Below are positions 1 to 64,000 of a DNA stretch of 64,000 nucleotides, in pieces. Numbering within the stretch: the stretch's first letter is position 1; each line of letters starts with the position of its first letter. The stretch comes from Actinomycetospora lutea. GTDB lineage: Bacteria; Actinomycetota; Actinomycetes; Mycobacteriales; Pseudonocardiaceae. The stretch is from assembly GCF_028737205.1 (NCBI RefSeq), contig NZ_JAQZAL010000008.1:62001-126000 (forward strand). Direction: 5' to 3'. A program made the position numbers and the translations under genes. Under the pieces are notes generated by a model. The model searched no databases. It was given only the letters and a program-made list of their open reading frames with translations, and had not been told where the DNA came from.

Positions 1-2
1 AC

Positions 3-302
3 GAGGCGCCGGCGATGCCCGGGTTCCGCGAGGCGATGCTGACCCGCGTGCTGTGCATCGCCGAGCCGGAGCGCTTCCTGCCGATCCTGATCTACACGAG
101 CCCGGCGGGCGGCAAGCGCGAGATCGCCCGCCAGGTGTTCGGCCTCGAGCTGCCGGCCCCGGAGACGACCTCACAGACGATCGGGCGGCTCGCCTACTGG
201 AGCAACGACCTGCTGGTCGAGCTGATCGGGCGCCGCTTCGTCGACCTCGACCACGCCCGCCAGTTCCTGTGGTGGGTCAAGGACCATCCCGACCTGACGT
301 GA
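3..302 (+). CDS. Hypothetical protein, C-terminal part only
   Basis: The reading frame is open from the left edge and ends at TGA 300-302, so only about the last 99 residues are present and the true start lies outside the window. The visible part contains AGGKREIARQVFG and ends in QFLWWVKDHPDLT. It shows no signal peptide, membrane segment or motif that I recognise. Its last 26 bases overlap the end of the convergent amino-acid permease gene. I do not recognise the family. Confidence 0.55.
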   Translation, partial: EAPAMPGFREAMLTRVLCIAEPERFLPILIYTSPAGGKREIARQVFGLELPAPETTSQTIGRLAYWSNDLLVELIGRRFVDLDHARQFLWWVKDHPDLT

Positions 303-1737
303 CCCGCGCGAGCTTCGACCGCCGCCGGCCGTAGACCAGGTAGATCACCAGGCCGAGCAGGAACCAGAGCGCGAAGCGCAGCCACGTCACGGGGTCGAGG
401 AACGTGATCAGCCAGAGCGAGAAGACCACCCCGATGATCGGCACCACGGGCATGCCCGGGCAGCGGAACGAGCGCGGCAGGTCGGGGCGGCGGTAGCGCA
501 GGACGACCACGGCGATGCACACGACGACGAAGGCCAGCAGGATGCCGATGTTCGTCAGCTCCGCGGCCTCGCCGATCGGCAGGAAGCCCGCGATGAGGGC
601 GGCGGCGACGCCGAGCACCCACGTGATGCGGTTGGGCACCTGGTGCTTCTCGCTGGTGCGCCCGAACCACGCCGGCAGCAGCCCGTCGCGGCTCATCGCG
701 TAGCCGACCCGCGTGGCGCCCATGAGGAAGGTGAACAGCACGGTCAGGATGCCGAGGATCGCCCCGATGGCGATCACCAGCCCGACCAGCGGGAGCCCGA
801 CGTCGGCGAAGGCGCTGGAGAACGCGGCCTCGCTGTCGATGCGCGTGTAGTCGACCATCCCGGTCAGCACGAGGCAGGCCAGCACGTAGAGCACCATCGA
901 GATCGCCAGCGAGTACAGGATCGCCCGGGGCATGTGCTTCTGGGAGTCCTGCGACTCCTCGGCCGCGGTGCTCATCGCGTCGTAGCCGAACACCGCGAAG
1001 AACACCGTCGCGGCGCCGGTGAAGATCCCGGCGAGGCCGAACGGCGCGAACGGGCTGTAGTTGCCGGCGTCGATGTGGAAGGCGCCGACCACGATCACCA
1101 GCAGCACCACGGCGACCTTGAGGTATACCAGCGCGGTCTCGGTGCGCGCCGCGTTGCGCATCCCGCGGTTGAGCACCCAGGCGATGAGCAGGCACAGCAG
1201 CATCGCGAACAGGTCGACCTTGTGCGTGCCCGCCGGGACGCCGTCCGACTCGGTCCCCGGCGCGCCGAGCATCCACCCCGGCAGCTCGAGGCCCAGGAAG
1301 CCGAGCAGGTCGTTGAAGTAGCCGGAGATGCCGATCGCGACGACGGCGACGATCGCCGTGTACTCGAGCAGCAGGTCCCAGCCGATCAACCAGCCCACGA
1401 GCTCGCCGAGCACCACGTAGCCGTAGGTGTAGGCCGACCCGGCGCGCGGGATGAGCCCGGCGAACTCGGCGTAGGAGAACGCGGCGGCCGCGCTGGCGAC
1501 CCCGGCGACGAGGAACGAGATCAGCACCGCGGGCCCGGCGGTCTCGTGCGCCACCTGCCCGGCGAGCGAGAAGATGCCGGCACCGATGATGCCGCCGACC
1601 CCGATCGCGGTGAGCTGGCGCAGGCTCAGCGTCTTCGCGAGCCCGGTGCCGCCGTCGGGCCCCTGCTCGATGTCCTCGACGGGCTTGCGCCGGAGCAGGG
1701 CGGCCGCGAACCCCGGGCGCGACGGCGTGGACGTCAT
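277..1737 (-). CDS. APC-family amino acid permease
   Basis: This is a cytoplasmic-membrane amino acid transporter of the APC superfamily, closest in layout to the YfnA/CAT-type cationic amino acid permeases. About 12 hydrophobic segments follow a short cytoplasmic head. The family's first-helix motif GVGGIIGAGIFSLAG lies about 45 residues in, followed by FSYAEFAGLIPRAGSAYTY, the conserved helix-3 region. I chose ATG 1737 (MTSTPSRP); an upstream in-frame start at 1773 would add 12 residues without hydrophobic character. The length of 486 residues fits the family. The substrate cannot be read from sequence. Its 3' end overlaps the convergent gene at the left edge. Confidence 0.85.
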   Translation of the reverse strand: MTSTPSRPGFAAALLRRKPVEDIEQGPDGGTGLAKTLSLRQLTAIGVGGIIGAGIFSLAGQVAHETAGPAVLISFLVAGVASAAAAFSYAEFAGLIPRAGSAYTYGYVVLGELVGWLIGWDLLLEYTAIVAVVAIGISGYFNDLLGFLGLELPGWMLGAPGTESDGVPAGTHKVDLFAMLLCLLIAWVLNRGMRNAARTETALVYLKVAVVLLVIVVGAFHIDAGNYSPFAPFGLAGIFTGAATVFFAVFGYDAMSTAAEESQDSQKHMPRAILYSLAISMVLYVLACLVLTGMVDYTRIDSEAAFSSAFADVGLPLVGLVIAIGAILGILTVLFTFLMGATRVGYAMSRDGLLPAWFGRTSEKHQVPNRITWVLGVAAALIAGFLPIGEAAELTNIGILLAFVVVCIAVVVLRYRRPDLPRSFRCPGMPVVPIIGVVFSLWLITFLDPVTWLRFALWFLLGLVIYLVYGRRRSKLARVTSGRDGP

Positions 1738-1851
1738 CGCCCCATCCTGCGGTGTCGCAGCGTCACGGACCACACACAGAATTCACACGGGGCCGGTGAT
1801 CGACAGGGGTCCGGGTGCCGGACACCGCGTTCGCGGCGACCCCAGCGGCGC

Positions 1852-2094
1852 TCAGGAGGCGATGACGACCAGACCGTGGGCGACGATCGCGACGACGGCC
1901 GCGAGGCAGACGACCGCGACGGCGGTGCCGGCGCGCGGGCCGAGGCTCGGTGCGCCGTCGTCCGGTCCGCCGGGCCGGGGGTGTTCTCGGGCCGAGAGGC
2001 CGACCAGCGCGAACGACACCAGCACGACGACGGCGACGCCCGCGGCCAGGGAGACCGCGACGACGAGTCCGAGCGAGCCCCAGTCGATGCTCAT
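1852..2094 (-). CDS. Small two-helix membrane protein beside Pit
   Basis: This 80-residue protein has one hydrophobic helix at about residues 7-32 (LGLVVAVSLAAGVAVVVLVS) and another at 56-78, joined by a charged, Pro/Gly-rich loop. It starts 8 bp after the stop of the pit phosphate transporter, so the two are almost certainly co-transcribed. Short two-helix proteins often sit next to Pit genes in actinobacteria. A role as an accessory subunit is inference; no catalytic motif is visible. Confidence 0.7.
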   Translation of the reverse strand: MSIDWGSLGLVVAVSLAAGVAVVVLVSFALVGLSAREHPRPGGPDDGAPSLGPRAGTAVAVVCLAAVVAIVAHGLVVIAS

Positions 2095-2102
2095 GGCCCC
2101 TC

Positions 2103-3245
2103 CTACCGCGCCGCGACGGCGGGCTCGTGGCGGACCGCGGCGTCGTCGTCGACGTCGTTGACGTTGTCGGCGGTGACCGGGCGGAGGCGCGACGCCGCGT
2201 AGATCCCGGCGGCCAGGGCGATCGCGACGACCGCGACCAGCACGGTCCCGACCGTGCCGGTGGACGACACCCAGGCCGCGACCGCGCCGACCACCGCCGC
2301 GGCCGGCAGGGTGAGCACCCACGCGATCGCCATCTGGCCCGCCACGCTCCAGCGCACCGCGGCGAGGCGGCGGCCGGCGCCGGCCCCGACGATCGAGCCG
2401 GTGGCCACCTGGGTGGTCGAGAGCGCGAAGCCGAGGTGCGAGGACGTGAGGATGACCGCGGTGGTGCTGGCCTCGGCGGCGAAGCCCTGCGGGGTCTCGA
2501 TCTCGCTGACCCGCTTGCCGAGCGTGCGGATGATGCGCCAGCCGCCGAAGTAGGTCCCGAGCCCGATCGCGAGACCGGCGGCGAGGATCACCCAGAACGG
2601 CGGGCCCGAGTCCGGCGCGAGGACGCCGGCGGTGATGAGGGTGAGCGTGATGACCCCCATCGTCTTCTGCGCGTCGCTCGTGCCGTGCGCGAGCGCGACC
2701 ATCGAGGCCGTCCCGATCTGGCCGACCCGGAAGCCCCGCCGCACCGTGCCCGCGTCGGCGCGCGCGGTCGTGCGGTAGGCCAGGTAGGTCGCGATCAGCG
2801 CGGTGATCCCGGCCAGGACCGGCGAGACGACCGCGGGCAGGATGACCTTCGAGAACACCGCGCCGAAGTCCACCGCCCCGAGGCCCGCGGCCACCAGCGT
2901 GGCCCCGATCAGCCCCCCGAACAGGGCGTGCGAGGAGCTCGACGGCAGGCCGAGCAGCCAGGTCACGAGGTTCCAGATGATCGCGCCGATGAGCCCGGCG
3001 AAGATCACGACGGGCGAGATCCGGGTCTCGTCGACCAGCCCGCTGGAGATCGTCCTGGCGACCTCGACGGACAGGAACGCGCCGACCACGTTGAGGACGG
3101 CGGCGATGAGGACGGCGGTCCGGGGCGACAGGGCGCGGGTGGCGATGGAGGTGGCCATCGCGTTGGCGGTGTCGTGGAAGCCGTTCGTGAAGTCGAACAC
3201 CAGCGCCGTGACGACCACGACGATGACGATCAAGGACAGGTCCAC
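2103..3245 (-). CDS. pit: Inorganic phosphate transporter, Pit family
   Basis: This is a low-affinity, proton-coupled phosphate (metal-phosphate) symporter of the inner membrane, PHO4/Pit family (PF01384). Both inverted-repeat signatures are present: GFHDTANAMATS near the N-terminus and ALAHGTSDAQKTMG in the middle, with about 10 membrane segments. I chose GTG 3245 because AAGGGGAGA lies just upstream; an in-frame start at 3278 would add 11 hydrophilic residues. The protein of 380 residues is a normal length for bacterial Pit. The small membrane protein at 1852-2094 follows in the same transcription unit. A 14-bp palindrome lies about 70 bp upstream (3313-3326). Confidence 0.9.
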   Translation of the reverse strand: MDLSLIVIVVVVTALVFDFTNGFHDTANAMATSIATRALSPRTAVLIAAVLNVVGAFLSVEVARTISSGLVDETRISPVVIFAGLIGAIIWNLVTWLLGLPSSSSHALFGGLIGATLVAAGLGAVDFGAVFSKVILPAVVSPVLAGITALIATYLAYRTTARADAGTVRRGFRVGQIGTASMVALAHGTSDAQKTMGVITLTLITAGVLAPDSGPPFWVILAAGLAIGLGTYFGGWRIIRTLGKRVSEIETPQGFAAEASTTAVILTSSHLGFALSTTQVATGSIVGAGAGRRLAAVRWSVAGQMAIAWVLTLPAAAVVGAVAAWVSSTGTVGTVLVAVVAIALAAGIYAASRLRPVTADNVNDVDDDAAVRHEPAVAAR

Positions 3246-3312
3246 CCGCTTCTCCCCTTCAGCCGGGCCCGCGGCCACGCAAGGTGTGCCTCGCGAACCG
3301 CCGGAGAACGAC

Positions 3313-3326
3313 AGGTCAAGTGACCT
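3313..3326. promoter_or_regulatory. Candidate operator upstream of pit
   Basis: Perfect inverted repeat AGGTCA-AG-TGACCT, centred about 75 bp upstream of the chosen pit start. It sits in the short gap between pit and the IclR gene, where only pit has its promoter side. A regulator cannot be named from sequence. Confidence 0.3.
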
Positions 3327-3445
3327 TTACCCGAACGAGGGACGACGATCCAGAGAACGATCACACAGACGGGTTGACGTGCGGCATCACGCGGTGTCCC
3401 CGGCGCAACGGCCCCGCGCCGCGGTCGCGGAACGTGACGTACGCG

Positions 3446-4258
3446 TCAGCTCGACGAGCCGACCCAGCCCAGGCGGGTCGAGAGGTCCTCGGCGGCGGCG
3501 CGCAGGTCGGGCACGATCGCGCGCGCCCGCCGCCGCGGCAGCCGGTAGGAGGGCCCGGCCGCGCTGAGGGCGGCGACGACGTCGCCCGCCGCGCCCCAGA
3601 CCGGGACGGCGACCGCGTGCAGGCCCACCTCGAGCTCCTCGAACGAGCGCGCGTGGCCCTCGTCGACGACGCGGGCGAGCTCGGTGCGCAGCGCGGCCGG
3701 CTCGGTGATCGTCGACTCGGTGTAGCGGGGCAGGCGCCGGCGCAGGAAGGCCCGTCGCTCGGGGTCGCTCATGTAGGCCAGCAGCACCTTGCCGGCCGAG
3801 GTCGCGTGCAGCGGGGTGCGCCGGCCCACCCAGTTCTGGGTGGTCACCGAGGCGGTGCCGAACTCCTGGGTGACGTTGATGGCCGCCTCGCCGTCGTGGA
3901 TGGCGAGGTTGACGGTCTCCCCCACCTGCTCGGCGAGCTGCTGGCACGTCGGCTGGCCGAGGCGGGCGATGTCCATCCGGCCGGTGGCCGACGCGGCGAG
4001 GCGCACGACCCCGAAGCCGAGCGCGACCCGTCCCCGGTCGCCGAGCTGCTCGAGCATCCCGCGGCGGGCCAGCGCCGCGACCAGGCGCGAGGCGGTCGAC
4101 TTGTGCACGCCGAGCTCCTCGGCGAGCTCGGTGATGCCGACCTCGCCGCGCTCGGCGACCACCTCGAGAGCCGTCACCGCCCGGTCGACCGAGCGGACGA
4201 GCGAGGGCTCGCTCCGCCCCTTTCCGGTCTCGTCGGGATCGCCGTCGGTGGCCGTCAT
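3446..4258 (-). CDS. IclR-family transcriptional regulator
   Basis: This 270-residue protein has an N-terminal winged helix (about residues 20-75, with TELAEELGVHKSTASRLVAAL as the recognition part) and a C-terminal IclR effector domain containing HATSAGKVLLAYM. I chose ATG 4258 (MTATDGDP); the open frame runs further upstream but antisense-like to the peptidase gene. Length is typical for the family. IclR proteins usually control nearby catabolic or transport genes; here the only same-strand neighbour is the M28 peptidase upstream. A perfect 8-bp inverted repeat at 4333-4353 lies about 75-95 bp upstream and suggests autoregulation. Confidence 0.9.
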   Translation of the reverse strand: MTATDGDPDETGKGRSEPSLVRSVDRAVTALEVVAERGEVGITELAEELGVHKSTASRLVAALARRGMLEQLGDRGRVALGFGVVRLAASATGRMDIARLGQPTCQQLAEQVGETVNLAIHDGEAAINVTQEFGTASVTTQNWVGRRTPLHATSAGKVLLAYMSDPERRAFLRRRLPRYTESTITEPAALRTELARVVDEGHARSFEELEVGLHAVAVPVWGAAGDVVAALSAAGPSYRLPRRRARAIVPDLRAAAEDLSTRLGWVGSSS

Positions 4259-4332
4259 CGGTCCCCATCCTGTCCGATCGGGGAGACCCCGTCGGGGAGC
4301 GGGGGGTCCGTGGGGTCGAACCGGCGCCGCTC

Positions 4333-4353
4333 GGGTTGCGAGGTCCGCAACCC
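4333..4353. promoter_or_regulatory. Candidate IclR operator
   Basis: Perfect palindrome GGGTTGCG-AGGTC-CGCAACCC in the 104-bp gap between the IclR start and the M28 peptidase stop. IclR-family proteins bind short palindromes of this kind, and the position fits autoregulation. The assignment to this IclR is inferred from adjacency. Confidence 0.45.
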
Positions 4354-4362
4354 TAACCGATG

Positions 4363-5880
4363 TCAGCGCGTCTGGCGCTGGTCGCGCGGGGGGACGCCGT
4401 TCGGCCCACCGAGATCGACCGCATAGGTGCCGACGCCGACGGCCAGGGCGTCGAGCATCCGGTCGAGGGCGACCCGGTCGATGTTGGCCAGCGTGTCGCA
4501 CGCCTGGTGGTAGCAGGCGTCGTAGGGCGCCCCCGCCTGCCCGCCCCAGCGCGCCGCCTGCTCGGGGGTCTTGATCTCCTCGGCGCCGCTGAACAGCCCG
4601 CCCGACGGGATGCCGGCCTCGACGAAGGGCCCGTAGTCGGAGCGCCCGTCGAAGTCGGTGCCCTGCGGCTGGGCCCCGGTCGCGCTCAGCGCGCCGGCCA
4701 GCGTGCGCTCGATGCCCTCGGAGCCGCGGGGCCCGGGCGGCGCGCCCTGGCGGTCGGAGTCGTCGCCGTCGTAGACGAAGTAGGCCGGGTTCGGCGAGCC
4801 GAGCATGTCGGCGTTGAACAGCACCGCGATGTCGCGGCGCGCCTCGGGCGTCAGCCCCTGGACGTAGGCCGTCGACCCGAGCAGCCCGACCTCCTCGGCG
4901 CCCCACCACGCGAACCGCACCGCGTTGGTCACCGGCGGGGCGCCGCCGAGACGCACGGCGAGCTCGAGCTGCGCGGCCGAGCCGGACCCGTTGTCGTTGA
5001 TCCCCGGCCCCTCGGGCACCGAGTCGAGGTGGGCGCCGGCCATGACGACCTCGTCGGTGCGCCCCGTCGTGGTCTGGGCGACGACGTTGCGGGTGGTGAT
5101 CGTCCGCGACTGCGTCACCAGCGTGACCGTCGCCGGCTGGCCCGCGCGGGCGAGCAGCCCGTCGAAGTCGGGCTGCAGGAGCCCGCCGGTGGGCAGGCGG
5201 CCCTCGGCGACCGAGCCGAGGGTCCCGCCGAGCGGGCCCGGGACGTTGTTGCCGACGAGCACGGCGGCGGCGCCGACCTCGGCGGCGATCTGCTGCTTCT
5301 GCGTGAACGTGCACGCACCTCGGCGGACCAGCAGCACCGCACCGCGCGCGGGCAGGTTCGCGTAGTCGGTCGCCTCGCAGCCCGGGGTCGGGTCGCCCGG
5401 CGCGTCCGGGGCCACGACCAGCGGGCCGGTGACGCCCTCGGGCGGGGTCGTCGGCGAGTAGGTCAGCGCCGTGACGGCCGGCCCGGGCGCGCCGGCCACG
5501 GCGAGCGTCTGGGCCTGGGCGGAGAACGTGTCGAACGGGAAGCTCGGCGTCTCCACCCGGTAACCCGCCTGGCGCAGCTGCCCGGCGACGTACTCGACGC
5601 TCGCGTCGTAGCCCGGCTGCCCGGAGGCCCGGTTGCCGCCGTTCGCGTCGGCGATCCGCTGCAGCTCCTCCAGCCGCGCGTACGCCCCGTCGCCGGTGAC
5701 CTGCTCGGCGAGCCGCCGCGAGAGCCCGGGGTCAATGGTCGGGCCGGGAGCCGCCGCCGACGAGGGCGCGGGGGCGGTCGCCTCGCCCGCGCCACCCGCG
5801 CCGCTGCCGCTGCCGCAGGCCGCGAGCGCGAGCGCGAGCAGGCCGCCGAGGGCGAGGGCGGTGGCCCGCGTCGCGATCAT
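4363..5880 (-). CDS. M28-family zinc aminopeptidase, lipoprotein
   Basis: This is a secreted, lipid-anchored peptidase of family M28. The N-terminus is a lipoprotein signal peptide with lipobox LALAAC followed by a Gly/Ser-rich linker. A protease-associated (PA) insert occupies about residues 145-260. The M28 zinc ligands are all visible in order: the H of AGAHLDS, the D of NDNGSGS, the EE of WGAEEVG, the D of FNADMLG and the H of CYHQACD. About 505 residues is a normal length. Two starts lie close together (ATG 5886 and ATG 5880, MIATRA); either gives the same mature protein. It probably releases N-terminal amino acids from extracellular peptides. Confidence 0.88.
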   Translation of the reverse strand: MIATRATALALGGLLALALAACGSGSGAGGAGEATAPAPSSAAAPGPTIDPGLSRRLAEQVTGDGAYARLEELQRIADANGGNRASGQPGYDASVEYVAGQLRQAGYRVETPSFPFDTFSAQAQTLAVAGAPGPAVTALTYSPTTPPEGVTGPLVVAPDAPGDPTPGCEATDYANLPARGAVLLVRRGACTFTQKQQIAAEVGAAAVLVGNNVPGPLGGTLGSVAEGRLPTGGLLQPDFDGLLARAGQPATVTLVTQSRTITTRNVVAQTTTGRTDEVVMAGAHLDSVPEGPGINDNGSGSAAQLELAVRLGGAPPVTNAVRFAWWGAEEVGLLGSTAYVQGLTPEARRDIAVLFNADMLGSPNPAYFVYDGDDSDRQGAPPGPRGSEGIERTLAGALSATGAQPQGTDFDGRSDYGPFVEAGIPSGGLFSGAEEIKTPEQAARWGGQAGAPYDACYHQACDTLANIDRVALDRMLDALAVGVGTYAVDLGGPNGVPPRDQRQTR

Positions 5881-6009
5881 GCTCACGGACCGTAGCGGAT
5901 CGTCCCGGACGGTGTGACACGAACCATGCCGGGGGCCGCCGGGAGGCAGGGAGCGAGCGGATTCACGTCCCGGGACCGCTCCCGGAGCGGGCCTCGCGGT
6001 CTACAGTTG

Positions 6010-6024
6010 GTTGGCACAGCCAAC
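6010..6024. promoter_or_regulatory. Candidate operator at the DHA2 exporter start
   Basis: Perfect inverted repeat GTTGGC-ACA-GCCAAC, preceded by the -10-like TACAGT at 6002-6007 and placed 29 bp before the GTG start at 6053. The position would block transcription start, as TetR- or MarR-type repressors of exporters do. No repressor gene is adjacent. Confidence 0.4.
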
Positions 6025-6052
6025 GATCGTCCGTCCCCCCCGAGGAGAGTGC

Positions 6053-7849
6053 GTGCCGCACGCCGACGAGCCGGAGAGCCCCGGCACCCGGCCCAGCCCC
6101 GCCCTCGTCGTCACGGTCCTCTCCTCGGTGGGTCTGGTCGCCGCGCTGTGCATGACGCTGGTCGTGCCGCTCGTGCCCCAGCTCCCCCAGCTGCTCTCGA
6201 CGTCGACGGCCACCGCGTCGTGGGTGATCACGGCGACGCTGCTCGCCGGCGCGGTCGCGACGCCGATCGCCGGGCGGCTCGGCGACATGATCGGCAAGCG
6301 GCGGGTCCTCGTCGCCACGCTCGGGCTGCTCGTCCTCGGCTCGGTGCTCTGTGCCGTGACCGACGACCTCGTGCCGGTGCTCGTCGGGCGGGCGCTGCAG
6401 GGCGTCGCGGTCAGCGCGGTCCCGCTCGGCATCAGCCTCATGCGCGACACGCTCCCGCCGGCGCGGCTGGGCTCGGGCATCGCGCTGATGAGCGCCACGC
6501 TGGGCATCGGGGGCGGTCTCGGCCTGCCGCTGGCGGCCGTCATCGTGGAGATCGCCGACTGGCACGCCCTGTTCTGGGTGGCCGGCGGCCTCGGGCTCGC
6601 CGGGCTCGTCCTGGTCGCCGTCGTGATCCCGGAGTCGTCGACCCGCTCGGGCGGGCGCTTCGACGCCGGCGGCGCGGTCGGGCTCTCGATCGGCCTGATC
6701 GGGCTGCTGCTCGCCGTGTCCAAGGGCGGCGAGTGGGGCTGGACCAGCGCGGCCACGCTCACCTCGGCCGGGGTGGCGGTCGTCGCGCTGCTCGCCTGGG
6801 GCGCCTACGAGCTGCGGGTGCGCGACCCGCTGGTCGACCTGCGCCTCAACGCCCAGCGGGCGGTGCTGCTGCCCAACCTGATCTCCATCCCCGTCGGCGT
6901 GGCCATGTTCACCGGCATGGTGGTGTTCCCCCAGCTGCTCTCGGCGCCGCTCGCGTCGGGCCACGGGCTGGGCCTGAGCCTGCTCGTCGCCGGCCTCACG
7001 CTGGCCCCCAACGGGCTGGTGATGATGCTGATGTCGCCGGTCACCGCCCGGATCTCGGCGGCGTGGGGGCCGCGGGCCTCGCTGCGGATCGGCCTGGTCA
7101 TCATCGCCGTCGCCTACACCGCGGGCACCTTCCTGCTCTCGGCGGCGTGGCAGGTCTCGCTGGTCATCGCGGTGATCGGGGCCGGTGTCGCCCTGGCCTA
7201 CGGCTCCCTGCCCGCGCTGATCATGCGCGCGGTGCCGACGACGCGGACCGCCGCCGCCAACGGCCTCAACACGCTCATGCGCTCGATCGGCACGTCGGCC
7301 GCGTCGGCGGTGGCCGCCGTCGTGCTCGGGGCGTCGACGGTGCGGGTCGAGGGCACGCTGGTGCCGTCGATGGGCGCGCTGCAGACCACCCTGCTGATCG
7401 CCGCCGGGTGCGCGGTGCTCGCGCTGGTGGTCAGCCTGGCGGTCCCGAACCTGCCGGAGCCGACCGAGCACACCGAGCACGCCGGTGACGTCGCGTCCCC
7501 CGCGCCGGTCGCCGTGACGGTGGTCCGCGGCCGGGTGCTGCACGACGACGGCGGGCCCGCGGCGGGCGCGCGGGTGACGCTGGTCGGGCACGACGGCCGC
7601 CAGGTCGCCGTCGCGCCGGTCGAGGCCGACGGCGCGTTCGCCGCCGACCCGGGCGCCGATCGCCCGGTGCTGCTCATCGCCGGCCGCACGGGCGCCCAGC
7701 CCGTGGCCGTGCACCTCGCCCCGGGCCAGGACACGCTCGACCGGCCCCTCGTGCTGGCCCGCGGCGCCGACCCGTTCGCGGCCGTCACCGAGGTCGCCGG
7801 CACGCCGCCGACCGCCGCGGCCGCGGCGCGGTGCAGCGCGCGCTCCTGA
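6053..7849 (+). CDS. DHA2-type MFS exporter with C-terminal fused domain
   Basis: This is a drug/metabolite:proton antiporter of the EmrB/QacA (DHA2, 14-helix) branch of the MFS. The A-motif GRLGDMIGKRR lies near residue 80 and helices continue to about residue 475. The last 100 or so residues are not membrane. They begin RGRVLHDDGGPAAGARVTLVG, which resembles a carboxypeptidase regulatory-like (CarboxypepD_reg) beta-sandwich. GTG 6053 is preferred because GAGGAGA sits just upstream; a TTG at 6011 is also in frame but lies inside the candidate operator. The extra domain is unusual for this family. The substrate is unknown. Confidence 0.85.
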   Translation: MPHADEPESPGTRPSPALVVTVLSSVGLVAALCMTLVVPLVPQLPQLLSTSTATASWVITATLLAGAVATPIAGRLGDMIGKRRVLVATLGLLVLGSVLCAVTDDLVPVLVGRALQGVAVSAVPLGISLMRDTLPPARLGSGIALMSATLGIGGGLGLPLAAVIVEIADWHALFWVAGGLGLAGLVLVAVVIPESSTRSGGRFDAGGAVGLSIGLIGLLLAVSKGGEWGWTSAATLTSAGVAVVALLAWGAYELRVRDPLVDLRLNAQRAVLLPNLISIPVGVAMFTGMVVFPQLLSAPLASGHGLGLSLLVAGLTLAPNGLVMMLMSPVTARISAAWGPRASLRIGLVIIAVAYTAGTFLLSAAWQVSLVIAVIGAGVALAYGSLPALIMRAVPTTRTAAANGLNTLMRSIGTSAASAVAAVVLGASTVRVEGTLVPSMGALQTTLLIAAGCAVLALVVSLAVPNLPEPTEHTEHAGDVASPAPVAVTVVRGRVLHDDGGPAAGARVTLVGHDGRQVAVAPVEADGAFAADPGADRPVLLIAGRTGAQPVAVHLAPGQDTLDRPLVLARGADPFAAVTEVAGTPPTAAAAARCSARS

Positions 7850-7923
7850 TCCCGGCCGGGGTTTGTGGCGCGGGCGACACGTGGCACTCCGTCCCCGTCA
7901 GCGACGACGCGGCGGGAGGAACG

Positions 7924-8247
7924 ATGTCCAGCGACGACACCCCGGTGGTGGCCCTCCGGCAGGCCACGTCGGCCCTGCGCGCGGGCACGGTGACGCGCGA
8001 GCTCGACGCCGAAGACCTCGGGATGCTCGGCGTCGAGGCCCGGGCCCTGGTCGAGCAGCTCCTCGACGTCCTGCAGAGCGTCGACCGCGCCACGACCGAT
8101 CCGCGCGACCCGCACACCCGCGACCTCGGCACGCTGCGCCGGCGCCTCGCGTCCGCCCTGGCGCCCGTGGACGTCGCCTCCGGCGACCCGCGCGACGGCA
8201 TCGACGAGGAGCCGGTGCCCGCGCGCCCCGGCCGTCCGGACGACTGA
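7924..8247 (+). CDS. Small hypothetical protein
   Basis: This 107-residue soluble, acidic protein has a helical, Leu/Ala-rich first 60 residues and a Pro/Arg/Asp-rich tail. The ATG at 7924 is preceded by GGGAGGA at a good distance. I do not recognise the family. It lies between the exporter and nei2 on the same strand, 24 bp before nei2, so it may be co-transcribed with the glycosylase. Confidence 0.6.
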   Translation: MSSDDTPVVALRQATSALRAGTVTRELDAEDLGMLGVEARALVEQLLDVLQSVDRATTDPRDPHTRDLGTLRRRLASALAPVDVASGDPRDGIDEEPVPARPGRPDD

Positions 8248-8271
8248 GGCTCCCGGTGGGACCATGGCGGG

Positions 8272-9150
8272 GTGCCGGAGGGTGACACCGTCTTCCTCGC
8301 CGGCCGGCGGATGCACGACGCGCTGGCCTGCCGGGAGCTGACGCGCGGGGAGCTGCGGCACCCGCGGCTGGTGGAGCACGACCTCGCCGGCCGCACGGTG
8401 CTCGAGGTCGTCAGTGTCGGCAAGCACCTGTTCACCCGGTTCGACGACGGCACGAGCCTGCACAGCCACTTCCGCATGGACGGGTCGTGGCACCTCTACC
8501 GGCCCGGGCGGCCGTGGCGCGGCCCCGAGCACCAGGTGCGCGCGATCCTCGAGGTGCCCGACCGCGTCGCGGTGGGGTTCCGGTTGCACGACCTCGACCT
8601 GCTGCCCACCGAGCGCGAGGACACCTGGGTCGGGCACCTCGGGCCGGACCTGCTCGGCGACGACTGGGGCCCGGAGGCGGCCGCGGAGGTCGAGCGCCTC
8701 CTGCGCGCCGATCCCGACCGGGAGCTCGGCGCCGCCCTGCTCGACCAGCGCGTGGCCTGCGGGGTCGGCAACCTCTACAAGGCCGAGATCTGCTTCCTGG
8801 TCGGCGTCTCGCCGTGGACGCCGGTCGGCGACCTGTCCGACCGCCAGGTGCACGACGTCGTCGCCTGGGCCCACAAGCTGCTCGTGCGCAACGCCTGGCG
8901 CCCCGAGCAGTCGACCACCGGCGACCTCGGCGGCAACGCCCAGCACTGGGTGTTCGAGCGGGGCGGGCGGGGGTGCCGGCGCTGCCGCGACGTCGTGCGC
9001 ACGGCCGGGCAGGACGACGGGTCGCCCGACCGCGAGGACCGCATCGCCTACTTCTGCCCGACGTGCCAGCCGGGCCCCCACCCGCAGCTCCCGCCCCGGC
9101 GCGCGGGGCGCCGGCCCCAGCAGCAGTCGGGGCGCCAGGCGCGCTATTAG
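8272..9150 (+). CDS. nei2: Fpg/Nei-family DNA glycosylase (Nei2-like)
   Basis: This bifunctional base-excision repair glycosylase removes oxidised bases. After Met removal the N-terminal P2-E3 pair (M-P-E-G-D-T) gives the catalytic proline and glutamate of the Fpg/Nei fold. The helix-two-turn-helix motif contains GNLYKAE (about residues 164-170). A C-terminal zinc finger is seen as CRRC near residue 240 and CPTC near 262. The start is GTG 8272, required for the catalytic N-terminus. The 292 residues and the H-rich early region match the mycobacterial Nei2 group. A basic Gln-rich tail follows the zinc finger. Confidence 0.88.
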   Translation: MPEGDTVFLAGRRMHDALACRELTRGELRHPRLVEHDLAGRTVLEVVSVGKHLFTRFDDGTSLHSHFRMDGSWHLYRPGRPWRGPEHQVRAILEVPDRVAVGFRLHDLDLLPTEREDTWVGHLGPDLLGDDWGPEAAAEVERLLRADPDRELGAALLDQRVACGVGNLYKAEICFLVGVSPWTPVGDLSDRQVHDVVAWAHKLLVRNAWRPEQSTTGDLGGNAQHWVFERGGRGCRRCRDVVRTAGQDDGSPDREDRIAYFCPTCQPGPHPQLPPRRAGRRPQQQSGRQARY

Positions 9151-9182
9151 GGGGACGCGCCGGTCGGGGCCACACTGCCCCG

Positions 9183-11921
9183 GTGGACCCCGTGCCGCCG
9201 CCCGGACGCGAGCACGAGACGGCGGTGCTCGTCTCGGCGCTGGGCGAGGCGTGCGCGGGGCGCGGCAGCGCGGTGCTGGTGGTCGGCGAGGCGGGCATCG
9301 GCAAGTCGACGCTGCTCGGGACGCTGCTCGACGCGGCCGAGCGCCGGGGCGTGCCCGCCCTGCTGGGCCGGGCGAGCGCCGACCTCGGGACGCCGGCGTT
9401 CTGGCCCTGGCTGCGCCTGCTGGGCAGCCCGCCGGCCCGCGACCGGGGCCTCGATCCCGGCGTGCTCGACCTGGGTGCCGCCGCCGCGGACACCAGCGAC
9501 GCCCGGGCGCGCTTCCGCGCCGTGGCGGACACCGCCGACGCCCTCGCGGGCGCCGCGGACGGCGGGCTCGTGGTGGCCGTGGAGGACGTGCACGCCGCCG
9601 ACGAGGCCTCGCTGGGCCTCCTGCACCACCTGACCCGCGAGGTCGTGGCCCCGCGCGGACCCGGCCTGCTGCTGGTGGCCACCAGCCGCGAGCCGGTGCC
9701 CGACGGCCTCGAGGCGGCGGGCCCGGCGGTGCTGCGCCCCGGGCGGCTCGGGCGTGATGCGCTGCGCGAGCTGCTGCGCCGCCGCGACGGGCGCGAGCCC
9801 GACGAGACCGCCGTCGACACCCTGCTGCGGGTCAGCGCCGGGCACCCGCTGCACCTGCGCGAGCTCCTGCGCGCCCCCGAGGTGCACGCGGAGGCGGTCG
9901 CGCCCCTGGTGCGTCGCCGCGTCGCCGCGCTCTCCCCCGCCGCCCGCGACCTGGTCGCCACCGCCGCCGTCGCCGGCGACGACGTGGAGCTCGACCTCCT
10001 GGACGGGCACGACCCCGCCGCCCTCGCGGAGGTGCTCGCGGCGGGACTGCTCGGCGAGGACCCCCGGGACGCGGGCCGGGTGCGGTGGTCCCACGCGCTG
10101 GTGCGCGCCGCCTGCCGCGACGGGCTCCCGACCGCGCGGCGCCGCGCCGAGCACCGCCGGCTCGCCGACGCCCTGCCGTCCGCCCGGGCGGGCGAGGTGG
10201 CGGGGCACCGGCTCGCGGCCGCCGACTCCCCCGCGGGGCGGGCCGGGGCGGCGACGGCGTGCCGCGCGGCGGCGCAGGACGCGACCGCCCGGCGGGCGCC
10301 CGACGACGCCGCCGCCTGGTACCGGCGGGCCCTGGATCTCACCGACGACCGGGTCGCGCGGGCCGAGGTGCGGCTGGCGCTGGCCCGGGCCCTTGTCCGG
10401 GCCGACCGCACCGCCGACGCCCTCGACGAGGCCGGCGCGGTGCTCGACGCCGCCGAGCGGGAGGGGCGCGCCGACCTCGCCGCGGCGGCCGCCGTCGTGG
10501 TGCGCGGGGTCGGGCCGGACCTGGTCGCCGGGACGGTCGAGGGTCTCGTCGAGCGGGCCGCCGCGCTGCTCGCCGGGGAGGACTCGGCGCGGCGGGCCCG
10601 GGTCCTGGCCCAGGAGGCGATGATCGCCGGCGTGCGCGGGCGGCGGGACGAGGCGATCGAGCTGTCGGCCGGGGCGCTGGCGATGGCCGACCGGCACGCC
10701 GACGAGGCCGAGGGCGTCGACGCGGTGCTGCACGCGCTGCACGCCCGCTACGAGCTGAGCGGGGGCCCGGAGCACGTCGCGGAACGGCTCGCCGTCGGAC
10801 GCCGCACCATCGCCCTGGGCAGCACCACGCGGCATCCCGAGGCCCTGGTGTGGGGCCACGTCTGGCGCATCGAGGACGCCTTCGAGCTCGGGTCGCCCGA
10901 CGTGGTCGACGCGGGCATCGAGGCCCTCGCCGGCGTGGCCGACCAGCTCGGGGGCACCCTCGCCCGCTGGCACGAGCTGCGGGCGCGCGCCGCCCGCGCC
11001 CACCTCGTCGGCCGGTACGACGACGCGTTCGCCCTGGCCGGCCGCTTCCGCGAGCTCGGGCGCCGCAGCCAGGACCCGACGGCCGAGGCGATGTACCAGG
11101 CGTTCGTGACCCTGCTCCACCGCGACCTCGGCACCCTCGCGGCGTGGACCCCCGACGAGGGAGCCATGGTGCGGACCCGGCGCCTCCCGGTCTTCTGGGC
11201 CACCGCAGGCGTCGCGTTCCTCGACCGCGGCGACGAGGACCTGGCGCGCACGCTCTACGACGAGCTGCGCCCGCACCTGTTCGCCGTGCCGCACACGAAC
11301 CGGTGGCGGCCCGTCCTCTGCTGCGGCAGCGAGCTGGCCGTCGCGTTCGGCGACACCGAGGTGGTGCGGGCGACCCTCACCCAGCTCCTGCCCCACACCG
11401 CGCTGCGCACCGACAGCAGCACGGGCTGCCCCGGGCCGGTCGCCCGCTTCGCCGCGTCCGCCGCCCGCCGGCTCGACGAGCACGACGAGGCCGTCCGGCT
11501 CGCCGACCAGGCCGTGACGTCGGACCGGCGCCTCGGGGCGATGCCCGGGCTCGCGCACTCGGGCCTGGAGCTGGGCCGGGCGCTCGCCGCGCGGGGCGCC
11601 GCGGCCGACCGGGACCGCGCCCGGCGGGTCCTCGAGGAGGCCCGCACGGTGGCCCGGCGCCTCGGGATGCGCCCGGCGCACGACGGCGCGGCGTCGCTGC
11701 TCGCCGAGCTCACCGGGCTCGGGCCGGGGGCGGCGTCCCTGACGGCCCGCGAGCGCGAGACCGTCGCCCTCGTCGTCACCGGACTGGCCAACCGCGAGGT
11801 CGCCGCCCGGCTCGTCGTCAGCGAGCGCACCGTCGAGAGCCACGTCCGCAACGCGCTGGCCAAGCTCGGGCTGCACAACCGCACGCAGCTCGCGGCGTGG
11901 GCGGCCGACGGCCTCGGCTGA
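9183..11921 (+). CDS. Large LuxR-family regulator with AAA ATPase domain
   Basis: This 912-residue cytoplasmic regulator is of the LAL (MalT-like) type. A Walker A motif GEAGIGKST lies near residue 40 and a Walker B-like VVAVEDVHAADE near 135. A long helical, TPR-like middle follows. The C-terminal LuxR helix-turn-helix has LTARERETVALVVTGLANREVA followed by VSERTVESHVRNALAKLG. The start is GTG 9183; the open frame continues upstream through nei2 but only as an antisense-type shadow. LAL regulators usually activate neighbouring genes, but no obvious target sits here. Confidence in the family is high, in the role low. Confidence 0.85.
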   Translation: MDPVPPPGREHETAVLVSALGEACAGRGSAVLVVGEAGIGKSTLLGTLLDAAERRGVPALLGRASADLGTPAFWPWLRLLGSPPARDRGLDPGVLDLGAAAADTSDARARFRAVADTADALAGAADGGLVVAVEDVHAADEASLGLLHHLTREVVAPRGPGLLLVATSREPVPDGLEAAGPAVLRPGRLGRDALRELLRRRDGREPDETAVDTLLRVSAGHPLHLRELLRAPEVHAEAVAPLVRRRVAALSPAARDLVATAAVAGDDVELDLLDGHDPAALAEVLAAGLLGEDPRDAGRVRWSHALVRAACRDGLPTARRRAEHRRLADALPSARAGEVAGHRLAAADSPAGRAGAATACRAAAQDATARRAPDDAAAWYRRALDLTDDRVARAEVRLALARALVRADRTADALDEAGAVLDAAEREGRADLAAAAAVVVRGVGPDLVAGTVEGLVERAAALLAGEDSARRARVLAQEAMIAGVRGRRDEAIELSAGALAMADRHADEAEGVDAVLHALHARYELSGGPEHVAERLAVGRRTIALGSTTRHPEALVWGHVWRIEDAFELGSPDVVDAGIEALAGVADQLGGTLARWHELRARAARAHLVGRYDDAFALAGRFRELGRRSQDPTAEAMYQAFVTLLHRDLGTLAAWTPDEGAMVRTRRLPVFWATAGVAFLDRGDEDLARTLYDELRPHLFAVPHTNRWRPVLCCGSELAVAFGDTEVVRATLTQLLPHTALRTDSSTGCPGPVARFAASAARRLDEHDEAVRLADQAVTSDRRLGAMPGLAHSGLELGRALAARGAAADRDRARRVLEEARTVARRLGMRPAHDGAASLLAELTGLGPGAASLTARERETVALVVTGLANREVAARLVVSERTVESHVRNALAKLGLHNRTQLAAWAADGLG

Positions 11922-11987
11922 GGGGTCTGCGTACCGCATCTCCGTACCAGCACGGAGGCCGCGCCCCGGCGCCCACCACGACCCTCG

Positions 11988-12668
11988 GTGGACACCCACC
12001 GACCCACCCGAGAGGACGTGGACGCCGTGTTCGCCCGACTCCAGACCGTCAAGTCCCTGCCGCCCGCCGACGACCCCGACACCCTCCGCCGCGAGCTCAC
12101 CGACATCCTGCGCCGCCACGCCGGCTACAGCGGGGCCTACTTCATGGTCTCCGGGCCGACCGCGATGCGGGCCCTGGTGACCCTGTGGGCCACCGAGGAG
12201 GACGCCCGCGCCGCCTCGGACCGCACCCGCGCCGCCTACGACGGCACGCCGCCGCCGGTCACCATCGACGAGGACACCGTCTACGAGGTCGTCGAGGACG
12301 AGCCCGGACCCGACGCCGCCGCCGACGCGACGGTGGCCGCTGTCGCGGCGTTCGACGGGCCCTTCAGCGACGCCGGGCGCGCCGCCATGGACCGCATCCA
12401 CCGCGGGCACGTCATCCCCGTGCTCCGGACGCTGCCCGGCACCGTCCGGCTGCTCTTCCTGTGGGACCGCCTCTCGCGGTCGATCCGCGGGCTGCACCTG
12501 GCGACCGACACGACCCCGTTCGACGCGGCGCGCGAGGCCGTCGAGGCGACCGACCCGGCCGCGGGCGAGGACCCCGCCCTGGTCTCCCCGCCCGACCGCG
12601 TGGATCGCTGGGACATCGACGGGGCCGATGTGCCGCAGGCGCTCACGGATGCATCCGCGCGCCCTTGA
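11988..12668 (+). CDS. Hypothetical protein, possible dimeric alpha-beta barrel
   Basis: This 226-residue soluble, acidic protein has a GTG start at 11988. Two weakly repeating segments, GAYFMVSGPTAMRALVTLWATEEDA and GTVRLLFLWDRLSRSIRGLHLA, each read as a strand-turn-strand followed by a helix. This is consistent with two tandem dimeric alpha-beta barrel (ABM-like) units, but that is a guess from pattern. The 3' end overlaps the convergent DUF2000 pseudogene by 26 bp. Confidence 0.6.
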   Translation: MDTHRPTREDVDAVFARLQTVKSLPPADDPDTLRRELTDILRRHAGYSGAYFMVSGPTAMRALVTLWATEEDARAASDRTRAAYDGTPPPVTIDEDTVYEVVEDEPGPDAAADATVAAVAAFDGPFSDAGRAAMDRIHRGHVIPVLRTLPGTVRLLFLWDRLSRSIRGLHLATDTTPFDAAREAVEATDPAAGEDPALVSPPDRVDRWDIDGADVPQALTDASARP

Positions 12669-13056
12669 CGATCTTGTCGACGGCGTTCCGGGCCCGTGCA
12701 CGGCGATCCCGACGAGGTCGAGGTCCTCGCGGGCCACCTTCGCGACCGCGGCGCGGTTGTCGGCGTCGTTGCCGGTCGCGAAGAGGTCCGCGGTGAAGAT
12801 CGCCGGGCGCAGGCCCCGGCCCAGCGCGCGGGTGTGCGCCGCGCGCAGCACGTCGGCGCCGGCGAAAGACCATCACCGGCTGCCCGAGCATCGCGAGGTA
12901 GGCGGTGCCGTCGGCGTCGGCGTAGGGCTCGCCGACCAGCTCGGGGGTGGCCGCGGTGATGCCGCTGGTGAGGAACGCGGTGACGTTGAGGGCCCGCCAG
13001 CCCTCGAGGTCGTCACGCAGCACGACGGCGATCTTGGTGTCGAATCCGCTGCTCAT
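12643..13056 (-). pseudogene. DUF2000-like gene with two compensating frameshifts
   Basis: The start MSSGFDTKIAVVL and the end NAVDKIVKGARMHP are in one frame, but the middle (VLRAAHTRALGRGLRPAIF through LVGIAVHGPG) is in another. One extra base lies in the AAA run at 12865-12867 and one base is missing near 12691-12694. Joined, the pieces give a protein of about 137 residues that looks like a complete DUF2000 (Pth2-like fold) protein. Both shifts fall at short homopolymers, so sequencing error is as likely as true decay. The neighbouring AraC gene is broken in the same way. Confidence 0.6.
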
Positions 13057-13080
13057 GGCGCCCACGATCACCCGGCGCGG

Positions 13081-13794
13081 TTGCACACCCACGACGCCTG
13101 GACGCTGCTGATCGTCGACGACGGCGCCGTGCGCTACGACCTCGACCGCCACGAGCACGGCGCGCTCCCGGCGTCGGTGACGCTGCTGCCGCCCCACGTC
13201 GCCCATGACGGGCGTTCCGCGCGGCCGGGCGGGTTCCGACAGACGAGCACGCCGATAGGGCGTCGTGTACCTCGACGACAGCGCGCTGGCCCCGTCGCTG
13301 GTCGGGCGCGCGGTCGACCGGCCGGCGTTCGACGACCCCGTCCTGCGCCGGCGCGTCGACCAGCTGCACCGCGTCCTGGGCCACCCCGGCGAGGAGCTGG
13401 CGGCGCAGAGCAGGCTCGCGTTCATCACCGAGCGGCTCGCCGGGCACCTCGGCGCCCGGTGCGACCGGCGGACCCGCGACCCGGGGTTGGCGCACCGCCT
13501 GCGCGACCTGCTCGACGCGCGGGTCACCGGGGCCTGGGGCTCGACGAGGCCGGGCGGCTGCTGCACGCCCACCCCACGCACCTCGTGCGCGCGTTCCGCG
13601 CCGAGTTCGGGCTCCCGCCGCACCGCTACCTCACCGGGCGGCGCGTGGACCTCGCCCGGCACCTCGTCCTCGAGGGGATGGCGCCCGCGGCCGTGGCGAC
13701 GGCGGCGGGGTTCCACGACCAGGCGCACCTCACGCGGCACTTCCGCCGCGTGACCGGGACGACGCCGGGGCGGTTCGTGGCCCGCCCCGGCTGA
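13081..13794 (+). pseudogene. AraC-family regulator, frameshifted
   Basis: Three consecutive frames carry one AraC protein. HTHDAWTLLIVDDGAVRYDL (cupin-like sensor) runs to about 13235. VYLDDSALAPSLVG through LAHRLRDLLDAR follows from 13265 in a second frame. LGLDEAGRLLHAHPTHLVRAF onward is in the first frame again from about 13533 and holds both helix-turn-helices, ending GTTPGRF. The second shift is at the GGGG run 13529-13532. No good start is visible, so I mark it from TTG 13081; it is divergent from the DUF2000 gene, which begins at 13056. Confidence 0.65.
13764..13791. terminator. Hairpin at the AraC/pspA convergent junction
   Basis: Perfect 10-bp stem GCCGGGGCGG / CCGCCCCGGC with an 8-nt loop, at the end of the AraC gene and just beyond the end of pspA on the other strand. 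There is no T-run, as is common in actinobacteria. It could serve both directions. Confidence 0.45.
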
Positions 13795-13803
13795 GGTCGA
13801 CCG

Positions 13804-14634
13804 TCAGTTCTGGCGCGGCGCCTGCTGCTGCGTCGGCTGCTGCTGGGGCGCGGCGGGCTGGGCCGGCTGCACCTGCGGCTGGGCCTGCTGACCGGCCGGG
13901 ACCTGGCCCTGACCCTGGCCCATCGAGGCGCGGATCTGGTCGAGCCGGCTCTTGCCCGCGTAGTCGCGCGAGGCGGCCTCGACCTCGAGCATGCGGCCCT
14001 GCACGCTGTTCTGCGCGAGTTCGGCCTGCCCGAGGGCCGTGGAGTACCGGCGCTCGATCTTGTCGCGCACCTCGTCGAGCGAGGGCGTGTTGCCCGGCGC
14101 CGCGACCTCGCTCATGGAGCGCAGCGACGCGGAGACCTGCTCCTGCATCTTGGCCTGCTCGAGCTGGCTGAGGAGCTTGGTGCGCTCGGCGATCTTGGTC
14201 TGCAGCGTCTGGGCGTTGCGCTCCACGGCCTGCTTGGCCTGCTGGGCGGCGCCGATCGACTGGTCGTGCAGCGTCTTGAGGTCCTCGACGTTCTGCTCGG
14301 CCGTGACGAGCTGCGAGGCGAACTGCTCGGCGCTCTGCTCGTAGCGCTGCGCGCCCTCCTCGTCGCCCTTGGCGCGGGCGTCGTCGGCCATGACCAGCGC
14401 CTGGCGCGCGGAGGCCTGCAGCTTCTCGATGTCGGCGAGCTGGCGGTTCAGCTTCATCTCCAGCTGGCGCTGGTTGCCGATCACCGACGCGGCCTGCTGC
14501 GACAGCGCCTGGTGCTGACGCTGCGCGTCCTCGATGGCCTGCTGGATCTGGACCTTCGGGTCCGCGTGCTCATCGATCTTCGAAGAGAACGCGGCCAGGA
14601 AGTACCGCCAGGCCTTGACGAAGGGGTTGGCCAT
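13804..14634 (-). CDS. pspA: PspA/IM30-family membrane-stress protein
   Basis: This peripheral membrane-stabilising protein is of the PspA/Vipp1 family (the mycobacterial 35-kDa antigen type). It is almost entirely coiled coil from about residue 25 to 220, rich in Gln, Ala and Glu. The start [20 protein letters not shown] gives the amphipathic N-terminal helix that binds lipid. The C-terminal 45 residues are a Gln/Pro/Ala low-complexity tail. It has 276 residues. It lies downstream of clgR on the same strand, the arrangement of the mycobacterial clgR-pspA stress system, so induction by ClgR under envelope stress is the likely control. Confidence 0.9.
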
Positions 14635-14790
14635 CTGCTCCCGCCCAACTCGTGACGTCGATCCGGCTCAGGCGGGCGACATCCGCGCCTGGTCTCACGA
14701 CCATCGTCTCACCTCCCTGCGGAGGCTTCCACCGACCCGCCGGTCCCGACGATCACGCCGGAGGCGACCTTCACCCGGCGCTCACACCGA

Positions 14791-15414
14791 TCACGCGGCG
14801 ACGCACACCACCGTCGCCGCGCGGGGCCCGCCGACGCCGCCGACCAGCCCCACGAGACGCACCGTCGTCGCCCCCTCGACCGGCGCCACGACCTCCTCGC
14901 CGTCGTCGCGGACCGGGGCGCCCTCGGGCTCGGGCAGCGCCACGGTGCGCGGCGCGGCCGGCTCCTCGGGCTCGGGCGGCGCCACGGTGCGCGGCGCGGC
15001 CGGCTCCTCGGGCTCGGGCGGCGCCGGGATGCGCGCGGACATGCTGGCCGCGGCCCCGTCGCCGGCGTCCGGCTCGAACGCCTCCTCGACCGCGGAGCGC
15101 AGCTCGTCGTCGACGCCGCCGTCGACGTCGCCGAACCCGCCGCGACCGCCGGCCCCGGCAGCGACCGGCACCCGGCGCGGCGTCGGGCGCACCACGTCGG
15201 CGACCTCGTCGAGCAGCTCGGACAGCGGCAGGTCCAGGGCCTCGCAGATGGCCGCGAGCAGCTCGCTCGACGGCTCCTTGCGACCCCGTTCGATCTCCGA
15301 GAGGTATCCGAGGCTGACCCGCGCCTCCCGCGAGACGTCCCGCAGCGTGCGGCGCCGCTCGGTCCGGGCCCGCCGGATGGTCCCGCCGATGGCCTCGCGC
15401 AACAGCAGCGACAT
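14791..15414 (-). CDS. clgR: ClgR-type XRE regulator with long acidic tail
   Basis: The N-terminal 85 residues are a helix-turn-helix of the Cro/XRE type ([22 protein letters not shown]) matching ClgR, the activator of clp protease and psp genes. The remainder (about 120 residues) is an acidic, Pro/Glu/Ala-rich extension with a 14-residue repeat ([12 protein letters not shown]...) and a hydrophobic end ([10 protein letters not shown]...). ClgR proteins are usually about 110 residues, so 207 is long. It lies upstream of pspA and downstream of pgsA. A ClgR-box-like palindrome is found 133 bp upstream of the start (15547-15567), consistent with autoregulation. Confidence 0.85.
14921..15030. repeat. 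42-bp tandem repeat inside clgR
   Basis: A 42-bp unit (containing GGCGCCACGGTGCGCGGCGC) occurs about two and a half times and encodes a 14-residue Pro/Glu/Ala repeat in the C-terminal extension of ClgR. The copies are nearly identical at the DNA level, which suggests recent duplication by slippage. Confidence 0.7.
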
Positions 15415-15546
15415 GCCACACCTCCCAGCACCGGTCGTGGGTGTCCCCGTGGCAGCGCCCTCCAGGAGTCCTGACCGGGCGTCGACGACCGTGTCCGTCC
15501 ACCGTACCGAGATCGCCGGGACGGGAACGGTGACGCGGGCCCGGGG

Positions 15547-15567
15547 CTGTTCGTCCTGAGCGAACAG
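15547..15567. promoter_or_regulatory. Candidate ClgR box upstream of clgR
   Basis: Palindrome CTGTTCG-TCCTGAG-CGAACAG. It fits the published ClgR consensus WNNWCGCYNANRGCGWWS at all but two positions (recalled, not looked up). It lies just after the pgsA stop and 133 bp before clgR, where an autoregulatory site is expected. The 7-bp arms could alternatively form a small pgsA terminator. Confidence 0.55.
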
Positions 15568-15569
15568 GC

Positions 15570-16208
15570 TCAGGCGGTGCGCGCGCGGGCCCGCAGGCGC
15601 AGGGCGCGGATCAGGTAGTCGACACCGGTGACGACCGTGACCACGACCGCGGCCACCATGAGCACGGCGACCGCGGGCGTCACCACCGGTGGCAGCGGCA
15701 TGATCGCCAGCCCGAGGGCGAGGGTCTGCAGCACCGTTTTGATCTTGCCGCCGCGGCTGGCCGGGATCACGCCGTGGCGCAGCACCCAGAACCGCAGCAG
15801 CGTCACCCCCAGCTCGCGGGCCGCGATCGTGATGGTCACCCACCACGCCAGCTCGCCCAGCATCGAGAGCCCGACGAGCGCGGCGCCGGTGAGCGCCTTG
15901 TCGGCGATGGGGTCGGCGATCTTGCCGAAGTCGGTGACGAGCCCCCAGCGACGCGCGAGGTCGCCGTCGAAGGTGTCGGTGAGCGAGGCGACGGCGAACA
16001 CGGCGAAGGCGGCCCACCGCCAGGGCGTGCTCTGCCCGTCGTCGACGAACAGCACGACGAGGAAGACCGGCACCAGCACGAGCCGCACCACGGTCAGCGC
16101 GTTCGCGATGTTGACCAGCGGCACCGGGGCCGGCGTGACGACCCCGGCGGTGGAGGCGGTGGACGCGGTGGAGGGGGTCGACCGCTCGCCGGACCCGCGG
16201 GTCGTCAC
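15570..16208 (-). CDS. pgsA: CDP-alcohol phosphatidyltransferase (PgsA-like)
   Basis: This membrane enzyme transfers a phosphatidyl group from CDP-diacylglycerol to glycerol-3-phosphate, in phosphatidylglycerol/cardiolipin synthesis. The full CDP-alcohol signature is present: D-x2-D-G-x2-A-R-x8-G-x3-D-x3-D, read as [10 protein letters not shown] followed by [12 protein letters not shown]. There are about five membrane helices after a Ser/Thr/Pro-rich head, 212 residues in all. The start ATG 16208 overlaps the rimO stop (ATGA), so translation is coupled. The order rimO-pgsA-clgR-pspA matches actinobacterial synteny. Confidence 0.9.
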
Positions 16209-17713
16209 CGGGCCCCCGCCCCGACGGGAGCGGCCCCGACCGAGCCGTCGGCGCCCACGACACCCAGCGCCTCGACGACCAGGTCGATGCCCTCGGCGTC
16301 GATCACCCGGCCCGTCACCACGACGCCGGGCGCGAGCGCGTCCAGCACGTCCTCGTCACCGGCGAGCCGGCACTCGCCGTCGACGTCGGGTCCCTGGTGG
16401 GCGGCGCGGCCGATCCAGGCGTCCTCGTCGTCCTCCCACCGCTCGACGAGCACCTCGACCGACGTGCCCACGCGGCGGGCGGCCCGGTCCTCGGCGACGT
16501 GCTCGGCGAGGCTCGTGATCCGCTCGACGCGGGCCGCGATCTCTCCCGCGTCGACCTTGCCCGGCAGGCCGAGGGCCTCGGTGCCGTCCTCGTCGGAGTA
16601 GCCGAACACCCCGACCGCGTCCAGCTCGGCCTCGGCGAGGAACGCCTCGAGCTCGGCGAGCTCCTCCTCGGTCTCGCCGGGGAAGCCGACGATGACGTTG
16701 GAGCGGATGCCCGCCTCGGGGTCGAGCGCGCGGATCTCGCGGCAGAGCGCGAGGAACGTCTCGCGGGAGCCGAAGCGCCGCATCCGGCGCAGGACCGTCG
16801 CGCTCGCGTGCTGGAACGAGAGGTCGTAGTACGAGGCGACGCGGGGCGTCTCGGCGATCGCGCGCAGCAGCGGCGGCCGCACCTCGGCGGGCTGGAGGTA
16901 CGAGACGCGCACCCGGCGCATCCCCGGCACGGCGGCCAGCTCGCCGAGGAGGCGCTCGAGGGCCCCGCCCGCCGCGCCGCGCGCGTCGATGTCCTTGCCG
17001 TAGGAGGTGGAGTTCTCGCTGACCAGCAGCACCTCGGCCACGCCGTGGTCGGCGAGCCACGCGGCCTCGGCGACGACGTCGCCCGGGTCGCGCGAGACGA
17101 AGGCGCCGCGGAACGACGGGATGGCGCAGAAGGTGCAGCGCCGGTCGCACCCCGAGGCCAGCTTCAGGGGCGCCACCGGGGCGTCGTCCAGGCGCCGGCG
17201 CGGCACCGTCGGCACCCACGCGTGGCCGGGGATGCTCGTGTCGCGCACCGCCTCGGGCCGCTTCACCGGGCTGATCGGCAGCAGCGCGCGCCGGTCGGTG
17301 GGCGTGTGGGAGGCGAGCGGGCGCCCGGCGAGGACGTCGTCGAGGCGGGCGGGCAGGTCGCCGTAGTGGTCGAAGCCGAGCACCGCGGCCGCCTCGGGCA
17401 TCGCCTCGGCGAGCTCGGCGCCGTACCGCTCGGCCATGCAGCCGACCGCGACGACCTTCGCGTCACCGCCGCCGGCGGCCAGCACGGCGTCGACCGAGTC
17501 CTTCTTGGCCTGCTCGACGAAGGTGCAGGTGTTGACGACGACGACGTCCGGGCCGGCACCGTCGGCGCCCTCGTCCTCCGAGGTCCCGACGTCCCAGCCC
17601 TCGGCGGTGAGCCGGCCCGCGAGTTCCTCGGAATCGACGTCGTTGCGGGCGCACCCGAGGGTCACCAGCGCCACACGGGGGCGCTCTGGGCTACGGGGGG
17701 AGCGCTCGACCAC
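16205..17713 (-). CDS. rimO: Ribosomal protein S12 methylthiotransferase RimO
   Basis: This is a radical-SAM methylthiotransferase that modifies an Asp of ribosomal protein S12. The N-terminal UPF0004 domain has its cluster cysteines in [14 protein letters not shown] and VGCMAE. The radical-SAM motif CDRRCTFC lies near residue 190, and a C-terminal TRAM domain spans about residues 420-490. [10 protein letters not shown] and the S-Y-L-Q-P-A-E segment distinguish RimO from MiaB. The length of 502 residues is at the long end because of a C-terminal Val/Gly-rich tail. It is coupled to pgsA by a 4-bp overlap. Confidence 0.92.
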
Positions 17714-17769
17714 CTCCTCAGCCTATCGGCCCGGGGGCTGGCCTACCCTCCGCTGGTGGTGAGCAGCGG

Positions 17770-18303
17770 GTGACCGAGATCGTCGACGGCACCGCCGACC
17801 GGGCCGCCCCCGTCCTCCTGCGGCGCGCCCGCACGGCCGACGTGCGCGGCATCAAGACGCTGGTCGACTCGTTCGCCGACGACAACATCCTGCTGCGCAA
17901 GCCGCTGGTGACCCTCTACGAGACGGTCCAGGAGTTCCGCGTGGCGGTCCGCGGCCGCCACGTCGTGGGCTGCGGGGCGCTGCACGTGCTGTGGGAGGAC
18001 CTCGCCGAGATCCGCACCATCGCCGTCGACCCGAGCATGCAGGGCGCGGGCATCGGCCACGGCCTCGTGCACGAGCTGCTGGCGCAGGCGCGGGCGCTGG
18101 GCCTGCGCAGCGTGTTCGTGCTCACCTTCGAGGTGGCGTTCTTCGAGCAGCACGGCTTCCGGGAGATCGAGGGCTCGCCGGTGAGCCCCGACGTCTACGC
18201 CGAGATGATGCAGTCGGCCGACGAGGGCGTCGCCGAGTTCCTCGACCTCGCGTACGTGAAGCCGAACACGCTGGGCAACAGCCGGATGCTCCTCGAGCTC
18301 TAA
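17770..18303 (+). CDS. argA: Amino-acid N-acetyltransferase (ArgA, Rv2747-type)
   Basis: This single GNAT-domain enzyme makes N-acetylglutamate, the first step of arginine synthesis. It is the short actinobacterial type without a kinase-like domain. The acetyl-CoA loop is seen as VDPSMQGAGIGHGLVHELL (about residues 95-113), followed by FFEQHGFREI. It has 177 residues from GTG 17770. Its place next to rimO, pgsA and clgR repeats the mycobacterial order, which supports the name. The stop codon overlaps that of the convergent kinase gene. Confidence 0.85.
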   Translation: MTEIVDGTADRAAPVLLRRARTADVRGIKTLVDSFADDNILLRKPLVTLYETVQEFRVAVRGRHVVGCGALHVLWEDLAEIRTIAVDPSMQGAGIGHGLVHELLAQARALGLRSVFVLTFEVAFFEQHGFREIEGSPVSPDVYAEMMQSADEGVAEFLDLAYVKPNTLGNSRMLLEL

Positions 18304-19166
18304 GCGCTCCGGGCCTCGACGAGCAGACCCACCTCCCGGCGCGGGAGGTGGGCCGCGACCCGCCAGCCCTCGCCGCTCGGGCCGGCCTCGACGGTCCCGC
18401 CCACGAGGGCGGCGCGCTCGTGCATGCCGACGACGCCCAGCCCGGAGCCCTCCCGCTCGGCGGGGTGACCCGGGCGCACGCCCTCGTCGACGACCTCGAC
18501 CGCGACCGCGTCGGGCTCGTGGCGCACGGTGACCCGGGTGGGGGCGGGCCCGGCGTGGCGCAGGGCGTTGGTGAGGGCCTCGGTGACGATCCGCGCGGCG
18601 ATCACGTCGGTCTCGGGGCGGTCGGCGGGGGCGGCCCCGACGACCTCGACGACGACCGGCAGCCCGGCGTCGCGCACCGGCGCCGCGAGCGCCTCGACCG
18701 CCGCAGCGTCGAGCTCGAGGTGCTCGGCCGCGTCCCCGGACGGCACCCCGGGGGCGAGGCCCTCGAGCAGGGTCGGCAGCGCGGCGGCGATCCGCTCGCC
18801 GGCCTCGCCGATCGTCGCGAGGGTCGCGGGCTCCGGGGCGACGCGGGCGGCGTGCACCGTGACCACCAGCGCGGACAGCTCGTGGGCCAGGACGTCGTGC
18901 AGCTCGCGGGCCAGGCCGAGCCGCTGGGCGGTCACCGCGCGCGCCGCGGCGGCGCCCGCCCGGGTGTCGGCGCGCTGCGCGGCCGCCTGCGCCGACCGGC
19001 GCTGCAGCACCCCGAGGCCCCAGATCGCCGGGACGATCACGTACGACAGCGTCACGGCCGCGCGGCTGGGGGCGAGCGCGTCGGGCAGGCCGAGCGTCAG
19101 CGTCGTCGCGAGCGGGCGATGGTCGGGGCGGAACGTCGCCGGGAGCGGCACGGCCGTCCGGTCCAC
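18300..19166 (-). CDS. HisKA_3 sensor kinase lacking its membrane sensor domain
   Basis: The protein carries a HisKA_3 H-box (LARELHDVLAHELSALVV) near residue 70, an N-box (EALTNALRHAG) and a G-box (GSGLGVVGMHERAALVGG). Before the H-box only one hydrophobic stretch (VTLSYVIVPAIWGLGVLQ) remains, whereas this family normally has four to six helices. I chose GTG 19166; the frame is open further upstream but only across the preceding MFS gene, with no good start. No response regulator is adjacent. It therefore looks like a 5'-truncated, orphan kinase. Confidence 0.65.
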   Translation of the reverse strand: MDRTAVPLPATFRPDHRPLATTLTLGLPDALAPSRAAVTLSYVIVPAIWGLGVLQRRSAQAAAQRADTRAGAAAARAVTAQRLGLARELHDVLAHELSALVVTVHAARVAPEPATLATIGEAGERIAAALPTLLEGLAPGVPSGDAAEHLELDAAAVEALAAPVRDAGLPVVVEVVGAAPADRPETDVIAARIVTEALTNALRHAGPAPTRVTVRHEPDAVAVEVVDEGVRPGHPAEREGSGLGVVGMHERAALVGGTVEAGPSGEGWRVAAHLPRREVGLLVEARSA

Positions 19167-19225
19167 GTCGGGCGGATCCTCACCGAGCTCGACCTGCGCG
19201 ACCGCGTGCAGGCCGTCGTGCTGGC

Positions 19226-20437
19226 CTACGAGACGGGCGTGGTCACCGCGCGGCTCGACCGCTGAGCCCTCACGATCGCCGGGGCGAACGCGGCGACACC
19301 GGCGGTCAGGACCCCGAGCGCGAGGATCGCCGCGGACAGGCCGCCGAGCGGGCCCGCGGCGGCGAGGAGCACGAGCGGGCAGAAGAACTGGCCGATGAAC
19401 ATCGCGGCGGTCCAGAAGCCGGTCCCGCGGCCGCGCTCGGCGAAGCCGAGCCCGGAGAGCGCCCAGGTCAGCAGCGTGGGCAGGAGCAGGCCGGTGCCGG
19501 CGCTGGCGATCACCGCGCCGACCGCGATCACGGGCACCGCCGACGACACCCCGACGACGACCAGGCCCGCCGCGGCGAGCGCGAGGGCCACCGGGAGCAG
19601 CACGCGGGGGCCGCGGCCGGCGACCCGGGAGAAGGTGAACCCGCCGGCCGCCGTGGCGAGCGACGCCACCGCGCTGACCAGGCCGATCGTCGCGGTGGAC
19701 GTGACCCCGACCGAGGCGAGCACCAGCGAGAGCTCGGCGATCGGGGTGTAGAAGACGACGCCGCCGAAGAGGGTGACCAGGCAGGGCACGGCGATCAGGC
19801 GCCACGGCACCGGCGGCAGCGACGCCGCAGGGGTGCGCCCGGTCGAGCGGACGAACACCGCGACCAGCAGGGCGATCACGAGGCTCGACAGGTACAGCCA
19901 GAACGGCGCCCGCCAGCTCACGGCCCCGAGCGCCCCGCCGAGACCGAAGAACACGGTGGCCGCGAGCGTCGTCGCGATCGTCTGGCGGCCGAACCAGCGG
20001 TCGCGGGCCGTGCCGTCGAAGAGGTCGGCGAGCAGGGTGGTGCAGGCGGTCATGATCGCGGCCTCGCAGACGCCGACCCCGACGCGGCTGGCGACGATCG
20101 CCCCGAGCGTGTCGAGGTAGAGCGGGGCCGTGCCGAACAGCGCGTAGACGAGCAGGGCGACGACGAGCACCCGCTTGCGCCCGGCCGCGTCGACCAGCCG
20201 ACCGGCCACCGGGGCGAGCAGCCCGATCACCAGGGCGGGCGCGGTGAGCACGATCGGGACCAGGACGTCGACCCCCGCCGTGCCTGCGAAGGCGTCCATC
20301 AACCGCGGCAGCACCGGGGCGAGGAGCACCGACCCGAGGATCGGCAGGCAGCTCCCGGCCAGCAGGATCACGCCCTGCCCGGTGGCCCGCCGTGGTCGGG
20401 CCTCGGTGCCCTGGTCGTCCTGGCCGATCACCGTCAC
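19226..20437 (-). CDS. MFS transporter
   Basis: This 12-helix major facilitator of 403 residues has the A-motif GRLVDAAGRKRVL near residue 80 and a repeat of it (GGFTFSRVAGRGPRV) in the second half. The GTG start at 20437 is chosen because hydrophilic MTVIGQDD then leads into helix 1. It lies 86 bp downstream of a LysR gene on the same strand and may be under its control. The layout resembles DHA1-type efflux or metabolite carriers. The substrate is unknown; export or uptake related to the divergent catabolic operon is possible. Confidence 0.8.
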   Translation of the reverse strand: MTVIGQDDQGTEARPRRATGQGVILLAGSCLPILGSVLLAPVLPRLMDAFAGTAGVDVLVPIVLTAPALVIGLLAPVAGRLVDAAGRKRVLVVALLVYALFGTAPLYLDTLGAIVASRVGVGVCEAAIMTACTTLLADLFDGTARDRWFGRQTIATTLAATVFFGLGGALGAVSWRAPFWLYLSSLVIALLVAVFVRSTGRTPAASLPPVPWRLIAVPCLVTLFGGVVFYTPIAELSLVLASVGVTSTATIGLVSAVASLATAAGGFTFSRVAGRGPRVLLPVALALAAAGLVVVGVSSAVPVIAVGAVIASAGTGLLLPTLLTWALSGLGFAERGRGTGFWTAAMFIGQFFCPLVLLAAAGPLGGLSAAILALGVLTAGVAAFAPAIVRAQRSSRAVTTPVS

Positions 20438-20523
20438 GTCCGTCCTCCGCCCTCGTCCTCGGGCGCCGTGAGCGGCACCACAGGTGCGGCGAAGTCTCGG
20501 GGCGGGCGGACGGTGATCGGAAA

Positions 20524-21492
20524 TCACTCCGGTTGGGGGCCGCCATCCGTCGCGCTGATGGCCGGCAGCGCATCCGTGACCTCGGCGATCAGACGCCGGA
20601 GCCACCGGTGTGCCGGGTCGGTGTCGTACATCGGGTGCCACCACAGGGCCTCGAGCAGCGGCCCCACCTCGAACGGCGGGGCGAGCACGCGCACCCCGTC
20701 GCCCGGCCCGAGACGGTCGGCCAGGCGGGCCTGCACGAGGGCCACGCGCTCGGTGCCCGCCACGAGCCCGGGCACCGGCAGGAACGACTCGACGACGACC
20801 TGCGCGCGCGGCTCGATGCCCAGCGTGCGCAGCTGGAGCGCGGCCGGGGTGAAGGCCGTCGGCCGGTGGTAGATCATCACCCACGGCAGGGCGGCGAGGT
20901 CGTCGAGCGTGGCCCGCTCCCCGACCCGCGGGTTGTCGACCGACGCGAGCAGGACCCAGCGGTCGGCGTAGAGGTCCAGGTAGGGCAGGTCGTCGACGAA
21001 CCCGTGCGGCATGACCAGCCCGTCGACCCCACGCAGGCGGGCCGCGCCGCCGACGACGTCGTCGGGGCTGTGCGGGCGCAGCGAGAGCCGGGCGCAGGGC
21101 GCCTGCTCCGCCAGCGCCGCCGCGAGCGGGACGCCGAGCACGGTGGTCGCGTAGTCGGAGACCAGCAGCGTGAACTCGCGGGTCGTCGAGGCCGGGTCGA
21201 AGTCCGGCGCCGCCGAGAACACGCCCTCGATCCCGGCCACCGCCCGCTCGGTGCGCTCCACGAGGCGCAGCGCGAGCGGCGTGAGCTCGTAGCGGTTGCC
21301 GACGCGCACGAGCAGGTCGTCGCGGTAGTGGCGACGCAGCCGGGCGAGCGCGGCGCTGACCGCGGGCTGGGAGAGGCCCAGGGCCGCCGCCGCCCGCGTC
21401 ACGTTGCGCTCGGTGAGCAGGGCGCGCAGCGAGAGCAGCAGGTTGAGGTCGAGGTTGGCCAGCCGCAGCGGCGGCGGGGCTCCCTCGTCCAT
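20524..21492 (-). CDS. LysR-family transcriptional regulator
   Basis: The N-terminal LysR helix-turn-helix contains NVTRAAAALGLSQPAVSAAL (about residues 29-48), followed by a periplasmic-binding-like effector domain to residue 322. The start is ATG 21492. LysR proteins of this NodD/LinR-like type typically control aromatic degradation genes. The six-gene catabolic operon starts 660 bp away in the opposite direction, with one gene between, so control of that operon and of the MFS gene is plausible but inferred. Confidence 0.88.
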   Translation of the reverse strand: MDEGAPPPLRLANLDLNLLLSLRALLTERNVTRAAAALGLSQPAVSAALARLRRHYRDDLLVRVGNRYELTPLALRLVERTERAVAGIEGVFSAAPDFDPASTTREFTLLVSDYATTVLGVPLAAALAEQAPCARLSLRPHSPDDVVGGAARLRGVDGLVMPHGFVDDLPYLDLYADRWVLLASVDNPRVGERATLDDLAALPWVMIYHRPTAFTPAALQLRTLGIEPRAQVVVESFLPVPGLVAGTERVALVQARLADRLGPGDGVRVLAPPFEVGPLLEALWWHPMYDTDPAHRWLRRLIAEVTDALPAISATDGGPQPE

Positions 21493-21501
21493 CCCGTATC
21501 C

Positions 21502-22032
21502 CTACCGCACTCCCTCCCCCGATCCCCACCGCAGCGCGCCGTCCAGCGCCCGCATCAGCGCCCCGACCCGTCCGCGACCCCCGGGTGCCGGCGGGTAGCG
21601 GCGCAGCACGGCCACCACCGCGGGCGTCGCGAGCGCGGCGCACCGGGCCAGGTGGTCGTCGTCGCCGGTCAGCTCGAGCGCCCGCGCGGCGTGGGCGGCC
21701 GCGGCGAGGACGTGCCCGACCTGGGTGGCGGTCGCGAGCGGGTGGAGGAACGCGGCCCCGGCGGCGTGCCCGGCGGCCCTCGCGGCCTCGCTCCCCGCCG
21801 GGTGCCCGGCGTCCCGGTCCTCCTGCGCCGCCCGGTGCGCGTCCCACGCGGCGTCGCGCAGCGCCTTGGTGCGCGGCGCCCCGTCGGCGAAGGCCTGCGC
21901 GGTGTCGACCGCGACCCGCGGGCGGGGGTCGTCGCCGACCAGGCTCAGCGCCGGGCGGGCGCAGGCCGCGGCGAACCCGGCGACCGCGCGGATCTCGTCG
22001 AGGGAGAGGTCGATGCGGTCGGGTGCCGGCAC
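21502..22032 (-). CDS. Imm-5-like putative immunity domain protein
   Basis: This 176-residue, all-helical, Ala/His-rich protein has the pattern of the Imm-5-like family: an early LDEIRAVAGFAAACARPAL, then PRPRVAVDTAQAFADG, RTKALRDAAWDAHRAA and repeated AGHAAGAAF / AAHAARALE helices. Start GTG 22032. The stop is 9 bp before the LysR start, so the two are probably co-transcribed. Despite the family name there is no toxin gene beside it; proteins of this type often occur alone in actinobacteria and their role is unknown. Confidence 0.55.
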   Translation of the reverse strand: MPAPDRIDLSLDEIRAVAGFAAACARPALSLVGDDPRPRVAVDTAQAFADGAPRTKALRDAAWDAHRAAQEDRDAGHPAGSEAARAAGHAAGAAFLHPLATATQVGHVLAAAAHAARALELTGDDDHLARCAALATPAVVAVLRRYPPAPGGRGRVGALMRALDGALRWGSGEGVR

Positions 22033-22150
22033 GGGCCCATTGTCCCGGCATCGACGCCGGCGATGGCCGCCATCAGCGGTTCGCGGTTCCGGGGGCGAGC
22101 GGGCGCCCCGCATCGTGGTCGGGACCGCACCGAGGCGTCACGGAGGATGC

Positions 22151-23077
22151 ATGATCAGGCTGGGGACCTTCTCGAGGCCCGGGGAGGACCGACCGTTCCC
22201 GGGGCTCGTCACCGGGGACGGGAGCGTCGTCGACCTGTCCGACCTCGCCGCGAGCACCCGCGGCCTGCTCGCCGACTGGGACCGCGTGCTCCCCCGGCTC
22301 GACGACCGCACGGGCGGCGAGCCGCTGGCGGGGCTGCGGGTCCACGCCCCCGTCGAGCCCGGCCAGGTCCTGCAGTCCGGGGCGAACTACCGCACCCACG
22401 TGATCGACCTGGCGGCCGCCCACCACGCCGAGCGCGGCACGCGCCCGGATGTCGAGATCCGCGCCGAGGTCGCGGCGCTGATGGACCGGCGGGCCGCGGA
22501 GGGCACGCCGTACCTGTTCGTCGGGCTGCCCTCGGCGGTCACGGGCCCCGAGGACGACGTCGTCATCCCGGCGTGGACGCAGCAGTTCGACTGGGAGCTC
22601 GAGCTGGCCGCGGTGATCGGCCGCGAGGCGTTCCGGGTCGACCGGGCCCGTGCTCTCGAGCACGTCGCCGCCTACACGATCGCGAACGACCTCACCGCCC
22701 GCGACCACGTCTTCCGCCGCGACATGCCCGAGATCGGCACCGACTGGTTCCGCGCCAAGAACGGTCCCGGGTTCACCCCGCTCGGCCCGTGGCTGGTCCC
22801 CGCCCGCGACGTCGACGCGTCCGACCTGCGCATCCACCTCGCGCTCAACGGCGAGGTGATGCAGGACGAGACGACGAAGGACATGCTCTTCGACGTCGCC
22901 GCCCTCGTCGCCGCCGCCTCGGAGATCACCCCGCTGCACCCCGGCGACCTCGTGCTCACCGGCAGCCCCGCCGGCAACGGCATGGCCCGCGGCCGGCTGC
23001 TGCGCGACGGCGACGTGATGGTCGGGTCCGTGACGGGGCTGGGCACGCAGACCACCCGCGTGGTGGCCGAGCGATGA
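22151..23077 (+). CDS. Fumarylacetoacetate hydrolase-fold protein, first copy
   Basis: This 308-residue FAH-superfamily enzyme acts on 2-oxo or acylpyruvate-type ring-fission products (hydrolase, hydratase or decarboxylase). The metal-binding glutamates are seen in DWELELAAVIG, and the conserved YTIANDLTARD and TGSPAGNG motifs are present. ATG 22151 follows GGAGG. It opens a six-gene operon: the next gene starts inside its stop codon (ATGA). Given the extradiol dioxygenase and flavin hydroxylase downstream, it most likely handles a meta-cleavage intermediate. Confidence 0.85.
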   Translation: MIRLGTFSRPGEDRPFPGLVTGDGSVVDLSDLAASTRGLLADWDRVLPRLDDRTGGEPLAGLRVHAPVEPGQVLQSGANYRTHVIDLAAAHHAERGTRPDVEIRAEVAALMDRRAAEGTPYLFVGLPSAVTGPEDDVVIPAWTQQFDWELELAAVIGREAFRVDRARALEHVAAYTIANDLTARDHVFRRDMPEIGTDWFRAKNGPGFTPLGPWLVPARDVDASDLRIHLALNGEVMQDETTKDMLFDVAALVAAASEITPLHPGDLVLTGSPAGNGMARGRLLRDGDVMVGSVTGLGTQTTRVVAER

Positions 23078-24078
23078 CCGACACCCCGACGACCACCGAC
23101 CGGGCCGCCGTCGTCGCCGCCGGGTACGACCCGGCGAAGCCCGAGGAGGCCGTCGCGGCCGCCGTCGCCCGCGTCTCGCGCTGGGGTCGCTGGGGTGCCG
23201 ACGACGTCCTGGGCTCGCTGAACCTGCTCACCCCGGCCAAGCGGATCGAGGGCGCGGCCTGCGTGCGCACCGGCGTCGCGTTCTCGCTCTCGCAGCCCTT
23301 CGACGAGGCCGGCCCGCAGCACGGCTGGAAGAAGCGCACCAACCCGGTGCACACCATGCTCGGCACCGGCCACGAGGCCCTCGACGGCGAGTTCCCGCAC
23401 GGGATCGGCGGCGCCGACGACATCATCGCCATGCCGCTGCAGTGCTCCACCCAGTGGGACGGCCTCGGCCACATCTTCGACCACGGCAAGGCCTGGAACG
23501 GCCGGGAGGCCGCCGCGGTGGTGCGCGTCGAGGGCGACCGGCTCACCGGGATCGAGACCGCCGCCGCCCACATCGCCGGGCGTGGCGTGCTGCTCGACGC
23601 GGGGCGCGTGCTCGGTGACGAGAAGGGCGAGCTGCCGGACTCGTACCCGATCACCGCCCACGAGCTCGACGAGGTCGCCCGCGCCCACGGCGTCGAGGTG
23701 CGGCCCGGCGACATCGTGTGCGTGCGCACCGGCCAGTACGCCCGCACCCGCCGCGAGGGCTGGGGCGGCTACGCCGGCGGGCCCGCGCCGGGCCTGTCGT
23801 TCACCACGCTGGACTGGCTGCACGACAGCGACATCGCCGCGATCGCCACCGACACCTGGGGCGTCGAGGTGCGGCCCAACGAGTTCGAGGTCGCCTTCCA
23901 GCCGCTGCACCAGGTCGCCATCCCGCACCTGGGCCTGTTCCTCGGCGAGATGTGGGACCTCGACGGTCTCGCCGCCGACTGCGCGGCCGACGGCCGCCAC
24001 GACTTCTTCCTGACCGCCGCGCCGCTGCGCATCACCGGTGCCGTCGGCTCTCCCGTCAACCCGATCGCGGTGAAGTGA
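23074..24078 (+). CDS. Cyclase-family metal hydrolase (kynurenine formamidase-like)
   Basis: This 334-residue protein is of the cyclase/KynB-like family (PF04199). The metal-binding signature is seen as STQWDGLGHIFDHG (Asp and two His), with a late E in WGVEVRPNEF. Members hydrolyse N-formyl or cyclic amide/ester bonds. Unlike KynB (about 210 residues) this belongs to the longer group common in catabolic clusters. It overlaps the first FAH gene by 4 bp and the next monooxygenase by one base (TGATG). Its reaction in this pathway is not known. Confidence 0.8.
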   Translation: MTDTPTTTDRAAVVAAGYDPAKPEEAVAAAVARVSRWGRWGADDVLGSLNLLTPAKRIEGAACVRTGVAFSLSQPFDEAGPQHGWKKRTNPVHTMLGTGHEALDGEFPHGIGGADDIIAMPLQCSTQWDGLGHIFDHGKAWNGREAAAVVRVEGDRLTGIETAAAHIAGRGVLLDAGRVLGDEKGELPDSYPITAHELDEVARAHGVEVRPGDIVCVRTGQYARTRREGWGGYAGGPAPGLSFTTLDWLHDSDIAAIATDTWGVEVRPNEFEVAFQPLHQVAIPHLGLFLGEMWDLDGLAADCAADGRHDFFLTAAPLRITGAVGSPVNPIAVK

Positions 24079-25241
24079 TGATCGACAGTGCCCCCGGGCC
24101 GGCTCCGCTGCGCTCCGTGTCCTCTGCCCTGGTGGTCGGCGGCGGCGCCGCGGGCACCGCCACCGCGATCCTGCTGGCCCGCGCCGGCGTGACCGTCGAG
24201 CTCGTCGAGGCGAGCCCCGAGATCGGGCGCTCCGGCTCCGGCATCACGCTGCAGGGCAACGCCCTGCGGGTCTTCCGCGACCTGGGCGTGCTCGACGACG
24301 TCCTCGCCCGCGGGTACGCCTTCGACGAGGTCGGTCTGCGCACCCCCGACGGCGGCGTCCTCGCCGTCATCCCCGACGCCCGCACCGGCGGGGACGACCT
24401 GCCGGCCACCGTCGGGATCCCCCGCGGGCAGATGGCCCGCCTGCTCGCCGAGCGCGCCGCCGAGGTCGGGGTGAAGGTCCGAACGGGCACGCGGCTGGAG
24501 AGCGTCGGCCCCGACGGCGACGCCGTCTGCTCCGACGGCACCCGCGAGACGTACGACCTGGTGGTCGGCGCCGACGGCCTGAACTCCGTCGTGCGCGCGC
24601 AGCTCGGCATCGACACCCGCCCCGAGCCGCTCGGCATGGGCATCTGGCGGGTCTTCACGACGCGACCGGCGAGCATCACCCGCACCGACCTCACCTACGG
24701 CGGCGCCGCCTACATCGCGGGCTACTGCCCGACCGGCGACGACTCGATCTACGCGTACCTCGTCGAGGACGCCGCCGACCGCACGGGCCTGTCCGGTGAC
24801 GAGCAGCTCGCCACCATGCGCGAGCTGGCCGGGCACTACGGCGGCCCCTGGACCGAGATCCGCGAGCGGATGACCGACCCGTCGCGGGTGAACTACACGT
24901 GGTTCACCCACCACCTCGTCGACGGGCCGTGGCACCGCGGGCGCGTCGTCCTCGCCGGCGACGCCGCCCACTCCTGCCCGCCCACCCTCGCCCAGGGCGC
25001 CGCGATGGCCCTCGAGGACGCGTCCGTCCTGGTGGAGGAGCTGCGGGGCACCGACGACCTCGACGCCGCGCTCACCGCCTACGAGACCCGCCGCCGGGAG
25101 CGGGCCGGCGCCGTCGTCGCCGGCTCGGTGCAGCTCGCGCGCTGGCTGCTCGACCACGAGCCCCCGCCGCAGGCCGGCGGCGCCGCCGACGTCCCCGGGC
25201 TGATGGCCCGCACCGCCGCGCTGCTCGCGCAGCGACCCTGA
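24078..25241 (+). CDS. FAD-dependent aromatic monooxygenase
   Basis: This group A flavoprotein hydroxylase has 387 residues. Three signatures are visible: the Rossmann GxGxxG region (VVGGGAAGTATAILLARAG, residues 18-36), the DG motif (VVGADGLNSVVR) and the FAD/ribityl GD motif (VVLAGDAAHSCPPTLAQGAAMALEDA). Such enzymes use NAD(P)H and O2 to hydroxylate phenols, salicylates or hydroxybenzoates. It lies third in the operon, directly before the ring-cleaving dioxygenase, as expected if it makes the catecholic substrate. Confidence 0.88.
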   Translation: MIDSAPGPAPLRSVSSALVVGGGAAGTATAILLARAGVTVELVEASPEIGRSGSGITLQGNALRVFRDLGVLDDVLARGYAFDEVGLRTPDGGVLAVIPDARTGGDDLPATVGIPRGQMARLLAERAAEVGVKVRTGTRLESVGPDGDAVCSDGTRETYDLVVGADGLNSVVRAQLGIDTRPEPLGMGIWRVFTTRPASITRTDLTYGGAAYIAGYCPTGDDSIYAYLVEDAADRTGLSGDEQLATMRELAGHYGGPWTEIRERMTDPSRVNYTWFTHHLVDGPWHRGRVVLAGDAAHSCPPTLAQGAAMALEDASVLVEELRGTDDLDAALTAYETRRRERAGAVVAGSVQLARWLLDHEPPPQAGGAADVPGLMARTAALLAQRP

Positions 25242-25253
25242 CAGGAGGACGAC

Positions 25254-26189
25254 ATGGATCGCCTGATCACCCACCTCCGCCACGTCGACCTCGGCGTGCC
25301 CGACTTCGACGCCCAGCTCGCCTTCTACCGCGACCTCTGGAAGCTCTCCCCCGAGACCCTCGACACGGGGATCGCCTTCCTCGCGGCGGAGGGCTCGCCC
25401 GAGCAGTACCAGGTGCGGCTGCGGGCCGACGCCGAGAAGCGCGTCGACCTCATCGCGTTCGGCGCCGCGTCCCCCGCCGACGTGGACGCGCTCGCCGAGA
25501 AGCTGGGCCGCGAGGGCGTGACGCTGGTCAGCACGCCCGACAAGCTGGCGACCCCCGGTGGCGGCTACGGCTTCCGCTTCTTCGACCTCGAGGGCCGCAC
25601 GATCGAGGTCTCCGCCGACGTCGCGACCCGCGCGCACCGGAAGGTGGAGGAGGGCGAGTCGGTCCCGGTCAAGCTCTCCCACGTCGTCATCAACTCGCCG
25701 CAGCCCGAGGCGCTGGTCGCCTGGTACGACCGCCACCTCGACTTCACGCTCTCCGACACCCTCTTCTCGCCGCACATGGGCGAGATGATGTGGTTCCTGC
25801 GCTGCAACCCCCAGCACCACTCGCTGGCGATCGCGCGGTGCCCGCACGTGTCGCTGCACCACGCGTCGTTCGAGCTGCGCGGCATCGACGAGTACATGCG
25901 CGGCACCGGGCGGCTGCTGCGCGCCGGGGTCGAGAAGGTGTGGGGCCCGGGCCGGCACCTGGCCGGGAACAACACGTTCTCGTACTTCCTCGACCCCCAG
26001 GGCAACACCGTCGAGTACACGACCGAGCTGGAGTGCCTCGACGAGGACACCTGGCACCCGTCGCTGCACGACTTCACCGACCCGATGGTCTCCGACCAGT
26101 GGGGCACGGCGAACCCGATGAGCGAGTTCGTCGCCAAGAAGTCGTTCAACGACCCCGACCGCGGCGTCTTCGTCGCTCCCCCGGTCTGA
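25254..26189 (+). CDS. Two-domain VOC extradiol ring-cleavage dioxygenase
   Basis: This 311-residue protein contains two glyoxalase/VOC modules, about residues 8-125 and 142-260. The second is the catalytic type: H in KLSHVVINS, H in ARCPHVSLHHASFE, and E in DPQGNTVEYTTE. This is the 2-His-1-carboxylate iron site of type I extradiol dioxygenases such as catechol 2,3-dioxygenase. AGGAGG precedes the ATG. It cleaves a catecholic ring beside the two hydroxyls; the exact substrate is unknown. The next gene overlaps by one base (TGATG). Confidence 0.87.
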   Translation: MDRLITHLRHVDLGVPDFDAQLAFYRDLWKLSPETLDTGIAFLAAEGSPEQYQVRLRADAEKRVDLIAFGAASPADVDALAEKLGREGVTLVSTPDKLATPGGGYGFRFFDLEGRTIEVSADVATRAHRKVEEGESVPVKLSHVVINSPQPEALVAWYDRHLDFTLSDTLFSPHMGEMMWFLRCNPQHHSLAIARCPHVSLHHASFELRGIDEYMRGTGRLLRAGVEKVWGPGRHLAGNNTFSYFLDPQGNTVEYTTELECLDEDTWHPSLHDFTDPMVSDQWGTANPMSEFVAKKSFNDPDRGVFVAPPV

Positions 26190-27145
26190 TGAAGATCGCG
26201 ACGGCGCTGGCGGACGGCTCCGCCCGCGTCGGGGTGGTGGTCGGCGACCACATCCACCTGCTCGACGGGCCCGTCACCGTGCTCGACCTGCTGCGCTCGG
26301 GCACGCTGCTCGACGCCGGGCGCGACGCGCTGCGCTCCCGGCCCGTCGCGCTGTCGGAGGTGCGCCTGCTCGCCCCGCTCGAGCCGCCCACGGTCCGCGA
26401 CTTCGTGGCGTTCGAGGAGCACGTGGAGGGGATGCGGGCGGGCGCGGGCGTCCCGGATGCCTGGTACGACGCGCCGACGTTCTACTTCTCCAACCCCTAC
26501 GCCACGCTCGGGCCCGCCGACGACGTCCCGGTGCCGCCGGGCTGCGCGGTACTGGACTTCGAGCTCGAGGTCGCCGCCGTGATCGGCCGCGTCGGCCGTG
26601 ACGTCGCCCCCGGCGACGGGTGGGGCCACGTCGCGGGGCTGACGATCCTCAACGACTGGTCCGCCCGCGACGTCCAGTTCCGCGAGATGCAGGTCGGCCT
26701 CGGGCCGGCCAAGGGCAAGGACACGGCGACGACGCTGGGCCCGTGGCTCGTGACCGCCGACGAGTTCGCGCCGGACGGCGAGGGGTTCCTCGACCTCGCC
26801 CTCACCGCCGCGGTCAACGGCACCGTCGTCGGCGAGGACCTGCTCGCCGACATGGGCTGGCCGTTCGGCGACCTCGTCGCGTACGCCTCGCGCGGCACCG
26901 AGGTCCGGCCCGGCGACGTGCTGGGTTCCGGGACCTGCGGGCACGGCGGCTGCCTCGGTGAGCTGTGGGGCCGGGGCGTGTCCCGCGAGGACCGCCCGCC
27001 GCTGGTGCCGGGCGACGTGGTGACGCTGGAGGTGGAGGGCATCGGCACGCTGTCGTCGCGGATCGTCCCCGGCGTCGACCCGACCCCGATCCCCGGCGCC
27101 CGCCCGCGACCCCGGACCCGTCCCGCCGACCGGGAGCCCGCATGA
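26189..27145 (+). CDS. Fumarylacetoacetate hydrolase-fold protein, second copy
   Basis: This 318-residue FAH-superfamily protein is only distantly related to the one at 22151. Metal-site residues are in LDFELEVAAVIG, followed by GLTILNDWSARDVQ and GSGTCGHGGCLGEL. The latter resembles the true fumarylacetoacetase / 2-oxohepta-diene-dioate group. Its C-terminus ends in a Pro/Arg-rich tail. The overlap with the next gene is ATGA. Two different FAH enzymes in one operon fit two successive steps of a meta-cleavage route (hydratase or isomerase, then hydrolase or decarboxylase). Confidence 0.85.
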   Translation: MKIATALADGSARVGVVVGDHIHLLDGPVTVLDLLRSGTLLDAGRDALRSRPVALSEVRLLAPLEPPTVRDFVAFEEHVEGMRAGAGVPDAWYDAPTFYFSNPYATLGPADDVPVPPGCAVLDFELEVAAVIGRVGRDVAPGDGWGHVAGLTILNDWSARDVQFREMQVGLGPAKGKDTATTLGPWLVTADEFAPDGEGFLDLALTAAVNGTVVGEDLLADMGWPFGDLVAYASRGTEVRPGDVLGSGTCGHGGCLGELWGRGVSREDRPPLVPGDVVTLEVEGIGTLSSRIVPGVDPTPIPGARPRPRTRPADREPA

Positions 27146-28167
27146 GCACCCTGCCCACCGTCGACGTCCACTCCCACGTCCTCGTGCCAGCCGCCGAGGC
27201 CCTGGTCGCCGACGAGCCCGCCCTCGCCGACGCCCGCGCCGCCGAGGCCCGGGCCGCCGGCGCGGCGTCGGCACGCGTCAACCGCGAGCAGATCGGCGCC
27301 CTCGGACCGGCGCTGACCGACCGCGGCACCCGGCTCGCGGCCATGGACGCCGCGGGGATCGAGGTGCAGCTCGTCAGCCCCCTGCCGATCCACCACACCT
27401 GGGCCGGGCGCGACCTCGCCGCCCGGTACGCCGCGACCGTCAACGACGGCGTGCTCGCGCACTGCGCGGGCGCTCCCGAGCGCCTGGTCGGGCTCGGGAC
27501 GGCGCCGCTGCAGCACCCGGACCTCGCGGTGGACGTGCTCCGGGCGGCCCTGGCCGCGGGACTGCGCGGGGTGGAGATCGGGACGTTCGTGACCGGGCCC
27601 GACGGGGTGCGCCGGGAGCTCGACGACCCCGCGCTGGGCGGGTTCTGGGCGGCGGCGGCCGAGCTCGAGGCGGTCGTCTTCGTCCATCCCTGGGGCTGCA
27701 CGCTCGGCGAGCGCCTCGACGTCGGCTACCTGTCCAACAGTGTCGGCAACCCGGTCGAGACGACCGTCGCGCTCTCCCGGCTCGTGGCGTCGAACGCGCT
27801 GCCCGACGGGGTCCGGGTCCTCGCGGCCCACGGCGGGGGCTTCTTCCCGCAGGGCACCGCGCGCCAGGACCACGCCTGGCACGCCCGCCCCGGCGACCGC
27901 GCGGCCGCCGCCCCGCCGAGCGGGGCCCTGCGCCGGCTGTGGTTCGACGCGCTCGTCCACACCCCCGAGGCGCTGCGCCACCTCGTCGCCGTCGCGGGCG
28001 CCGACCGCGTCGCGCTCGGCACCGACTTCCCGTTCGACATGGGCGTCACCGACCCGCTCGACCGCCTCGCCGCGGCGGGGCTGTCCCCCGCCGACGCCGA
28101 GCAGGTCCGCGCCCGCAGCGCCGCGGCCCTGCTCGCCCCGGCCCGGGAGGCCGCCGTGCCACGCTGA
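27142..28167 (+). CDS. ACMSD-like amidohydrolase/decarboxylase
   Basis: This 341-residue member of the amidohydrolase_2 family is of the type that decarboxylates 2-amino-3-carboxymuconate semialdehyde, gamma-resorcylate and related acids. The metal ligands are seen as VDVHSHV at the N-terminus (H-x-H), VFVHPWG, AAHGGGFF and LGTDFPFDMG (the late Asp). It is the last catabolic gene of the operon; the gap to alkB is 25 bp. Decarboxylation of a ring-cleavage product fits the context, but the substrate is not determined. Confidence 0.85.
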   Translation: MSTLPTVDVHSHVLVPAAEALVADEPALADARAAEARAAGAASARVNREQIGALGPALTDRGTRLAAMDAAGIEVQLVSPLPIHHTWAGRDLAARYAATVNDGVLAHCAGAPERLVGLGTAPLQHPDLAVDVLRAALAAGLRGVEIGTFVTGPDGVRRELDDPALGGFWAAAAELEAVVFVHPWGCTLGERLDVGYLSNSVGNPVETTVALSRLVASNALPDGVRVLAAHGGGFFPQGTARQDHAWHARPGDRAAAAPPSGALRRLWFDALVHTPEALRHLVAVAGADRVALGTDFPFDMGVTDPLDRLAAAGLSPADAEQVRARSAAALLAPAREAAVPR

Positions 28168-28192
28168 GGGGCCGTCCGGTGTTCACTCCGAC

Positions 28193-28846
28193 GTGCTCGA
28201 ACTGATCCCGCGCGAGCGGCGGAGGCTCGCCCCCGGTGTCGTCCACGTCCCGGACTGGTTGTCCGAGGACGAGCAGCGCGTCCTCGTCCTCGCCGCCCGG
28301 GAGTGGGCGCGCGAGGGGCCCGGCGCGCGCCACGCGACGTTGCCCGGCGGGGCGCGGATGAGCGTCGAGACGGTGTGCCTCGGCTGGCACTGGATCCCCT
28401 ACCGCTACAGCCGCACCCGCGACGACCAGGACCGATCGCCGGTGCAGCCGTTCCCGGGCTGGCTCGCCGACCTCGGCGCGCGAGCGGTCGCCGACGCCTT
28501 CGACCAGCCGGGCGTCGACTACCGGCCCGACGTCGCCCTGGTGAACTCCTACCGCGGCGACGCCCGCCTCGGGATGCACCAGGACCGCGAGGAGCTCGCC
28601 CCCGACCCCGTGGTGTCGCTGAGCCTCGGCGCGGCCTGCGTGTTCCGCATCGGCAGCCCTCACGACCGCCGCGGCCCCTGGCAGGACGTCGAGCTGCACT
28701 CCGGTGACCTCGTCGTCTTCGGGGGCGAGCACCGGCTGGCGTACCACGGCGTGCCGAAGCTGCTGCCCGACCGCGAGGTGCCCGCGGTCGGGACCGCGCC
28801 CGGCGAGCGGATCAACATCACCCTGCGCGTCTCGGGGCTCGCGTGA
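28193..28846 (+). CDS. alkB: AlkB-type alkylated-DNA repair dioxygenase
   Basis: This 2-oxoglutarate/Fe(II) dioxygenase oxidatively removes alkyl groups from DNA bases. The iron ligands are seen as MHQDRE (H-x-D) and RLAYHGV (H), with the 2-oxoglutarate-binding Arg in RINITLRVSG. The substrate-side NSYRGDARLGMHQD segment is typical of AlkB. There are 217 residues from GTG 28193. The stop overlaps the GTG of a stand-alone Ada-type zinc domain gene (GTGA), so the two alkylation-repair proteins are translationally coupled. Confidence 0.9.
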   Translation: MLELIPRERRRLAPGVVHVPDWLSEDEQRVLVLAAREWAREGPGARHATLPGGARMSVETVCLGWHWIPYRYSRTRDDQDRSPVQPFPGWLADLGARAVADAFDQPGVDYRPDVALVNSYRGDARLGMHQDREELAPDPVVSLSLGAACVFRIGSPHDRRGPWQDVELHSGDLVVFGGEHRLAYHGVPKLLPDREVPAVGTAPGERINITLRVSGLA

Positions 28847-29130
28847 CGTACCGCCTGCTCGGCGCCGACGGCCGCCCGTACGCGTCGGCGACGCCGGGCA
28901 CGCTCGGCGGGCACCGGCGCCTGCGGATCTACGGGCGGCTCGACTGCCCCGGCGCCCGGCGGTGGCTCGCGCGTGGCCACTACGCGCAGCACCGCGTGTT
29001 CTTCGCCGACGAGGCCACCGCCCGCGCCGCGGGCTACCGGCCCTGCGCGGTGTGCCAGCCCGAGGCCCACCGCGCCTGGCGTGTCGGGGCTCGGCGTGTC
29101 GTGCCGGCGGTGGGCCACCGCAGGCACTGA
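28843..29130 (+). CDS. Stand-alone Ada-like metal-binding protein
   Basis: This 95-residue protein matches the N-terminal zinc domain of Ada, the methyl-phosphotriester-accepting module: LRIYGRLDCPGA, HRVFFADEATARAAGYRPCAVCQP. Three of the four expected cysteines are visible (C35, C68, C71). The partner expected four residues after C35 is Arg, so the metal site may use a His (for example in RGHYAQHR) or be altered. There is no helix-turn-helix or methyltransferase domain. It is coupled to alkB, which suggests a joint role in alkylation repair or sensing. Confidence 0.75.
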   Translation: MTYRLLGADGRPYASATPGTLGGHRRLRIYGRLDCPGARRWLARGHYAQHRVFFADEATARAAGYRPCAVCQPEAHRAWRVGARRVVPAVGHRRH

Positions 29131-29149
29131 GCGTCCGTGACGCCACACG

Positions 29150-29163
29150 CCCGCCACGGCGGG
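29150..29163. terminator. Short hairpin between Ada-like gene and ftsK
   Basis: Stem CCCGCC / GGCGGG with a 2-nt loop in the 50-bp convergent gap. The stem is short, so this is a weak candidate for a shared terminator. Confidence 0.3.
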
Positions 29164-29180
29164 GGTCGCGGGCACGAACG

Positions 29181-31892
29181 CTAGCGGTCCGCGTCCTCCA
29201 TCGGCGGCGGGATGTCGGAGTCGGGGTCGGCGGCCGGCGCCGGGGCCGGCTCGCCGCGCAGGGACGCGAGGAGGTCGGGCAGCTCGTCGGGCTTGAACAG
29301 CACGTCGCGGGCCTTGGAGCCCTCCGACGGACCGACGACGCCCCGGGTCTCCAGCAGGTCCATCAGCCGCCCGGCCTTCGCGAACCCGACCCGCAGCTTG
29401 CGCTGCAGCATCGACGTCGACCCGAACTGGCTGGTGACGATCAGCTCCGCCGCCGCGACCACCAGCTCGAGGTCGTCGCCGATGTCCGGGTCGATCTCCT
29501 TCTTCTCGCCCGCGGCCTCGGTGGTGACCGACTCGTCGTAGTCGGGATCGGCCTGCTCCTTGCAGTGGTCGACCACCGCGGCGATCTCGTCGTCGGCGAT
29601 GAACGCGCCCTGCAGGCGGTTGGTCTTGCCCGCGCCCATGGGCAGGAAGAGCGCGTCGCCCATGCCGATGAGCTTCTCGGCACCGGGCTGGTCGAGGATG
29701 ACCCGCGAGTCGGTCAGCGACGACGTCGCGAACGCCAGCCGCGACGGCACGTTGGTCTTGATCAGGCCGGTGACGACGTCGACGCTCGGGCGCTGGGTGG
29801 CGAGCACGAGGTGGATCCCCGCGGCCCGGGCCTTCTGCGTGATGCGGACGATCGCGTCCTCGACGTCGCGGGGCGCGGTCATCATGAGGTCGGCGAGCTC
29901 GTCGACGATGCACATGATGTACGGGTACGGCCGGTACACCCGCTCCGAGCCGGGCGGCGCCTGGATGGCCCCGCTGCGCACCTTCTCGTTGAAGGTGTCG
30001 ATGTGCCGCACGCGGTTGGCCTGCATGTCCGTGTAGCGCTGCTCCATCTCCTCGACCAGCCACTGCAGCGCCGTGGCCGCCTTCTTCGGCGAGGTGATGA
30101 TGGGCGTGATGAGGTGCGGGATGCCCTCGTAGGGCGTCAGCTCGACCATCTTCGGGTCGATGAGGATCATCCGGACCTCGTCCGGCGTCGACCGCGTCAG
30201 CAGCGACACCAGCATCGAGTTGACGAAGCTCGACTTGCCGGAGCCGGTGGAGCCCGCGACCAGCAGGTGGGGCATCTTCGCCAGGTTGGCCGTGACCATC
30301 CGGCCCTCGATGTCCTTGCCCAGGCCGATGACCATCGGGTGGGTCTCGGCCCGCGCCGTCGGCGAGTTCAGGACGTCGGCGAGGCGCACCATCTCGCGGT
30401 CGGAGTTGGGCACCTCGATGCCCACCGCCGACTTGCCCGGAATGGGCGCGAGCAGCAGCACGCGGTCGGTGGCCGCGGCGTAGGCCAGGTTGCGGTGCAG
30501 CGCGGTGATCTTCTCGACCTTCACGCCGTGCCCGAGCTCGACCTCGTAGCGGGTGACCGTCGGCCCGCGGGTGAAGCCGGTGACCTCGGCGTCGACCTTG
30601 AACTGCTCCAGGACCCCGGTGATCGCCTCGATCATCGCGTCGTTCGCGGCGCTGCGGGCCTTCGGCGGCTCGCCGGGCGTGAGCAGGTCGGGCGGCGGGA
30701 GGCGGTAGTCGCCGTCGGCGTCCTCGCGGTGGGAGCTGAACGACGCCGCGGCCTGGGGGTCGGTCTCGGTCTCCTCTGGCGGCACGGGCGCCACCACGGG
30801 AGCGGGCGCGGACGCGCGCGCCGGAGCGGCCTTCGACGACCGGCCCTTCGGCGGCTCCGCGGGCGCCTCGGCCGGCAGGCCCTCCGGCGGCGTCGTCAGG
30901 TCGGGCACCGCCGCGGCGTTCCGGTCGCGGTGGCGCGCCGGGTGGGCGGCGGCGTCGGGGTCGTCCTCGTCGGAGGGCTCGTCGGAGGCCTGGTCGGAGG
31001 CCTGGTCGCCACCCCGGCGGCGACCGCGCCGCGGGATCGCCGTGGTCGGCGCGGTGCCGTCGTCCTCGAGGCCGTCGACGTCGACGTCCTCGGGACCGCC
31101 CCACTCGTCCTCGGGGTGCTCACCGGTGACCAGGGCGCGCAGGCGCACCCCGACCTCGCGCACCGGCGTACCGGTCAGCACGAGCAGCCCGTAGAGCCCG
31201 ACGAGCACGAGGACGATGCCGGCGATCCAGACGGTGACGCCGCGCGCGAGCGGGTCGGCGATCACGGCGCCCAGGACGCCGCCCGCGTCGCGGCGCCCGG
31301 CGAGGTCGCGGGGCGCTCCGACGACGAGGTGCCACACCGCCAGGACGCCGACGCCGAGCAGGAGCGCGCCGACCACCGTGCGCGGGCGGGTCTCGGGCAA
31401 CGGGTCGGTGCGCAGGAGCACCACCGCGACGCCGAGGAGCACGACGGGCAGCACGAGGGCCGCGGCGCCGACGACCGTGCGCAGCCCCAGGTCGAGCCCG
31501 GCGCCGACGGGACCGCCCGCGCGCCACCACACGCCCGCGGCGGTGACGACCGCGAGCACGACCAGCCCGAGGGCGATGCCGTCGCGCCGGTGGGCGGCGT
31601 CGACGTCACGGGCCCGCCCGAGCGTGCGCACGAGGGAGCCGAGACCACGCGCGGTGAGCACCCAGCCGCCCCGCAGCGTCCGCACCACGGGCCCGGGCCC
31701 GGTGCGCCGCGCGGGCGCGCGCCCCCTGCCCGACGACCGCCCCGCGGGCCGGCGTCCCTTCGCGGGGCGGCGCTGCTGCGGCGACCGGGTCGCGGTGTCG
31801 GACCCGCCGCCCTTCGGGCGCGGGGTCCGTCCACCCGTGATCGGGCGGCTGCGGGACCCGCGCTTGTCAGGTGTCTCGGTCCGCCCGGCCAT
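29181..31892 (-). CDS. ftsK: DNA translocase FtsK
   Basis: This 903-residue septal DNA pump moves chromosome ends through the closing division septum. A basic, Pro/Arg-rich N-terminus is followed by four membrane helices (about residues 85-250) and an acidic/Pro linker. The motor domain contains Walker [14 protein letters not shown], Walker [14 protein letters not shown] and [15 protein letters not shown]. The C-terminal gamma winged helix reads [19 protein letters not shown]. The ATG at 31892 (MAGRTETPD) is preferred to the upstream start at 31937. Its location near rimO/pgsA/clgR loosely follows mycobacterial gene order. Confidence 0.93.
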
Positions 31893-31972
31893 GGCGACAC
31901 GGTAGCCCGGGCACACCACGAGCCCCGGTAGCCACACGCGTCCCGGTGGGTGAGGCCGCGCTCAGGCGCGCG

Positions 31973-32734
31973 TCACTCGCCGCGACCGCGCCCGACGATC
32001 TCGTCGTGCCACACCGAGGTCTTCGTGCAGTACTCCGGCGCGACCATGACGTCCCGCTCCGCGAGCAGCTGCTCGAACCCCGCGGCGGCCTCCGGCACCT
32101 CCTGCGGGCAGCAGCGCGTCGACAGCTCGACCAGCTCGCGGCCGCTCGGGAAGCGGAAGTGCTCGAGATCGACACGGCGCAGGCCCAGCGCCGTCGCCGT
32201 CACCTTGACCCGGCGCACGACCATCGGCCCGTGGACGCGCAGCTCGGACAGCCGTGCGTCGTCGACGGCCTCGTTCCCGCCGGTCAGGGCCCACTGGCTC
32301 TGGGTCGCCGAGAGCAGCTCCCGCGCCTTGGCCGAGCCCGCGATCACCGACGCGGCGATCGCCGAGTCGATGTCCCGGCGGACCTCGATGTCCTTCCAGA
32401 CCCCCTCCGGGACGACGTCGTACTCGACGCGCGCGCCGCGGGGGCGGTAGCACCCGAGCTCGGTGCCGCGACGGCGCGCGGACACGGCGAGGTCGAACTT
32501 CCCGCGCGCCCGGCGGCGCAGCCGGACCTCGACGCCGGCGCGCAGGAGGTCCAGCTCCGCGGTGTCGAGGAGGTAGCTCTGGCGCACGCTCCAGGTGGGC
32601 CCGTGGCGCCCGGTCAGGGCTTCGGCCGCCGCTCCCGCCGGCGGCACCAGCAGGGTCTTCATCTCCACGCTGTCGGCGTGCGCCCCGTGTGTGCTCAGCC
32701 ACCGGAGCGCCTCGGCCGACCCGAACCTGCCCAC
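31973..32734 (-). CDS. CYTH-like hypothetical protein
   Basis: This 253-residue soluble protein has features of the CYTH/triphosphate tunnel fold: an early SVEMKTL (partial E-x-E-x-K), then QSYLLDTAELDLLRAGVEVRLRRR and later basic/acidic strands (VVRRVKVTATA, DLEHFRFPSGRELVELS). I chose GTG 32734 because GGGAGGA lies 9 bp upstream; an ATG-type start at 32932 would add 66 low-complexity residues. CYTH enzymes act on polyphosphate, thiamine triphosphate or cAMP; which one, if any, applies here is unknown. It precedes ftsK on the same strand. Confidence 0.55.
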   Translation of the reverse strand: MGRFGSAEALRWLSTHGAHADSVEMKTLLVPPAGAAAEALTGRHGPTWSVRQSYLLDTAELDLLRAGVEVRLRRRARGKFDLAVSARRRGTELGCYRPRGARVEYDVVPEGVWKDIEVRRDIDSAIAASVIAGSAKARELLSATQSQWALTGGNEAVDDARLSELRVHGPMVVRRVKVTATALGLRRVDLEHFRFPSGRELVELSTRCCPQEVPEAAAGFEQLLAERDVMVAPEYCTKTSVWHDEIVGRGRGE

Positions 32735-32957
32735 CAGATGGTCCTCCCGTCCGGCGCCGGCCGCCCCCGCCGGCGGCGCCGCCCCGACCGACCATAGCCG
32801 CCCCCCGGTGATCCACGACACCTCGTCGCGGCGATCCCGACCGGTCGGACAGGTCCCCTCCGTTCCCCGTCCGCGCCCGGACCGGGACGGAGCGCTTTTC
32901 CGGAGACCGGAACACGCCCGAAAACTACTCACGGTGATCGACGCAGGCTGAAAGCGT

Positions 32958-32981
32958 GATCATGGCTCCGAGGGCATGATC
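32958..32981. promoter_or_regulatory. Candidate operator of the PQQ island
   Basis: Perfect inverted repeat GATCATG-N10-CATGATC. It lies 27 bp upstream of a -35-like TTGCCG and is the right size for a dimeric regulator. No regulator gene is in the island. Confidence 0.4.
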
Positions 32982-32995
32982 GGGAACCGATTCCC
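32982..32995. promoter_or_regulatory. Second inverted repeat upstream of the PQQ island
   Basis: Perfect GGGAA-CCGA-TTCCC directly abutting the GATCATG repeat. The two may be one composite site. Confidence 0.3.
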
Positions 32996-33007
32996 CCCTC
33001 GTGCCTC

Positions 33008-33036
33008 TTGCCGACGTCGGATCGGCTCCCTACTGT
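33008..33036 (+). promoter_or_regulatory. Weak promoter-like pair before the PQQ island
   Basis: TTGCCG and TACTGT separated by 17 bp, downstream of the two inverted repeats. Each hexamer matches the sigma-70-type consensus only partly, as is common for activated promoters. Confidence 0.25.
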
Positions 33037-33283
33037 CGCCTGTGGCTCAGCACACACCGCTCGGCGCCCGAGATCAACCGGCCGCCGTCAGACGGACGTG
33101 TCCTGCCGCCCAGTGGTCGACGTCGTCGGCCCGACGGTCGAGCGACCGGTGGCAGCAGCAGAGTCTGCCGAGCCTCCCCTCTCGACGTCCCCGTCGACGC
33201 ACCACGCCCCGCGACACCCGGCCGCGCCCCGCCCGGGTCCGTCGACGGAGAAGCAACAGGGCATCCACGAGGAGGTACGTCGG

Positions 33284-33742
33284 ATGACGTCCACTGATCG
33301 ATCGGACGAACTGGCCGCCGCGGGCCTGGACGGCCAGAACAGGACGGCCCTCGGCCGGCTGCTCGGCACGGGCAGCATCGGGCACGCCGAGAAGGGGTCC
33401 GACGGCATCATGCGGGCCACGGTCCGCATCCCGGAGGACGAGCTGATCTGGGAGCCGTCGATCCTCGTGTTCCCCGAGGGCGGCGAGGTCGAGCTCACGC
33501 TCATCAACGACGACAAGAACACCCACTGTGCGGTGCTGCCGCACAACGGTGACCCCAAGATCATCTGGATGGTCAACCACTCCAAGGGCACGGCCCGGCT
33601 CTCGCTGTCGGGCCCCGGCACCTACTACTACGGCTCCACGACCGGCAACGACGAGGGCCGCGGCCTGACCGGCGCCCTCGTCTTCGGCGGCGAGGTCCCG
33701 GACTCCGCGAAGCAGGACCGTCCGCCGCAGCCGCGCCCGTAA
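33284..33742 (+). CDS. Cupredoxin-like protein without a full copper site
   Basis: This 152-residue protein has a C-terminal Greek-key cupredoxin pattern (about residues 45-136): VELTLINDDKNTHCAVLPH, then GTARLSLSGPGTYYYG and GLTGALVF. In a type 1 copper protein the last loop carries Cys, His and Met; by hand alignment these are Ser118, Asp123 and Leu128, leaving only His81 of the four ligands. There is no signal peptide or lipobox. GAGGAGG precedes the ATG. The PQQ dehydrogenase gene begins 36 bp downstream. Cupredoxins can accept electrons from PQQ dehydrogenases, but this one probably cannot bind copper in the usual way. Confidence 0.65.
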   Translation: MTSTDRSDELAAAGLDGQNRTALGRLLGTGSIGHAEKGSDGIMRATVRIPEDELIWEPSILVFPEGGEVELTLINDDKNTHCAVLPHNGDPKIIWMVNHSKGTARLSLSGPGTYYYGSTTGNDEGRGLTGALVFGGEVPDSAKQDRPPQPRP

Positions 33743-33778
33743 GAGCCCCGTCGAGCCCGTAGAGAGGAAGAACGTCAC

Positions 33779-35470
33779 ATGACCGACTACGTGGACGCCG
33801 GCGAGGCCGTCCCGCACAAGACCCTCAGCGCCACCAAGGGCAGCGCCCCGGCGACCGGCAACGTCGACTTCGAGCGGATCAAGGCCGCGAAGTCGGAGCC
33901 GCAGAACTGGCTGACCTACTACGGCAGCTACGACGGCCAGCGGCACAGCCCGCTGGACCAGATCAACAAGGAGACGGTCAAGAGGCTCAGCCCGGCGTGG
34001 GTGTTCCAGGCCGGCATGAACGGCCTGCACTCCGGCGCCTCGACCTACTCGTTCGAGGCCTCCCCGCTCGTGGTCGAGGGCGTCATGTACGTCTCCGGCC
34101 CCGACGGCAAGGTCTGGGCGATCGACGCCGCTACCGGCGAGGAGCTGTGGCGCTACAAGTGGGCGTCGCCGTACGACGTCTCGCTGTGCTGCGGCAACGT
34201 CAACCGCGGCGTCGCGGTGGGCCACGGCAAGGTGTACATGTACACCCTCAACGCCCACCTCATCGCCCTCGACGCCCAGACCGGTGACCTCGTGTGGGAC
34301 ACCGTCAACGGTGACGTTCGGGCCGGCGAGAGCGGTTCGGTCGCGCCGCTGATCGTCAAGGACAAGGTCATCGTCGGCAGCGCGGGCGGCGAGTTCGGCC
34401 TCCGCGGCCACATCGACGCCTTCGACGCCCAGACCGGCGAGCGCCAGTGGCGCTGCTACACGGTGCCGAAGCCCGGCGAACCCGGGTCGGAGACGTGGGG
34501 CGACGAGAACGCCGAGGCGTGGCAGCGCGGTGGGGCCAACTGCTGGGTCACCCCGACCTACGACCCCGAACTCGAGCTGCTGTACCACGGCACCGGCAAC
34601 CCGGCGCCCGACTTCGACGGCGGCGTCCGCCCGGGCGACAACCTCTACACCGACAGCGTCGTCGCGGTGGACGTGAACACCGGGACCATCCAGTGGCACT
34701 ACCAGTTCACCCCGCACGACCTGTGGGACTACGACTCGACGATGGAGAACCTGCTCTTCGACGCTCCGGACGGGCGCAAGCTGCTCGCCCACGCGGACAA
34801 GAACGGCTACTTCTTCGTCCTCGACCGCACCAACGGCGAACTGGTGCGCGTCTTCCCCTTCGTCGACCGCATCACCTGGGGCGAGATCACGCCGGACGGC
34901 AAGGTCACGCCGAAGGTGTACCCGGACGAGGAGGGCGTCCCCGTCCACTTCTGGCCCGGCCCGGCCGGCGGCAAGGAGTGGACGCACATGTCCTACAACC
35001 CCAGCACGGGGTTGATCTACGTGCCCGTCCAGGAGGTCGGGGCGACGGCCACCCGCCGCCGCCGCGAGTTCCGGGAGAGCATCCCCTACTGGGGCGCCGG
35101 AGTGGCCGTCGACCTCGACGACTTCTACGGCTACGTCGCCGCCATCGACCCTGTCACGGGCGAGGAGAAGTGGCGCTGGAACAACGAGTACCCGATGTGC
35201 GCCTCGACGCTGACCACCGCGGGTGGCCTGGTGTTCCAGGGCACGCCGACCGGTGAGTTCGTCGCGCTCGACGCGGACACCGGCGAGAAGCTGTGGTCGT
35301 TCCAGTGCGGCAGCGGGCACCACTCGAGCCCGTCGACGTTCGAGGTCGACGGCCGCCAGTACATCGCCGTCCCCAGCGGGTGGGGCGGCTGGGTCGAGGG
35401 CTTCCTGCCCGGCCTGCTGGGCGCCGCCGCAGGTGACGCGCTGTTCTGCTTCGCGCTGCCCGAGAGCTAG
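33779..35470 (+). CDS. PQQ alcohol dehydrogenase, lanthanide type, no signal peptide
   Basis: This 563-residue eight-bladed quinoprotein dehydrogenase oxidises primary alcohols (methanol/ethanol class). W-motif repeats such as AIDAATGEELWRYK recur through the protein. The vicinal disulfide pair is C137-C138. Metal and PQQ residues are E205, N274 and D317, and D319 gives the W-D-Y-D motif that marks lanthanide-using XoxF/ExaF enzymes. No signal peptide is present: the frame has a TAA 11 codons before the ATG and no other start between. Relatives act in the periplasm, so a cytoplasmic or Tat-piggyback form is implied. No heme domain is seen. The acceptor is unknown; the cupredoxin-like neighbour is a candidate. 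Confidence 0.9.
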   Translation: MTDYVDAGEAVPHKTLSATKGSAPATGNVDFERIKAAKSEPQNWLTYYGSYDGQRHSPLDQINKETVKRLSPAWVFQAGMNGLHSGASTYSFEASPLVVEGVMYVSGPDGKVWAIDAATGEELWRYKWASPYDVSLCCGNVNRGVAVGHGKVYMYTLNAHLIALDAQTGDLVWDTVNGDVRAGESGSVAPLIVKDKVIVGSAGGEFGLRGHIDAFDAQTGERQWRCYTVPKPGEPGSETWGDENAEAWQRGGANCWVTPTYDPELELLYHGTGNPAPDFDGGVRPGDNLYTDSVVAVDVNTGTIQWHYQFTPHDLWDYDSTMENLLFDAPDGRKLLAHADKNGYFFVLDRTNGELVRVFPFVDRITWGEITPDGKVTPKVYPDEEGVPVHFWPGPAGGKEWTHMSYNPSTGLIYVPVQEVGATATRRRREFRESIPYWGAGVAVDLDDFYGYVAAIDPVTGEEKWRWNNEYPMCASTLTTAGGLVFQGTPTGEFVALDADTGEKLWSFQCGSGHHSSPSTFEVDGRQYIAVPSGWGGWVEGFLPGLLGAAAGDALFCFALPES

Positions 35471-35494
35471 ACCACCCCAGAGAAGAAGCGTCAC

Positions 35495-35510
35495 GTCGGC
35501 GTCAGCCGAC
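35495..35510 (+). promoter_or_regulatory. Small hairpin before pqqA1
   Basis: GTCGGC-GTCA-GCCGAC between the dehydrogenase stop and pqqA1, just ahead of the AGGAGGGAG ribosome binding site. It may mark an RNA processing point that separates the abundant enzyme message from the peptide gene. Confidence 0.3.
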
Positions 35511-35526
35511 AGGAGGGAGACACGAC

Positions 35527-35616
35527 ATGGAGCTCCACGTGTGGGAGGCCCCGGAGTTCGAGGAGATCGGGGTCGCTCCCGAGGTGACGATGTACGTCGC
35601 CCAGATGGACGACTGA
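35527..35616 (+). CDS. pqqA: PQQ precursor peptide PqqA, first copy
   Basis: This 29-residue ribosomal precursor supplies the Glu and Tyr that are joined to form PQQ. The essential E-x3-Y core is E19-V-T-M-Y23. The leader [14 protein letters not shown] resembles the W-x-x-P-x-F start of known PqqA, and the tail is AQMDD. AGGAGGGAG lies 8 bp before the ATG. It is followed after 16 bp by a strong hairpin. The peptide is nearly identical in its core to the second copy at 36779. It is shorter than most gene finders accept. Confidence 0.88.
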
Positions 35617-35632
35617 TCGACTGCTGACCGCG

Positions 35633-35664
35633 AAGGGGCGCCGGAGGAGTTCCGGCGCCCCTTT
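35633..35664 (+). terminator. Hairpin after pqqA1 (attenuator-like)
   Basis: Perfect 13-bp stem AAGGGGCGCCGGA / TCCGGCGCCCCTT with a 5-nt loop, starting 16 bp after the pqqA stop. In known pqq operons such a hairpin lets pqqA be made in excess over the downstream genes. The same design follows pqqA2. Confidence 0.7.
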
Positions 35665-35710
35665 CCGGCGTTTCGGTGCCCCTCTCCTCGGCAAACCGAC
35701 TGGAGATCCG

Positions 35711-35926
35711 ATGACCGTCGAGCAGACAGAGGCGCGGCCGGCGGCCAAGCGCTGGCTCTGCGAAATGTGTGGCTTCATCTATGATCCGGAGGAGGGTGAC
35801 CCCGACAGCGGCATCCCGCCCGGGACGCCCTTCGAGGACATCCCCGACGACTGGATGTGCCCGATCTGCGGCGCCGAGAAGGCGGATTTCCGCGAGGTGG
35901 AACCGGGCGAGTTCCCGGAGATGTGA
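35711..35926 (+). CDS. Rubredoxin
   Basis: This 71-residue one-electron carrier has a single iron bound by four cysteines: C17-x2-C20-G and C50-P-x-C53-G. The intervening [25 protein letters not shown] is the canonical rubredoxin core. GGAGAT precedes the ATG. It lies between the two pqqA genes and 13 bp upstream of the R2-like diiron protein, which it could reduce. Rubredoxins more usually pair with alkane hydroxylase or rubrerythrin-type enzymes, and neither is present here. Confidence 0.93.
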
Positions 35927-35939
35927 GGATGCTGCGTAC

Positions 35940-36704
35940 ATGATCACCGGGTACGGCCACTTCGCCCAGCTCGCGGAATCGCTGCAGTGGGACGAGACCA
36001 CCATCGACCTGAGCGCCGACATCGAGGCCTGGCCGCAGCTCGAGCAGGACGAGTACGACCAGGTGCTCGGCCTGCTCGCCGGCTTCTGCATCGGCGAGAC
36101 ATCGGTGGCCACGCACCTCACGTCGTTCCACGCGGCCGCGTCCACCGACGACAAGATGGCCGAGGTCTTCGCGGCCCAGGCCCGCGACGAGGCCCGCCAC
36201 GCCCGCTTCTTCGACCGGGTGGTGCGCGAGGTCGCCGGCGTGCCCGGGTCGAACATGACCGAGCGCGTCGAGGCCCTGCGCGACCGCGTCAGCCCCGCCC
36301 TGGTCGAGCTGTTCGAGGAGCGTCTGCCCGCGATCGCCGAGAGCGTCGCCGAGGACCACGAGAACCTCACCGCCGCGGTCGGGCTCTACCACATGATCCT
36401 CGAGGGCGTGGTGCTCACCGCGGGTCAGCACGCGCTGCTCCAGACGATCGAACAGTGCTCGGTGAAGCTTCCCGGGGTACACAAGGGAATGGAACTGGTG
36501 CTGCGCGACGAGCGCTGGCACATCGGGTTCGGCTCCCGCGTCATCCAGAGCGCGGACATCGTCGACGACGAGATGGAAGAACTGCTCACCCAGGGCGTCA
36601 AGGCCGCGTCCGCGTGGGGCGACCTGATCTCCCAGGACGACATCGCGAAGGTCGAGCACCTCCACCAGCGGCGTCTCAAGTCGGTCGGCATCAAATTCTG
36701 GTGA
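35940..36704 (+). CDS. R2-like ferritin-fold diiron protein
   Basis: This 254-residue helical protein has a complete dimetal-carboxylate site: E53 (GETSV), E84-x2-H87 (DEARH), E155 (MILEG) and E191-x2-H194 (DERWH). It is of the ribonucleotide-reductase-R2 / R2-like oxidase type. The residue at the R2 tyrosyl-radical place (four after H87) is F91, and the protein lacks the R2 C-terminal tail, so a role in nucleotide reduction is unlikely. TGAGGA lies ahead of ATG 35940; the frame is also open upstream over rubredoxin. Oxygen activation with electrons from the neighbouring rubredoxin is the simplest reading, but the substrate is unknown. Confidence 0.8.
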   Translation: MITGYGHFAQLAESLQWDETTIDLSADIEAWPQLEQDEYDQVLGLLAGFCIGETSVATHLTSFHAAASTDDKMAEVFAAQARDEARHARFFDRVVREVAGVPGSNMTERVEALRDRVSPALVELFEERLPAIAESVAEDHENLTAAVGLYHMILEGVVLTAGQHALLQTIEQCSVKLPGVHKGMELVLRDERWHIGFGSRVIQSADIVDDEMEELLTQGVKAASAWGDLISQDDIAKVEHLHQRRLKSVGIKFW

Positions 36705-36778
36705 TCTCGCACGCTGCCCGCGCGGCGTGTGGCAGGTACCGTTGATCGAGAAGTGATCGAGAGGAGGTGGCAGCAATC

Positions 36779-36871
36779 ATGGAGTCGCTCTCCATCTGGG
36801 AGACCCCGGAGTTCGAGGAGTTCGGTGTCGCCCCCGAGGTGACGATGTACGTCGCTCAGCTCGACGACTGA
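36779..36871 (+). CDS. pqqA: PQQ precursor peptide PqqA, second copy
   Basis: This 30-residue precursor has the core E20-V-T-M-Y24. From WE-x-PEFEE to the final DD it matches the first PqqA almost residue for residue, differing only at the N-terminus (MESLSI) and a few positions. GAGGAGGTGG lies 7 bp before the ATG, a very strong ribosome binding site. A long hairpin follows 9 bp after the stop, then pqqB. By position this is the copy belonging to the pqqBCDE operon. Confidence 0.9.
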   Translation: MESLSIWETPEFEEFGVAPEVTMYVAQLDD

Positions 36872-36880
36872 CGGCGAACG

Positions 36881-36920
36881 CGGCAGGGGCGTCGGAAATG
36901 TCTTTCCGGCGCCCCTGTCG
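36881..36920 (+). terminator. Hairpin after pqqA2 (attenuator-like)
   Basis: 18-bp stem with two G-T pairs: arms 36881-36898 and 36903-36920, loop TGTC. It lies between pqqA2 and pqqB and has the same core (GGGGCG / CGCCCC) as the hairpin after pqqA1. Partial termination here would keep pqqA transcript above pqqBCDE. Confidence 0.7.
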
Positions 36921-36964
36921 CCGTCGTCGCACCAGGCGCACGGATCGCGAGGGAGGACGGGGCG

Positions 36965-37903
36965 ATGTGGCTGCGGGTGCTCGGCGCCGGCGCGGGCGGC
37001 GGTTTCCCCCAGTGGAACTGCGGCTGCCCGGGGTGCCGCGCGGTCCGTGACGGCTCCCGGCCGGCCACGCCCCGCACGCAGTCGTCGATCGCCGTGAGCG
37101 CCGACCGGACCACGTGGTTCCTGGTCAACGCCTCCCCCGACCTGCGGGCCCAGATCGAGGCGTCACCGGTCCTGCGGCCGGGCGGCACGAAGCGCAGCGG
37201 AGCTGCCGCGCCGAAGGCCGGATACAGCGCGAAGCGCGACAGCCCGATCGCCGCCGTCCTGCTCACCGACGCCGAGCTCGACCACACGATGGGCCTGCTG
37301 CTGCTGCGCGAAGGTCCGGGCGTGGAGCTGCACGCCACCGAGGCGTCCCTGCAGACCCTGCGGGACGGCACGGGCTTCCTGTCCACCCTGGAGCGCTACA
37401 CGACGGTCACACCGCACACGGTCGTCCCCGGCGAGACCGTCGCGCTCGGCGAGGGCCTCACCTACACCGCGTTCGACGTCCCGACGGTGAAGAAGGCCCG
37501 GTTCGGGGTCACGGAGGACGTCGGTCGCGTGGTGGGCTACCGCTTCACCGACACCGCGACCGGCCGGAGCGCGGTGTACCTGCCCGGTGTCCAGGAGGTG
37601 ACGCCCGCCGTGCACGACGAGCTGGCCGCCGCCGACACCGTGCTGGTCGACGGCACGACGTGGACCGACGACGAGATGATCCGTCTCGGCCTCGCGTCGA
37701 AGACCGCCCGCGACATGGGCCACCTGGCCGTCGACGGGCCGGACGGGAGCCTCGCGGTCCTCGCCGGCCTCCCGGCCGAGCGCAAGATCTACGTCCACAT
37801 CAACAACACGAACCCGATGCTGCTCGAGGACTCCCCCGAGTACGCGACGGTCGCCGCCCGCGGGGTGGAGATCGCTCTCGACGGGCTCGAGGTGGAGGTC
37901 TGA
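36965..37903 (+). CDS. pqqB: PQQ biosynthesis protein PqqB
   Basis: This 312-residue metallo-beta-lactamase-fold protein is required for PQQ synthesis, proposed to hydroxylate the Glu-Tyr intermediate. The conserved start MWLRVLGAGAGGGFPQWNC, with the zinc cysteines in NCGCPGC, is distinctive. It is followed by RTQSSIAVS and LLTDAELDHTMGLL. IYVHINNTNPML near the C-terminus completes the family pattern. GAGGA precedes ATG 36965. pqqC begins 8 bp after its stop. Confidence 0.95.
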   Translation: MWLRVLGAGAGGGFPQWNCGCPGCRAVRDGSRPATPRTQSSIAVSADRTTWFLVNASPDLRAQIEASPVLRPGGTKRSGAAAPKAGYSAKRDSPIAAVLLTDAELDHTMGLLLLREGPGVELHATEASLQTLRDGTGFLSTLERYTTVTPHTVVPGETVALGEGLTYTAFDVPTVKKARFGVTEDVGRVVGYRFTDTATGRSAVYLPGVQEVTPAVHDELAAADTVLVDGTTWTDDEMIRLGLASKTARDMGHLAVDGPDGSLAVLAGLPAERKIYVHINNTNPMLLEDSPEYATVAARGVEIALDGLEVEV

Positions 37904-37911
37904 GGAGCGGC

Positions 37912-38646
37912 ATGACGGTCACCCACGCGACCAACGGCACGGGCACCGACGCGGGCCCCGGGACGGCGGTCGGCCCGGAGGCCCTGGTGGAGCGGCTGCG
38001 CTCCCAGGCCACGCGCTACCACAGCGAGCACGACTTCCACGTGCGCATGAACGCCGGCGAGCTCTCGCCGGAGCAGATCCGGGGCTGGGTGGCCAACCGC
38101 TTCTGCTACCAGGAGGCGATCCCGCGCAAGGACGCCGCGATCCTCGGCAACTGCCCGGACCGCGAGATCCGCAAGCGCTGGATCCGGCGGATCACCGACC
38201 ACGACGGCACCGACACCACCGAGGGCGGCATCGAGGCCTGGCTGCGGCTCGGCGAGGCCTGCGGCGTCCCCCGCGAGGAGATGGACGACGGGCGCCACAT
38301 CGTCCCGGGCGTGCGCTTCGCGGTCGACGCCTACGTGACCTTCGCGCGCACCCGGCCGTGGGTCGAGGCGGTCGCGTCGTCGCTCACCGAGCTGTTCGCG
38401 CCGGGGCTCATGGCCGAGCGCCTCGCCGCGTTCGAGAAGCACTACACGTGGATCGCCAAGGACGGGCTCGACTACTTCCGCAACCGGCTGCACCAGGCGC
38501 CGCGCGACTCCGAGCACGCGCTGGAGATCGTCCAGGAGCACTGCCGCACCGCGGAGGCACAGGACGCCGCGGTCGCCGCGCTCGCCTTCAAGAACGACGT
38601 GCTCTGGAGCATGATGGACGCCATCGACAAGGCGTATCCCTCGTGA
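37912..38646 (+). CDS. pqqC: Pyrroloquinoline-quinone synthase PqqC
   Basis: This cofactorless oxidase carries out the final ring closure and eight-electron oxidation to PQQ. It has 244 residues, all helical. Family landmarks are YHSEHDFHVRMNAGELS, GWVANRFCYQEAIPRKDAAIL and RRITDHDGTD, plus FALKN-like ALAFKNDVLW at the end. A 20-residue Gly/Thr-rich N-terminal extension precedes the domain. The stop overlaps the pqqD GTG start (GTGA), so the two are translationally coupled. Confidence 0.95.
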   Translation: MTVTHATNGTGTDAGPGTAVGPEALVERLRSQATRYHSEHDFHVRMNAGELSPEQIRGWVANRFCYQEAIPRKDAAILGNCPDREIRKRWIRRITDHDGTDTTEGGIEAWLRLGEACGVPREEMDDGRHIVPGVRFAVDAYVTFARTRPWVEAVASSLTELFAPGLMAERLAAFEKHYTWIAKDGLDYFRNRLHQAPRDSEHALEIVQEHCRTAEAQDAAVAALAFKNDVLWSMMDAIDKAYPS

Positions 38647-38924
38647 CCGACACCGTCCCGCGCACCGGGCGGCCCGCGCTCGCCCGGTTCGTCAAGACCC
38701 GCTACGACAAGGCGCGCGAGCGGCAGGTGCTGCTCGGGCCCGAGACGGTCGTCACGCTCAACCCGACCGGCGCCGACATCCTGGCCCTCTGCGACGGGCA
38801 GCGGACCGTCGGCGACATCGTGGACGAGCTCGGCCGCCGCTACGACCGCGTCGTCGACGACGAGGTGATCGCGTTCCTGGAGCGCCTCGCGTCCCGGCGC
38901 TGGGTGGTGATCACCGATGAGTGA
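38643..38924 (+). CDS. pqqD: PqqD peptide chaperone
   Basis: This 93-residue RiPP recognition element binds PqqA and presents it to PqqE. Landmarks are GRPALARFVKTRYDKARERQVLLGPE, LNPTGADILALCDG and VDELGRRY. GTG 38643 overlaps the pqqC stop. The 3' end overlaps the pqqE start by 8 bp, which fits the known PqqD-PqqE complex formation. With two PqqA peptides present, one PqqD must serve both. Confidence 0.93.
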   Translation: MTDTVPRTGRPALARFVKTRYDKARERQVLLGPETVVTLNPTGADILALCDGQRTVGDIVDELGRRYDRVVDDEVIAFLERLASRRWVVITDE

Positions 38925-40053
38925 GCAGGTCCTCGACGGCCCCCTCGGCGTGCTCGCCGAGCTGACCCACGCCTGCCCGTTGTCGTGCTCGTACTGCTCC
39001 AACCCGCTGGAGCTCACCAAGCGCTCCGCCGAGCTCTCGACCGACGAGTGGCGCCGCGTGCTCGACGAGGCCGCCGTCCTCGGCGTGCTGCAGAGCCACT
39101 TCTCCGGCGGCGAGCCGCTGCTGCGCCGCGACCTCGTCGACCTGGTGGGCCACGCGAGCGGGCTCGGGATGTACACCAACCTCGTGACCAGCGCGATCGG
39201 CCTGTCCCGGCCCCGCGCGGAGGCGCTGCGCGACGCCGGGCTCGATCACGTGCAGGTGAGCATCCAGGCCGACGAGCCGGTGCTCTCCGACCGCCTCGCC
39301 GGCATCTCCTCGTTCGAGAAGAAGATCGAGGCGGCCCGGCTGGTCAAGGAGCTGGGCTGGCCGCTGACCCTCAACGTGGTGCTGCACCGGCAGAACATCG
39401 ACCGGATCGCGGCGATCCTCGACTGGGTCGAGGAGCTGGAGGCCGACCGGGTCGAGCTCGCCAACACCCAGTACTACGGCTGGGCGCTGCGCAACCGCGA
39501 GGCCCTGCTGCCGAGCCGCGAGCAGCTCGAGCACGCGGAGACGGTCAGCCGCGCGGCCCGCGAGCGCCTGCGGGGGCGCACCGACGTCATCTACGTCATC
39601 CCGGACTACTACAGCCGCTACCCCAAGCCCTGCATGGGCGGGTGGGGCTCGCGCCAGCTCGTCGTCGGCCCCGAGGGCAACGCCTGGCCCTGCCTCTCGG
39701 CCCACGAGCTGCCGCTGCCCCGGGCCAACGTCCGCGAGCACGACCTGCCCTGGATCTGGCGCTCGTCGCCGCTGTTCTCCGCGTTCCGCGGCACCGACTG
39801 GATGCCCGACCCGTGCCGCAGCTGCGATCGCCGCGAGGTCGACCTCGGCGGGTGCCGCTGCCAGGCCTTCCAGCTCACCGGGGACATGAACCGGACCGAC
39901 CCGGTCTGCGTGCTCTCCCCCGACCGCTACCTCGTCGACGAGGCCGTGGCCGCGGCCAACGACCCCGCCGCCGCGCCGGCCGCGGGGTCCACGCGCGAGC
40001 CCGTGCTGGTCCCGATGCCCGAGGTCGCGGTCCGCCCGCACCGCGCGGACTGA
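38917..40053 (+). CDS. pqqE: PQQ radical-SAM enzyme PqqE
   Basis: This radical-SAM/SPASM enzyme makes the carbon-carbon bond between Glu and Tyr of PqqA. The cluster motif is C20-x3-C24-x2-C27 (ACPLSCSYC), with FSGGEPLLRRDL as the SAM-binding part. SPASM cysteines are seen in KPCMGGWG, WPCLSAHEL and CRSCDRREVDLGGCRCQ. It has 378 residues with a Pro/Ala-rich tail. It is coupled to pqqD by an 8-bp overlap. No PqqF/PqqG peptidase gene follows; the next gene is unrelated. Confidence 0.95.
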   Translation: MSEQVLDGPLGVLAELTHACPLSCSYCSNPLELTKRSAELSTDEWRRVLDEAAVLGVLQSHFSGGEPLLRRDLVDLVGHASGLGMYTNLVTSAIGLSRPRAEALRDAGLDHVQVSIQADEPVLSDRLAGISSFEKKIEAARLVKELGWPLTLNVVLHRQNIDRIAAILDWVEELEADRVELANTQYYGWALRNREALLPSREQLEHAETVSRAARERLRGRTDVIYVIPDYYSRYPKPCMGGWGSRQLVVGPEGNAWPCLSAHELPLPRANVREHDLPWIWRSSPLFSAFRGTDWMPDPCRSCDRREVDLGGCRCQAFQLTGDMNRTDPVCVLSPDRYLVDEAVAAANDPAAAPAAGSTREPVLVPMPEVAVRPHRAD

Positions 40054-40131
40054 CGCCCTCCGGGAAGCGATCACGGCGGTTACCCTCCTCGGGTCCTGTC
40101 GCAGCGGGGGATCCACGAGGAGGAGCCACAT

Positions 40132-40425
40132 ATGTCCGGTGGCGGAGGAAAGATCGAGCAGCGGGTCGTCCTGACGCGTCAGGAGGCCGCCAAGTGGCTC
40201 CACCAGCTGGCGACGGCGCTGGAGACCGGCGGCACGGCCGACGTGGCGCTCGTGGGACCGACCGTCGCGCTGAACCTGCCCGAGGAGTTCGAGGTCGAGC
40301 TGGAGCTCGAGCCCTACGGCGAGAAGATCGAGCTCGAGTTCGAGCTCGTGTGGCCGAACGAGGGCAACGAGCCGTCGTCGGACCGGCCGCGGACCTCGGT
40401 CGGGGCCCCGCAGCCCCTGCGGTGA
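40132..40425 (+). CDS. Amphi-Trp domain protein
   Basis: This 97-residue acidic protein shows the amphi-Trp pattern: a helix with AAKWLHQLATALETGG, a short VALNLPEEFEVELELEPYGEKIELEFELVW stretch of alternating charged and aliphatic residues, and the closing Trp. AGGAGGAG precedes the ATG. It follows pqqE on the same strand after 78 bp. Function of the family is unknown; small amphi-Trp proteins occur near stress and redox genes in actinobacteria and archaea. Confidence 0.7.
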   Translation: MSGGGGKIEQRVVLTRQEAAKWLHQLATALETGGTADVALVGPTVALNLPEEFEVELELEPYGEKIELEFELVWPNEGNEPSSDRPRTSVGAPQPLR

Positions 40426-40474
40426 CCATCGCCCTTCCTTGCGGACGGCGCCCGCGTGCAGTACTCAGGTCCCC

Positions 40475-41062
40475 GTGTCCGTGATCGCGATCACCTTCGT
40501 CGTCATCGCCCTGGCGGAGGTGGCGGACACCAGCGGTCTCGTGACGCTCGTCCTCGCGACGCGCTTCCCGGCCCGCTGGGTGCTCATCGGCGTCTTCGCC
40601 GGGATGCTCGTGCACGTCGGCATCGCCGTGGCGGCGGGGAGCCTCGTCGGTCTGCTCCCGGAGCGTCCCCTCGAGGCGATCCTCGCCGTCATGTTCCTCG
40701 TCGGCGCGGCCCTCACGCTCCGCGAGGGCCTGGAGGACGACGACGATGACGATGACGACGACGTGGAGCGGGAGGTCCCGCGGACCCGGTGGGCGGTGGC
40801 GGCGACGGCGTTCGGGATCACCGCGCTCTCCGAGCTCGCGGACCCCTCGCAGATCCTCACCGCGACCCTCACCGCGCAGTACGGCGACCCGCTGCTCGTC
40901 GGCATCGGGGCGCTCCTGGGCCTCTGGGCCGTGTCCGCCCTCGCGATCTACGGCGGCAACCGGCTGCGCCGGGTCGTGCCGGTGAAGTGGGTGGCCATCG
41001 TGGCGGCGTCGATCATGGTGGTGCTCGCCGTGATCAGCGCGGTCGAGGCGATCCGGGGCTGA
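40475..41062 (+). CDS. GDT1/UPF0016-family cation exchanger
   Basis: This 195-residue membrane protein has two homologous halves, each with the family's acidic motif in a modified form: ALAEVADTSGL and ALSELADPSQI (usual form E-x-G-D-K-S/T). Six helices are visible, with a cytosolic loop of nine consecutive Asp between the halves. GDT1 proteins exchange Mn2+ or Ca2+ for protons. I chose GTG 40475; TTG 40439 is also in frame. The next gene is a CaCA-type exchanger. Supply or control of the metal for the PQQ enzyme is a tempting but unproven role. Confidence 0.7.
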   Translation: MSVIAITFVVIALAEVADTSGLVTLVLATRFPARWVLIGVFAGMLVHVGIAVAAGSLVGLLPERPLEAILAVMFLVGAALTLREGLEDDDDDDDDDVEREVPRTRWAVAATAFGITALSELADPSQILTATLTAQYGDPLLVGIGALLGLWAVSALAIYGGNRLRRVVPVKWVAIVAASIMVVLAVISAVEAIRG

Positions 41063-41069
41063 CACCGCC

Positions 41070-42140
41070 GTGATCCCGATCGTCGAGTTCGTCCTCGGCG
41101 TCGCGGTGCTCGTCTACTGCGCCGAGAAGCTCATCGGCCACCTCGTCGGGGTGGCGAGCCGGTGGGCGGTCTCGCTGTTCCTCGTCGCGGTGGTGTTCAC
41201 CGGGATCGAGGTCGACGACCTGGCGTTCGGCCTGGCGCTCGGGCTCGAGGACCTCCACGAGGTCGCCCTCGGCACGGTCATCGGCACGACGATCGCCATG
41301 CCGGGGCTCGTGCTCGCCGTGGCCGCGCTCGTCGCGCCCACCGCCGTCGAGGTGCCCCGGGACTACCTCGGTCTCTACGCGGGCGCGCCGCTGGTGATGT
41401 ACGCGCTGGCGCTCACCGGGACGCTGACACCGGTCGCCGGCGTCGTGCTCCTGGTGCTCTTCGCCGCGTTCGTCGGGTGGATCGCGCTGCGCGAGTACGC
41501 GGCGCGGCGCCCGGTCTGGCGCGACGCCGCACTCTACGAGCAGATCGACCGGGTGACCCTCGGCGGCGGCGTCGCGTCGCGGCGGGGGCGCGCCGACCCG
41601 GTCGGTCCGCGCGGGGAGCCGCCGGCGGGCCACCGGATCGACGCGGGCTTCCTGCGGGCGCGCCGGCGCTCCCCCGCCGGGACCGTCGTGCTCGCCCTCC
41701 TCGCGCTGGCCGGGCTCGTCGTCGGCGCCGCGGTCGCCGGGGCGGGGACCGAGGGCGTCCTCGAGGAGTTCGCCGTCGAGGGGACGGTCTTCGGCGTCAC
41801 GATCGCGACGCTCGCCCTCTCGCTCGAGGACCTCCTGCTCACCGTCGAGCCCGCCCGCCGGGGCGCACCCGAGATCGGCGTGGCGAACGTCGTCGGCAGC
41901 GTGGTGTTCTCGGTGACCGGCAAGCTCGGGATCCTCCTGCTCGCCGGCGGCGCGATGGTGGTGACGCCCGAGGTCGTGCGCTGGCACCTGCCCGCGCTCG
42001 TGCTGATCACGGCGACGTCGGCGGTCTTCCTCGCCACCGGGCGGCTGCGCCGGCGCCACGGCGTCGTCCTGCTCGCGGCCTACGTCGCCTACTTCGTCGT
42101 CAGCCTAGTGTTCTTCGGCGGGGTCCCGGTCGGGGACTGA
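41070..42140 (+). CDS. CaCA-superfamily Na+(H+)/Ca2+ antiporter-like protein
   Basis: This 356-residue membrane protein has about ten helices and two inverted alpha repeats. The first reads GIEVDDLAFGLALG with VALGTVIGTTIAMPG. The second reads LALSLEDLLLTVEPARRGAPEIGVANVVGSVVFS. This is the layout of YrbG/NCX-type cation exchangers. A hydrophilic, Arg/Gly-rich loop of about 60 residues separates the halves. GTG 41070 lies 7 bp after the GDT1-like stop. A strong hairpin overlaps the 3' end. Confidence 0.8.
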   Translation: MIPIVEFVLGVAVLVYCAEKLIGHLVGVASRWAVSLFLVAVVFTGIEVDDLAFGLALGLEDLHEVALGTVIGTTIAMPGLVLAVAALVAPTAVEVPRDYLGLYAGAPLVMYALALTGTLTPVAGVVLLVLFAAFVGWIALREYAARRPVWRDAALYEQIDRVTLGGGVASRRGRADPVGPRGEPPAGHRIDAGFLRARRRSPAGTVVLALLALAGLVVGAAVAGAGTEGVLEEFAVEGTVFGVTIATLALSLEDLLLTVEPARRGAPEIGVANVVGSVVFSVTGKLGILLLAGGAMVVTPEVVRWHLPALVLITATSAVFLATGRLRRRHGVVLLAAYVAYFVVSLVFFGGVPVGD

Positions 42141-42162
42141 GGCGCTCTGGTCCCCGACCGGG
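42125..42162. terminator. Strong bidirectional terminator ending the PQQ island
   Basis: Perfect 13-bp stem CCCGGTCGGGGAC / GTCCCCGACCGGG with a 12-nt loop that includes the exchanger stop codon. It lies between the convergent exchanger and formaldehyde dehydrogenase genes and can serve both. Confidence 0.7.
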
Positions 42163-42174
42163 CCGCCGTCGTCG

Positions 42175-43389
42175 TCAGGCCGCGATCATCCCGTGCGGGT
42201 CGATGACGAACTTCTTCGCGACGCCCGAGTCGAACTGGGCGTAGCCCTGGGGCGCGTCGTCGAGGGAGATGACGGTCGCGTTGACCGCCTTCCCGATCTC
42301 CACCCGGTCCCGCAGGATCGCGTTCATCAGCTGCCGGTGGTAGCGCATGACCGGGCACTGGCCGGTCGTGAACGAGTGCGACTTCGCCCAGCCCAGGCCG
42401 ATGCGGATCGAGAGGCTGCCCTCCTTGGCGGCGTCGTCCGCGGCGCCCGGGTCCCCCGTCACGTAGAGGCCGGGGATGCCGAGCTTGCCGGCCGCCCGGG
42501 TGACCTCCATGATCGAGTTCAGAACGGTCGCCGGCTGCTCGTGGTCGGAGTCCTTGCCGTGGCCGCGTGCCTCGAAGCCGACCGCGTCGACCGCGGCGTC
42601 CACGACGGGCTCCCCGACGATCTGCTCGAGCTTCTCCGGGAGCGAGCCCTCCTCGGAGAGGTCGACGGTCTCGGTGCCGATGACCTCGCGCGCGTGGCGG
42701 AGCCGCTCGCCGTTCATGTCCCCGACGATCACCGCGGCGGCGCCCAGCAGCTTCGCCGACGCCGCGGCGGCCAGGCCGACGGGGCCGGCGCCCGCGATGT
42801 AGACCGTGGACCCGGTGGTCACGCCGGCGCTCACGCAGCCGTGGTAGCCGGTGGGGAAGATGTCCGACAGCATCGTCAGGTCGAGGATCTTCTCCATCGC
42901 CTGCTCGCGGTCGGGGAACTTCAGCAGGTTCCAGTCGGCGTAGGGGACCATGACGTACTCGGCCTGGCCGCCCTGCCACCCGCCCATGTCGACGTAGCCG
43001 TAGGCCGAGCCCGGGCGGTCGGGGTTGACGTTGAGGCAGACCCCGGTGTGCCCCTCCTTGCACATCCGGCAGCGCCCGCAGGCGATGTTGAACGGCGCGG
43101 AGACGAGGTCGCCCTGCGCGATGAACTCGACGTCGCGGCCGACCTCCACGACCTCGCCGGTGATCTCGTGGCCGAGGATCAGTCCGGGCGGGGCGGTGGT
43201 GCGTCCGCGGACCATGTGCTGATCGGAGCCGCAGATGTTGGTGGCGACCAGTTTCAGGACCACGCCGTGGGGACACTGGCGTCCCACGTTGGCCGGGTTG
43301 ACGCCCGGCCCGTCCTTGAGCTCCAGGCCCGGCTCCTCGATGTCCTGGATCTCGACCTTCATGGGTTCGATGTACGCGACGGCCTTCAT
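42175..43389 (-). CDS. fdhA: Glutathione-independent formaldehyde dehydrogenase
   Basis: This zinc-dependent medium-chain dehydrogenase has 404 residues, closest to the Pseudomonas putida FdhA type that oxidises formaldehyde with tightly bound NAD and no thiol cofactor. The start MKAVAYIEPMKVEIQDIE, NICGSDQHMVRGRT (catalytic Cys), LILGHEITGEV and the structural-zinc cysteines in ACGRCRMCKEGHTGVC are diagnostic. The Rossmann motif is YIAGAGPVGLAAA. The long C-terminal insert SLSIRIGLGWAKSHSF is also typical. It sits convergent to the PQQ island, where it would remove formaldehyde made from methanol. Confidence 0.9.
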   Translation of the reverse strand: MKAVAYIEPMKVEIQDIEEPGLELKDGPGVNPANVGRQCPHGVVLKLVATNICGSDQHMVRGRTTAPPGLILGHEITGEVVEVGRDVEFIAQGDLVSAPFNIACGRCRMCKEGHTGVCLNVNPDRPGSAYGYVDMGGWQGGQAEYVMVPYADWNLLKFPDREQAMEKILDLTMLSDIFPTGYHGCVSAGVTTGSTVYIAGAGPVGLAAAASAKLLGAAAVIVGDMNGERLRHAREVIGTETVDLSEEGSLPEKLEQIVGEPVVDAAVDAVGFEARGHGKDSDHEQPATVLNSIMEVTRAAGKLGIPGLYVTGDPGAADDAAKEGSLSIRIGLGWAKSHSFTTGQCPVMRYHRQLMNAILRDRVEIGKAVNATVISLDDAPQGYAQFDSGVAKKFVIDPHGMIAA

Positions 43390-43537
43390 GCACTCCGATT
43401 CTGTAACCCGTGGTGAGCCACGTCACTCACGCGGTCGCAGGAGGCGATCCCCCTCGCCGGACCCGTCGTCGGTGGGTCGGACGCCCCGCCCGGGACACGA
43501 AGCGCAGGAAGGCTTCGTTCCGCGGGCAGCGCCGGCC

Positions 43538-44149
43538 TCACGGCACCCCGGCCAGCACGAGCACCGCCGTCGTCACCCCGGCGCCCACGACGAGGCCGGC
43601 GAGGACCTGCGCCGCGGTGTGCGCGCGCAGCACCAGGCGGGCCAAGCCGACGAGCGGGACGGCGAGCCATGCCAGGGCCCACCAGCCCCCGCCGAGCAGG
43701 GTCAGCACCGCCGCCGCGGCCGCCACGACGGCGACGTGGAAGCTGACCTTCCAGACCAGGGTGATCGCGGTGGCGACAGCGACGGTCACGAGCACCGCGA
43801 TCTGCAGCGCCGTGATCGGCCGGGGAGCGCCGGCGACCACCAGGACGACGACGCCGAGCGCGACCGACGCCGCGGCCAGCCCCAGGGGCACCGCACGCTG
43901 CTCGCGCTCGCGCAGGTGGTGGTCGGTGTAGCGGCCGGACCGCACGCCGCGGTCGACGATGAACGCCGGGATCGCCACGGTGAACACCATCCCCACCAGC
44001 GACCACGCCACCCCGACGGGGCCCGCCGCGAGCGCCCCGACGATCGGGTACAGGACGGCGAGCAGCAGCGTCGGCGACGTCGCGGTCGTGACGCGGGCGG
44101 CGATGCGCTGCGCGGGAGTGGCCACCTCGGCGGCGTCGGAGGTGGTCAC
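43538..44149 (-). CDS. PAP2-like membrane phosphatase family protein
   Basis: This 203-residue protein has six membrane helices. The family-like segments are RYTDHHLREREQR on a cytosolic loop and KVSFHVAVVAA, where a PAP2 phosphatase has its conserved His. The classic KX6RP motif is not obvious, so catalytic activity is uncertain. GTG 44149 gives MTTSDAAEVATPAQR. Similar proteins lie near decaprenyl-phosphate genes in actinobacteria; here it is divergent from a Nudix gene. Confidence 0.6.
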   Translation of the reverse strand: MTTSDAAEVATPAQRIAARVTTATSPTLLLAVLYPIVGALAAGPVGVAWSLVGMVFTVAIPAFIVDRGVRSGRYTDHHLREREQRAVPLGLAAASVALGVVVLVVAGAPRPITALQIAVLVTVAVATAITLVWKVSFHVAVVAAAAAVLTLLGGGWWALAWLAVPLVGLARLVLRAHTAAQVLAGLVVGAGVTTAVLVLAGVP

Positions 44150-44186
44150 CCGCCGTAGCCTAGGCGGCCTACCGAGGGAGGGTCGC

Positions 44187-44573
44187 ATGAGTCGGGACGC
44201 GCAGCTCGTCCTCGCCGTGGTGACGGCACCGCCGGGCCGGCTCCTGCTCGTCCACCGCCCCGGGGAGATGCCGCCCGCGGTGCTGCCCGGTGGCCGGCCG
44301 CAGGCCCGCGAGTCGCCCGGAGCGACCGCCGAGCGCGGGTGCCTCGAGGAGACCGGCGTCGAGATCCGCGCCGGCCGCCAGCTCGGGCGCTTCAACCACG
44401 ACGGCATCGCCACGATCTACGTCGCCGCGCGCCCCGTCCACGACGTGGACCCCGAGGAGATCCCCGACAGCGTGCGCGCCGGCTGGTACCTCCACGACCA
44501 GGTGGACATGGTGCTGCCGAACCTCTGGGCGCCGGTGCGCCACCACCTGGAGAAGACGATCCGGCGTCGCTGA
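44187..44573 (+). CDS. Nudix-fold protein with an altered Nudix box
   Basis: This 128-residue protein has the Nudix helix region G36-x5-E42 and R50-x3-E54-E55-x-G57 (consensus G-x5-E-x7-R-E-U-x-E-E-x-G-U). The first Glu of the R-E-U triplet is replaced by Gly51. The remaining E54/E55 could still bind metal, so activity may be kept or reduced. GGGAGGG precedes ATG 44187. The family hydrolyses nucleoside diphosphates linked to another group; the substrate here cannot be read. It ends 2 bp before the convergent MFS stop. Confidence 0.7.
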   Translation: MSRDAQLVLAVVTAPPGRLLLVHRPGEMPPAVLPGGRPQARESPGATAERGCLEETGVEIRAGRQLGRFNHDGIATIYVAARPVHDVDPEEIPDSVRAGWYLHDQVDMVLPNLWAPVRHHLEKTIRRR

Positions 44574-44575
44574 GA

Positions 44576-45724
44576 TCAGTGCGCGTACGCCGCCACGCAG
44601 GCCCAGGACAGCGCGGCGAGGACGAGGAAGCCGACGGCGACGCCGGCGTACCCCACGACCCCGGCGAGGGCCGCGGCGGTGACCGGGGTGACCAGGCCGG
44701 CGACGCCCCAGCCGGTGAACACCAGGCCGTAGGTGGTGCCGAAGCGCTCGGGCGGGACGACGTCGGACGTCGCGGCCGGGGTGAGCGTCGACAGCGCCCC
44801 GTACTGGGTGCCGAGCAGGAGCAGGGCGACGAGCGCGACGCTCCCGGTCGCGCCGGCGGCGAGCGGGGCGCAGGCGACGACCAGCAGCGCCGCGTTCGCG
44901 TGCAGGGCGGCCCGGCGACCGATCCGGTCGGACAGCGGGCCGGCGACCAGCCGCCCGGCGAGGTTGCCGACGTTGAGCAGGGCCACCGCGAGCGCCACGG
45001 CGGCCGCGTCGCCGGCGAGGCCGCCGGCCTGCGCGAAGGCGGCGAGGGCGGGCGCGCTGCCGAGCCCGAAGGCGAGCCACAGCGCCACCACCGAGCGGCT
45101 CGGGCGCGTCCGCCCGCCGGCGCGCTCGGCCCGGGCGCCCGGTCGCGCGCCGGGGACGAGGGCGGCGGCGACCGCCAGCAGCACCCCGAGCGCCCCGGCG
45201 AGGACGACGAGGGTGGCGCGGCGCCCGATCGCGTCGATCAGCGTCGAGGCCACCGGGGCGAGGACCGCGGAACCGGCGGCGTAGGCGCTGACGACCAGGC
45301 CGAGCGCGAGGCCGCGGCCGGTGGCGACGGTGCCGGCGACCCGCACGGCGGTGGCGTACCCGAGCCCCGTGGAGCCGCCGACGAGCACCCCGAAGGCCAC
45401 GAACAGCACGAGCACCGACGACGCCGCGGCGCTGCCCAGCAGGCCGAGCACGGTCCCGGCGAGCGCGACCAGGGCGAGGCGGCGGGGCGCGACCCGGTCG
45501 GCGGCCCGTCCCCCGACCAGCACGCCGAGCATGAAGGCGAGCAGGCCGACGGAGAACACGCCGGCCAGCACCGCGTGACCGACGCCCAGCTCGCGCCCCA
45601 GGGCGCCGGTGAACACGTCCCAGACGAACAGCGGGCTGACCGCGAGGTCGAGCAGGACGGCACCGCCGAGCGCGCGGGCCTTGCTCACGGGTCCCGACGG
45701 TACCGGGGCCGTGACCACGGCCAC
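44576..45724 (-). CDS. MFS transporter
   Basis: This 382-residue, 12-helix major facilitator has an A-motif-like GGRAADRVAPRRLAL near residue 72 and its repeat GPLSDRIGRRAAL in the second half. VFTGWGVAGLVTPVTAA resembles oxalate/formate-type (OFA) and monocarboxylate carriers. Two starts are possible: GTG 45724 or GTG 45688 (VSKARALGG). The substrate is unknown. It lies alone between a Nudix gene and the DUF1326 operon. Confidence 0.78.
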   Translation of the reverse strand: MAVVTAPVPSGPVSKARALGGAVLLDLAVSPLFVWDVFTGALGRELGVGHAVLAGVFSVGLLAFMLGVLVGGRAADRVAPRRLALVALAGTVLGLLGSAAASSVLVLFVAFGVLVGGSTGLGYATAVRVAGTVATGRGLALGLVVSAYAAGSAVLAPVASTLIDAIGRRATLVVLAGALGVLLAVAAALVPGARPGARAERAGGRTRPSRSVVALWLAFGLGSAPALAAFAQAGGLAGDAAAVALAVALLNVGNLAGRLVAGPLSDRIGRRAALHANAALLVVACAPLAAGATGSVALVALLLLGTQYGALSTLTPAATSDVVPPERFGTTYGLVFTGWGVAGLVTPVTAAALAGVVGYAGVAVGFLVLAALSWACVAAYAH

Positions 45725-45901
45725 GAGCCCGCGGGCCGCGGACGCGTGGCCGCCCGGCGGCGACCCGACGGATCACGGACCGTCGAATGGCGTCCGTGGC
45801 GGTCCGGCGCGAACTGCGCGCGCGTTCCGTCCCTCACCCCGGCCGCTCCCGGTTCGTGGCGCTGAGCAACGGAACCTGCCCGTTCTGCACCGATTCGCGC
45901 C

Positions 45902-45915
45902 CACCGGATCCGGTG
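45902..45915. promoter_or_regulatory. 14-bp palindrome upstream of DUF1326 gene
   Basis: Perfect palindrome CACCGGATCCGGTG, 36 bp upstream of a TTGACA hexamer. It is a possible activator site. Confidence 0.3.
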
Positions 45916-45950
45916 CACACCGAGTGCGTCCGCGGCTGCCGTCCCGCGCC

Positions 45951-45979
45951 TTGACACCCCGCATGACGCGCAGGACAGT
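45951..45979 (+). promoter_or_regulatory. Promoter-like pair before DUF1326 gene
   Basis: TTGACA (45951-45956) and GACAGT (45974-45979) with a 17-bp spacer. The -35 is a perfect consensus and the -10 is weak. It sits 37 bp before the ATG at 46016. Confidence 0.4.
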
Positions 45980-46015
45980 CGACCCTCTTCGATCCTCGGG
46001 AACGGGGGAGCGACG

Positions 46016-46618
46016 ATGTCGTGGAATCTGCGGGGCCGCTATGTGGAGACCTGCTCCTGCGAGTTGATGTGTCCCTGCAACCTGTCGATGGATCACGGGG
46101 CCACCTACGATTTCTGCCGGGCGACTCTGGCGTTCGACATCCGTGAGGGATCGATCTCGGGCGTCGACGTGGCGGACCGAAAGATCGTCATGATCATCGA
46201 TACACCGAAGGTCATGACCGAGGGGAACTGGCGGGTCGGCGTGTTCGTCGACGACCGGGCGACCGACGGCCAGTTCGAGAAGCTGGCGGAGGTGTTCAGC
46301 GGTCAGCTCGGAGGGCCGATGGCCGGTCTCGGACCGCTGGTCGGGGAGGTCCTGGGCCCGGAGCGGGCCGCGATCGAGATCGATCACGACGGCCTGCGGC
46401 ACTCGGTGCGCGTGGCGGAGGCGATCGACTTCGAGATCCAGGACATCGTGCCGTTCGGCAAGGAGCCCCCCGAACCGGTGACGTTCTCGGGCATGTTCCA
46501 CCCGGTGGCTCCCGACCTCACGATGGCCGAGGCGACCCGCTCGCACATCGACGCCTTCGGCATCCGTTACGAGGGCAGGACCGGGGTCTCGCACTCGGAC
46601 TTCTCCTGGGCGGCGTGA
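46016..46618 (+). CDS. DUF1326 protein
   Basis: This 200-residue protein begins MSWNLRGRYVETCSCELMCPCN, the defining DUF1326 start, with a C-S-C and a C-P-C motif (C13, C15, C19, C21) that look able to bind metal or act in thiol chemistry. The rest is beta-rich with no signal peptide. It lies 4 bp upstream of a DUF2182 membrane protein; the two families are regularly neighbours. The codon use around the gene is less G+C-extreme than its neighbours, with more A/T at third positions. Biochemical function is unknown. Confidence 0.85.
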   Translation: MSWNLRGRYVETCSCELMCPCNLSMDHGATYDFCRATLAFDIREGSISGVDVADRKIVMIIDTPKVMTEGNWRVGVFVDDRATDGQFEKLAEVFSGQLGGPMAGLGPLVGEVLGPERAAIEIDHDGLRHSVRVAEAIDFEIQDIVPFGKEPPEPVTFSGMFHPVAPDLTMAEATRSHIDAFGIRYEGRTGVSHSDFSWAA

Positions 46619-46622
46619 CGAC

Positions 46623-47441
46623 ATGCCCCTCGGGCAACGCCGCGACGGCGTTGCCGACGAGGGCCCTCGTCCGGCCCTCGCGGCTGCCGGAGCGCGGCTC
46701 GGTCTCCTCGTCGCGCTCCTGCTGATCGCCGCGGTCGCCTGGTGGTGGTCCGCCGAGCAGATGCGGGGAATGGACGCCGGGCCGTGGACCGCTCTCGGCG
46801 GTCTCGGCGCCTTCGTCCTGCTCTGGGTCGTCATGATGGCGGCGATGATGTTCCCGTCGATCGCGCCGACGGTCGCGCTGTACGCGCGGATGGCGAGGAC
46901 GCGGGCACCGCTCGCGCCCTCCGCCTTCACCGCGGGCTACCTCCTGACCTGGACCGTGGCCGGGGTCGTCGCCTGGGGCATCGGGGCGTCGGTGAGCCAC
47001 CTGGCCGGCGAAGCTCTCGCCTGGGACTCCGGTGGGCGCGTCCTCGCGGGCGCCGCGCTCGTCGTCGCCGGCGTCTACGAGCTGACCCCCGTGAAGAACG
47101 CCTGCCTGACCCGGTGCCGCAGTCCGTTCGGTTTCCTGCTCGGCTCCTGGCGCGACGGTGCGACCGGCGGCCTGCGGATGGGCGTCGAACTGGGCCTGTG
47201 GTGTCTCGGGTGCTGTTGGGCGCTCATGCTCGCGCTGTTCGCCCTCGGCGTGATGAGCATCGTGTGGATGGCGTTCGTCGCCGTCCTCATCGCCGTCGAG
47301 AAGATCGCTCCGTGGCGGACCTGGATCACCTGGGGAACGGCAGCGCTCCTCGTGATCCTCGGCGTCGTCGTCCTCGTCGCTCCGACCGCCGTTCCCGGGC
47401 TGACCGTTCCCGGCGTGTTCGACATGCCGATGATGATGTGA
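46623..47441 (+). CDS. DUF2182 metal-binding-type membrane protein
   Basis: This 272-residue integral membrane protein of the DUF2182 family has about seven helices. Landmarks are LLWVVMMAAMMFPSIAPTVALYARM, LTPVKNACLTRCRSPFGF and LGLWCLGCCWALML, which together place Met and Cys residues inside the membrane as in copper or heavy-metal handlers. The C-terminus is MPMMM. It is the partner of the DUF1326 gene 4 bp upstream. A joint role in metal handling is inferred from the motifs only. Confidence 0.82.
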   Translation: MPLGQRRDGVADEGPRPALAAAGARLGLLVALLLIAAVAWWWSAEQMRGMDAGPWTALGGLGAFVLLWVVMMAAMMFPSIAPTVALYARMARTRAPLAPSAFTAGYLLTWTVAGVVAWGIGASVSHLAGEALAWDSGGRVLAGAALVVAGVYELTPVKNACLTRCRSPFGFLLGSWRDGATGGLRMGVELGLWCLGCCWALMLALFALGVMSIVWMAFVAVLIAVEKIAPWRTWITWGTAALLVILGVVVLVAPTAVPGLTVPGVFDMPMMM

Positions 47442-47450
47442 ACACCCACC

Positions 47451-49139
47451 TCAGACCGGGAGCACCGTCGGCACGATCATGGGCCGGCGACGGTAGGTCT
47501 CCCCCACCCACTTGCCGACCACCCGCCGGACCGCCTGGGCGATGCGGTGGGTGTCGGTGATCCCCTCCGCCTCGGTGCGCGAGAGCTCCATCTCGACGAG
47601 CGAGACGACGTTCTCGAGCGCCTTCGGGTCGTCGGAGAACCCGCGCCCCGAGATGCGCGGCGGGGCCACCGCGCGCCCGGTGGCGGCCTCGACCGCGACC
47701 GTGATGGCGATGAACCCGCCCTCGCCGAGCACCATGCGGTCCGAGAGCGTCGACTCGCCGACGTCGCCGACCTGGTTGCCGTCGACGTAGACGTGCCCGA
47801 CCTCGACCCGCCCGCTGATGGCGGCGCGGCCGTCGACGAGGTCGACGACGACCCCGTCCTCGGCGATGACGATGTTCTCCACCCCGGTGCGGCGGGCGAT
47901 CTCGGCGTTCGCGCGCAGGTGGCGCCACTCGCCGTGCACCGGCATGACGTTGCGCGGGCGCAGCGCGTTGTAGAGGAACAGCAGCTCGCCGGCCGACGCG
48001 TGGCCGGAGACGTGCACGCGGGCGACGCCGGAGTGCACGACGTCGGCGCCGAGGCGCGTGAGGCCGTTGATGACGGCGAACACGGCCGTCTCGTTGCCCG
48101 GGATGAGGCTGGAGAGCAGCACGACGGTGTCGCCCGGGGTGATCGTGATCTGGCGGTGGTCGCCGCGGGCCATGCGCCCGAGCGCCGACAGCGGCTCGCC
48201 CTGCGAGCCCGTCGAGACCAGCACGACGTCCTTCTCGGGCATCGCCAGCGCGTCGTCGAGGTCGACGAGCAGCCCCTCGGGCACGTTCAGCAGGCCGAGG
48301 TCGGTCGCTATGCCCATGTTGCGCACCATCGAGCGGCCCGTGAAGCAGACCTTGCGGCCGTGCTCCGCCGCGGCGTCGAGCACCTGCTGGACGCGGTGCA
48401 CGTGGCTCGCGAAGCAGGCGACGATCAGTCGGCTGGGCGCCCGGCGGAAGACGTCGTCGATCACCGGGGCGATGTCGCGCTCGGGGGTGACGAAGCCCGG
48501 GACCTCGGCGTTCGTCGAGTCGACGAGCAGCAGGTCGACGCCTTCGTCGCCGAGCCGGGAGAAGCCCGCGAGGTCGGTGAGGCGCCCGTCGAGGGGCAGC
48601 TGGTCGAGCTTGATGTCGCCGGTGTGCAGCACGGTGCCGCCGGGCGTGCGGACGGCGACGGCCAGCGCGTCGGGGATCGAGTGGTTGACCGCGAAGAACT
48701 CGCAGTCGAACGAGCCGTGGTGGTCGCGCTCCCCCTCGCGGACCTCGAGCAGGTGCGGGGTGAGCCGGTGCTCCCGGCACTTCGCCTCGACCAGCGCGAG
48801 CGTGAAGAGCGACCCGACCACGAGCAGGTCGGGGCGCTGGCGCAGCAGGAACGGCACGGCACCGATGTGGTCCTCGTGCCCGTGGGTGAGGATCAGCGCA
48901 TCGACGTCGTCGAGGCGGTCCTCGACGGCGCGGAAGTCCGGCAGGATCAGGTCGACGCCGGGCGAGTCCTCGGAGGGGAAGAGCACGCCGCAGTCGACGA
49001 TCAGCAGGCGCCCGTCGTACTCGAGCACGGTCATGTTGCGCCCGATCTCGCCGATGCCCCCGAGCGCCACGATGCGCAGGGCGCCGTCCGGCGTCGGCGG
49101 CGGGGTGCCCTCGGAGCCGGGGACCGACTGCGTGGGCAC
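47451..49139 (-). CDS. rnj: Ribonuclease J
   Basis: This metallo-beta-lactamase/beta-CASP ribonuclease combines 5'-3' exo- and endonuclease activity in RNA decay and rRNA maturation. It has 562 residues from GTG 49139. The zinc motif is LTHGHEDHIGAVPF, followed by VNHSIPDA, HTGDIKLDQLP and the beta-CASP segment with FTGRSMVRNMGIA. ISGRGFSDDPK leads into the C-terminal domain. GTG 49139 lacks a clear ribosome binding site. The same frame is open upstream to an ATC at 49280 that has AGGAGGT six bases before it, which would add 47 residues with a QSGRPQ repeat. Confidence 0.92.
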   Translation of the reverse strand: MPTQSVPGSEGTPPPTPDGALRIVALGGIGEIGRNMTVLEYDGRLLIVDCGVLFPSEDSPGVDLILPDFRAVEDRLDDVDALILTHGHEDHIGAVPFLLRQRPDLLVVGSLFTLALVEAKCREHRLTPHLLEVREGERDHHGSFDCEFFAVNHSIPDALAVAVRTPGGTVLHTGDIKLDQLPLDGRLTDLAGFSRLGDEGVDLLLVDSTNAEVPGFVTPERDIAPVIDDVFRRAPSRLIVACFASHVHRVQQVLDAAAEHGRKVCFTGRSMVRNMGIATDLGLLNVPEGLLVDLDDALAMPEKDVVLVSTGSQGEPLSALGRMARGDHRQITITPGDTVVLLSSLIPGNETAVFAVINGLTRLGADVVHSGVARVHVSGHASAGELLFLYNALRPRNVMPVHGEWRHLRANAEIARRTGVENIVIAEDGVVVDLVDGRAAISGRVEVGHVYVDGNQVGDVGESTLSDRMVLGEGGFIAITVAVEAATGRAVAPPRISGRGFSDDPKALENVVSLVEMELSRTEAEGITDTHRIAQAVRRVVGKWVGETYRRRPMIVPTVLPV

Positions 49140-49187
49140 CCCGGAGCCCTGCGCGCAGTCGTGGCCCGCGTGGTCCTGCTGGCTCTG

Positions 49188-49241
49188 CGGACGGCCGGAC
49201 TGCTGCGGGCGGCCGGACTGCTGCGGGCGGCCGGACTGCTG
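49188..49241. repeat. 18-bp tandem repeat ahead of RNase J
   Basis: Three tandem copies of an 18-bp unit (minus strand CAGCAGTCCGGCCGCCCG). The unit is a multiple of three, and in the RNase J frame it reads QQSGRP three times, which argues that it is translated. Confidence 0.75.
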
Positions 49242-49323
49242 CTGACCCGCGTCGGGGCGACGGGCGGTCGAACGGCTGATCGGGGGACCTCCTGGGACGA
49301 GGGGCGGGTTCGGGAACGGGCGG

Positions 49324-49956
49324 TCAGAGACCGCGGTCGAGGGCCATGACCGTCGCGACGTCGGCCGGCTCGCCCTCGGGGTGCACGACGCACTCGTCGC
49401 GCCCGGCCGCGTGCAGCAGCAGCTCGCCGGGCTCCCCGGTGAGGATGACGGTGCGCGGCCCGGAGCGCACGGCGTGCTCCTCGCCGTCGGGGCGACGCAG
49501 GGTCACGGCCACCGGGCTCGAGCGGTAGGACAGGCGGCCGAGCAGGCCGACCATCCGCCAGATCGTGCGGTCGCGCGCCTCGTCCGGCGGGCGCGGCGAC
49601 CACCCGGCCTGCGCCCGGCGCACGTCCTCGTGGTGGATGAAGAATTCCTGGACGTCCACCGCGCGCAGCGGCGGCAGGGCCATCGGGCTCCAGAACGGCG
49701 GGCCCGAGCGCAGGGTGGCCACGAGCTCGCCGAAGTCGCCGCGCGCGACGGAGGCCTGCACGTGCCCGGTCCAGCCCGCGAGCGGCGGGAGCAGGATGCC
49801 GGGCGCGGCGTCGGGGCGGCGTTCGCGGGTGATCAGGTGCGCGAGCAGGTCGCGCGTGGTCCAGCCCCCGCACAGCGTGGGCTCGTCGGGGCCGAGCCGC
49901 AGCAGCAGGTCGGCGAGATCGCGGCGCTCGGCGTCGGCGATCTGGGCGGCACTCAT
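49324..49956 (-). CDS. TIGR03085-family metal-binding protein
   Basis: This 210-residue DinB/maleylpyruvate-isomerase-like protein is of the actinobacterial TIGR03085 type. LCGGWTTRDLLAHLITRERRPDAAPG and DVQEFFIHHEDVRRAQ carry the His residues of the predicted metal site. It begins after a short gap downstream of thyX on the same strand and is followed by RNase J, so the three may form one unit. Mycothiol-dependent chemistry is typical of the wider family, but the reaction is unknown. Confidence 0.82.
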   Translation of the reverse strand: MSAAQIADAERRDLADLLLRLGPDEPTLCGGWTTRDLLAHLITRERRPDAAPGILLPPLAGWTGHVQASVARGDFGELVATLRSGPPFWSPMALPPLRAVDVQEFFIHHEDVRRAQAGWSPRPPDEARDRTIWRMVGLLGRLSYRSSPVAVTLRRPDGEEHAVRSGPRTVILTGEPGELLLHAAGRDECVVHPEGEPADVATVMALDRGL

Positions 49957-49985
49957 GGGGTTCTCCTACCCGGACGCCACCCGGC

Positions 49986-50747
49986 TCAGCCTTCGGCGAC
50001 GAACGGGCTGGCGGCGACCTCGGACCCGCTCGGCAGGCGGCGGATCTCGAAGTCGGCGAACACGTTCGGCACCTCGGCCTGGAGCACCTTCAAGCAGGCG
50101 ATCGCGAGGTCGCGGATCTCGACGTCCGCGTGCTCGCTCGCGCGCATGGCGATGAAGTGGCGCCAGGCCCGGTAGTTGCCGGTGACGACGATGCGGGTCT
50201 CGGTGGCGTTGGGCAGCACCGCGCGGGCGGCCTGGCGGGCCTGCTTGCGGCGCAGCGTGCGGTTGGGCTCGTCGGCGAAGCGCTCCTCGAGGCCCGCGAG
50301 GAGCTTCTCGTAGGACGCCAGCGCCGCGGCGCTCGCCTCGGCGAACATCTGGTGCAGCTCGGGGTCGTCGGCGATGACGTCCGGCTCGACCATGGCCGCG
50401 TCCTTCTCGGGGACGTAGCGCTGCGAGAGCTGCGAGTACGAGAAGTGCCGGTGGCGGATCAGCTCGTGGGTCAGGCTGCGCGAGATCCCGGTCAGGTAGA
50501 AGCTGACCGTGCCGTGCTCGAGCACCGACAGGTGCCCGACCTCGAGGATGTGCCGCAGGTAGCCGGCGTTGGTCGCCGTCGCCGGGTTCGGCTTGCTCCA
50601 GGACTGGTAGCAGGCGCGCCCGGCGAACTCGGCGAGCGCCTGGCCGCCGTCGACGTCGGTCTCCCACGGGACCCCGGGCGGCGCGAAGAACTCGGTCTTC
50701 GCGATCAGCGTGACCTCGGGCTGCACGGTCTCGGGCACGTCCGCCAC
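49986..50747 (-). CDS. thyX: Flavin-dependent thymidylate synthase ThyX
   Basis: This enzyme makes dTMP from dUMP using FAD, NADPH and methylene-tetrahydrofolate. The signature [15 protein letters not shown] matches the ThyX motif RHRxxSxNxxSxR with a Gln variant. [25 protein letters not shown] precedes it and [12 protein letters not shown] follows. There are 253 residues from GTG 50747 (VADVPETV); GTG 50738 is also possible. Its promoter side faces the RHH/DUF4097 operon, and the repressor-like repeats at 50789-50851 lie between them. Confidence 0.93.
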
Positions 50748-50788
50748 GGTACAAGTCGCCCTCCCGCGCCCGTTCGCCGACAGCGTGA

Positions 50789-50851
50789 TGACACCACGAT
50801 GGTGGCGATCAGCGACTCGTGGTGTCACAGTGGTGTCATGGACCTGACACC
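50789..50851. promoter_or_regulatory. Four-half-site operator over the RHH gene start
   Basis: Four copies of TGGTGTCA or its complement: 50789-50796 (minus), 50820-50827 (plus), 50831-50838 (plus) and 50845-50851 (minus, one base shorter). The outer pair forms an 11-bp perfect inverted repeat (50789-50799 / 50817-50827). The two central copies are 11 bp apart, one helical turn, and the last pair brackets the ATG at 50838. This is the pattern of cooperative ribbon-helix-helix binding, and the gene it covers encodes such a protein. Confidence 0.65.
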
Positions 50852-51668
50852 GTACGTCGCCTCCCTCCGCGACGACCTCGCCGCGGCCGCCGCGGTCGGC
50901 GACGAGGCCACGACCCGGGCGGGCTCCTCGCTCGCCGCCGCCCTCGAGCCCGCCGTCCGGCTGGCGCTCATGAACGCGCTGTCCGACCTCGCCGGCGAGG
51001 TCTCCGAGCAGCTCGGCGACCGCACCGTCTCGCTGCGGCTGTCCGGCCGCGAGGTCAAGGTCGTCGTCGACCGCGACCCCTCGGCCGAGGACGGCTTCTT
51101 CGCCGGCCCCTCGTCGTCGCCGTTCGCGGGCACGCCCGGCGGCGGCCCCGGGTCGCGCCAGACCCCGCCGCCCCCGCCCGGCTTCCCCGGTTTCGGCGGC
51201 GGCCCCGGCTTCGGGGGGCAGGGCGGCCCCGACGTCGGCGACATCTCGCGGATGACGCTGCGCCTCGTCGACCAGATCAAGGGCCAGGCCGAGAAGGCCG
51301 CCGCCTCCCAGGGGATGTCGCTGAACTCCTGGATCGGCCAGGCCGTGCAGGGCGCCCTCAAGGGCCAGTACGGCGGCCACCGCGGCGGGCCGTGGGGCCC
51401 GAGCGGCGACCGGGAGTGGGACGAGAACTGGCGCAAGGGGTGGGACCAGGGCCGCCCGTCCACGGGCGACGCGCCGAAGGACGCGCCGACGAGCGCGCCG
51501 ACGGATGCACCGAAGGACGCCCCGACCGATGCGCCGACGGACGCGCCGACGGATGCGCCGACGGACGCGGGCGACCGCGGGGGCGACCGCGGGGACGGCC
51601 GCGGGGACGGCCGCGGGGATGGCAAGGACGGCGGCGGGGACGACGTGTCGGGCTGGGTGCGCGGATGA
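50838..51668 (+). CDS. Ribbon-helix-helix (HicB-type) regulator with repeat tail
   Basis: This 276-residue protein has a helical N-terminal domain ([17 protein letters not shown]...), a Gly/Pro/Phe-rich linker and a ribbon-helix-helix unit at about residues 135-175 ([23 protein letters not shown] then [14 protein letters not shown]). This is the DNA-binding fold of HicB/Arc-type proteins. A long tail follows, made of DAPT and GDGRGD repeats. No HicA toxin is adjacent. The gene overlaps the DUF4097 gene by 4 bp, a pairing common in actinobacteria. Its own start is covered by the TGGTGTCA operator, so it is probably autorepressed. Confidence 0.8.
51477..51640. repeat. Low-complexity repeats in the RHH gene tail
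   Basis: Imperfect 12-bp units (GCGCCGACGGAC) coding Asp-Ala-Pro-Thr run to about 51575. They are followed by GGGGACGGCC-type units coding Gly-Asp-Arg/Gly. These form a disordered acidic tail on the RHH protein. Confidence 0.65.
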
Positions 51669-52585
51669 GCGCCCCGGCCCGCGAGGTCGCCGGGAGCGGG
51701 TCCGAGCCGGTGACCCTCGACCTCGCGATCGACGCCGGCACCGTGCGCGTGCACCTGGATCCCTCGCCGGACGCCGCTGTCGGCGCCCGCGTCGAGGCCG
51801 ACCCCGACGCGCCGCCCGGGTGGCTGCGCGGACTCTCGGGGCTGCTGGGGTTCCTCGGGGCCGACCGCACGCCGACCTCCCCGGAGGAGCGCGCCGCCGC
51901 GGCGGTGGCCGCCACCACGCTGGACTGGGACGCCGACGCCCGCCGCCTCGTGGTGCGCGGACCGAGCGACCTCTCGCTGCGCGGCATCCCGCTCGCCGTC
52001 ACCGTGCGGGCACCGCGTGACTCCGCGCTGCGCCTGCGGGCCGGCGCCGCCCGGCTGCGCGTCGAGGGACGCGCCGGCGAGGTGTCCGTGCAGGGCACCG
52101 GCGAGATCCGTCTCGACGAGGTGGCCGGGCGCACCGAGCTGCGCTGCGGCGCCGGCGAGGTGCGCATCGGGCGGCTCGAGGGCCCGCTGCGCATGACCGG
52201 CGGGGCCGGCGGCGTGCGCGTCGACCACGTCCTGGCCCCCGCCGAGATCAGCACCGGCGCCGGGCGCATCCGCCTCGGCGAGGTGCACGCCGACGTCGCG
52301 GTGCGCGCCGCGGCCGGCGACGTCCGGGTCGCCGACGCCGTGGCCGGCGACCTCGAGATCGGCACCGGGGTGGGCTCGCTGTGGGTGGGCGTGCACGCGG
52401 GCGTCGACGCGCAGGTGGCCCTGCACGCCACTGTGGGCCGCGTGCGCAGCGAGCTGCCGGTGCGCCCCGAGCGCCCCGAGCGCCCCGAGTCCCCGTCCGG
52501 CGCGAGCCTGACCGTCCGCGCCCGCACCGGAGCCGGCGACGTCACCGTCGCCACCGCGAAACCCCGCCCGGCACTCGCCGCCTGA
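51665..52585 (+). CDS. DUF4097-family beta-repeat protein
   Basis: This 306-residue protein is built of short beta strands with Gly-Ala-Gly turns ([43 protein letters not shown]...). This is a right-handed beta-helix/adhesin-like repeat of the DUF4097 type. There is no signal peptide or anchor. ATG 51665 overlaps the RHH stop (ATGA). Function is unknown; in actinobacteria it is almost always paired with the HicB-like regulator. A 12-residue Pro/Glu/Arg stretch near residue 270 is low complexity. Confidence 0.8.
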
Positions 52586-52719
52586 GCGGAGCCGCGCCCG
52601 GGAGCCCCCCCTGGGCGCACTCCCGCCTGGGCACACTCCCGCCTGGAGCGGGGGACGCGCTCGCTGCGTCACACCCACTCGAGGACGCCCTCGCTGCGTC
52701 GGGTCACGAGTGCCGGGAT

Positions 52720-52768
52720 GAGCGAAGGGCTCCTCGCCCATCTCTCCGATCGACGGTGCCCTTCGCTC
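52720..52768. terminator. Large hairpin between DUF4097 gene and sdhB
   Basis: Perfect 11-bp arms GAGCGAAGGGC and GCCCTTCGCTC separated by 27 nt in the convergent gap. The gap also holds near-repeats of CACTCCCGCCTGG and CTCGCTGCGTC. It is a probable shared terminator. Confidence 0.5.
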
Positions 52769-52785
52769 AGATCCCCGGACCGTGC

Positions 52786-53541
52786 CTAGTCCGAGCGCGC
52801 CCCGGTCAGGGTCGCGCCGAGGACGTCGTGGTTGAGCTGGGCGATCGAGGCCAGCGGGATGCCCTTCGGGCACACCTCGTGGCAGGCGCCGACGTTGGTG
52901 CAGCCGCCGAAGTCCAGCTCGTCCTGCTTGGCGAGCATGTTGATCGCTCGCGTCGCCCGCTCGGGCTGACCCTGCGGGAGCAGGCCGAGGTGGGTGACCT
53001 TCGCCGCGGTGAACAGCATCGAGCTGCCGTTCGGGCACGCCGCGACGCAGGCGCCGCACCCGATGCAGGTGGCGGCGTCGAACGCGTCGTCGGCCGAGAC
53101 CTTGTCCACCGGGATCGCGTGCGCCTCGGGCGCCGAGCCGGTGTTGACCGAGATGTAGCCGCCGGCCTTGATGATCTCGTCGAAGGCGCTGCGGTCGGTG
53201 ACCAGGTCCTTGACCACCGGGAACGCCCGCGCCCGCCACGGCTCGATGTCGATCGTGTCGCCGTCGTCGAAGTGCCGCATGTGCAGCTGGCACGTGGTGG
53301 TGTTCTTCTGCGGGCCGTGCGCGGTGCCGTTGATGACCATCGCGCACGAGCCGCAGATGCCCTCGCGGCAGTCGTGGTCGAACGACACCGGGTCCTCGTC
53401 GTCGAGGACCAGCTTCTCGTTGAGCACGTCGAGCATCTCGAGGAACGACATGTCGGGCTCGACGTCGTCCATGACGTACTTCTGCATCTTGCCCTTGGCG
53501 TCGGGCCCGGGCTGACGCCAGATGCGCAGGGTGAGCTTCAC
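52786..53541 (-). CDS. sdhB: Succinate dehydrogenase iron-sulfur subunit
   Basis: This 251-residue subunit carries electrons from the flavoprotein to menaquinone. Three clusters are visible: [2Fe-2S] in CREGICGSC with a later C, and the [4Fe-4S]/[3Fe-4S] sets [14 protein letters not shown] and [15 protein letters not shown]. The start [10 protein letters not shown] lies 13 bp after the sdhA stop. It is the last gene of sdhCAB; the close relatives are the Bacteroides/actinobacterial SQR/QFR type rather than the four-subunit enzyme. Confidence 0.94.
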
Positions 53542-53554
53542 TGGGGTGACTCCA

Positions 53555-55531
<1,977 letters not shown>

Positions 55532-55533
55532 CG

Positions 55534-56229
55534 TCACCTCACCAACCCGGTCATGACCGACAGCGGCACGATCGCGAAACCGACCGTGATCACCGCCGCC
55601 ACGACGAATGCGAAGGTCTTGAGCGCGTTCTGCTTGAGCGCGCTGTTCTGGCCGAACGTCTGGATGGCCGACCAGAGGCCGTGCCGGATGTGGAAGCCCA
55701 GCGCCACCACCGCGAGGACGTAGAAGAGCGCGACGTACCAGCGGTCGAAGCTCGCCACGAGCTTCAGGTAGGCGCTCTCGTCACCACCGCGGGGGTTCAC
55801 CGTCCCCGTGGTCAGGTCGAGGATGTGCCAGACCACGAACAACGCGATGATCACCCCGCCCCAGCGCATCGTGCGGGCCGCGTAGCTGCCCTGCCAGCTC
55901 TGCCGGTGCTGGTACCCGATCGGGCGCGCCTTGCGCGCCCGCGCCCAGAGCGAGAACGCCGCCCACATGTGCAGCACGAGGCTCGCCAGGAGGACCACGC
56001 GGATGATCCAGAGGACGCCCTCGTAGCCGACGATGGCCTCGCCGATCTCGCGCAGGTGCTGCGAGTACGCGTCGAAGGTCTGGATCCCGAAGAAGATCTT
56101 CAGGTTCCCGATCATGTGGGCGACGACGTAGAGCAGGAAGATCCCGCCGGTCACGGCCATGACCGACTTCTTCCCGACCGAGGTGCCCCACGTCCTCGAG
56201 ACGATGTTGCGCTGCGGGGTGATGACCAC
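55534..56229 (-). CDS. sdhC: Succinate dehydrogenase cytochrome b subunit
   Basis: This 231-residue membrane anchor has five helices. It is a single-subunit cytochrome b of the b558/SdhC (TIGR02046) type, which holds two hemes and the menaquinone site. His residues inside helices are seen at [27 protein letters not shown] and FHIRHGLWS, in keeping with four heme ligands. I chose GTG 56229 (VVITPQRN); further starts exist upstream but run into the divergent regulator region. It is the first gene of sdhCAB and overlaps sdhA. Confidence 0.88.
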
Positions 56230-56284
56230 GTGAAAACGGTAGGTCCGCGACCTGCGGAGCGCTAATGCATGCAGCAGGGCCGTG

Positions 56285-56303
56285 CCATAGCGTGGAGCTA
56301 TGG
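56285..56303. promoter_or_regulatory. LysR-type box between sdhC and lysR
   Basis: Perfect inverted repeat CCATAGC-GTGGA-GCTATGG, containing the ATAGC-N5-GCTAT form expected of a LysR recognition site. It lies in the divergent gap and touches the start of the LysR gene, so it can control both directions. Confidence 0.55.
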
Positions 56304-56305
56304 CC

Positions 56306-57268
56306 ATGACCATCAAACAGCTCAGCTACTTCCTCGCTGTGGTGGACACCGGCCGATTCACGCAGGCAGCGGCGCTGTGCCGCGTCGCGCAGCCCACGCT
56401 GAGCAAACAGATCCGCAGCCTCGAGGAGGACCTGGGCGAGACGTTGCTCACGCGCGGTCACGACAACGTCACACCGACGGCGGCGGGCGAGGCGCTGCTG
56501 CCGCTCGCCCGGCGCATCGTCGCGGACTCCGAGACGGCCCGGATGGAGATCGCCGAGCTCGCCGGGCTGCGCAGGGGGCGGCTGCGCCTCGGGGCCACGC
56601 CGAGCCTGTGCGTCAGCGTGGTCGCCGACGTGCTCGAGGTCTTCCACGGCCGCTACCCCGGGATCGCCATCCAGATCTCCGAGGGCGGCTCGCGGGACCT
56701 CGTCGCCGACCTCCAGCGCGGCCAGCTCGACGTCGCGCTCGTCATCGACCGCACCGACCCCGGCGGCGACCTGGCCCTGACCCCGGTGCTGCGCGAGGAG
56801 CTCGTGGTCGTGTCGGCCCGTAGCCGGCCGGATCTCGGCGACCACATCGGCATCGCCGACCTCGCCGCGCACCCGCTCGTCGTCCCCCGGCCCGGCTACG
56901 AGCTCCGGGAGGTGACGCTCGCGGCGTGCGCGGCCGCCGGCGTCACCCCGCGCATCGCCGTCGAGGGCGGCGAGATGGACGCGGTGCTGCGCATGGTGGA
57001 GCGCGGGCTGGGCGTCGCGATCGTGCCGAGCCTCGTGCTGGCCGGGCACCCGTCGCTGCGCGCCACCCGTCTCGACGCGTCGGGGGCGCACGCCGACAGG
57101 GCCTGGAGCCACCGCACCATCTCGCTGGCCCACCGCACGGACGTCGCCCCCACGCGTGCCGCGCAGGCGTTCCGCGAGGACCTCCTCGCCGTGCTCGCCC
57201 GCACGTCGCGCACCGGGCACCTGCCCCCGGGCGTGCGCTACGTCCACCCGCCGTCGGTGTCGGTCTGA
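56306..57268 (+). CDS. LysR-family regulator divergent from sdhCAB
   Basis: This 320-residue protein has an N-terminal helix-turn-helix (TIKQLSYFLAVVDTGRFTQAAALCRVAQPTLSKQIRSLEEDLG) of the CynR/CbbR-like type and an effector domain with VERGLGVAIVPSLVLAG. I chose ATG 56306, with GGAG eight bases upstream; ATG 56300 would leave no room for a ribosome binding site. The same arrangement (LysR facing sdhC) recurs in actinobacteria, and the palindrome at 56285-56303 supports control of sdh. The 3' end overlaps the convergent ycaQ-like gene by 31 bp. Confidence 0.88.
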   Translation: MTIKQLSYFLAVVDTGRFTQAAALCRVAQPTLSKQIRSLEEDLGETLLTRGHDNVTPTAAGEALLPLARRIVADSETARMEIAELAGLRRGRLRLGATPSLCVSVVADVLEVFHGRYPGIAIQISEGGSRDLVADLQRGQLDVALVIDRTDPGGDLALTPVLREELVVVSARSRPDLGDHIGIADLAAHPLVVPRPGYELREVTLAACAAAGVTPRIAVEGGEMDAVLRMVERGLGVAIVPSLVLAGHPSLRATRLDASGAHADRAWSHRTISLAHRTDVAPTRAAQAFREDLLAVLARTSRTGHLPPGVRYVHPPSVSV

Positions 57269-58500
57269 GCCTTGACCGCCTGACCCAGGGCCGGCGCGAG
57301 GTCGCCGCCGCCCTCGACGAGCACACCCTCCAGGTCGAGCCAGGTGGCCATGGTCGCCAGCTCGGCGGCGAGCTCGGCCGCGACCCGGGACTCGCCGGGG
57401 AGGTCGCGCCCCTCCTCGAGGAACGCGCCCGGCACCCGCAGGAGCCCGATCGCGCGGTCGGCCTTGAGATCGACCCGGGCGACCAGGCGCCCGTCGAGCA
57501 GGAACGGGAAGACGTAGTAGCCGTGCGTGCGCTTCTCGGCCGGCGTGTAGATGCCGATGCGGTAGTGGAAGTCGAACAGCCGTAGCGTGCGCGCCCGGAA
57601 CCAGATGAGCGGGTCGAACGGGGCCAGCAGCGCGCGACCGGTGACCCGACGCGGGAGCCGCAGGTCGGGCGTGCGGTAGGCCGGCGCGGACCAGCCCTCG
57701 ACCTGGACCGGCACCAGCTCGCCGGCGTCGACGAGCTCGGCGACCGCCGCCTGGCTCTCCCCCGGGGGCAGGCGGTGGTGGTCGCGCAGGTCGGGCTCGG
57801 TGGCGACGCCCTGCACCCGCGCGGCGCGGCGGATCAGCTCGCGCATCGACTCGTCGCGCGCGGGCTCGCGGGCGTGGACCTCGGGCGGGAGCACGCGCTC
57901 GGGGAGCTCGTAGGCGCGCCGGAAGCCCCGCCGCGTGCCCGTGGTCAGCTCGCCGACGGCGAAGAGGTGCTCGCAGGCCACCTTGACGTCCGAGCGCTGC
58001 CACCAGCCCCCGTAGGCCCGCGCCCGCCGGTCTCCCCCGTCGCCCAGCACCTTCTCGACCTCGCCGGCCTCGAGCGGGCCGTGCTCGCCGACGGCGGCGA
58101 GGATCGCGTCGAGCAGGTCGGCCCGGCGGTCGAGCGCCGTGCCCAGCCAGCGGCCGTGCCGGGTCGCGTTGTCGCGCATCCGCCAGCGGAACAGCGGCCA
58201 GTCGTCCACCGGCAGCAGGCTCGCCTCGTGGACCCAGAACTCGACCATCGTGCGGCGCCGGGCCTCGGCGGGCGTCCGCGGCCACGCGAGCGCGTCGAGG
58301 GCGTCGCGGTCGTACGGGCCCAGGCGGGAGAAGAGCGGTGCGTAGTGCGCCCGGACGGCGACGTTGACCGAGTCGAGCTGGAGCAGCCCCAGCCGCCGCA
58401 CCTCCGCCGCCATCGTGCGTCGCGACGGGCGCCCGCGCCGGACCGCTCCCCCGAACCCCTGCGCGGCCACCGCCGCGCGCCGGGCCTGCGCCGCCGACAT
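57238..58500 (-). CDS. YcaQ-like winged-helix DNA glycosylase
   Basis: This 420-residue protein is of the AlkX/YcaQ family (PF06224), winged-helix enzymes that unhook DNA interstrand crosslinks. LGLLQLDSVNVAVRAHYAPLFSRLG contains the catalytic Q-x-D/Q motif. MVEFWVHEASLLPV and LLAPFDPLIWFRARTLRLFDF are the other conserved parts. I chose ATG 58500 (MSAAQARR); GTG 58509 is in frame three codons upstream. It is divergent from a small conserved gene. Confidence 0.82.
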   Translation of the reverse strand: MSAAQARRAAVAAQGFGGAVRRGRPSRRTMAAEVRRLGLLQLDSVNVAVRAHYAPLFSRLGPYDRDALDALAWPRTPAEARRRTMVEFWVHEASLLPVDDWPLFRWRMRDNATRHGRWLGTALDRRADLLDAILAAVGEHGPLEAGEVEKVLGDGGDRRARAYGGWWQRSDVKVACEHLFAVGELTTGTRRGFRRAYELPERVLPPEVHAREPARDESMRELIRRAARVQGVATEPDLRDHHRLPPGESQAAVAELVDAGELVPVQVEGWSAPAYRTPDLRLPRRVTGRALLAPFDPLIWFRARTLRLFDFHYRIGIYTPAEKRTHGYYVFPFLLDGRLVARVDLKADRAIGLLRVPGAFLEEGRDLPGESRVAAELAAELATMATWLDLEGVLVEGGGDLAPALGQAVKAQTDTDGGWT

Positions 58501-58598
58501 CGTCTCCACCCCCGCGATCCTGCCCGAGGGGTCCGACAGTCCCGGAAGAAAGCGGCGCGCACGGGCGTTGACCTGGGTGAACGTTGTGAGGAGGACCC

Positions 58599-58880
58599 AT
58601 GGTCGGGGACCGTGTGGAGATCGTCGTCGACGCCGGTGGCGCGACGCGGACGTGGGAGGTCGAGGCCACGAAGGCCGGGCGGCGCGTGGACATCGCGCAC
58701 GGCCGCGGCGTGGTGGAGGTCAGCGAGGTGACGCGCGGCGGGACGCCGGTGCGCACCGCGCGGTTCATGGCCTCGCGGGTGCTCGCGCTCGTCGAGCACC
58801 CGGCCGGGACGGCCCGGCTGACGGACGACGAGCCGCCCCCGCTGCCGCTGCCGCGTCCGGCCTGGGAGAACGCCCGGTAG
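58599..58880 (+). CDS. Small hypothetical beta-rich protein
   Basis: This 93-residue protein has alternating short strands (RVEIVVDAGGATRTWEVEATKAGRRVDIAH, GVVEVSEVTRGGTPVRTARFM) and a Pro-rich end. GAGGAGG precedes the ATG at 58599. I do not recognise a named family; the pattern suggests a small beta barrel. It faces away from the ycaQ-like gene. Confidence 0.65.
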   Translation: MVGDRVEIVVDAGGATRTWEVEATKAGRRVDIAHGRGVVEVSEVTRGGTPVRTARFMASRVLALVEHPAGTARLTDDEPPPLPLPRPAWENAR

Positions 58881-58938
58881 CCGGGTGGGCGCGGAGGGCG
58901 ATCGTGCTGGTCAGGACGAGATCTCTGCCCCAGGATCG

Positions 58939-60237
58939 GTGGCCGTGGCCCCCTCGATCCCGGAGATGATCGCCGCCGCGCGACGACCCGCCGACGCCGT
59001 CCTCGACCACGTCGGGCCCGGCAGCCAGATCGTCGTGAACTCGTTCAACGGCGAACCGGCCACCGTCATCGACGCGCTCGAGGCCGGCGGCGACCGGCTG
59101 GACGGCGTCCGGCTGCACCAGATGCTCGCACCGCGCCCGCGGGCCTCCATCGACGGCAAGATTCCGGGGCTGCGGCACGTGTCGTGGTTCCTCAACCCGT
59201 CGACGCGCGAGGCGTTCCGCGCCGGGCACTGCGACCTCGTGCCCAACAACTTCAGCGACGTGCCGCGCCTCCTGCGGCGGGCGGTCCGGCCGGACCTCGT
59301 CGTCGCCGCGGTGTCGCCGCCCGACCGTCACGGCTACTTCTCGCTGGGCACCGACGCGGTCTACACCGCGGCGTTCATCGGCGAGGTGCCGTTCTTCGTC
59401 GAGGTCAACGCGCAGACACCCCGCACCTTCGGCGGCAACCAGCTCCACATCGGCGACGTCGTCGGCTGGTGCGAGGCGGACCGGCCCCTCGTGGAGCTCC
59501 CGCCCCCGGAGGCGACGGACCGCGACCGGGCGATCGCCGCGTACGTCGCCGAGCGCATCCCGGACGGGTCGACGCTGCAGATCGGCATCGGCGCGGTCCC
59601 GGACATGGTGCTCGCGAGCCTCGGGGACCACCGCGAGCTGGGCGTGCACTCCGAGGTCTTCGGCACCGGGTTCGTCGACCTCGTCGAGGCGGGCGTCGTC
59701 ACCGGCACCCGCAAGGCGACGCACCGCGGCAAGATCATCACGACCGGGGCGCTGGGCACCCAGCGGCTCTACGACTTCGTCGCCGACAACCCCGGCATCG
59801 AGTTCCACCCCGTCGACTACACCAACGACCCGTGGAACATCGCGCGCGAGCCGCTGTTCCGCTCGGTCAACGCCACCCTCGAGGTCGACTTCCTCGGGCA
59901 GTGCGCCTCGGAGTCGCTGGGCAGCCAGTACTTCTCGTCCTCGGGCGGCCAGCCCGACTTCGCCCGCGGAGCGATCATGTCCGAGCAGGGCGCCGGGTTC
60001 ATCGTCCTGCACTCGGCCACCCACGACGACACCGTGTCGCGGATCGTCCCGCAGCTGGCGCCGGGCGCCGCGGTCACGACCTTCAAGAACATCGTCGACC
60101 ACGTCGTCACCGAGTACGGCGTCGCCGAGCTGCGCGGCGCGTCGATCGCGGAGCGCACCGCGCGCCTCATCGCGATCGCGCACCCGCACTTCCGCGACGA
60201 GCTCACCGCGCAGGCCCGGACGCTGGGGTACCTGTGA
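58939..60237 (+). CDS. Acetyl-CoA hydrolase/CoA-transferase family protein
   Basis: This 432-residue CoA transferase is of the class I acetate/propionate/4-hydroxybutyrate type. The catalytic Glu is in GVHSEVFGTGFVDL, and the CoA-binding GIGAVPDMVLASLG and the C-terminal GGQPDFARGA motifs are clear. The start is uncertain: GTG 58885, 58939 or 58945 are in frame; I prefer 58939/58945, after AGGA. It moves CoA between short acyl groups such as acetate, propionate or succinate. The stop overlaps the next gene's GTG. Confidence 0.85.
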   Translation: MAVAPSIPEMIAAARRPADAVLDHVGPGSQIVVNSFNGEPATVIDALEAGGDRLDGVRLHQMLAPRPRASIDGKIPGLRHVSWFLNPSTREAFRAGHCDLVPNNFSDVPRLLRRAVRPDLVVAAVSPPDRHGYFSLGTDAVYTAAFIGEVPFFVEVNAQTPRTFGGNQLHIGDVVGWCEADRPLVELPPPEATDRDRAIAAYVAERIPDGSTLQIGIGAVPDMVLASLGDHRELGVHSEVFGTGFVDLVEAGVVTGTRKATHRGKIITTGALGTQRLYDFVADNPGIEFHPVDYTNDPWNIAREPLFRSVNATLEVDFLGQCASESLGSQYFSSSGGQPDFARGAIMSEQGAGFIVLHSATHDDTVSRIVPQLAPGAAVTTFKNIVDHVVTEYGVAELRGASIAERTARLIAIAHPHFRDELTAQARTLGYL

Positions 60238-61562
60238 GCACCGCCGGGACGTCGGGACCGGGCTGCGTGCCGCTCTCCGACGAGGACCGCGCCATCCTCG
60301 ACCTCGAGTGCGCGACCGTCGTCGGCCACGTCCTGCACATGGCGATGCTCGAGGGCCCGCCCCTGACGGCCGCCGGGCTCCGCGAGCAGATCGCCGCCCG
60401 CCTGCCCGCCGCGCCCGAGCTGCGCTACCGCCTCGACGAGCGCGACGGCGTGCCGGTGTGGGTGCCCGACGCCGACCTCGACCTGGCCCGCCACGTCGTC
60501 GACGCCCCCGACAGCCCCTACGACGAGGGGGCACTGCGCGCCCTGGTGGCGCACCGGTTCGCCCAGCACCTCGACCGCGACCGGCCCCTGTGGTCGCTCG
60601 ACGTGGCGCCGCTGGCCGGGGGCGGCACCGCGCTGGTCTGGCGGGTCCACCACGCCCTCGCCGACGGCGCGACGATGACGCGCCTGTCGCACACGGTGCT
60701 CTACGACGAGGAGCCCGCGGGGCCCGCGACCGGCGCGGCGGCGTCCCCGCCCGCCACCGTGCACGCCGACCACGAGCGCCGCCGGGCCCACCTCATGGGC
60801 CTGATCTCCCGCGAGTTCACGGTCGGCCCGTCGCGGTCGCCGTTCGACGGCGAGCTCTCGACCCACCGCGACGTGGCGTTCGTCGACACCGACCTCGCGG
60901 CCCTGCACGCCGCCGCCCGCTCGGCCGGGGCGACCGTCAACGACGCGTTCCTCGCGGTGCTGGCGGGCGGGCTGCGGCGCTGGGTCGACCACCACGCGGG
61001 CGAGGTGACCGACCTGCGCGTGCGCGTCCCGGTGAGCCTGCCCCGCGAGGACCCGTCCGCCGGCAACCGCGACTCGGCGTTCGACCTGCCGCTGCCGGTG
61101 CACGTCACCGACCCCCTCGAGCGCCTGCGCGCCGTGCACGCGCTGACGACCGCGCGCAAGGACGCCCGCGACGCGGCCCTGCTCGACGACCTGCTGCACC
61201 GCCTGGCCGAGGTCTCGCCGCCGCTGCGCCGCGTCTGCGACCGGCTGCGGGCCACCGCCCGGGCGTTCACGGTCAGCGTCTCGAACGTGCCCGGGCCGCG
61301 GGCGCCGGTCGCGGTGCTCGGCCGTCGGGTGCGCGCGACCTGGCCGCTCGCCGAGATCGGGTTCCACCACGCGCTGCGGGTCACCGCGGCGTCGATGGTC
61401 GACGTGCTGTCGTTCGGGGTGACCGTCGACCCGGGTCTCGTGCCCGACGTCGACGTCCTCGCCGACGGCCTGCGCGCCGAGGCCGGCCTGCTCGTCGCGG
61501 CCTGTGGGACGGATCCGGACCGTCAGACGAGTCCGGACAGGCGGGAGGCGACCTCCCGGTAG
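60234..61562 (+). CDS. Wax ester synthase/diacylglycerol acyltransferase
   Basis: This 442-residue enzyme of the WS/DGAT family makes storage triacylglycerol or wax ester from acyl-CoA. The catalytic HHxxxDG motif is seen as VHHALADGATM. Downstream family features are AGATVNDAFLAVLAGGLRRW and VSVSNVPGPRAPV. It is coupled to the CoA transferase by a 4-bp overlap (GTGA). The 3' 40 bp overlap the convergent MetF-like gene. The first residues (residues 1-12) are Ser/Gly-rich and not conserved. Confidence 0.88.
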   Translation: MSTAGTSGPGCVPLSDEDRAILDLECATVVGHVLHMAMLEGPPLTAAGLREQIAARLPAAPELRYRLDERDGVPVWVPDADLDLARHVVDAPDSPYDEGALRALVAHRFAQHLDRDRPLWSLDVAPLAGGGTALVWRVHHALADGATMTRLSHTVLYDEEPAGPATGAAASPPATVHADHERRRAHLMGLISREFTVGPSRSPFDGELSTHRDVAFVDTDLAALHAAARSAGATVNDAFLAVLAGGLRRWVDHHAGEVTDLRVRVPVSLPREDPSAGNRDSAFDLPLPVHVTDPLERLRAVHALTTARKDARDAALLDDLLHRLAEVSPPLRRVCDRLRATARAFTVSVSNVPGPRAPVAVLGRRVRATWPLAEIGFHHALRVTAASMVDVLSFGVTVDPGLVPDVDVLADGLRAEAGLLVAACGTDPDRQTSPDRREATSR

Positions 61563-62296
61563 CGGCTCACCGCCACCAGGTGGATGCCGTCCACCCCGGC
61601 GTCGCGCAGGGCCAGCGCGTGCTCGATCGCCGGGTCGACGCCCGCGGTCCCGTCGTGCTCCAGGGCCTCGACGAGGTGGTCGGGCAGCGCGAGGTCCAGG
61701 CCCTCGGCGACCCCGCGGGCCATCCGCGGCCCGGTCGGCACCAGGACCCCGGCGCGGACCGGGCGTCCCAGGTCGGCGTGACGCTCCCGCCAGTCGATGA
61801 CGGCGGGGAGCGAGAACGTCGGCGCGAGCCACACGACGTCCGCGTCGCGCTTCCAGGCCGGCAGGTCCCGGCCCGGGGCGGCGACGACCCCGACCCGCAG
61901 GTCGGTCTCGTGCTCCTCGGCCAGCGCGCGGGCCTCGCGGAGCATGGCGCCGACGGTCAGCGGCCGGTCCCCAGATTGATCGTGAACAGGGTCGTGGTCG
62001 GGGCGGTCGCCGCGCAGCAGCAGGACCTCGTGCACGCCGAGCGCGAGCAGGCCGAGCAGGTCGCGGCGCAGGCCGAGGGTGTTGCGGTCCCGGGCGTTGA
62101 GCACCGCGACCGTCTCGTGGCCCCGACCGCGCACCTCCCCGGCGACCACGAGCCCGGCCACCGCCGCGCGGGCCGTCGCGTTGTCGGGCACGAGGAAGCG
62201 GGCCGCGACCGGCGCGAGCGCGTCGAGCTGGCGGCGGACCGGGGCGAGGTCCGGGCGGTGCGGGACGTCCAGTTCAGCGGTGACGTCGAGGCTCAT
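61523..62296 (-). CDS. MetF-like methylenetetrahydrofolate reductase homologue
   Basis: This 257-residue TIM-barrel protein is related to methylenetetrahydrofolate reductase. Recognisable parts are VAVLNARDRNTLGLRRDLLGL, VHEVLLLRGDRP, and VGVLVP-like RAGVLVPTGPRM. It is short and lacks the usual N-terminal Glu catalytic context in clear form. This resembles the small mycobacterial reductases that work without flavin (recalled from the literature). The start ATG 62296 overlaps the carbonic anhydrase stop (ATGA). Confidence 0.65.
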   Translation of the reverse strand: MSLDVTAELDVPHRPDLAPVRRQLDALAPVAARFLVPDNATARAAVAGLVVAGEVRGRGHETVAVLNARDRNTLGLRRDLLGLLALGVHEVLLLRGDRPDHDPVHDQSGDRPLTVGAMLREARALAEEHETDLRVGVVAAPGRDLPAWKRDADVVWLAPTFSLPAVIDWRERHADLGRPVRAGVLVPTGPRMARGVAEGLDLALPDHLVEALEHDGTAGVDPAIEHALALRDAGVDGIHLVAVSRYREVASRLSGLV

Positions 62297-62784
62297 GCGA
62301 CCTCGGTCAGGGCTCCGGTGTCGACGTCGTAGACGAAGCCGCGCACGTCGTCGGTGTGGACGAGGAACGGGCTGGAGCGCACCGCGGCGAGCGAGTCGCG
62401 GACGTCCTGCTCGGTGTCGCGGAACGTGCCCGGCGCCCAGCTGGGCCGCCGGCCGGTCTCCGACTCGAGCTCGGCGACGAAGTCGTCGTCGGTGAAGGTC
62501 GCCATGCCGCACCGGGTGTGGTGCAGCAGGACCACCTCGCGGGTCGCCAGCTTGCGCTGGCTGACCGCGAGCGAGCGCAGCACGTCGTCGGTCACCACGC
62601 CGCCGGCGTTGCGGATGACGTGCGCCTCGCCGTCGCCCAGCCCCAGGACGCGGTAGACGTCCAGGCGCGCGTCCATGCAGGCCACGACCGCCACGCCACG
62701 TGAGGGCGGCCCGGGCAGGCCGGGCTTGTCGAAGCCCGCCGCGAAGCTCTCGTTGGCCGCCAGCATCTCGTCGGTCGCCGTCAT
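62293..62784 (-). CDS. Beta-class carbonic anhydrase
   Basis: This zinc enzyme interconverts CO2 and bicarbonate. It has 163 residues, as in the short actinobacterial type. The zinc ligands are C36 in VVACMDARLD (with the D-x-R dyad) and the His/Cys pair in LLHHTRCGM. VIRNAGGVVTDD is the usual neighbouring motif. ATG 62784. It is translationally coupled to the MetF-like gene, an unusual pairing that links one-carbon and CO2 chemistry only by position. Confidence 0.9.
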   Translation of the reverse strand: MTATDEMLAANESFAAGFDKPGLPGPPSRGVAVVACMDARLDVYRVLGLGDGEAHVIRNAGGVVTDDVLRSLAVSQRKLATREVVLLHHTRCGMATFTDDDFVAELESETGRRPSWAPGTFRDTEQDVRDSLAAVRSSPFLVHTDDVRGFVYDVDTGALTEVA

Positions 62785-62853
62785 GCCCCTGATCCTGGCG
62801 AGGCCGACCCCGGCGCGCACCGCGGGGTGATCCGGATCCCTAGGCTCGGGGGC

Positions 62854-63447
62854 ATGGCGCTCGCCTCCGTCCGCCTCGCCACCGCCGAGGACGCCGCCGC
62901 CGTCGCGCACGTCCAGCGCACGGTGTGGACCTCGGCCTACGCCGAGATGCTCCCGCCCGGCGCGGTGGCGGGCTTCGACACGGACGCGGTCGCCGCGGGA
63001 TGGGCGGACCCGATCGCCGCGGGCGCGGTGTGGGTCGCGACCGAGGGCGACGCGCTGGTCGGCTTCTGCGCGGCCGGGCCGGCGGCCCCCGACGACCTCG
63101 CCGACGCCGCCGGCGCCGTCCCGGACGACGCGTCCTCGGTGGCCGCGGTGGCCGCGCTGCTCGTCGAGCCCCGGTGGGGACGACGCGGGCACGGGGGCCG
63201 TCTGCTGGTCGAGGCGGCGACCGGGCTGCGGGCGGCCGGCGCGACACGCGCGATCGCCTGGGTGCCCGAGCGCGACACCGCCTCGCGGCGCTTCTACGAG
63301 CGCGCCGGCTGGGACCCCGACGGCACCGTGCGCACCCTCGACGCCGGCGGGCGGCCGCTGCGCGAGATCCGGGTGGGCGGCCCGCTGGACCTGGAGTTCC
63401 GCCCCGAGCCGTCGCTCGACGACCTGGACCTTCCCCTGCTGTCCTGA
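62854..63447 (+). CDS. GNAT-family N-acetyltransferase
   Basis: This 197-residue single-domain acetyltransferase has acetyl-CoA-binding motif A as LLVEPRWGRRGHGGRLLVEAA (about residues 100-120). The following AWVPERDTASRRFYERAGWDPDG is the usual B region. ATG 62854 is preferred; an upstream in-frame start at 62827 adds MIRIPRLGG without a ribosome binding site. The substrate cannot be read from sequence. It is divergent from the carbonic anhydrase and 9 bp ahead of the gene at the right edge. Confidence 0.82.
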   Translation: MALASVRLATAEDAAAVAHVQRTVWTSAYAEMLPPGAVAGFDTDAVAAGWADPIAAGAVWVATEGDALVGFCAAGPAAPDDLADAAGAVPDDASSVAAVAALLVEPRWGRRGHGGRLLVEAATGLRAAGATRAIAWVPERDTASRRFYERAGWDPDGTVRTLDAGGRPLREIRVGGPLDLEFRPEPSLDDLDLPLLS

Positions 63448-63456
63448 GGAGCGCCC

Positions 63457-64000
63457 GTGCTGGTCGTGTACGGCTTCACCCGCGTCGCCGTGGTGGTGCG
63501 CCGGTGGTTCGAGATCTCGCCCCAGGCGGTGATGGAGCACGGCGCCCGCGTCGAGCTGCGCCTGCTCACCCCGCAGGAGCACCGGGGCAGCGAGTCGGCC
63601 GCCCAGCGCACGGTCATCGACGAGGCCTTCTGGCGCGCCGACCTGTTCAACCGCCTCGACCGGCCCGCCGACGCGTTCTCGGCCGCCCACTTCCACCCGT
63701 TCTTCGACGGCGACGAGCCCTCCGAGCGCGTCTGGTCGCCGTCGCTCACGGCCGACCCGTGGGGCTGGCTCGCCGCGCAGCTCGACGACGTCGGCGCCCG
63801 GCTCGAGGGCGCCGGCCTGGATCCGGCGCTCGCCGCGGACGACGCCGAGGAGATCCGGGCGGCCGTCCCGGCGATCGTGGCCACGGCCCGCACGTTCGGC
63901 CCGGAGGACCCGATGTCGCGCGACGAGGACTTCCGCCTGACGAAGGACGCCGCGGAACGGGTGCGCCGGATGATCGCCCTGATCCCCGACGGCGTCGAGG
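63457..64000 (+). CDS. Hypothetical protein, cut by the right edge
   Basis: GTG 63457 follows GAGGA, and the frame stays open to the end of the window, giving 181 residues with no stop. The visible part is soluble. It begins VLVVYGFTRVAVVVRRWFE and contains SAAHFHPFFDGDEPSERVW and DPWGWLAAQLDDVGARLEGAG. I do not recognise the family. It probably forms a unit with the GNAT gene just upstream. Confidence 0.65.
   Translation, partial: MLVVYGFTRVAVVVRRWFEISPQAVMEHGARVELRLLTPQEHRGSESAAQRTVIDEAFWRADLFNRLDRPADAFSAAHFHPFFDGDEPSERVWSPSLTADPWGWLAAQLDDVGARLEGAGLDPALAADDAEEIRAAVPAIVATARTFGPEDPMSRDEDFRLTKDAAERVRRMIALIPDGVE

What the first reader, a model, noticed from the sequence alone, without database searches (positions are those of the whole stretch)
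35527..36871. Two pqqA genes bracket a rubredoxin and an R2-like diiron protein
Standard pqq clusters carry one pqqA followed by pqqB-E. Here two nearly identical 29/30-residue precursors, both with the E-V-T-M-Y core, stand on either side of a rubredoxin and a protein with a complete E / E-x2-H / E / E-x2-H diiron site. I know of no role for either protein in PQQ formation. They could form an oxygenase pair acting on the precursor or on PQQ, remove peroxide made by PqqC, or serve the dehydrogenase. The pair sits inside the module rather than beside it.
Basis: partly seen in the sequence, partly recalled or inferred. Interest (0 to 1): 0.85.

Follow-up and report, generated by a model that had tools for sequence, protein, structure and literature searches.

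The report
Rubredoxin-diiron pair tied to PQQ-alcohol dehydrogenase
In soil actinobacteria, a small iron-sulfur electron carrier and a two-metal, probably oxygen-activating protein sit in the same gene cluster as an unusual, apparently cytoplasmic, rare-earth-type alcohol dehydrogenase and the genes for its cofactor PQQ; they seem to work with the dehydrogenase rather than in making the cofactor.

Summary
Confirmed: pqqA1, rubredoxin, a 254-aa R2-type dimetal protein and pqqA2 lie in order at 35527-36871, between a PQQ dehydrogenase (ADH) and pqqBCDE. The link is real: of 30 related loci with 4 kb on both sides, 28 hold the ADH and its MSMEG_3727 partner and 24 pqqB/C/E; 20 stretches around distant homologues showed none. 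The pair is not generally needed to make PQQ: of 150 family genomes 100 have pqqE, 13 the diiron gene; all 13 are among the 40 with MSMEG_3727, none among the 61 with pqqE only. It tracks one ADH clade and stays with ADH and pqqA where pqqBCDE is unlinked (two genomes). The second pqqA is a lineage-specific duplicate. The protein is R2lox-like (ligands and both cross-link residues invariant) but has Leu/Phe for the R2lox tunnel alanine. The rubredoxin is the only one found in the genome. Best reading: a rubredoxin-fed small-substrate oxygenase paired with an apparently cytoplasmic, lanthanide-type PQQ-ADH. Substrate and electron transfer are inferred. New variant of a known kind.

The parts
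33284..33742 (+). MSMEG_3727 family PQQ-associated protein, cupredoxin-like, no evident signal peptide
   Evidence: TIGR04339 253.5 bits, cut-off 75; PF23509; cupredoxin-fold matches of a low-confidence model
33779..35470 (+). PQQ-dependent alcohol dehydrogenase, lanthanide-type (D317/D319), no evident signal peptide
   Evidence: TIGR03075 626.9 bits, cut-off 480; best PDB chains 6zcv/6zcw, PedH by recall; N-termini of 32 relatives
35527..35616 (+). pqqA1, PQQ precursor peptide, 29 aa
   Evidence: TIGR02107 30.9 bits, cut-off 20
35711..35926 (+). rubredoxin, 71 aa
   Evidence: PF00301 86.1 bits; only PF00301 match in the genome
35940..36704 (+). R2lox-like dimetal (diiron or Mn/Fe) protein, 254 aa
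   Evidence: PF00268 62 bits; ligands conserved; Foldseek ranks 1-34 all R2lox
36779..36871 (+). pqqA2, PQQ precursor peptide, 30 aa, lineage-specific duplicate
   Evidence: TIGR02107 26.5 bits, cut-off 20
36965..37903 (+). pqqB
   Evidence: TIGR02108 375 bits, cut-off 245
37912..38646 (+). pqqC
   Evidence: TIGR02111 310.8 bits, cut-off 240
38643..38924 (+). pqqD
   Evidence: TIGR03859 75.2 bits, cut-off 46
38917..40053 (+). pqqE
   Evidence: TIGR02109 513.7 bits, cut-off 381
40439..41062 (+). GDT1-family cation/proton antiporter
   Evidence: PF01169 104 bits
41070..42140 (+). Na_Ca_ex-family cation antiporter
   Evidence: PF01699 90.9 bits

Best explanation
The rubredoxin and the R2lox-like protein form a two-component, O2-activating module that serves a particular apparently cytoplasmic, lanthanide-type PQQ alcohol dehydrogenase (with MSMEG_3727), not the synthesis of PQQ. 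Shown by computation: gene order and spacing, conserved linkage, co-occurrence with one ADH clade, intact metal site, a single rubredoxin gene found in the genome. Inferred: the rubredoxin delivers electrons to the dimetal site; the site (Fe/Fe or Mn/Fe) activates O2 and hydroxylates a small substrate, giving an alcohol that the PQQ-ADH oxidises on; pqqA lies in the same unit so that cofactor and enzyme are made together. Confidence in the broad part (serves the ADH) about 0.65; in the hydroxylase mechanism as stated, 0.4.
For: ADH and MSMEG_3727 in 28 of 30 diiron loci with 4 kb on both sides, pqqB/C/E in 24 of 30. Of 150 family genomes all 13 diiron genomes are among the 40 with MSMEG_3727 over cut-off, 0 among the 61 with pqqE but no MSMEG_3727. 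The 30 diiron-linked Pseudonocardiaceae ADHs form one clade (branch 0.34, SH-aLRT 100) that holds none of 20 diiron-less ADHs, with 10 sites that separate the 30 from the 20; on the pqqE tree the Saccharopolyspora locus L047 pairs with a diiron-less row (support 81, long branch). In L022 and L023 the diiron gene stays with ADH and the only pqqA found in the genome while pqqBCDE is on another contig. Rubredoxin within 400 bp upstream in 32 of 34 non-Solirubrobacterales loci with at least 300 bp upstream, and the only PF00301 match in the window's genome. Precedent: GkR2loxI lies among alcohol/aldehyde dehydrogenase genes and is reported as an alkane hydroxylase (PMC10867098).
Against: The association is one-way: 27 of 40 family genomes with MSMEG_3727 have no diiron gene, and in the phylum draw 10 of 11 genomes with MSMEG_3727 over cut-off have no match to the diiron profile at 1e-15, so the ADH system does without it. 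Seven Solirubrobacterales loci have no adjacent rubredoxin, so rubredoxin is not universal; L046, L054 (short contig) and L056 of these also show neither ADH nor pqq. L021 has pqqA and the diiron gene without rubredoxin, ADH or pqqB-E; L055 has pqqABCDE without an ADH in its stretch. The tunnel residue is Leu/Phe, so the long-chain substrates discussed for R2lox are unlikely. The alkane activity of GkR2loxI was in crude lysate and fell only slightly in the metal-ligand mutant. No rubredoxin reductase of the PF18113 type was found in the genome. The sampled genomes are related: by genus the association is 4 of 4 among 17 of 46 genera (p about 0.015).
Confidence: 0.4

Rival explanations
1. The pair modifies the precursor peptide or PQQ itself, for example an oxidation that gives a PQQ variant used by this ADH clade.
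For: pqqA is beside the pair in Actinomycetospora, even in L021 with no other pqq gene or ADH near; in six of nine Actinomycetospora genomes the only pqqA found is the one just upstream of the pair; L055 and L053 have the diiron gene beside pqqABCDE.
Against: 88 of 100 pqqE-positive family genomes lack the gene; pqqB and pqqC are present in 24 of the 30 loci with full flanks as part of pqqB/C/E; PqqA cores are alike with and without the pair; in the Pseudonocardia loci pqqA is not next to the pair.
Confidence: 0.15
2. A rubrerythrin-like peroxide or O2 scavenger that protects the module (that PqqC makes peroxide is recalled).
For: Rubredoxin plus a ferritin-like dimetal site is the layout of rubrerythrin peroxidases (recalled).
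Against: Below the Pfam Rubrerythrin cut-off (21.6 against 22.8 bits); R2lox cross-link residues kept; most pqqE genomes of the family do without it.
Confidence: 0.15
3. A terminal oxidase route: electrons of the cytoplasmic ADH pass through MSMEG_3727 and rubredoxin to the dimetal protein, which reduces O2 to water.
For: The ADH and MSMEG_3727 lack evident signal peptides, so an extracytoplasmic cytochrome c is an unlikely acceptor; three redox genes lie side by side.
Against: 27 of 40 MSMEG_3727 genomes have no diiron gene; Solirubrobacterales loci have no adjacent rubredoxin; the 18-row MSMEG_3727 alignment shows no Cys/His/Met copper loop at the usual place (the usual pattern is recalled).
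Confidence: 0.12
4. A neighbour without functional link that hitch-hikes in the operon.
For: Most sampled carriers belong to related genera.
Against: Order is reshuffled but linkage kept between Actinomycetospora, Pseudonocardia, Saccharopolyspora and some Solirubrobacterales.
Confidence: 0.06

Closest known systems
R2-like ligand-binding oxidase (R2lox; M. tuberculosis 3ee4, G. kaustophilus GkR2loxI 4hr0, S. erythraea 7qbp)
   Same: Best fold matches (Foldseek ranks 1-34); six ligands; Val (E53+3) and Tyr (E155-5) of the ether cross-link conserved in all 42 and 44 rows that reach them; GkR2loxI also lies among dehydrogenase genes (PMC10867098).
   Different: 254 aa, about 22% identity; 85.5 bits against a cut-off of 315 for the best R2lox model; the position of A171, Ala throughout R2lox per PMC6399176, is Leu 39 / Phe 5 of 44 here and Ala in 36 of 36 distinct distant homologues; the Y175 position is Gln in 43 of 44; rubredoxin partner and pqq linkage were not found in the papers searched.
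AlkB-rubredoxin alkane hydroxylase with PQQ alcohol dehydrogenase (recalled)
   Same: Layout: rubredoxin, dimetal oxygenase, alcohol dehydrogenase.
   Different: The protein here is a predicted soluble R2-type protein, not a membrane AlkB; the substrate is unknown.
Mycobacterial pqq cluster MSMEG_3721-3727 (named in PMC6529628, passages)
   Same: Genes put down there to PQQ synthesis and PQQ-dependent ADH, with MSMEG_3727.
   Different: Diiron and rubredoxin genes there were not checked here; in the family sample 27 of 40 MSMEG_3727 genomes lack the diiron gene.
PedH-type lanthanide alcohol dehydrogenase (6zcv/6zcw; PedH name recalled)
   Same: Best PDB match; both Asp of the lanthanide site aligned (their roles recalled).
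   Different: No evident signal peptide in 32 of 32 ORFs read, so probably cytoplasmic.

Membership tests
R2lox | E / ExxH / E / ExxH metal ligands in the R2 fold | tested here: met
   all rows that reach the positions, 42-44 of 44; Foldseek
R2lox | Val and Tyr that form the ether cross-link | tested here: met
   V56 in 42 of 42 and Y150 in 44 of 44 rows that reach them, aligned with the Val and Tyr of GkR2loxI
R2lox | Alanine at the A171 position lining the fatty-acid tunnel | tested here: not met
   Leu 39, Phe 5 of 44; the definition is from passages of PMC6399176
R2lox | Curated NCBIfam cut-offs for R2lox | tested here: not met
   85.5 against 315 and 82.5 against 194 bits
R2lox | Mn/Fe cofactor and bound fatty acid | not testable with these tools
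   needs protein
Ribonucleotide reductase R2 | Curated RNR beta cut-offs | tested here: not met
   38 bits against 310 for the best RNR beta model
Rubrerythrin | Pfam Rubrerythrin cut-off, fused rubredoxin domain | tested here: not met
   21.6 against 22.8 bits; rubredoxin is a separate gene
Rubredoxin | Two CxxC knuckles, Pfam cut-off | tested here: met
   86.1 bits over 47 of 47 positions; knuckles seen in the translation
PqqA | E-x3-Y core and curated cut-off | tested here: met
   both copies
Lanthanide-dependent PQQ-ADH | Extra Asp two residues after the catalytic Asp | tested here: met
   D317/D319 aligned with 6zcv; metal use itself not tested
Lanthanide-dependent PQQ-ADH | Periplasmic export | tested here: inconclusive
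   N-termini read by eye show no signal peptide in 32 of 32 ORFs; no predictor was run

The most novel reading that the evidence does not exclude
A cytoplasmic rare-earth quinoprotein pathway in actinobacteria in which a rubredoxin-driven R2lox-type Mn/Fe or Fe/Fe oxygenase with a closed fatty-acid tunnel hydroxylates a small substrate and hands the alcohol to the PQQ-ADH; this would give an R2lox-type protein a defined partner, electron donor and pathway.
Probability: 0.3. Interest if true: 0.85.

Novelty: new variant of a known kind. Interest (0 to 1): 0.62.

Why it matters
The physiological role of R2lox proteins is described as not yet identified in PMC6399176 (2019, passages); one later paper proposes alkane hydroxylation (PMC10867098, parts 1-3 of 4 read). 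Here a related clade comes with its own electron carrier and a defined genetic partner, so substrate and donor become testable. The apparently cytoplasmic lanthanide-type quinoprotein and the cation exporter genes beside it raise the question of how such cells handle rare-earth metals and PQQ inside the cell.

Tried and rejected
Role in making PQQ as such: rejected as the leading idea by the 88 of 100 pqqE genomes without the gene. Replacement of PqqB or PqqC: both are present in the window and in many of the loci. Ribonucleotide reductase subunit: far below cut-offs. Long-chain alkane or fatty-acid hydroxylase: weakened by the Leu/Phe at the tunnel position. Search for a PF18113-type rubredoxin reductase in the own genome: none, so the donor is unknown. 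MSMEG_3727 structure: low confidence (pLDDT 61), used only as a hint. Distant homologues (29-36% identity, up to five matches per genome): no pqq, ADH, rubredoxin or exporter in the 20 stretches fetched; several are short contigs, and divergent genes could be missed by tblastn with window proteins. Search of the order of G247 (39 genomes): two R2-like matches, in genomes without MSMEG_3727 over cut-off.

Limits of sampling. The 44 named loci came from one pattern scan with the window protein, which favours near relatives; the 13 loci of the family draw may overlap with them and were not added to those counts (12 of the 13 have the rubredoxin). Alignment A1 holds the window and 25 of the 44 loci; the recount uses all 44. 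Twenty of the 27 MSMEG_3727 genomes without the diiron gene were fetched. A first count of 49 distant homologues held 13 duplicates; the figure used is 36. The paper search for PQQ, rubredoxin and gene cluster gave two listings that I did not open.

Full report
Observation. The window lies in an Actinomycetospora-like genome (nearest locus A. succinea, 95% identity in the diiron protein). The order on the + strand is MSMEG_3727 (33284-33742), PQQ-ADH (33779-35470), pqqA1, rubredoxin, diiron protein, pqqA2, pqqB, pqqC, pqqD, pqqE, an amphi-Trp protein, a GDT1-family and a Na_Ca_ex-family antiporter. Gaps from MSMEG_3727 to pqqB are 13-94 bp.

The dimetal protein. Pfam places it in the RNR small chain family (62 bits), NCBIfam nearest to R2lox but far below cut-off. 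A 26-row alignment keeps all six ligands and also V56 and Y150, which align with the Val and Tyr of the R2lox ether cross-link; the same holds in every one of the 44 named loci that reaches the position. The AlphaFold2 model (pLDDT 91.8) matches R2lox structures in ranks 1-34. One feature departs: the residue aligned with A171 of GkR2loxI is Leu in 39 and Phe in 5 of 44 loci, but Ala in 36 of 36 distinct distant homologues. PMC6399176 (passages) says this Ala is conserved in R2lox and that A171F excludes the fatty acid from the active site while the cross-link still forms. So this is an R2lox-like clade with a probably narrowed tunnel, not R2lox proper.

Rubredoxin. It ends 13 bp upstream of the diiron gene, and is the only rubredoxin found in the genome. 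Within 400 bp upstream of the diiron gene a rubredoxin is found in 32 of 34 loci outside Solirubrobacterales with at least 300 bp upstream (not in L021 and L040), and in 0 of 7 Solirubrobacterales loci. In alignment A1, 19 of 20 non-Solirubrobacterales rows carry I[KR]FW at or near the C-terminus (the 20th IKFF), none of the 6 others; it may be a docking tail (inference).

Linkage. Of 44 named loci, 36 have ADH, MSMEG_3727 or pqqB/C/E in the fetched stretch; the other eight are L021, L029, L044, L046, L048, L049, L054, L056, several of them cut by contig ends. Of the 30 with at least 4 kb on both sides, 28 have ADH and MSMEG_3727 and 24 pqqB/C/E; the two without any are L021 and L056. Twenty stretches around distant homologues (29-36% identity) show none. 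In many Pseudonocardia loci the order is rubredoxin-diiron-MSMEG_3727-ADH-pqqA-B-C-D-E (in L032, L035 and L041 the pair follows pqqE); in Saccharopolyspora L047 it is MSMEG_3727-ADH-rubredoxin-diiron-pqqA-B-C-D-E.

Which partner? In one draw of 150 family genomes, pqqE is in 100, MSMEG_3727 over cut-off in 40 (one more below it), the diiron gene in 13. All 13 are in the 40; none in the 61 with pqqE but without MSMEG_3727 (hypergeometric 1.5e-6 over 101 genomes, but they are related; by genus 4 of 4 among 17 of 46, p 0.015). Twelve of 13 have pqqE; the 13th, G037, is a 730-contig assembly. The reverse does not hold: 27 of the 40 lack the diiron gene, and so do 10 of the 11 MSMEG_3727 genomes of the phylum draw of 396. 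It is an accessory of one branch of this system. On the ADH tree (52 rows) the 30 diiron-linked Pseudonocardiaceae rows form one clade on a branch of 0.34 (SH-aLRT 100); the label changes twice on the whole tree, shuffled mean 16.1. On the pqqE tree (35 rows) it changes three times, shuffled mean 7.4, and L047 joins a diiron-less row (support 81; that row has a long branch). Only 8 diiron-less pqqE rows were sampled, so the contrast is moderate. Ten ADH sites separate the 30 from the 20 diiron-less rows.

The second pqqA. Two copies flank the pair in 9 of the 44 named loci, all Actinomycetospora, and in the window. Of nine Actinomycetospora genomes searched, six have a single PqqA over cut-off, lying about 0.3 kb upstream of the diiron gene with the rubredoxin between; two have two and one has three. 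In L022 and L023 (G547, G548) pqqBCDE is on another contig with no PqqA near it. So the constant copy is pqqA1, and pqqA2 is a duplicate that other members of the genus do without.

Localisation. All 32 ADH ORFs read have a conserved MTDYVDAG-like start (TEYVDAG in two Solirubrobacterales) without signal sequence, and the 31 MSMEG_3727 proteins likewise (by eye, no predictor). D317 and D319 align with the two Asp of 6zcv (their roles recalled). This suggests a cytoplasmic lanthanide-type quinoprotein, so its electron acceptor is open.

Literature. No held paper contains pqqA with rubredoxin or R2lox with rubredoxin; PQQ with rubredoxin and gene cluster gave two listings, not opened; Actinomycetospora with PQQ gave two listings. 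MSMEG_3727 appears in one paper (passages). PMC10867098 was read in parts 1-3 of 4. The library holds open-licence papers only, so absence is not proof of novelty.

Verdict. A real, conserved, specific association whose chemistry is unknown. The pair most likely serves the dehydrogenase; the hydroxylase mechanism is an inference by analogy.

Noticed in passing
window 40439-42140; loci L014-L057 and L137-L156: Cation antiporter/exporter genes of three Pfam families (Na_Ca_ex, GDT1, MntP) swap beside the ADH/MSMEG_3727/pqq cluster: 28 of 44 diiron loci, 14 of 20 diiron-less loci, 0 of 20 distant R2-like stretches. Candidate metal (lanthanide, Ca or Mn) handling for a cytoplasmic quinoprotein.
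   Followed up: partly
L031, L034, L036, L037, L038, L039, L042, L043, L057: An S9/DPP-IV-like peptidase gene lies 0.1-4.4 kb upstream of the rubredoxin-diiron pair in nine Pseudonocardia loci (family from L037 only); it could be a leader-peptide protease for PqqA.
   Followed up: no
window 33284-33742: MSMEG_3727 looks cupredoxin-like but lacks the usual Cys/His/Met copper loop (pattern recalled); NTHC, H98 and GNDEGRG are invariant in 18 rows.
   Followed up: partly
window 42175-43389 (-): Glutathione-independent formaldehyde dehydrogenase (TIGR02819) downstream of the cluster in the window and in seven other Actinomycetospora loci.
   Followed up: no
L150, L153, L155, L156: A different PqqA-like peptide (core E-A-[TS]-G-Y) lies 3-5 kb from MSMEG_3727 in diiron-less loci.
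   Followed up: no
L046 7061-8780: Two R2-like genes in tandem without pqq or ADH in the fetched stretch of a Solirubrobacterales contig.
   Followed up: no
L021 7776-9921: A. callitridis holds a second unit with pqqA, diiron gene and Na_Ca_ex but no rubredoxin, ADH or pqqB-E in the stretch.
   Followed up: partly
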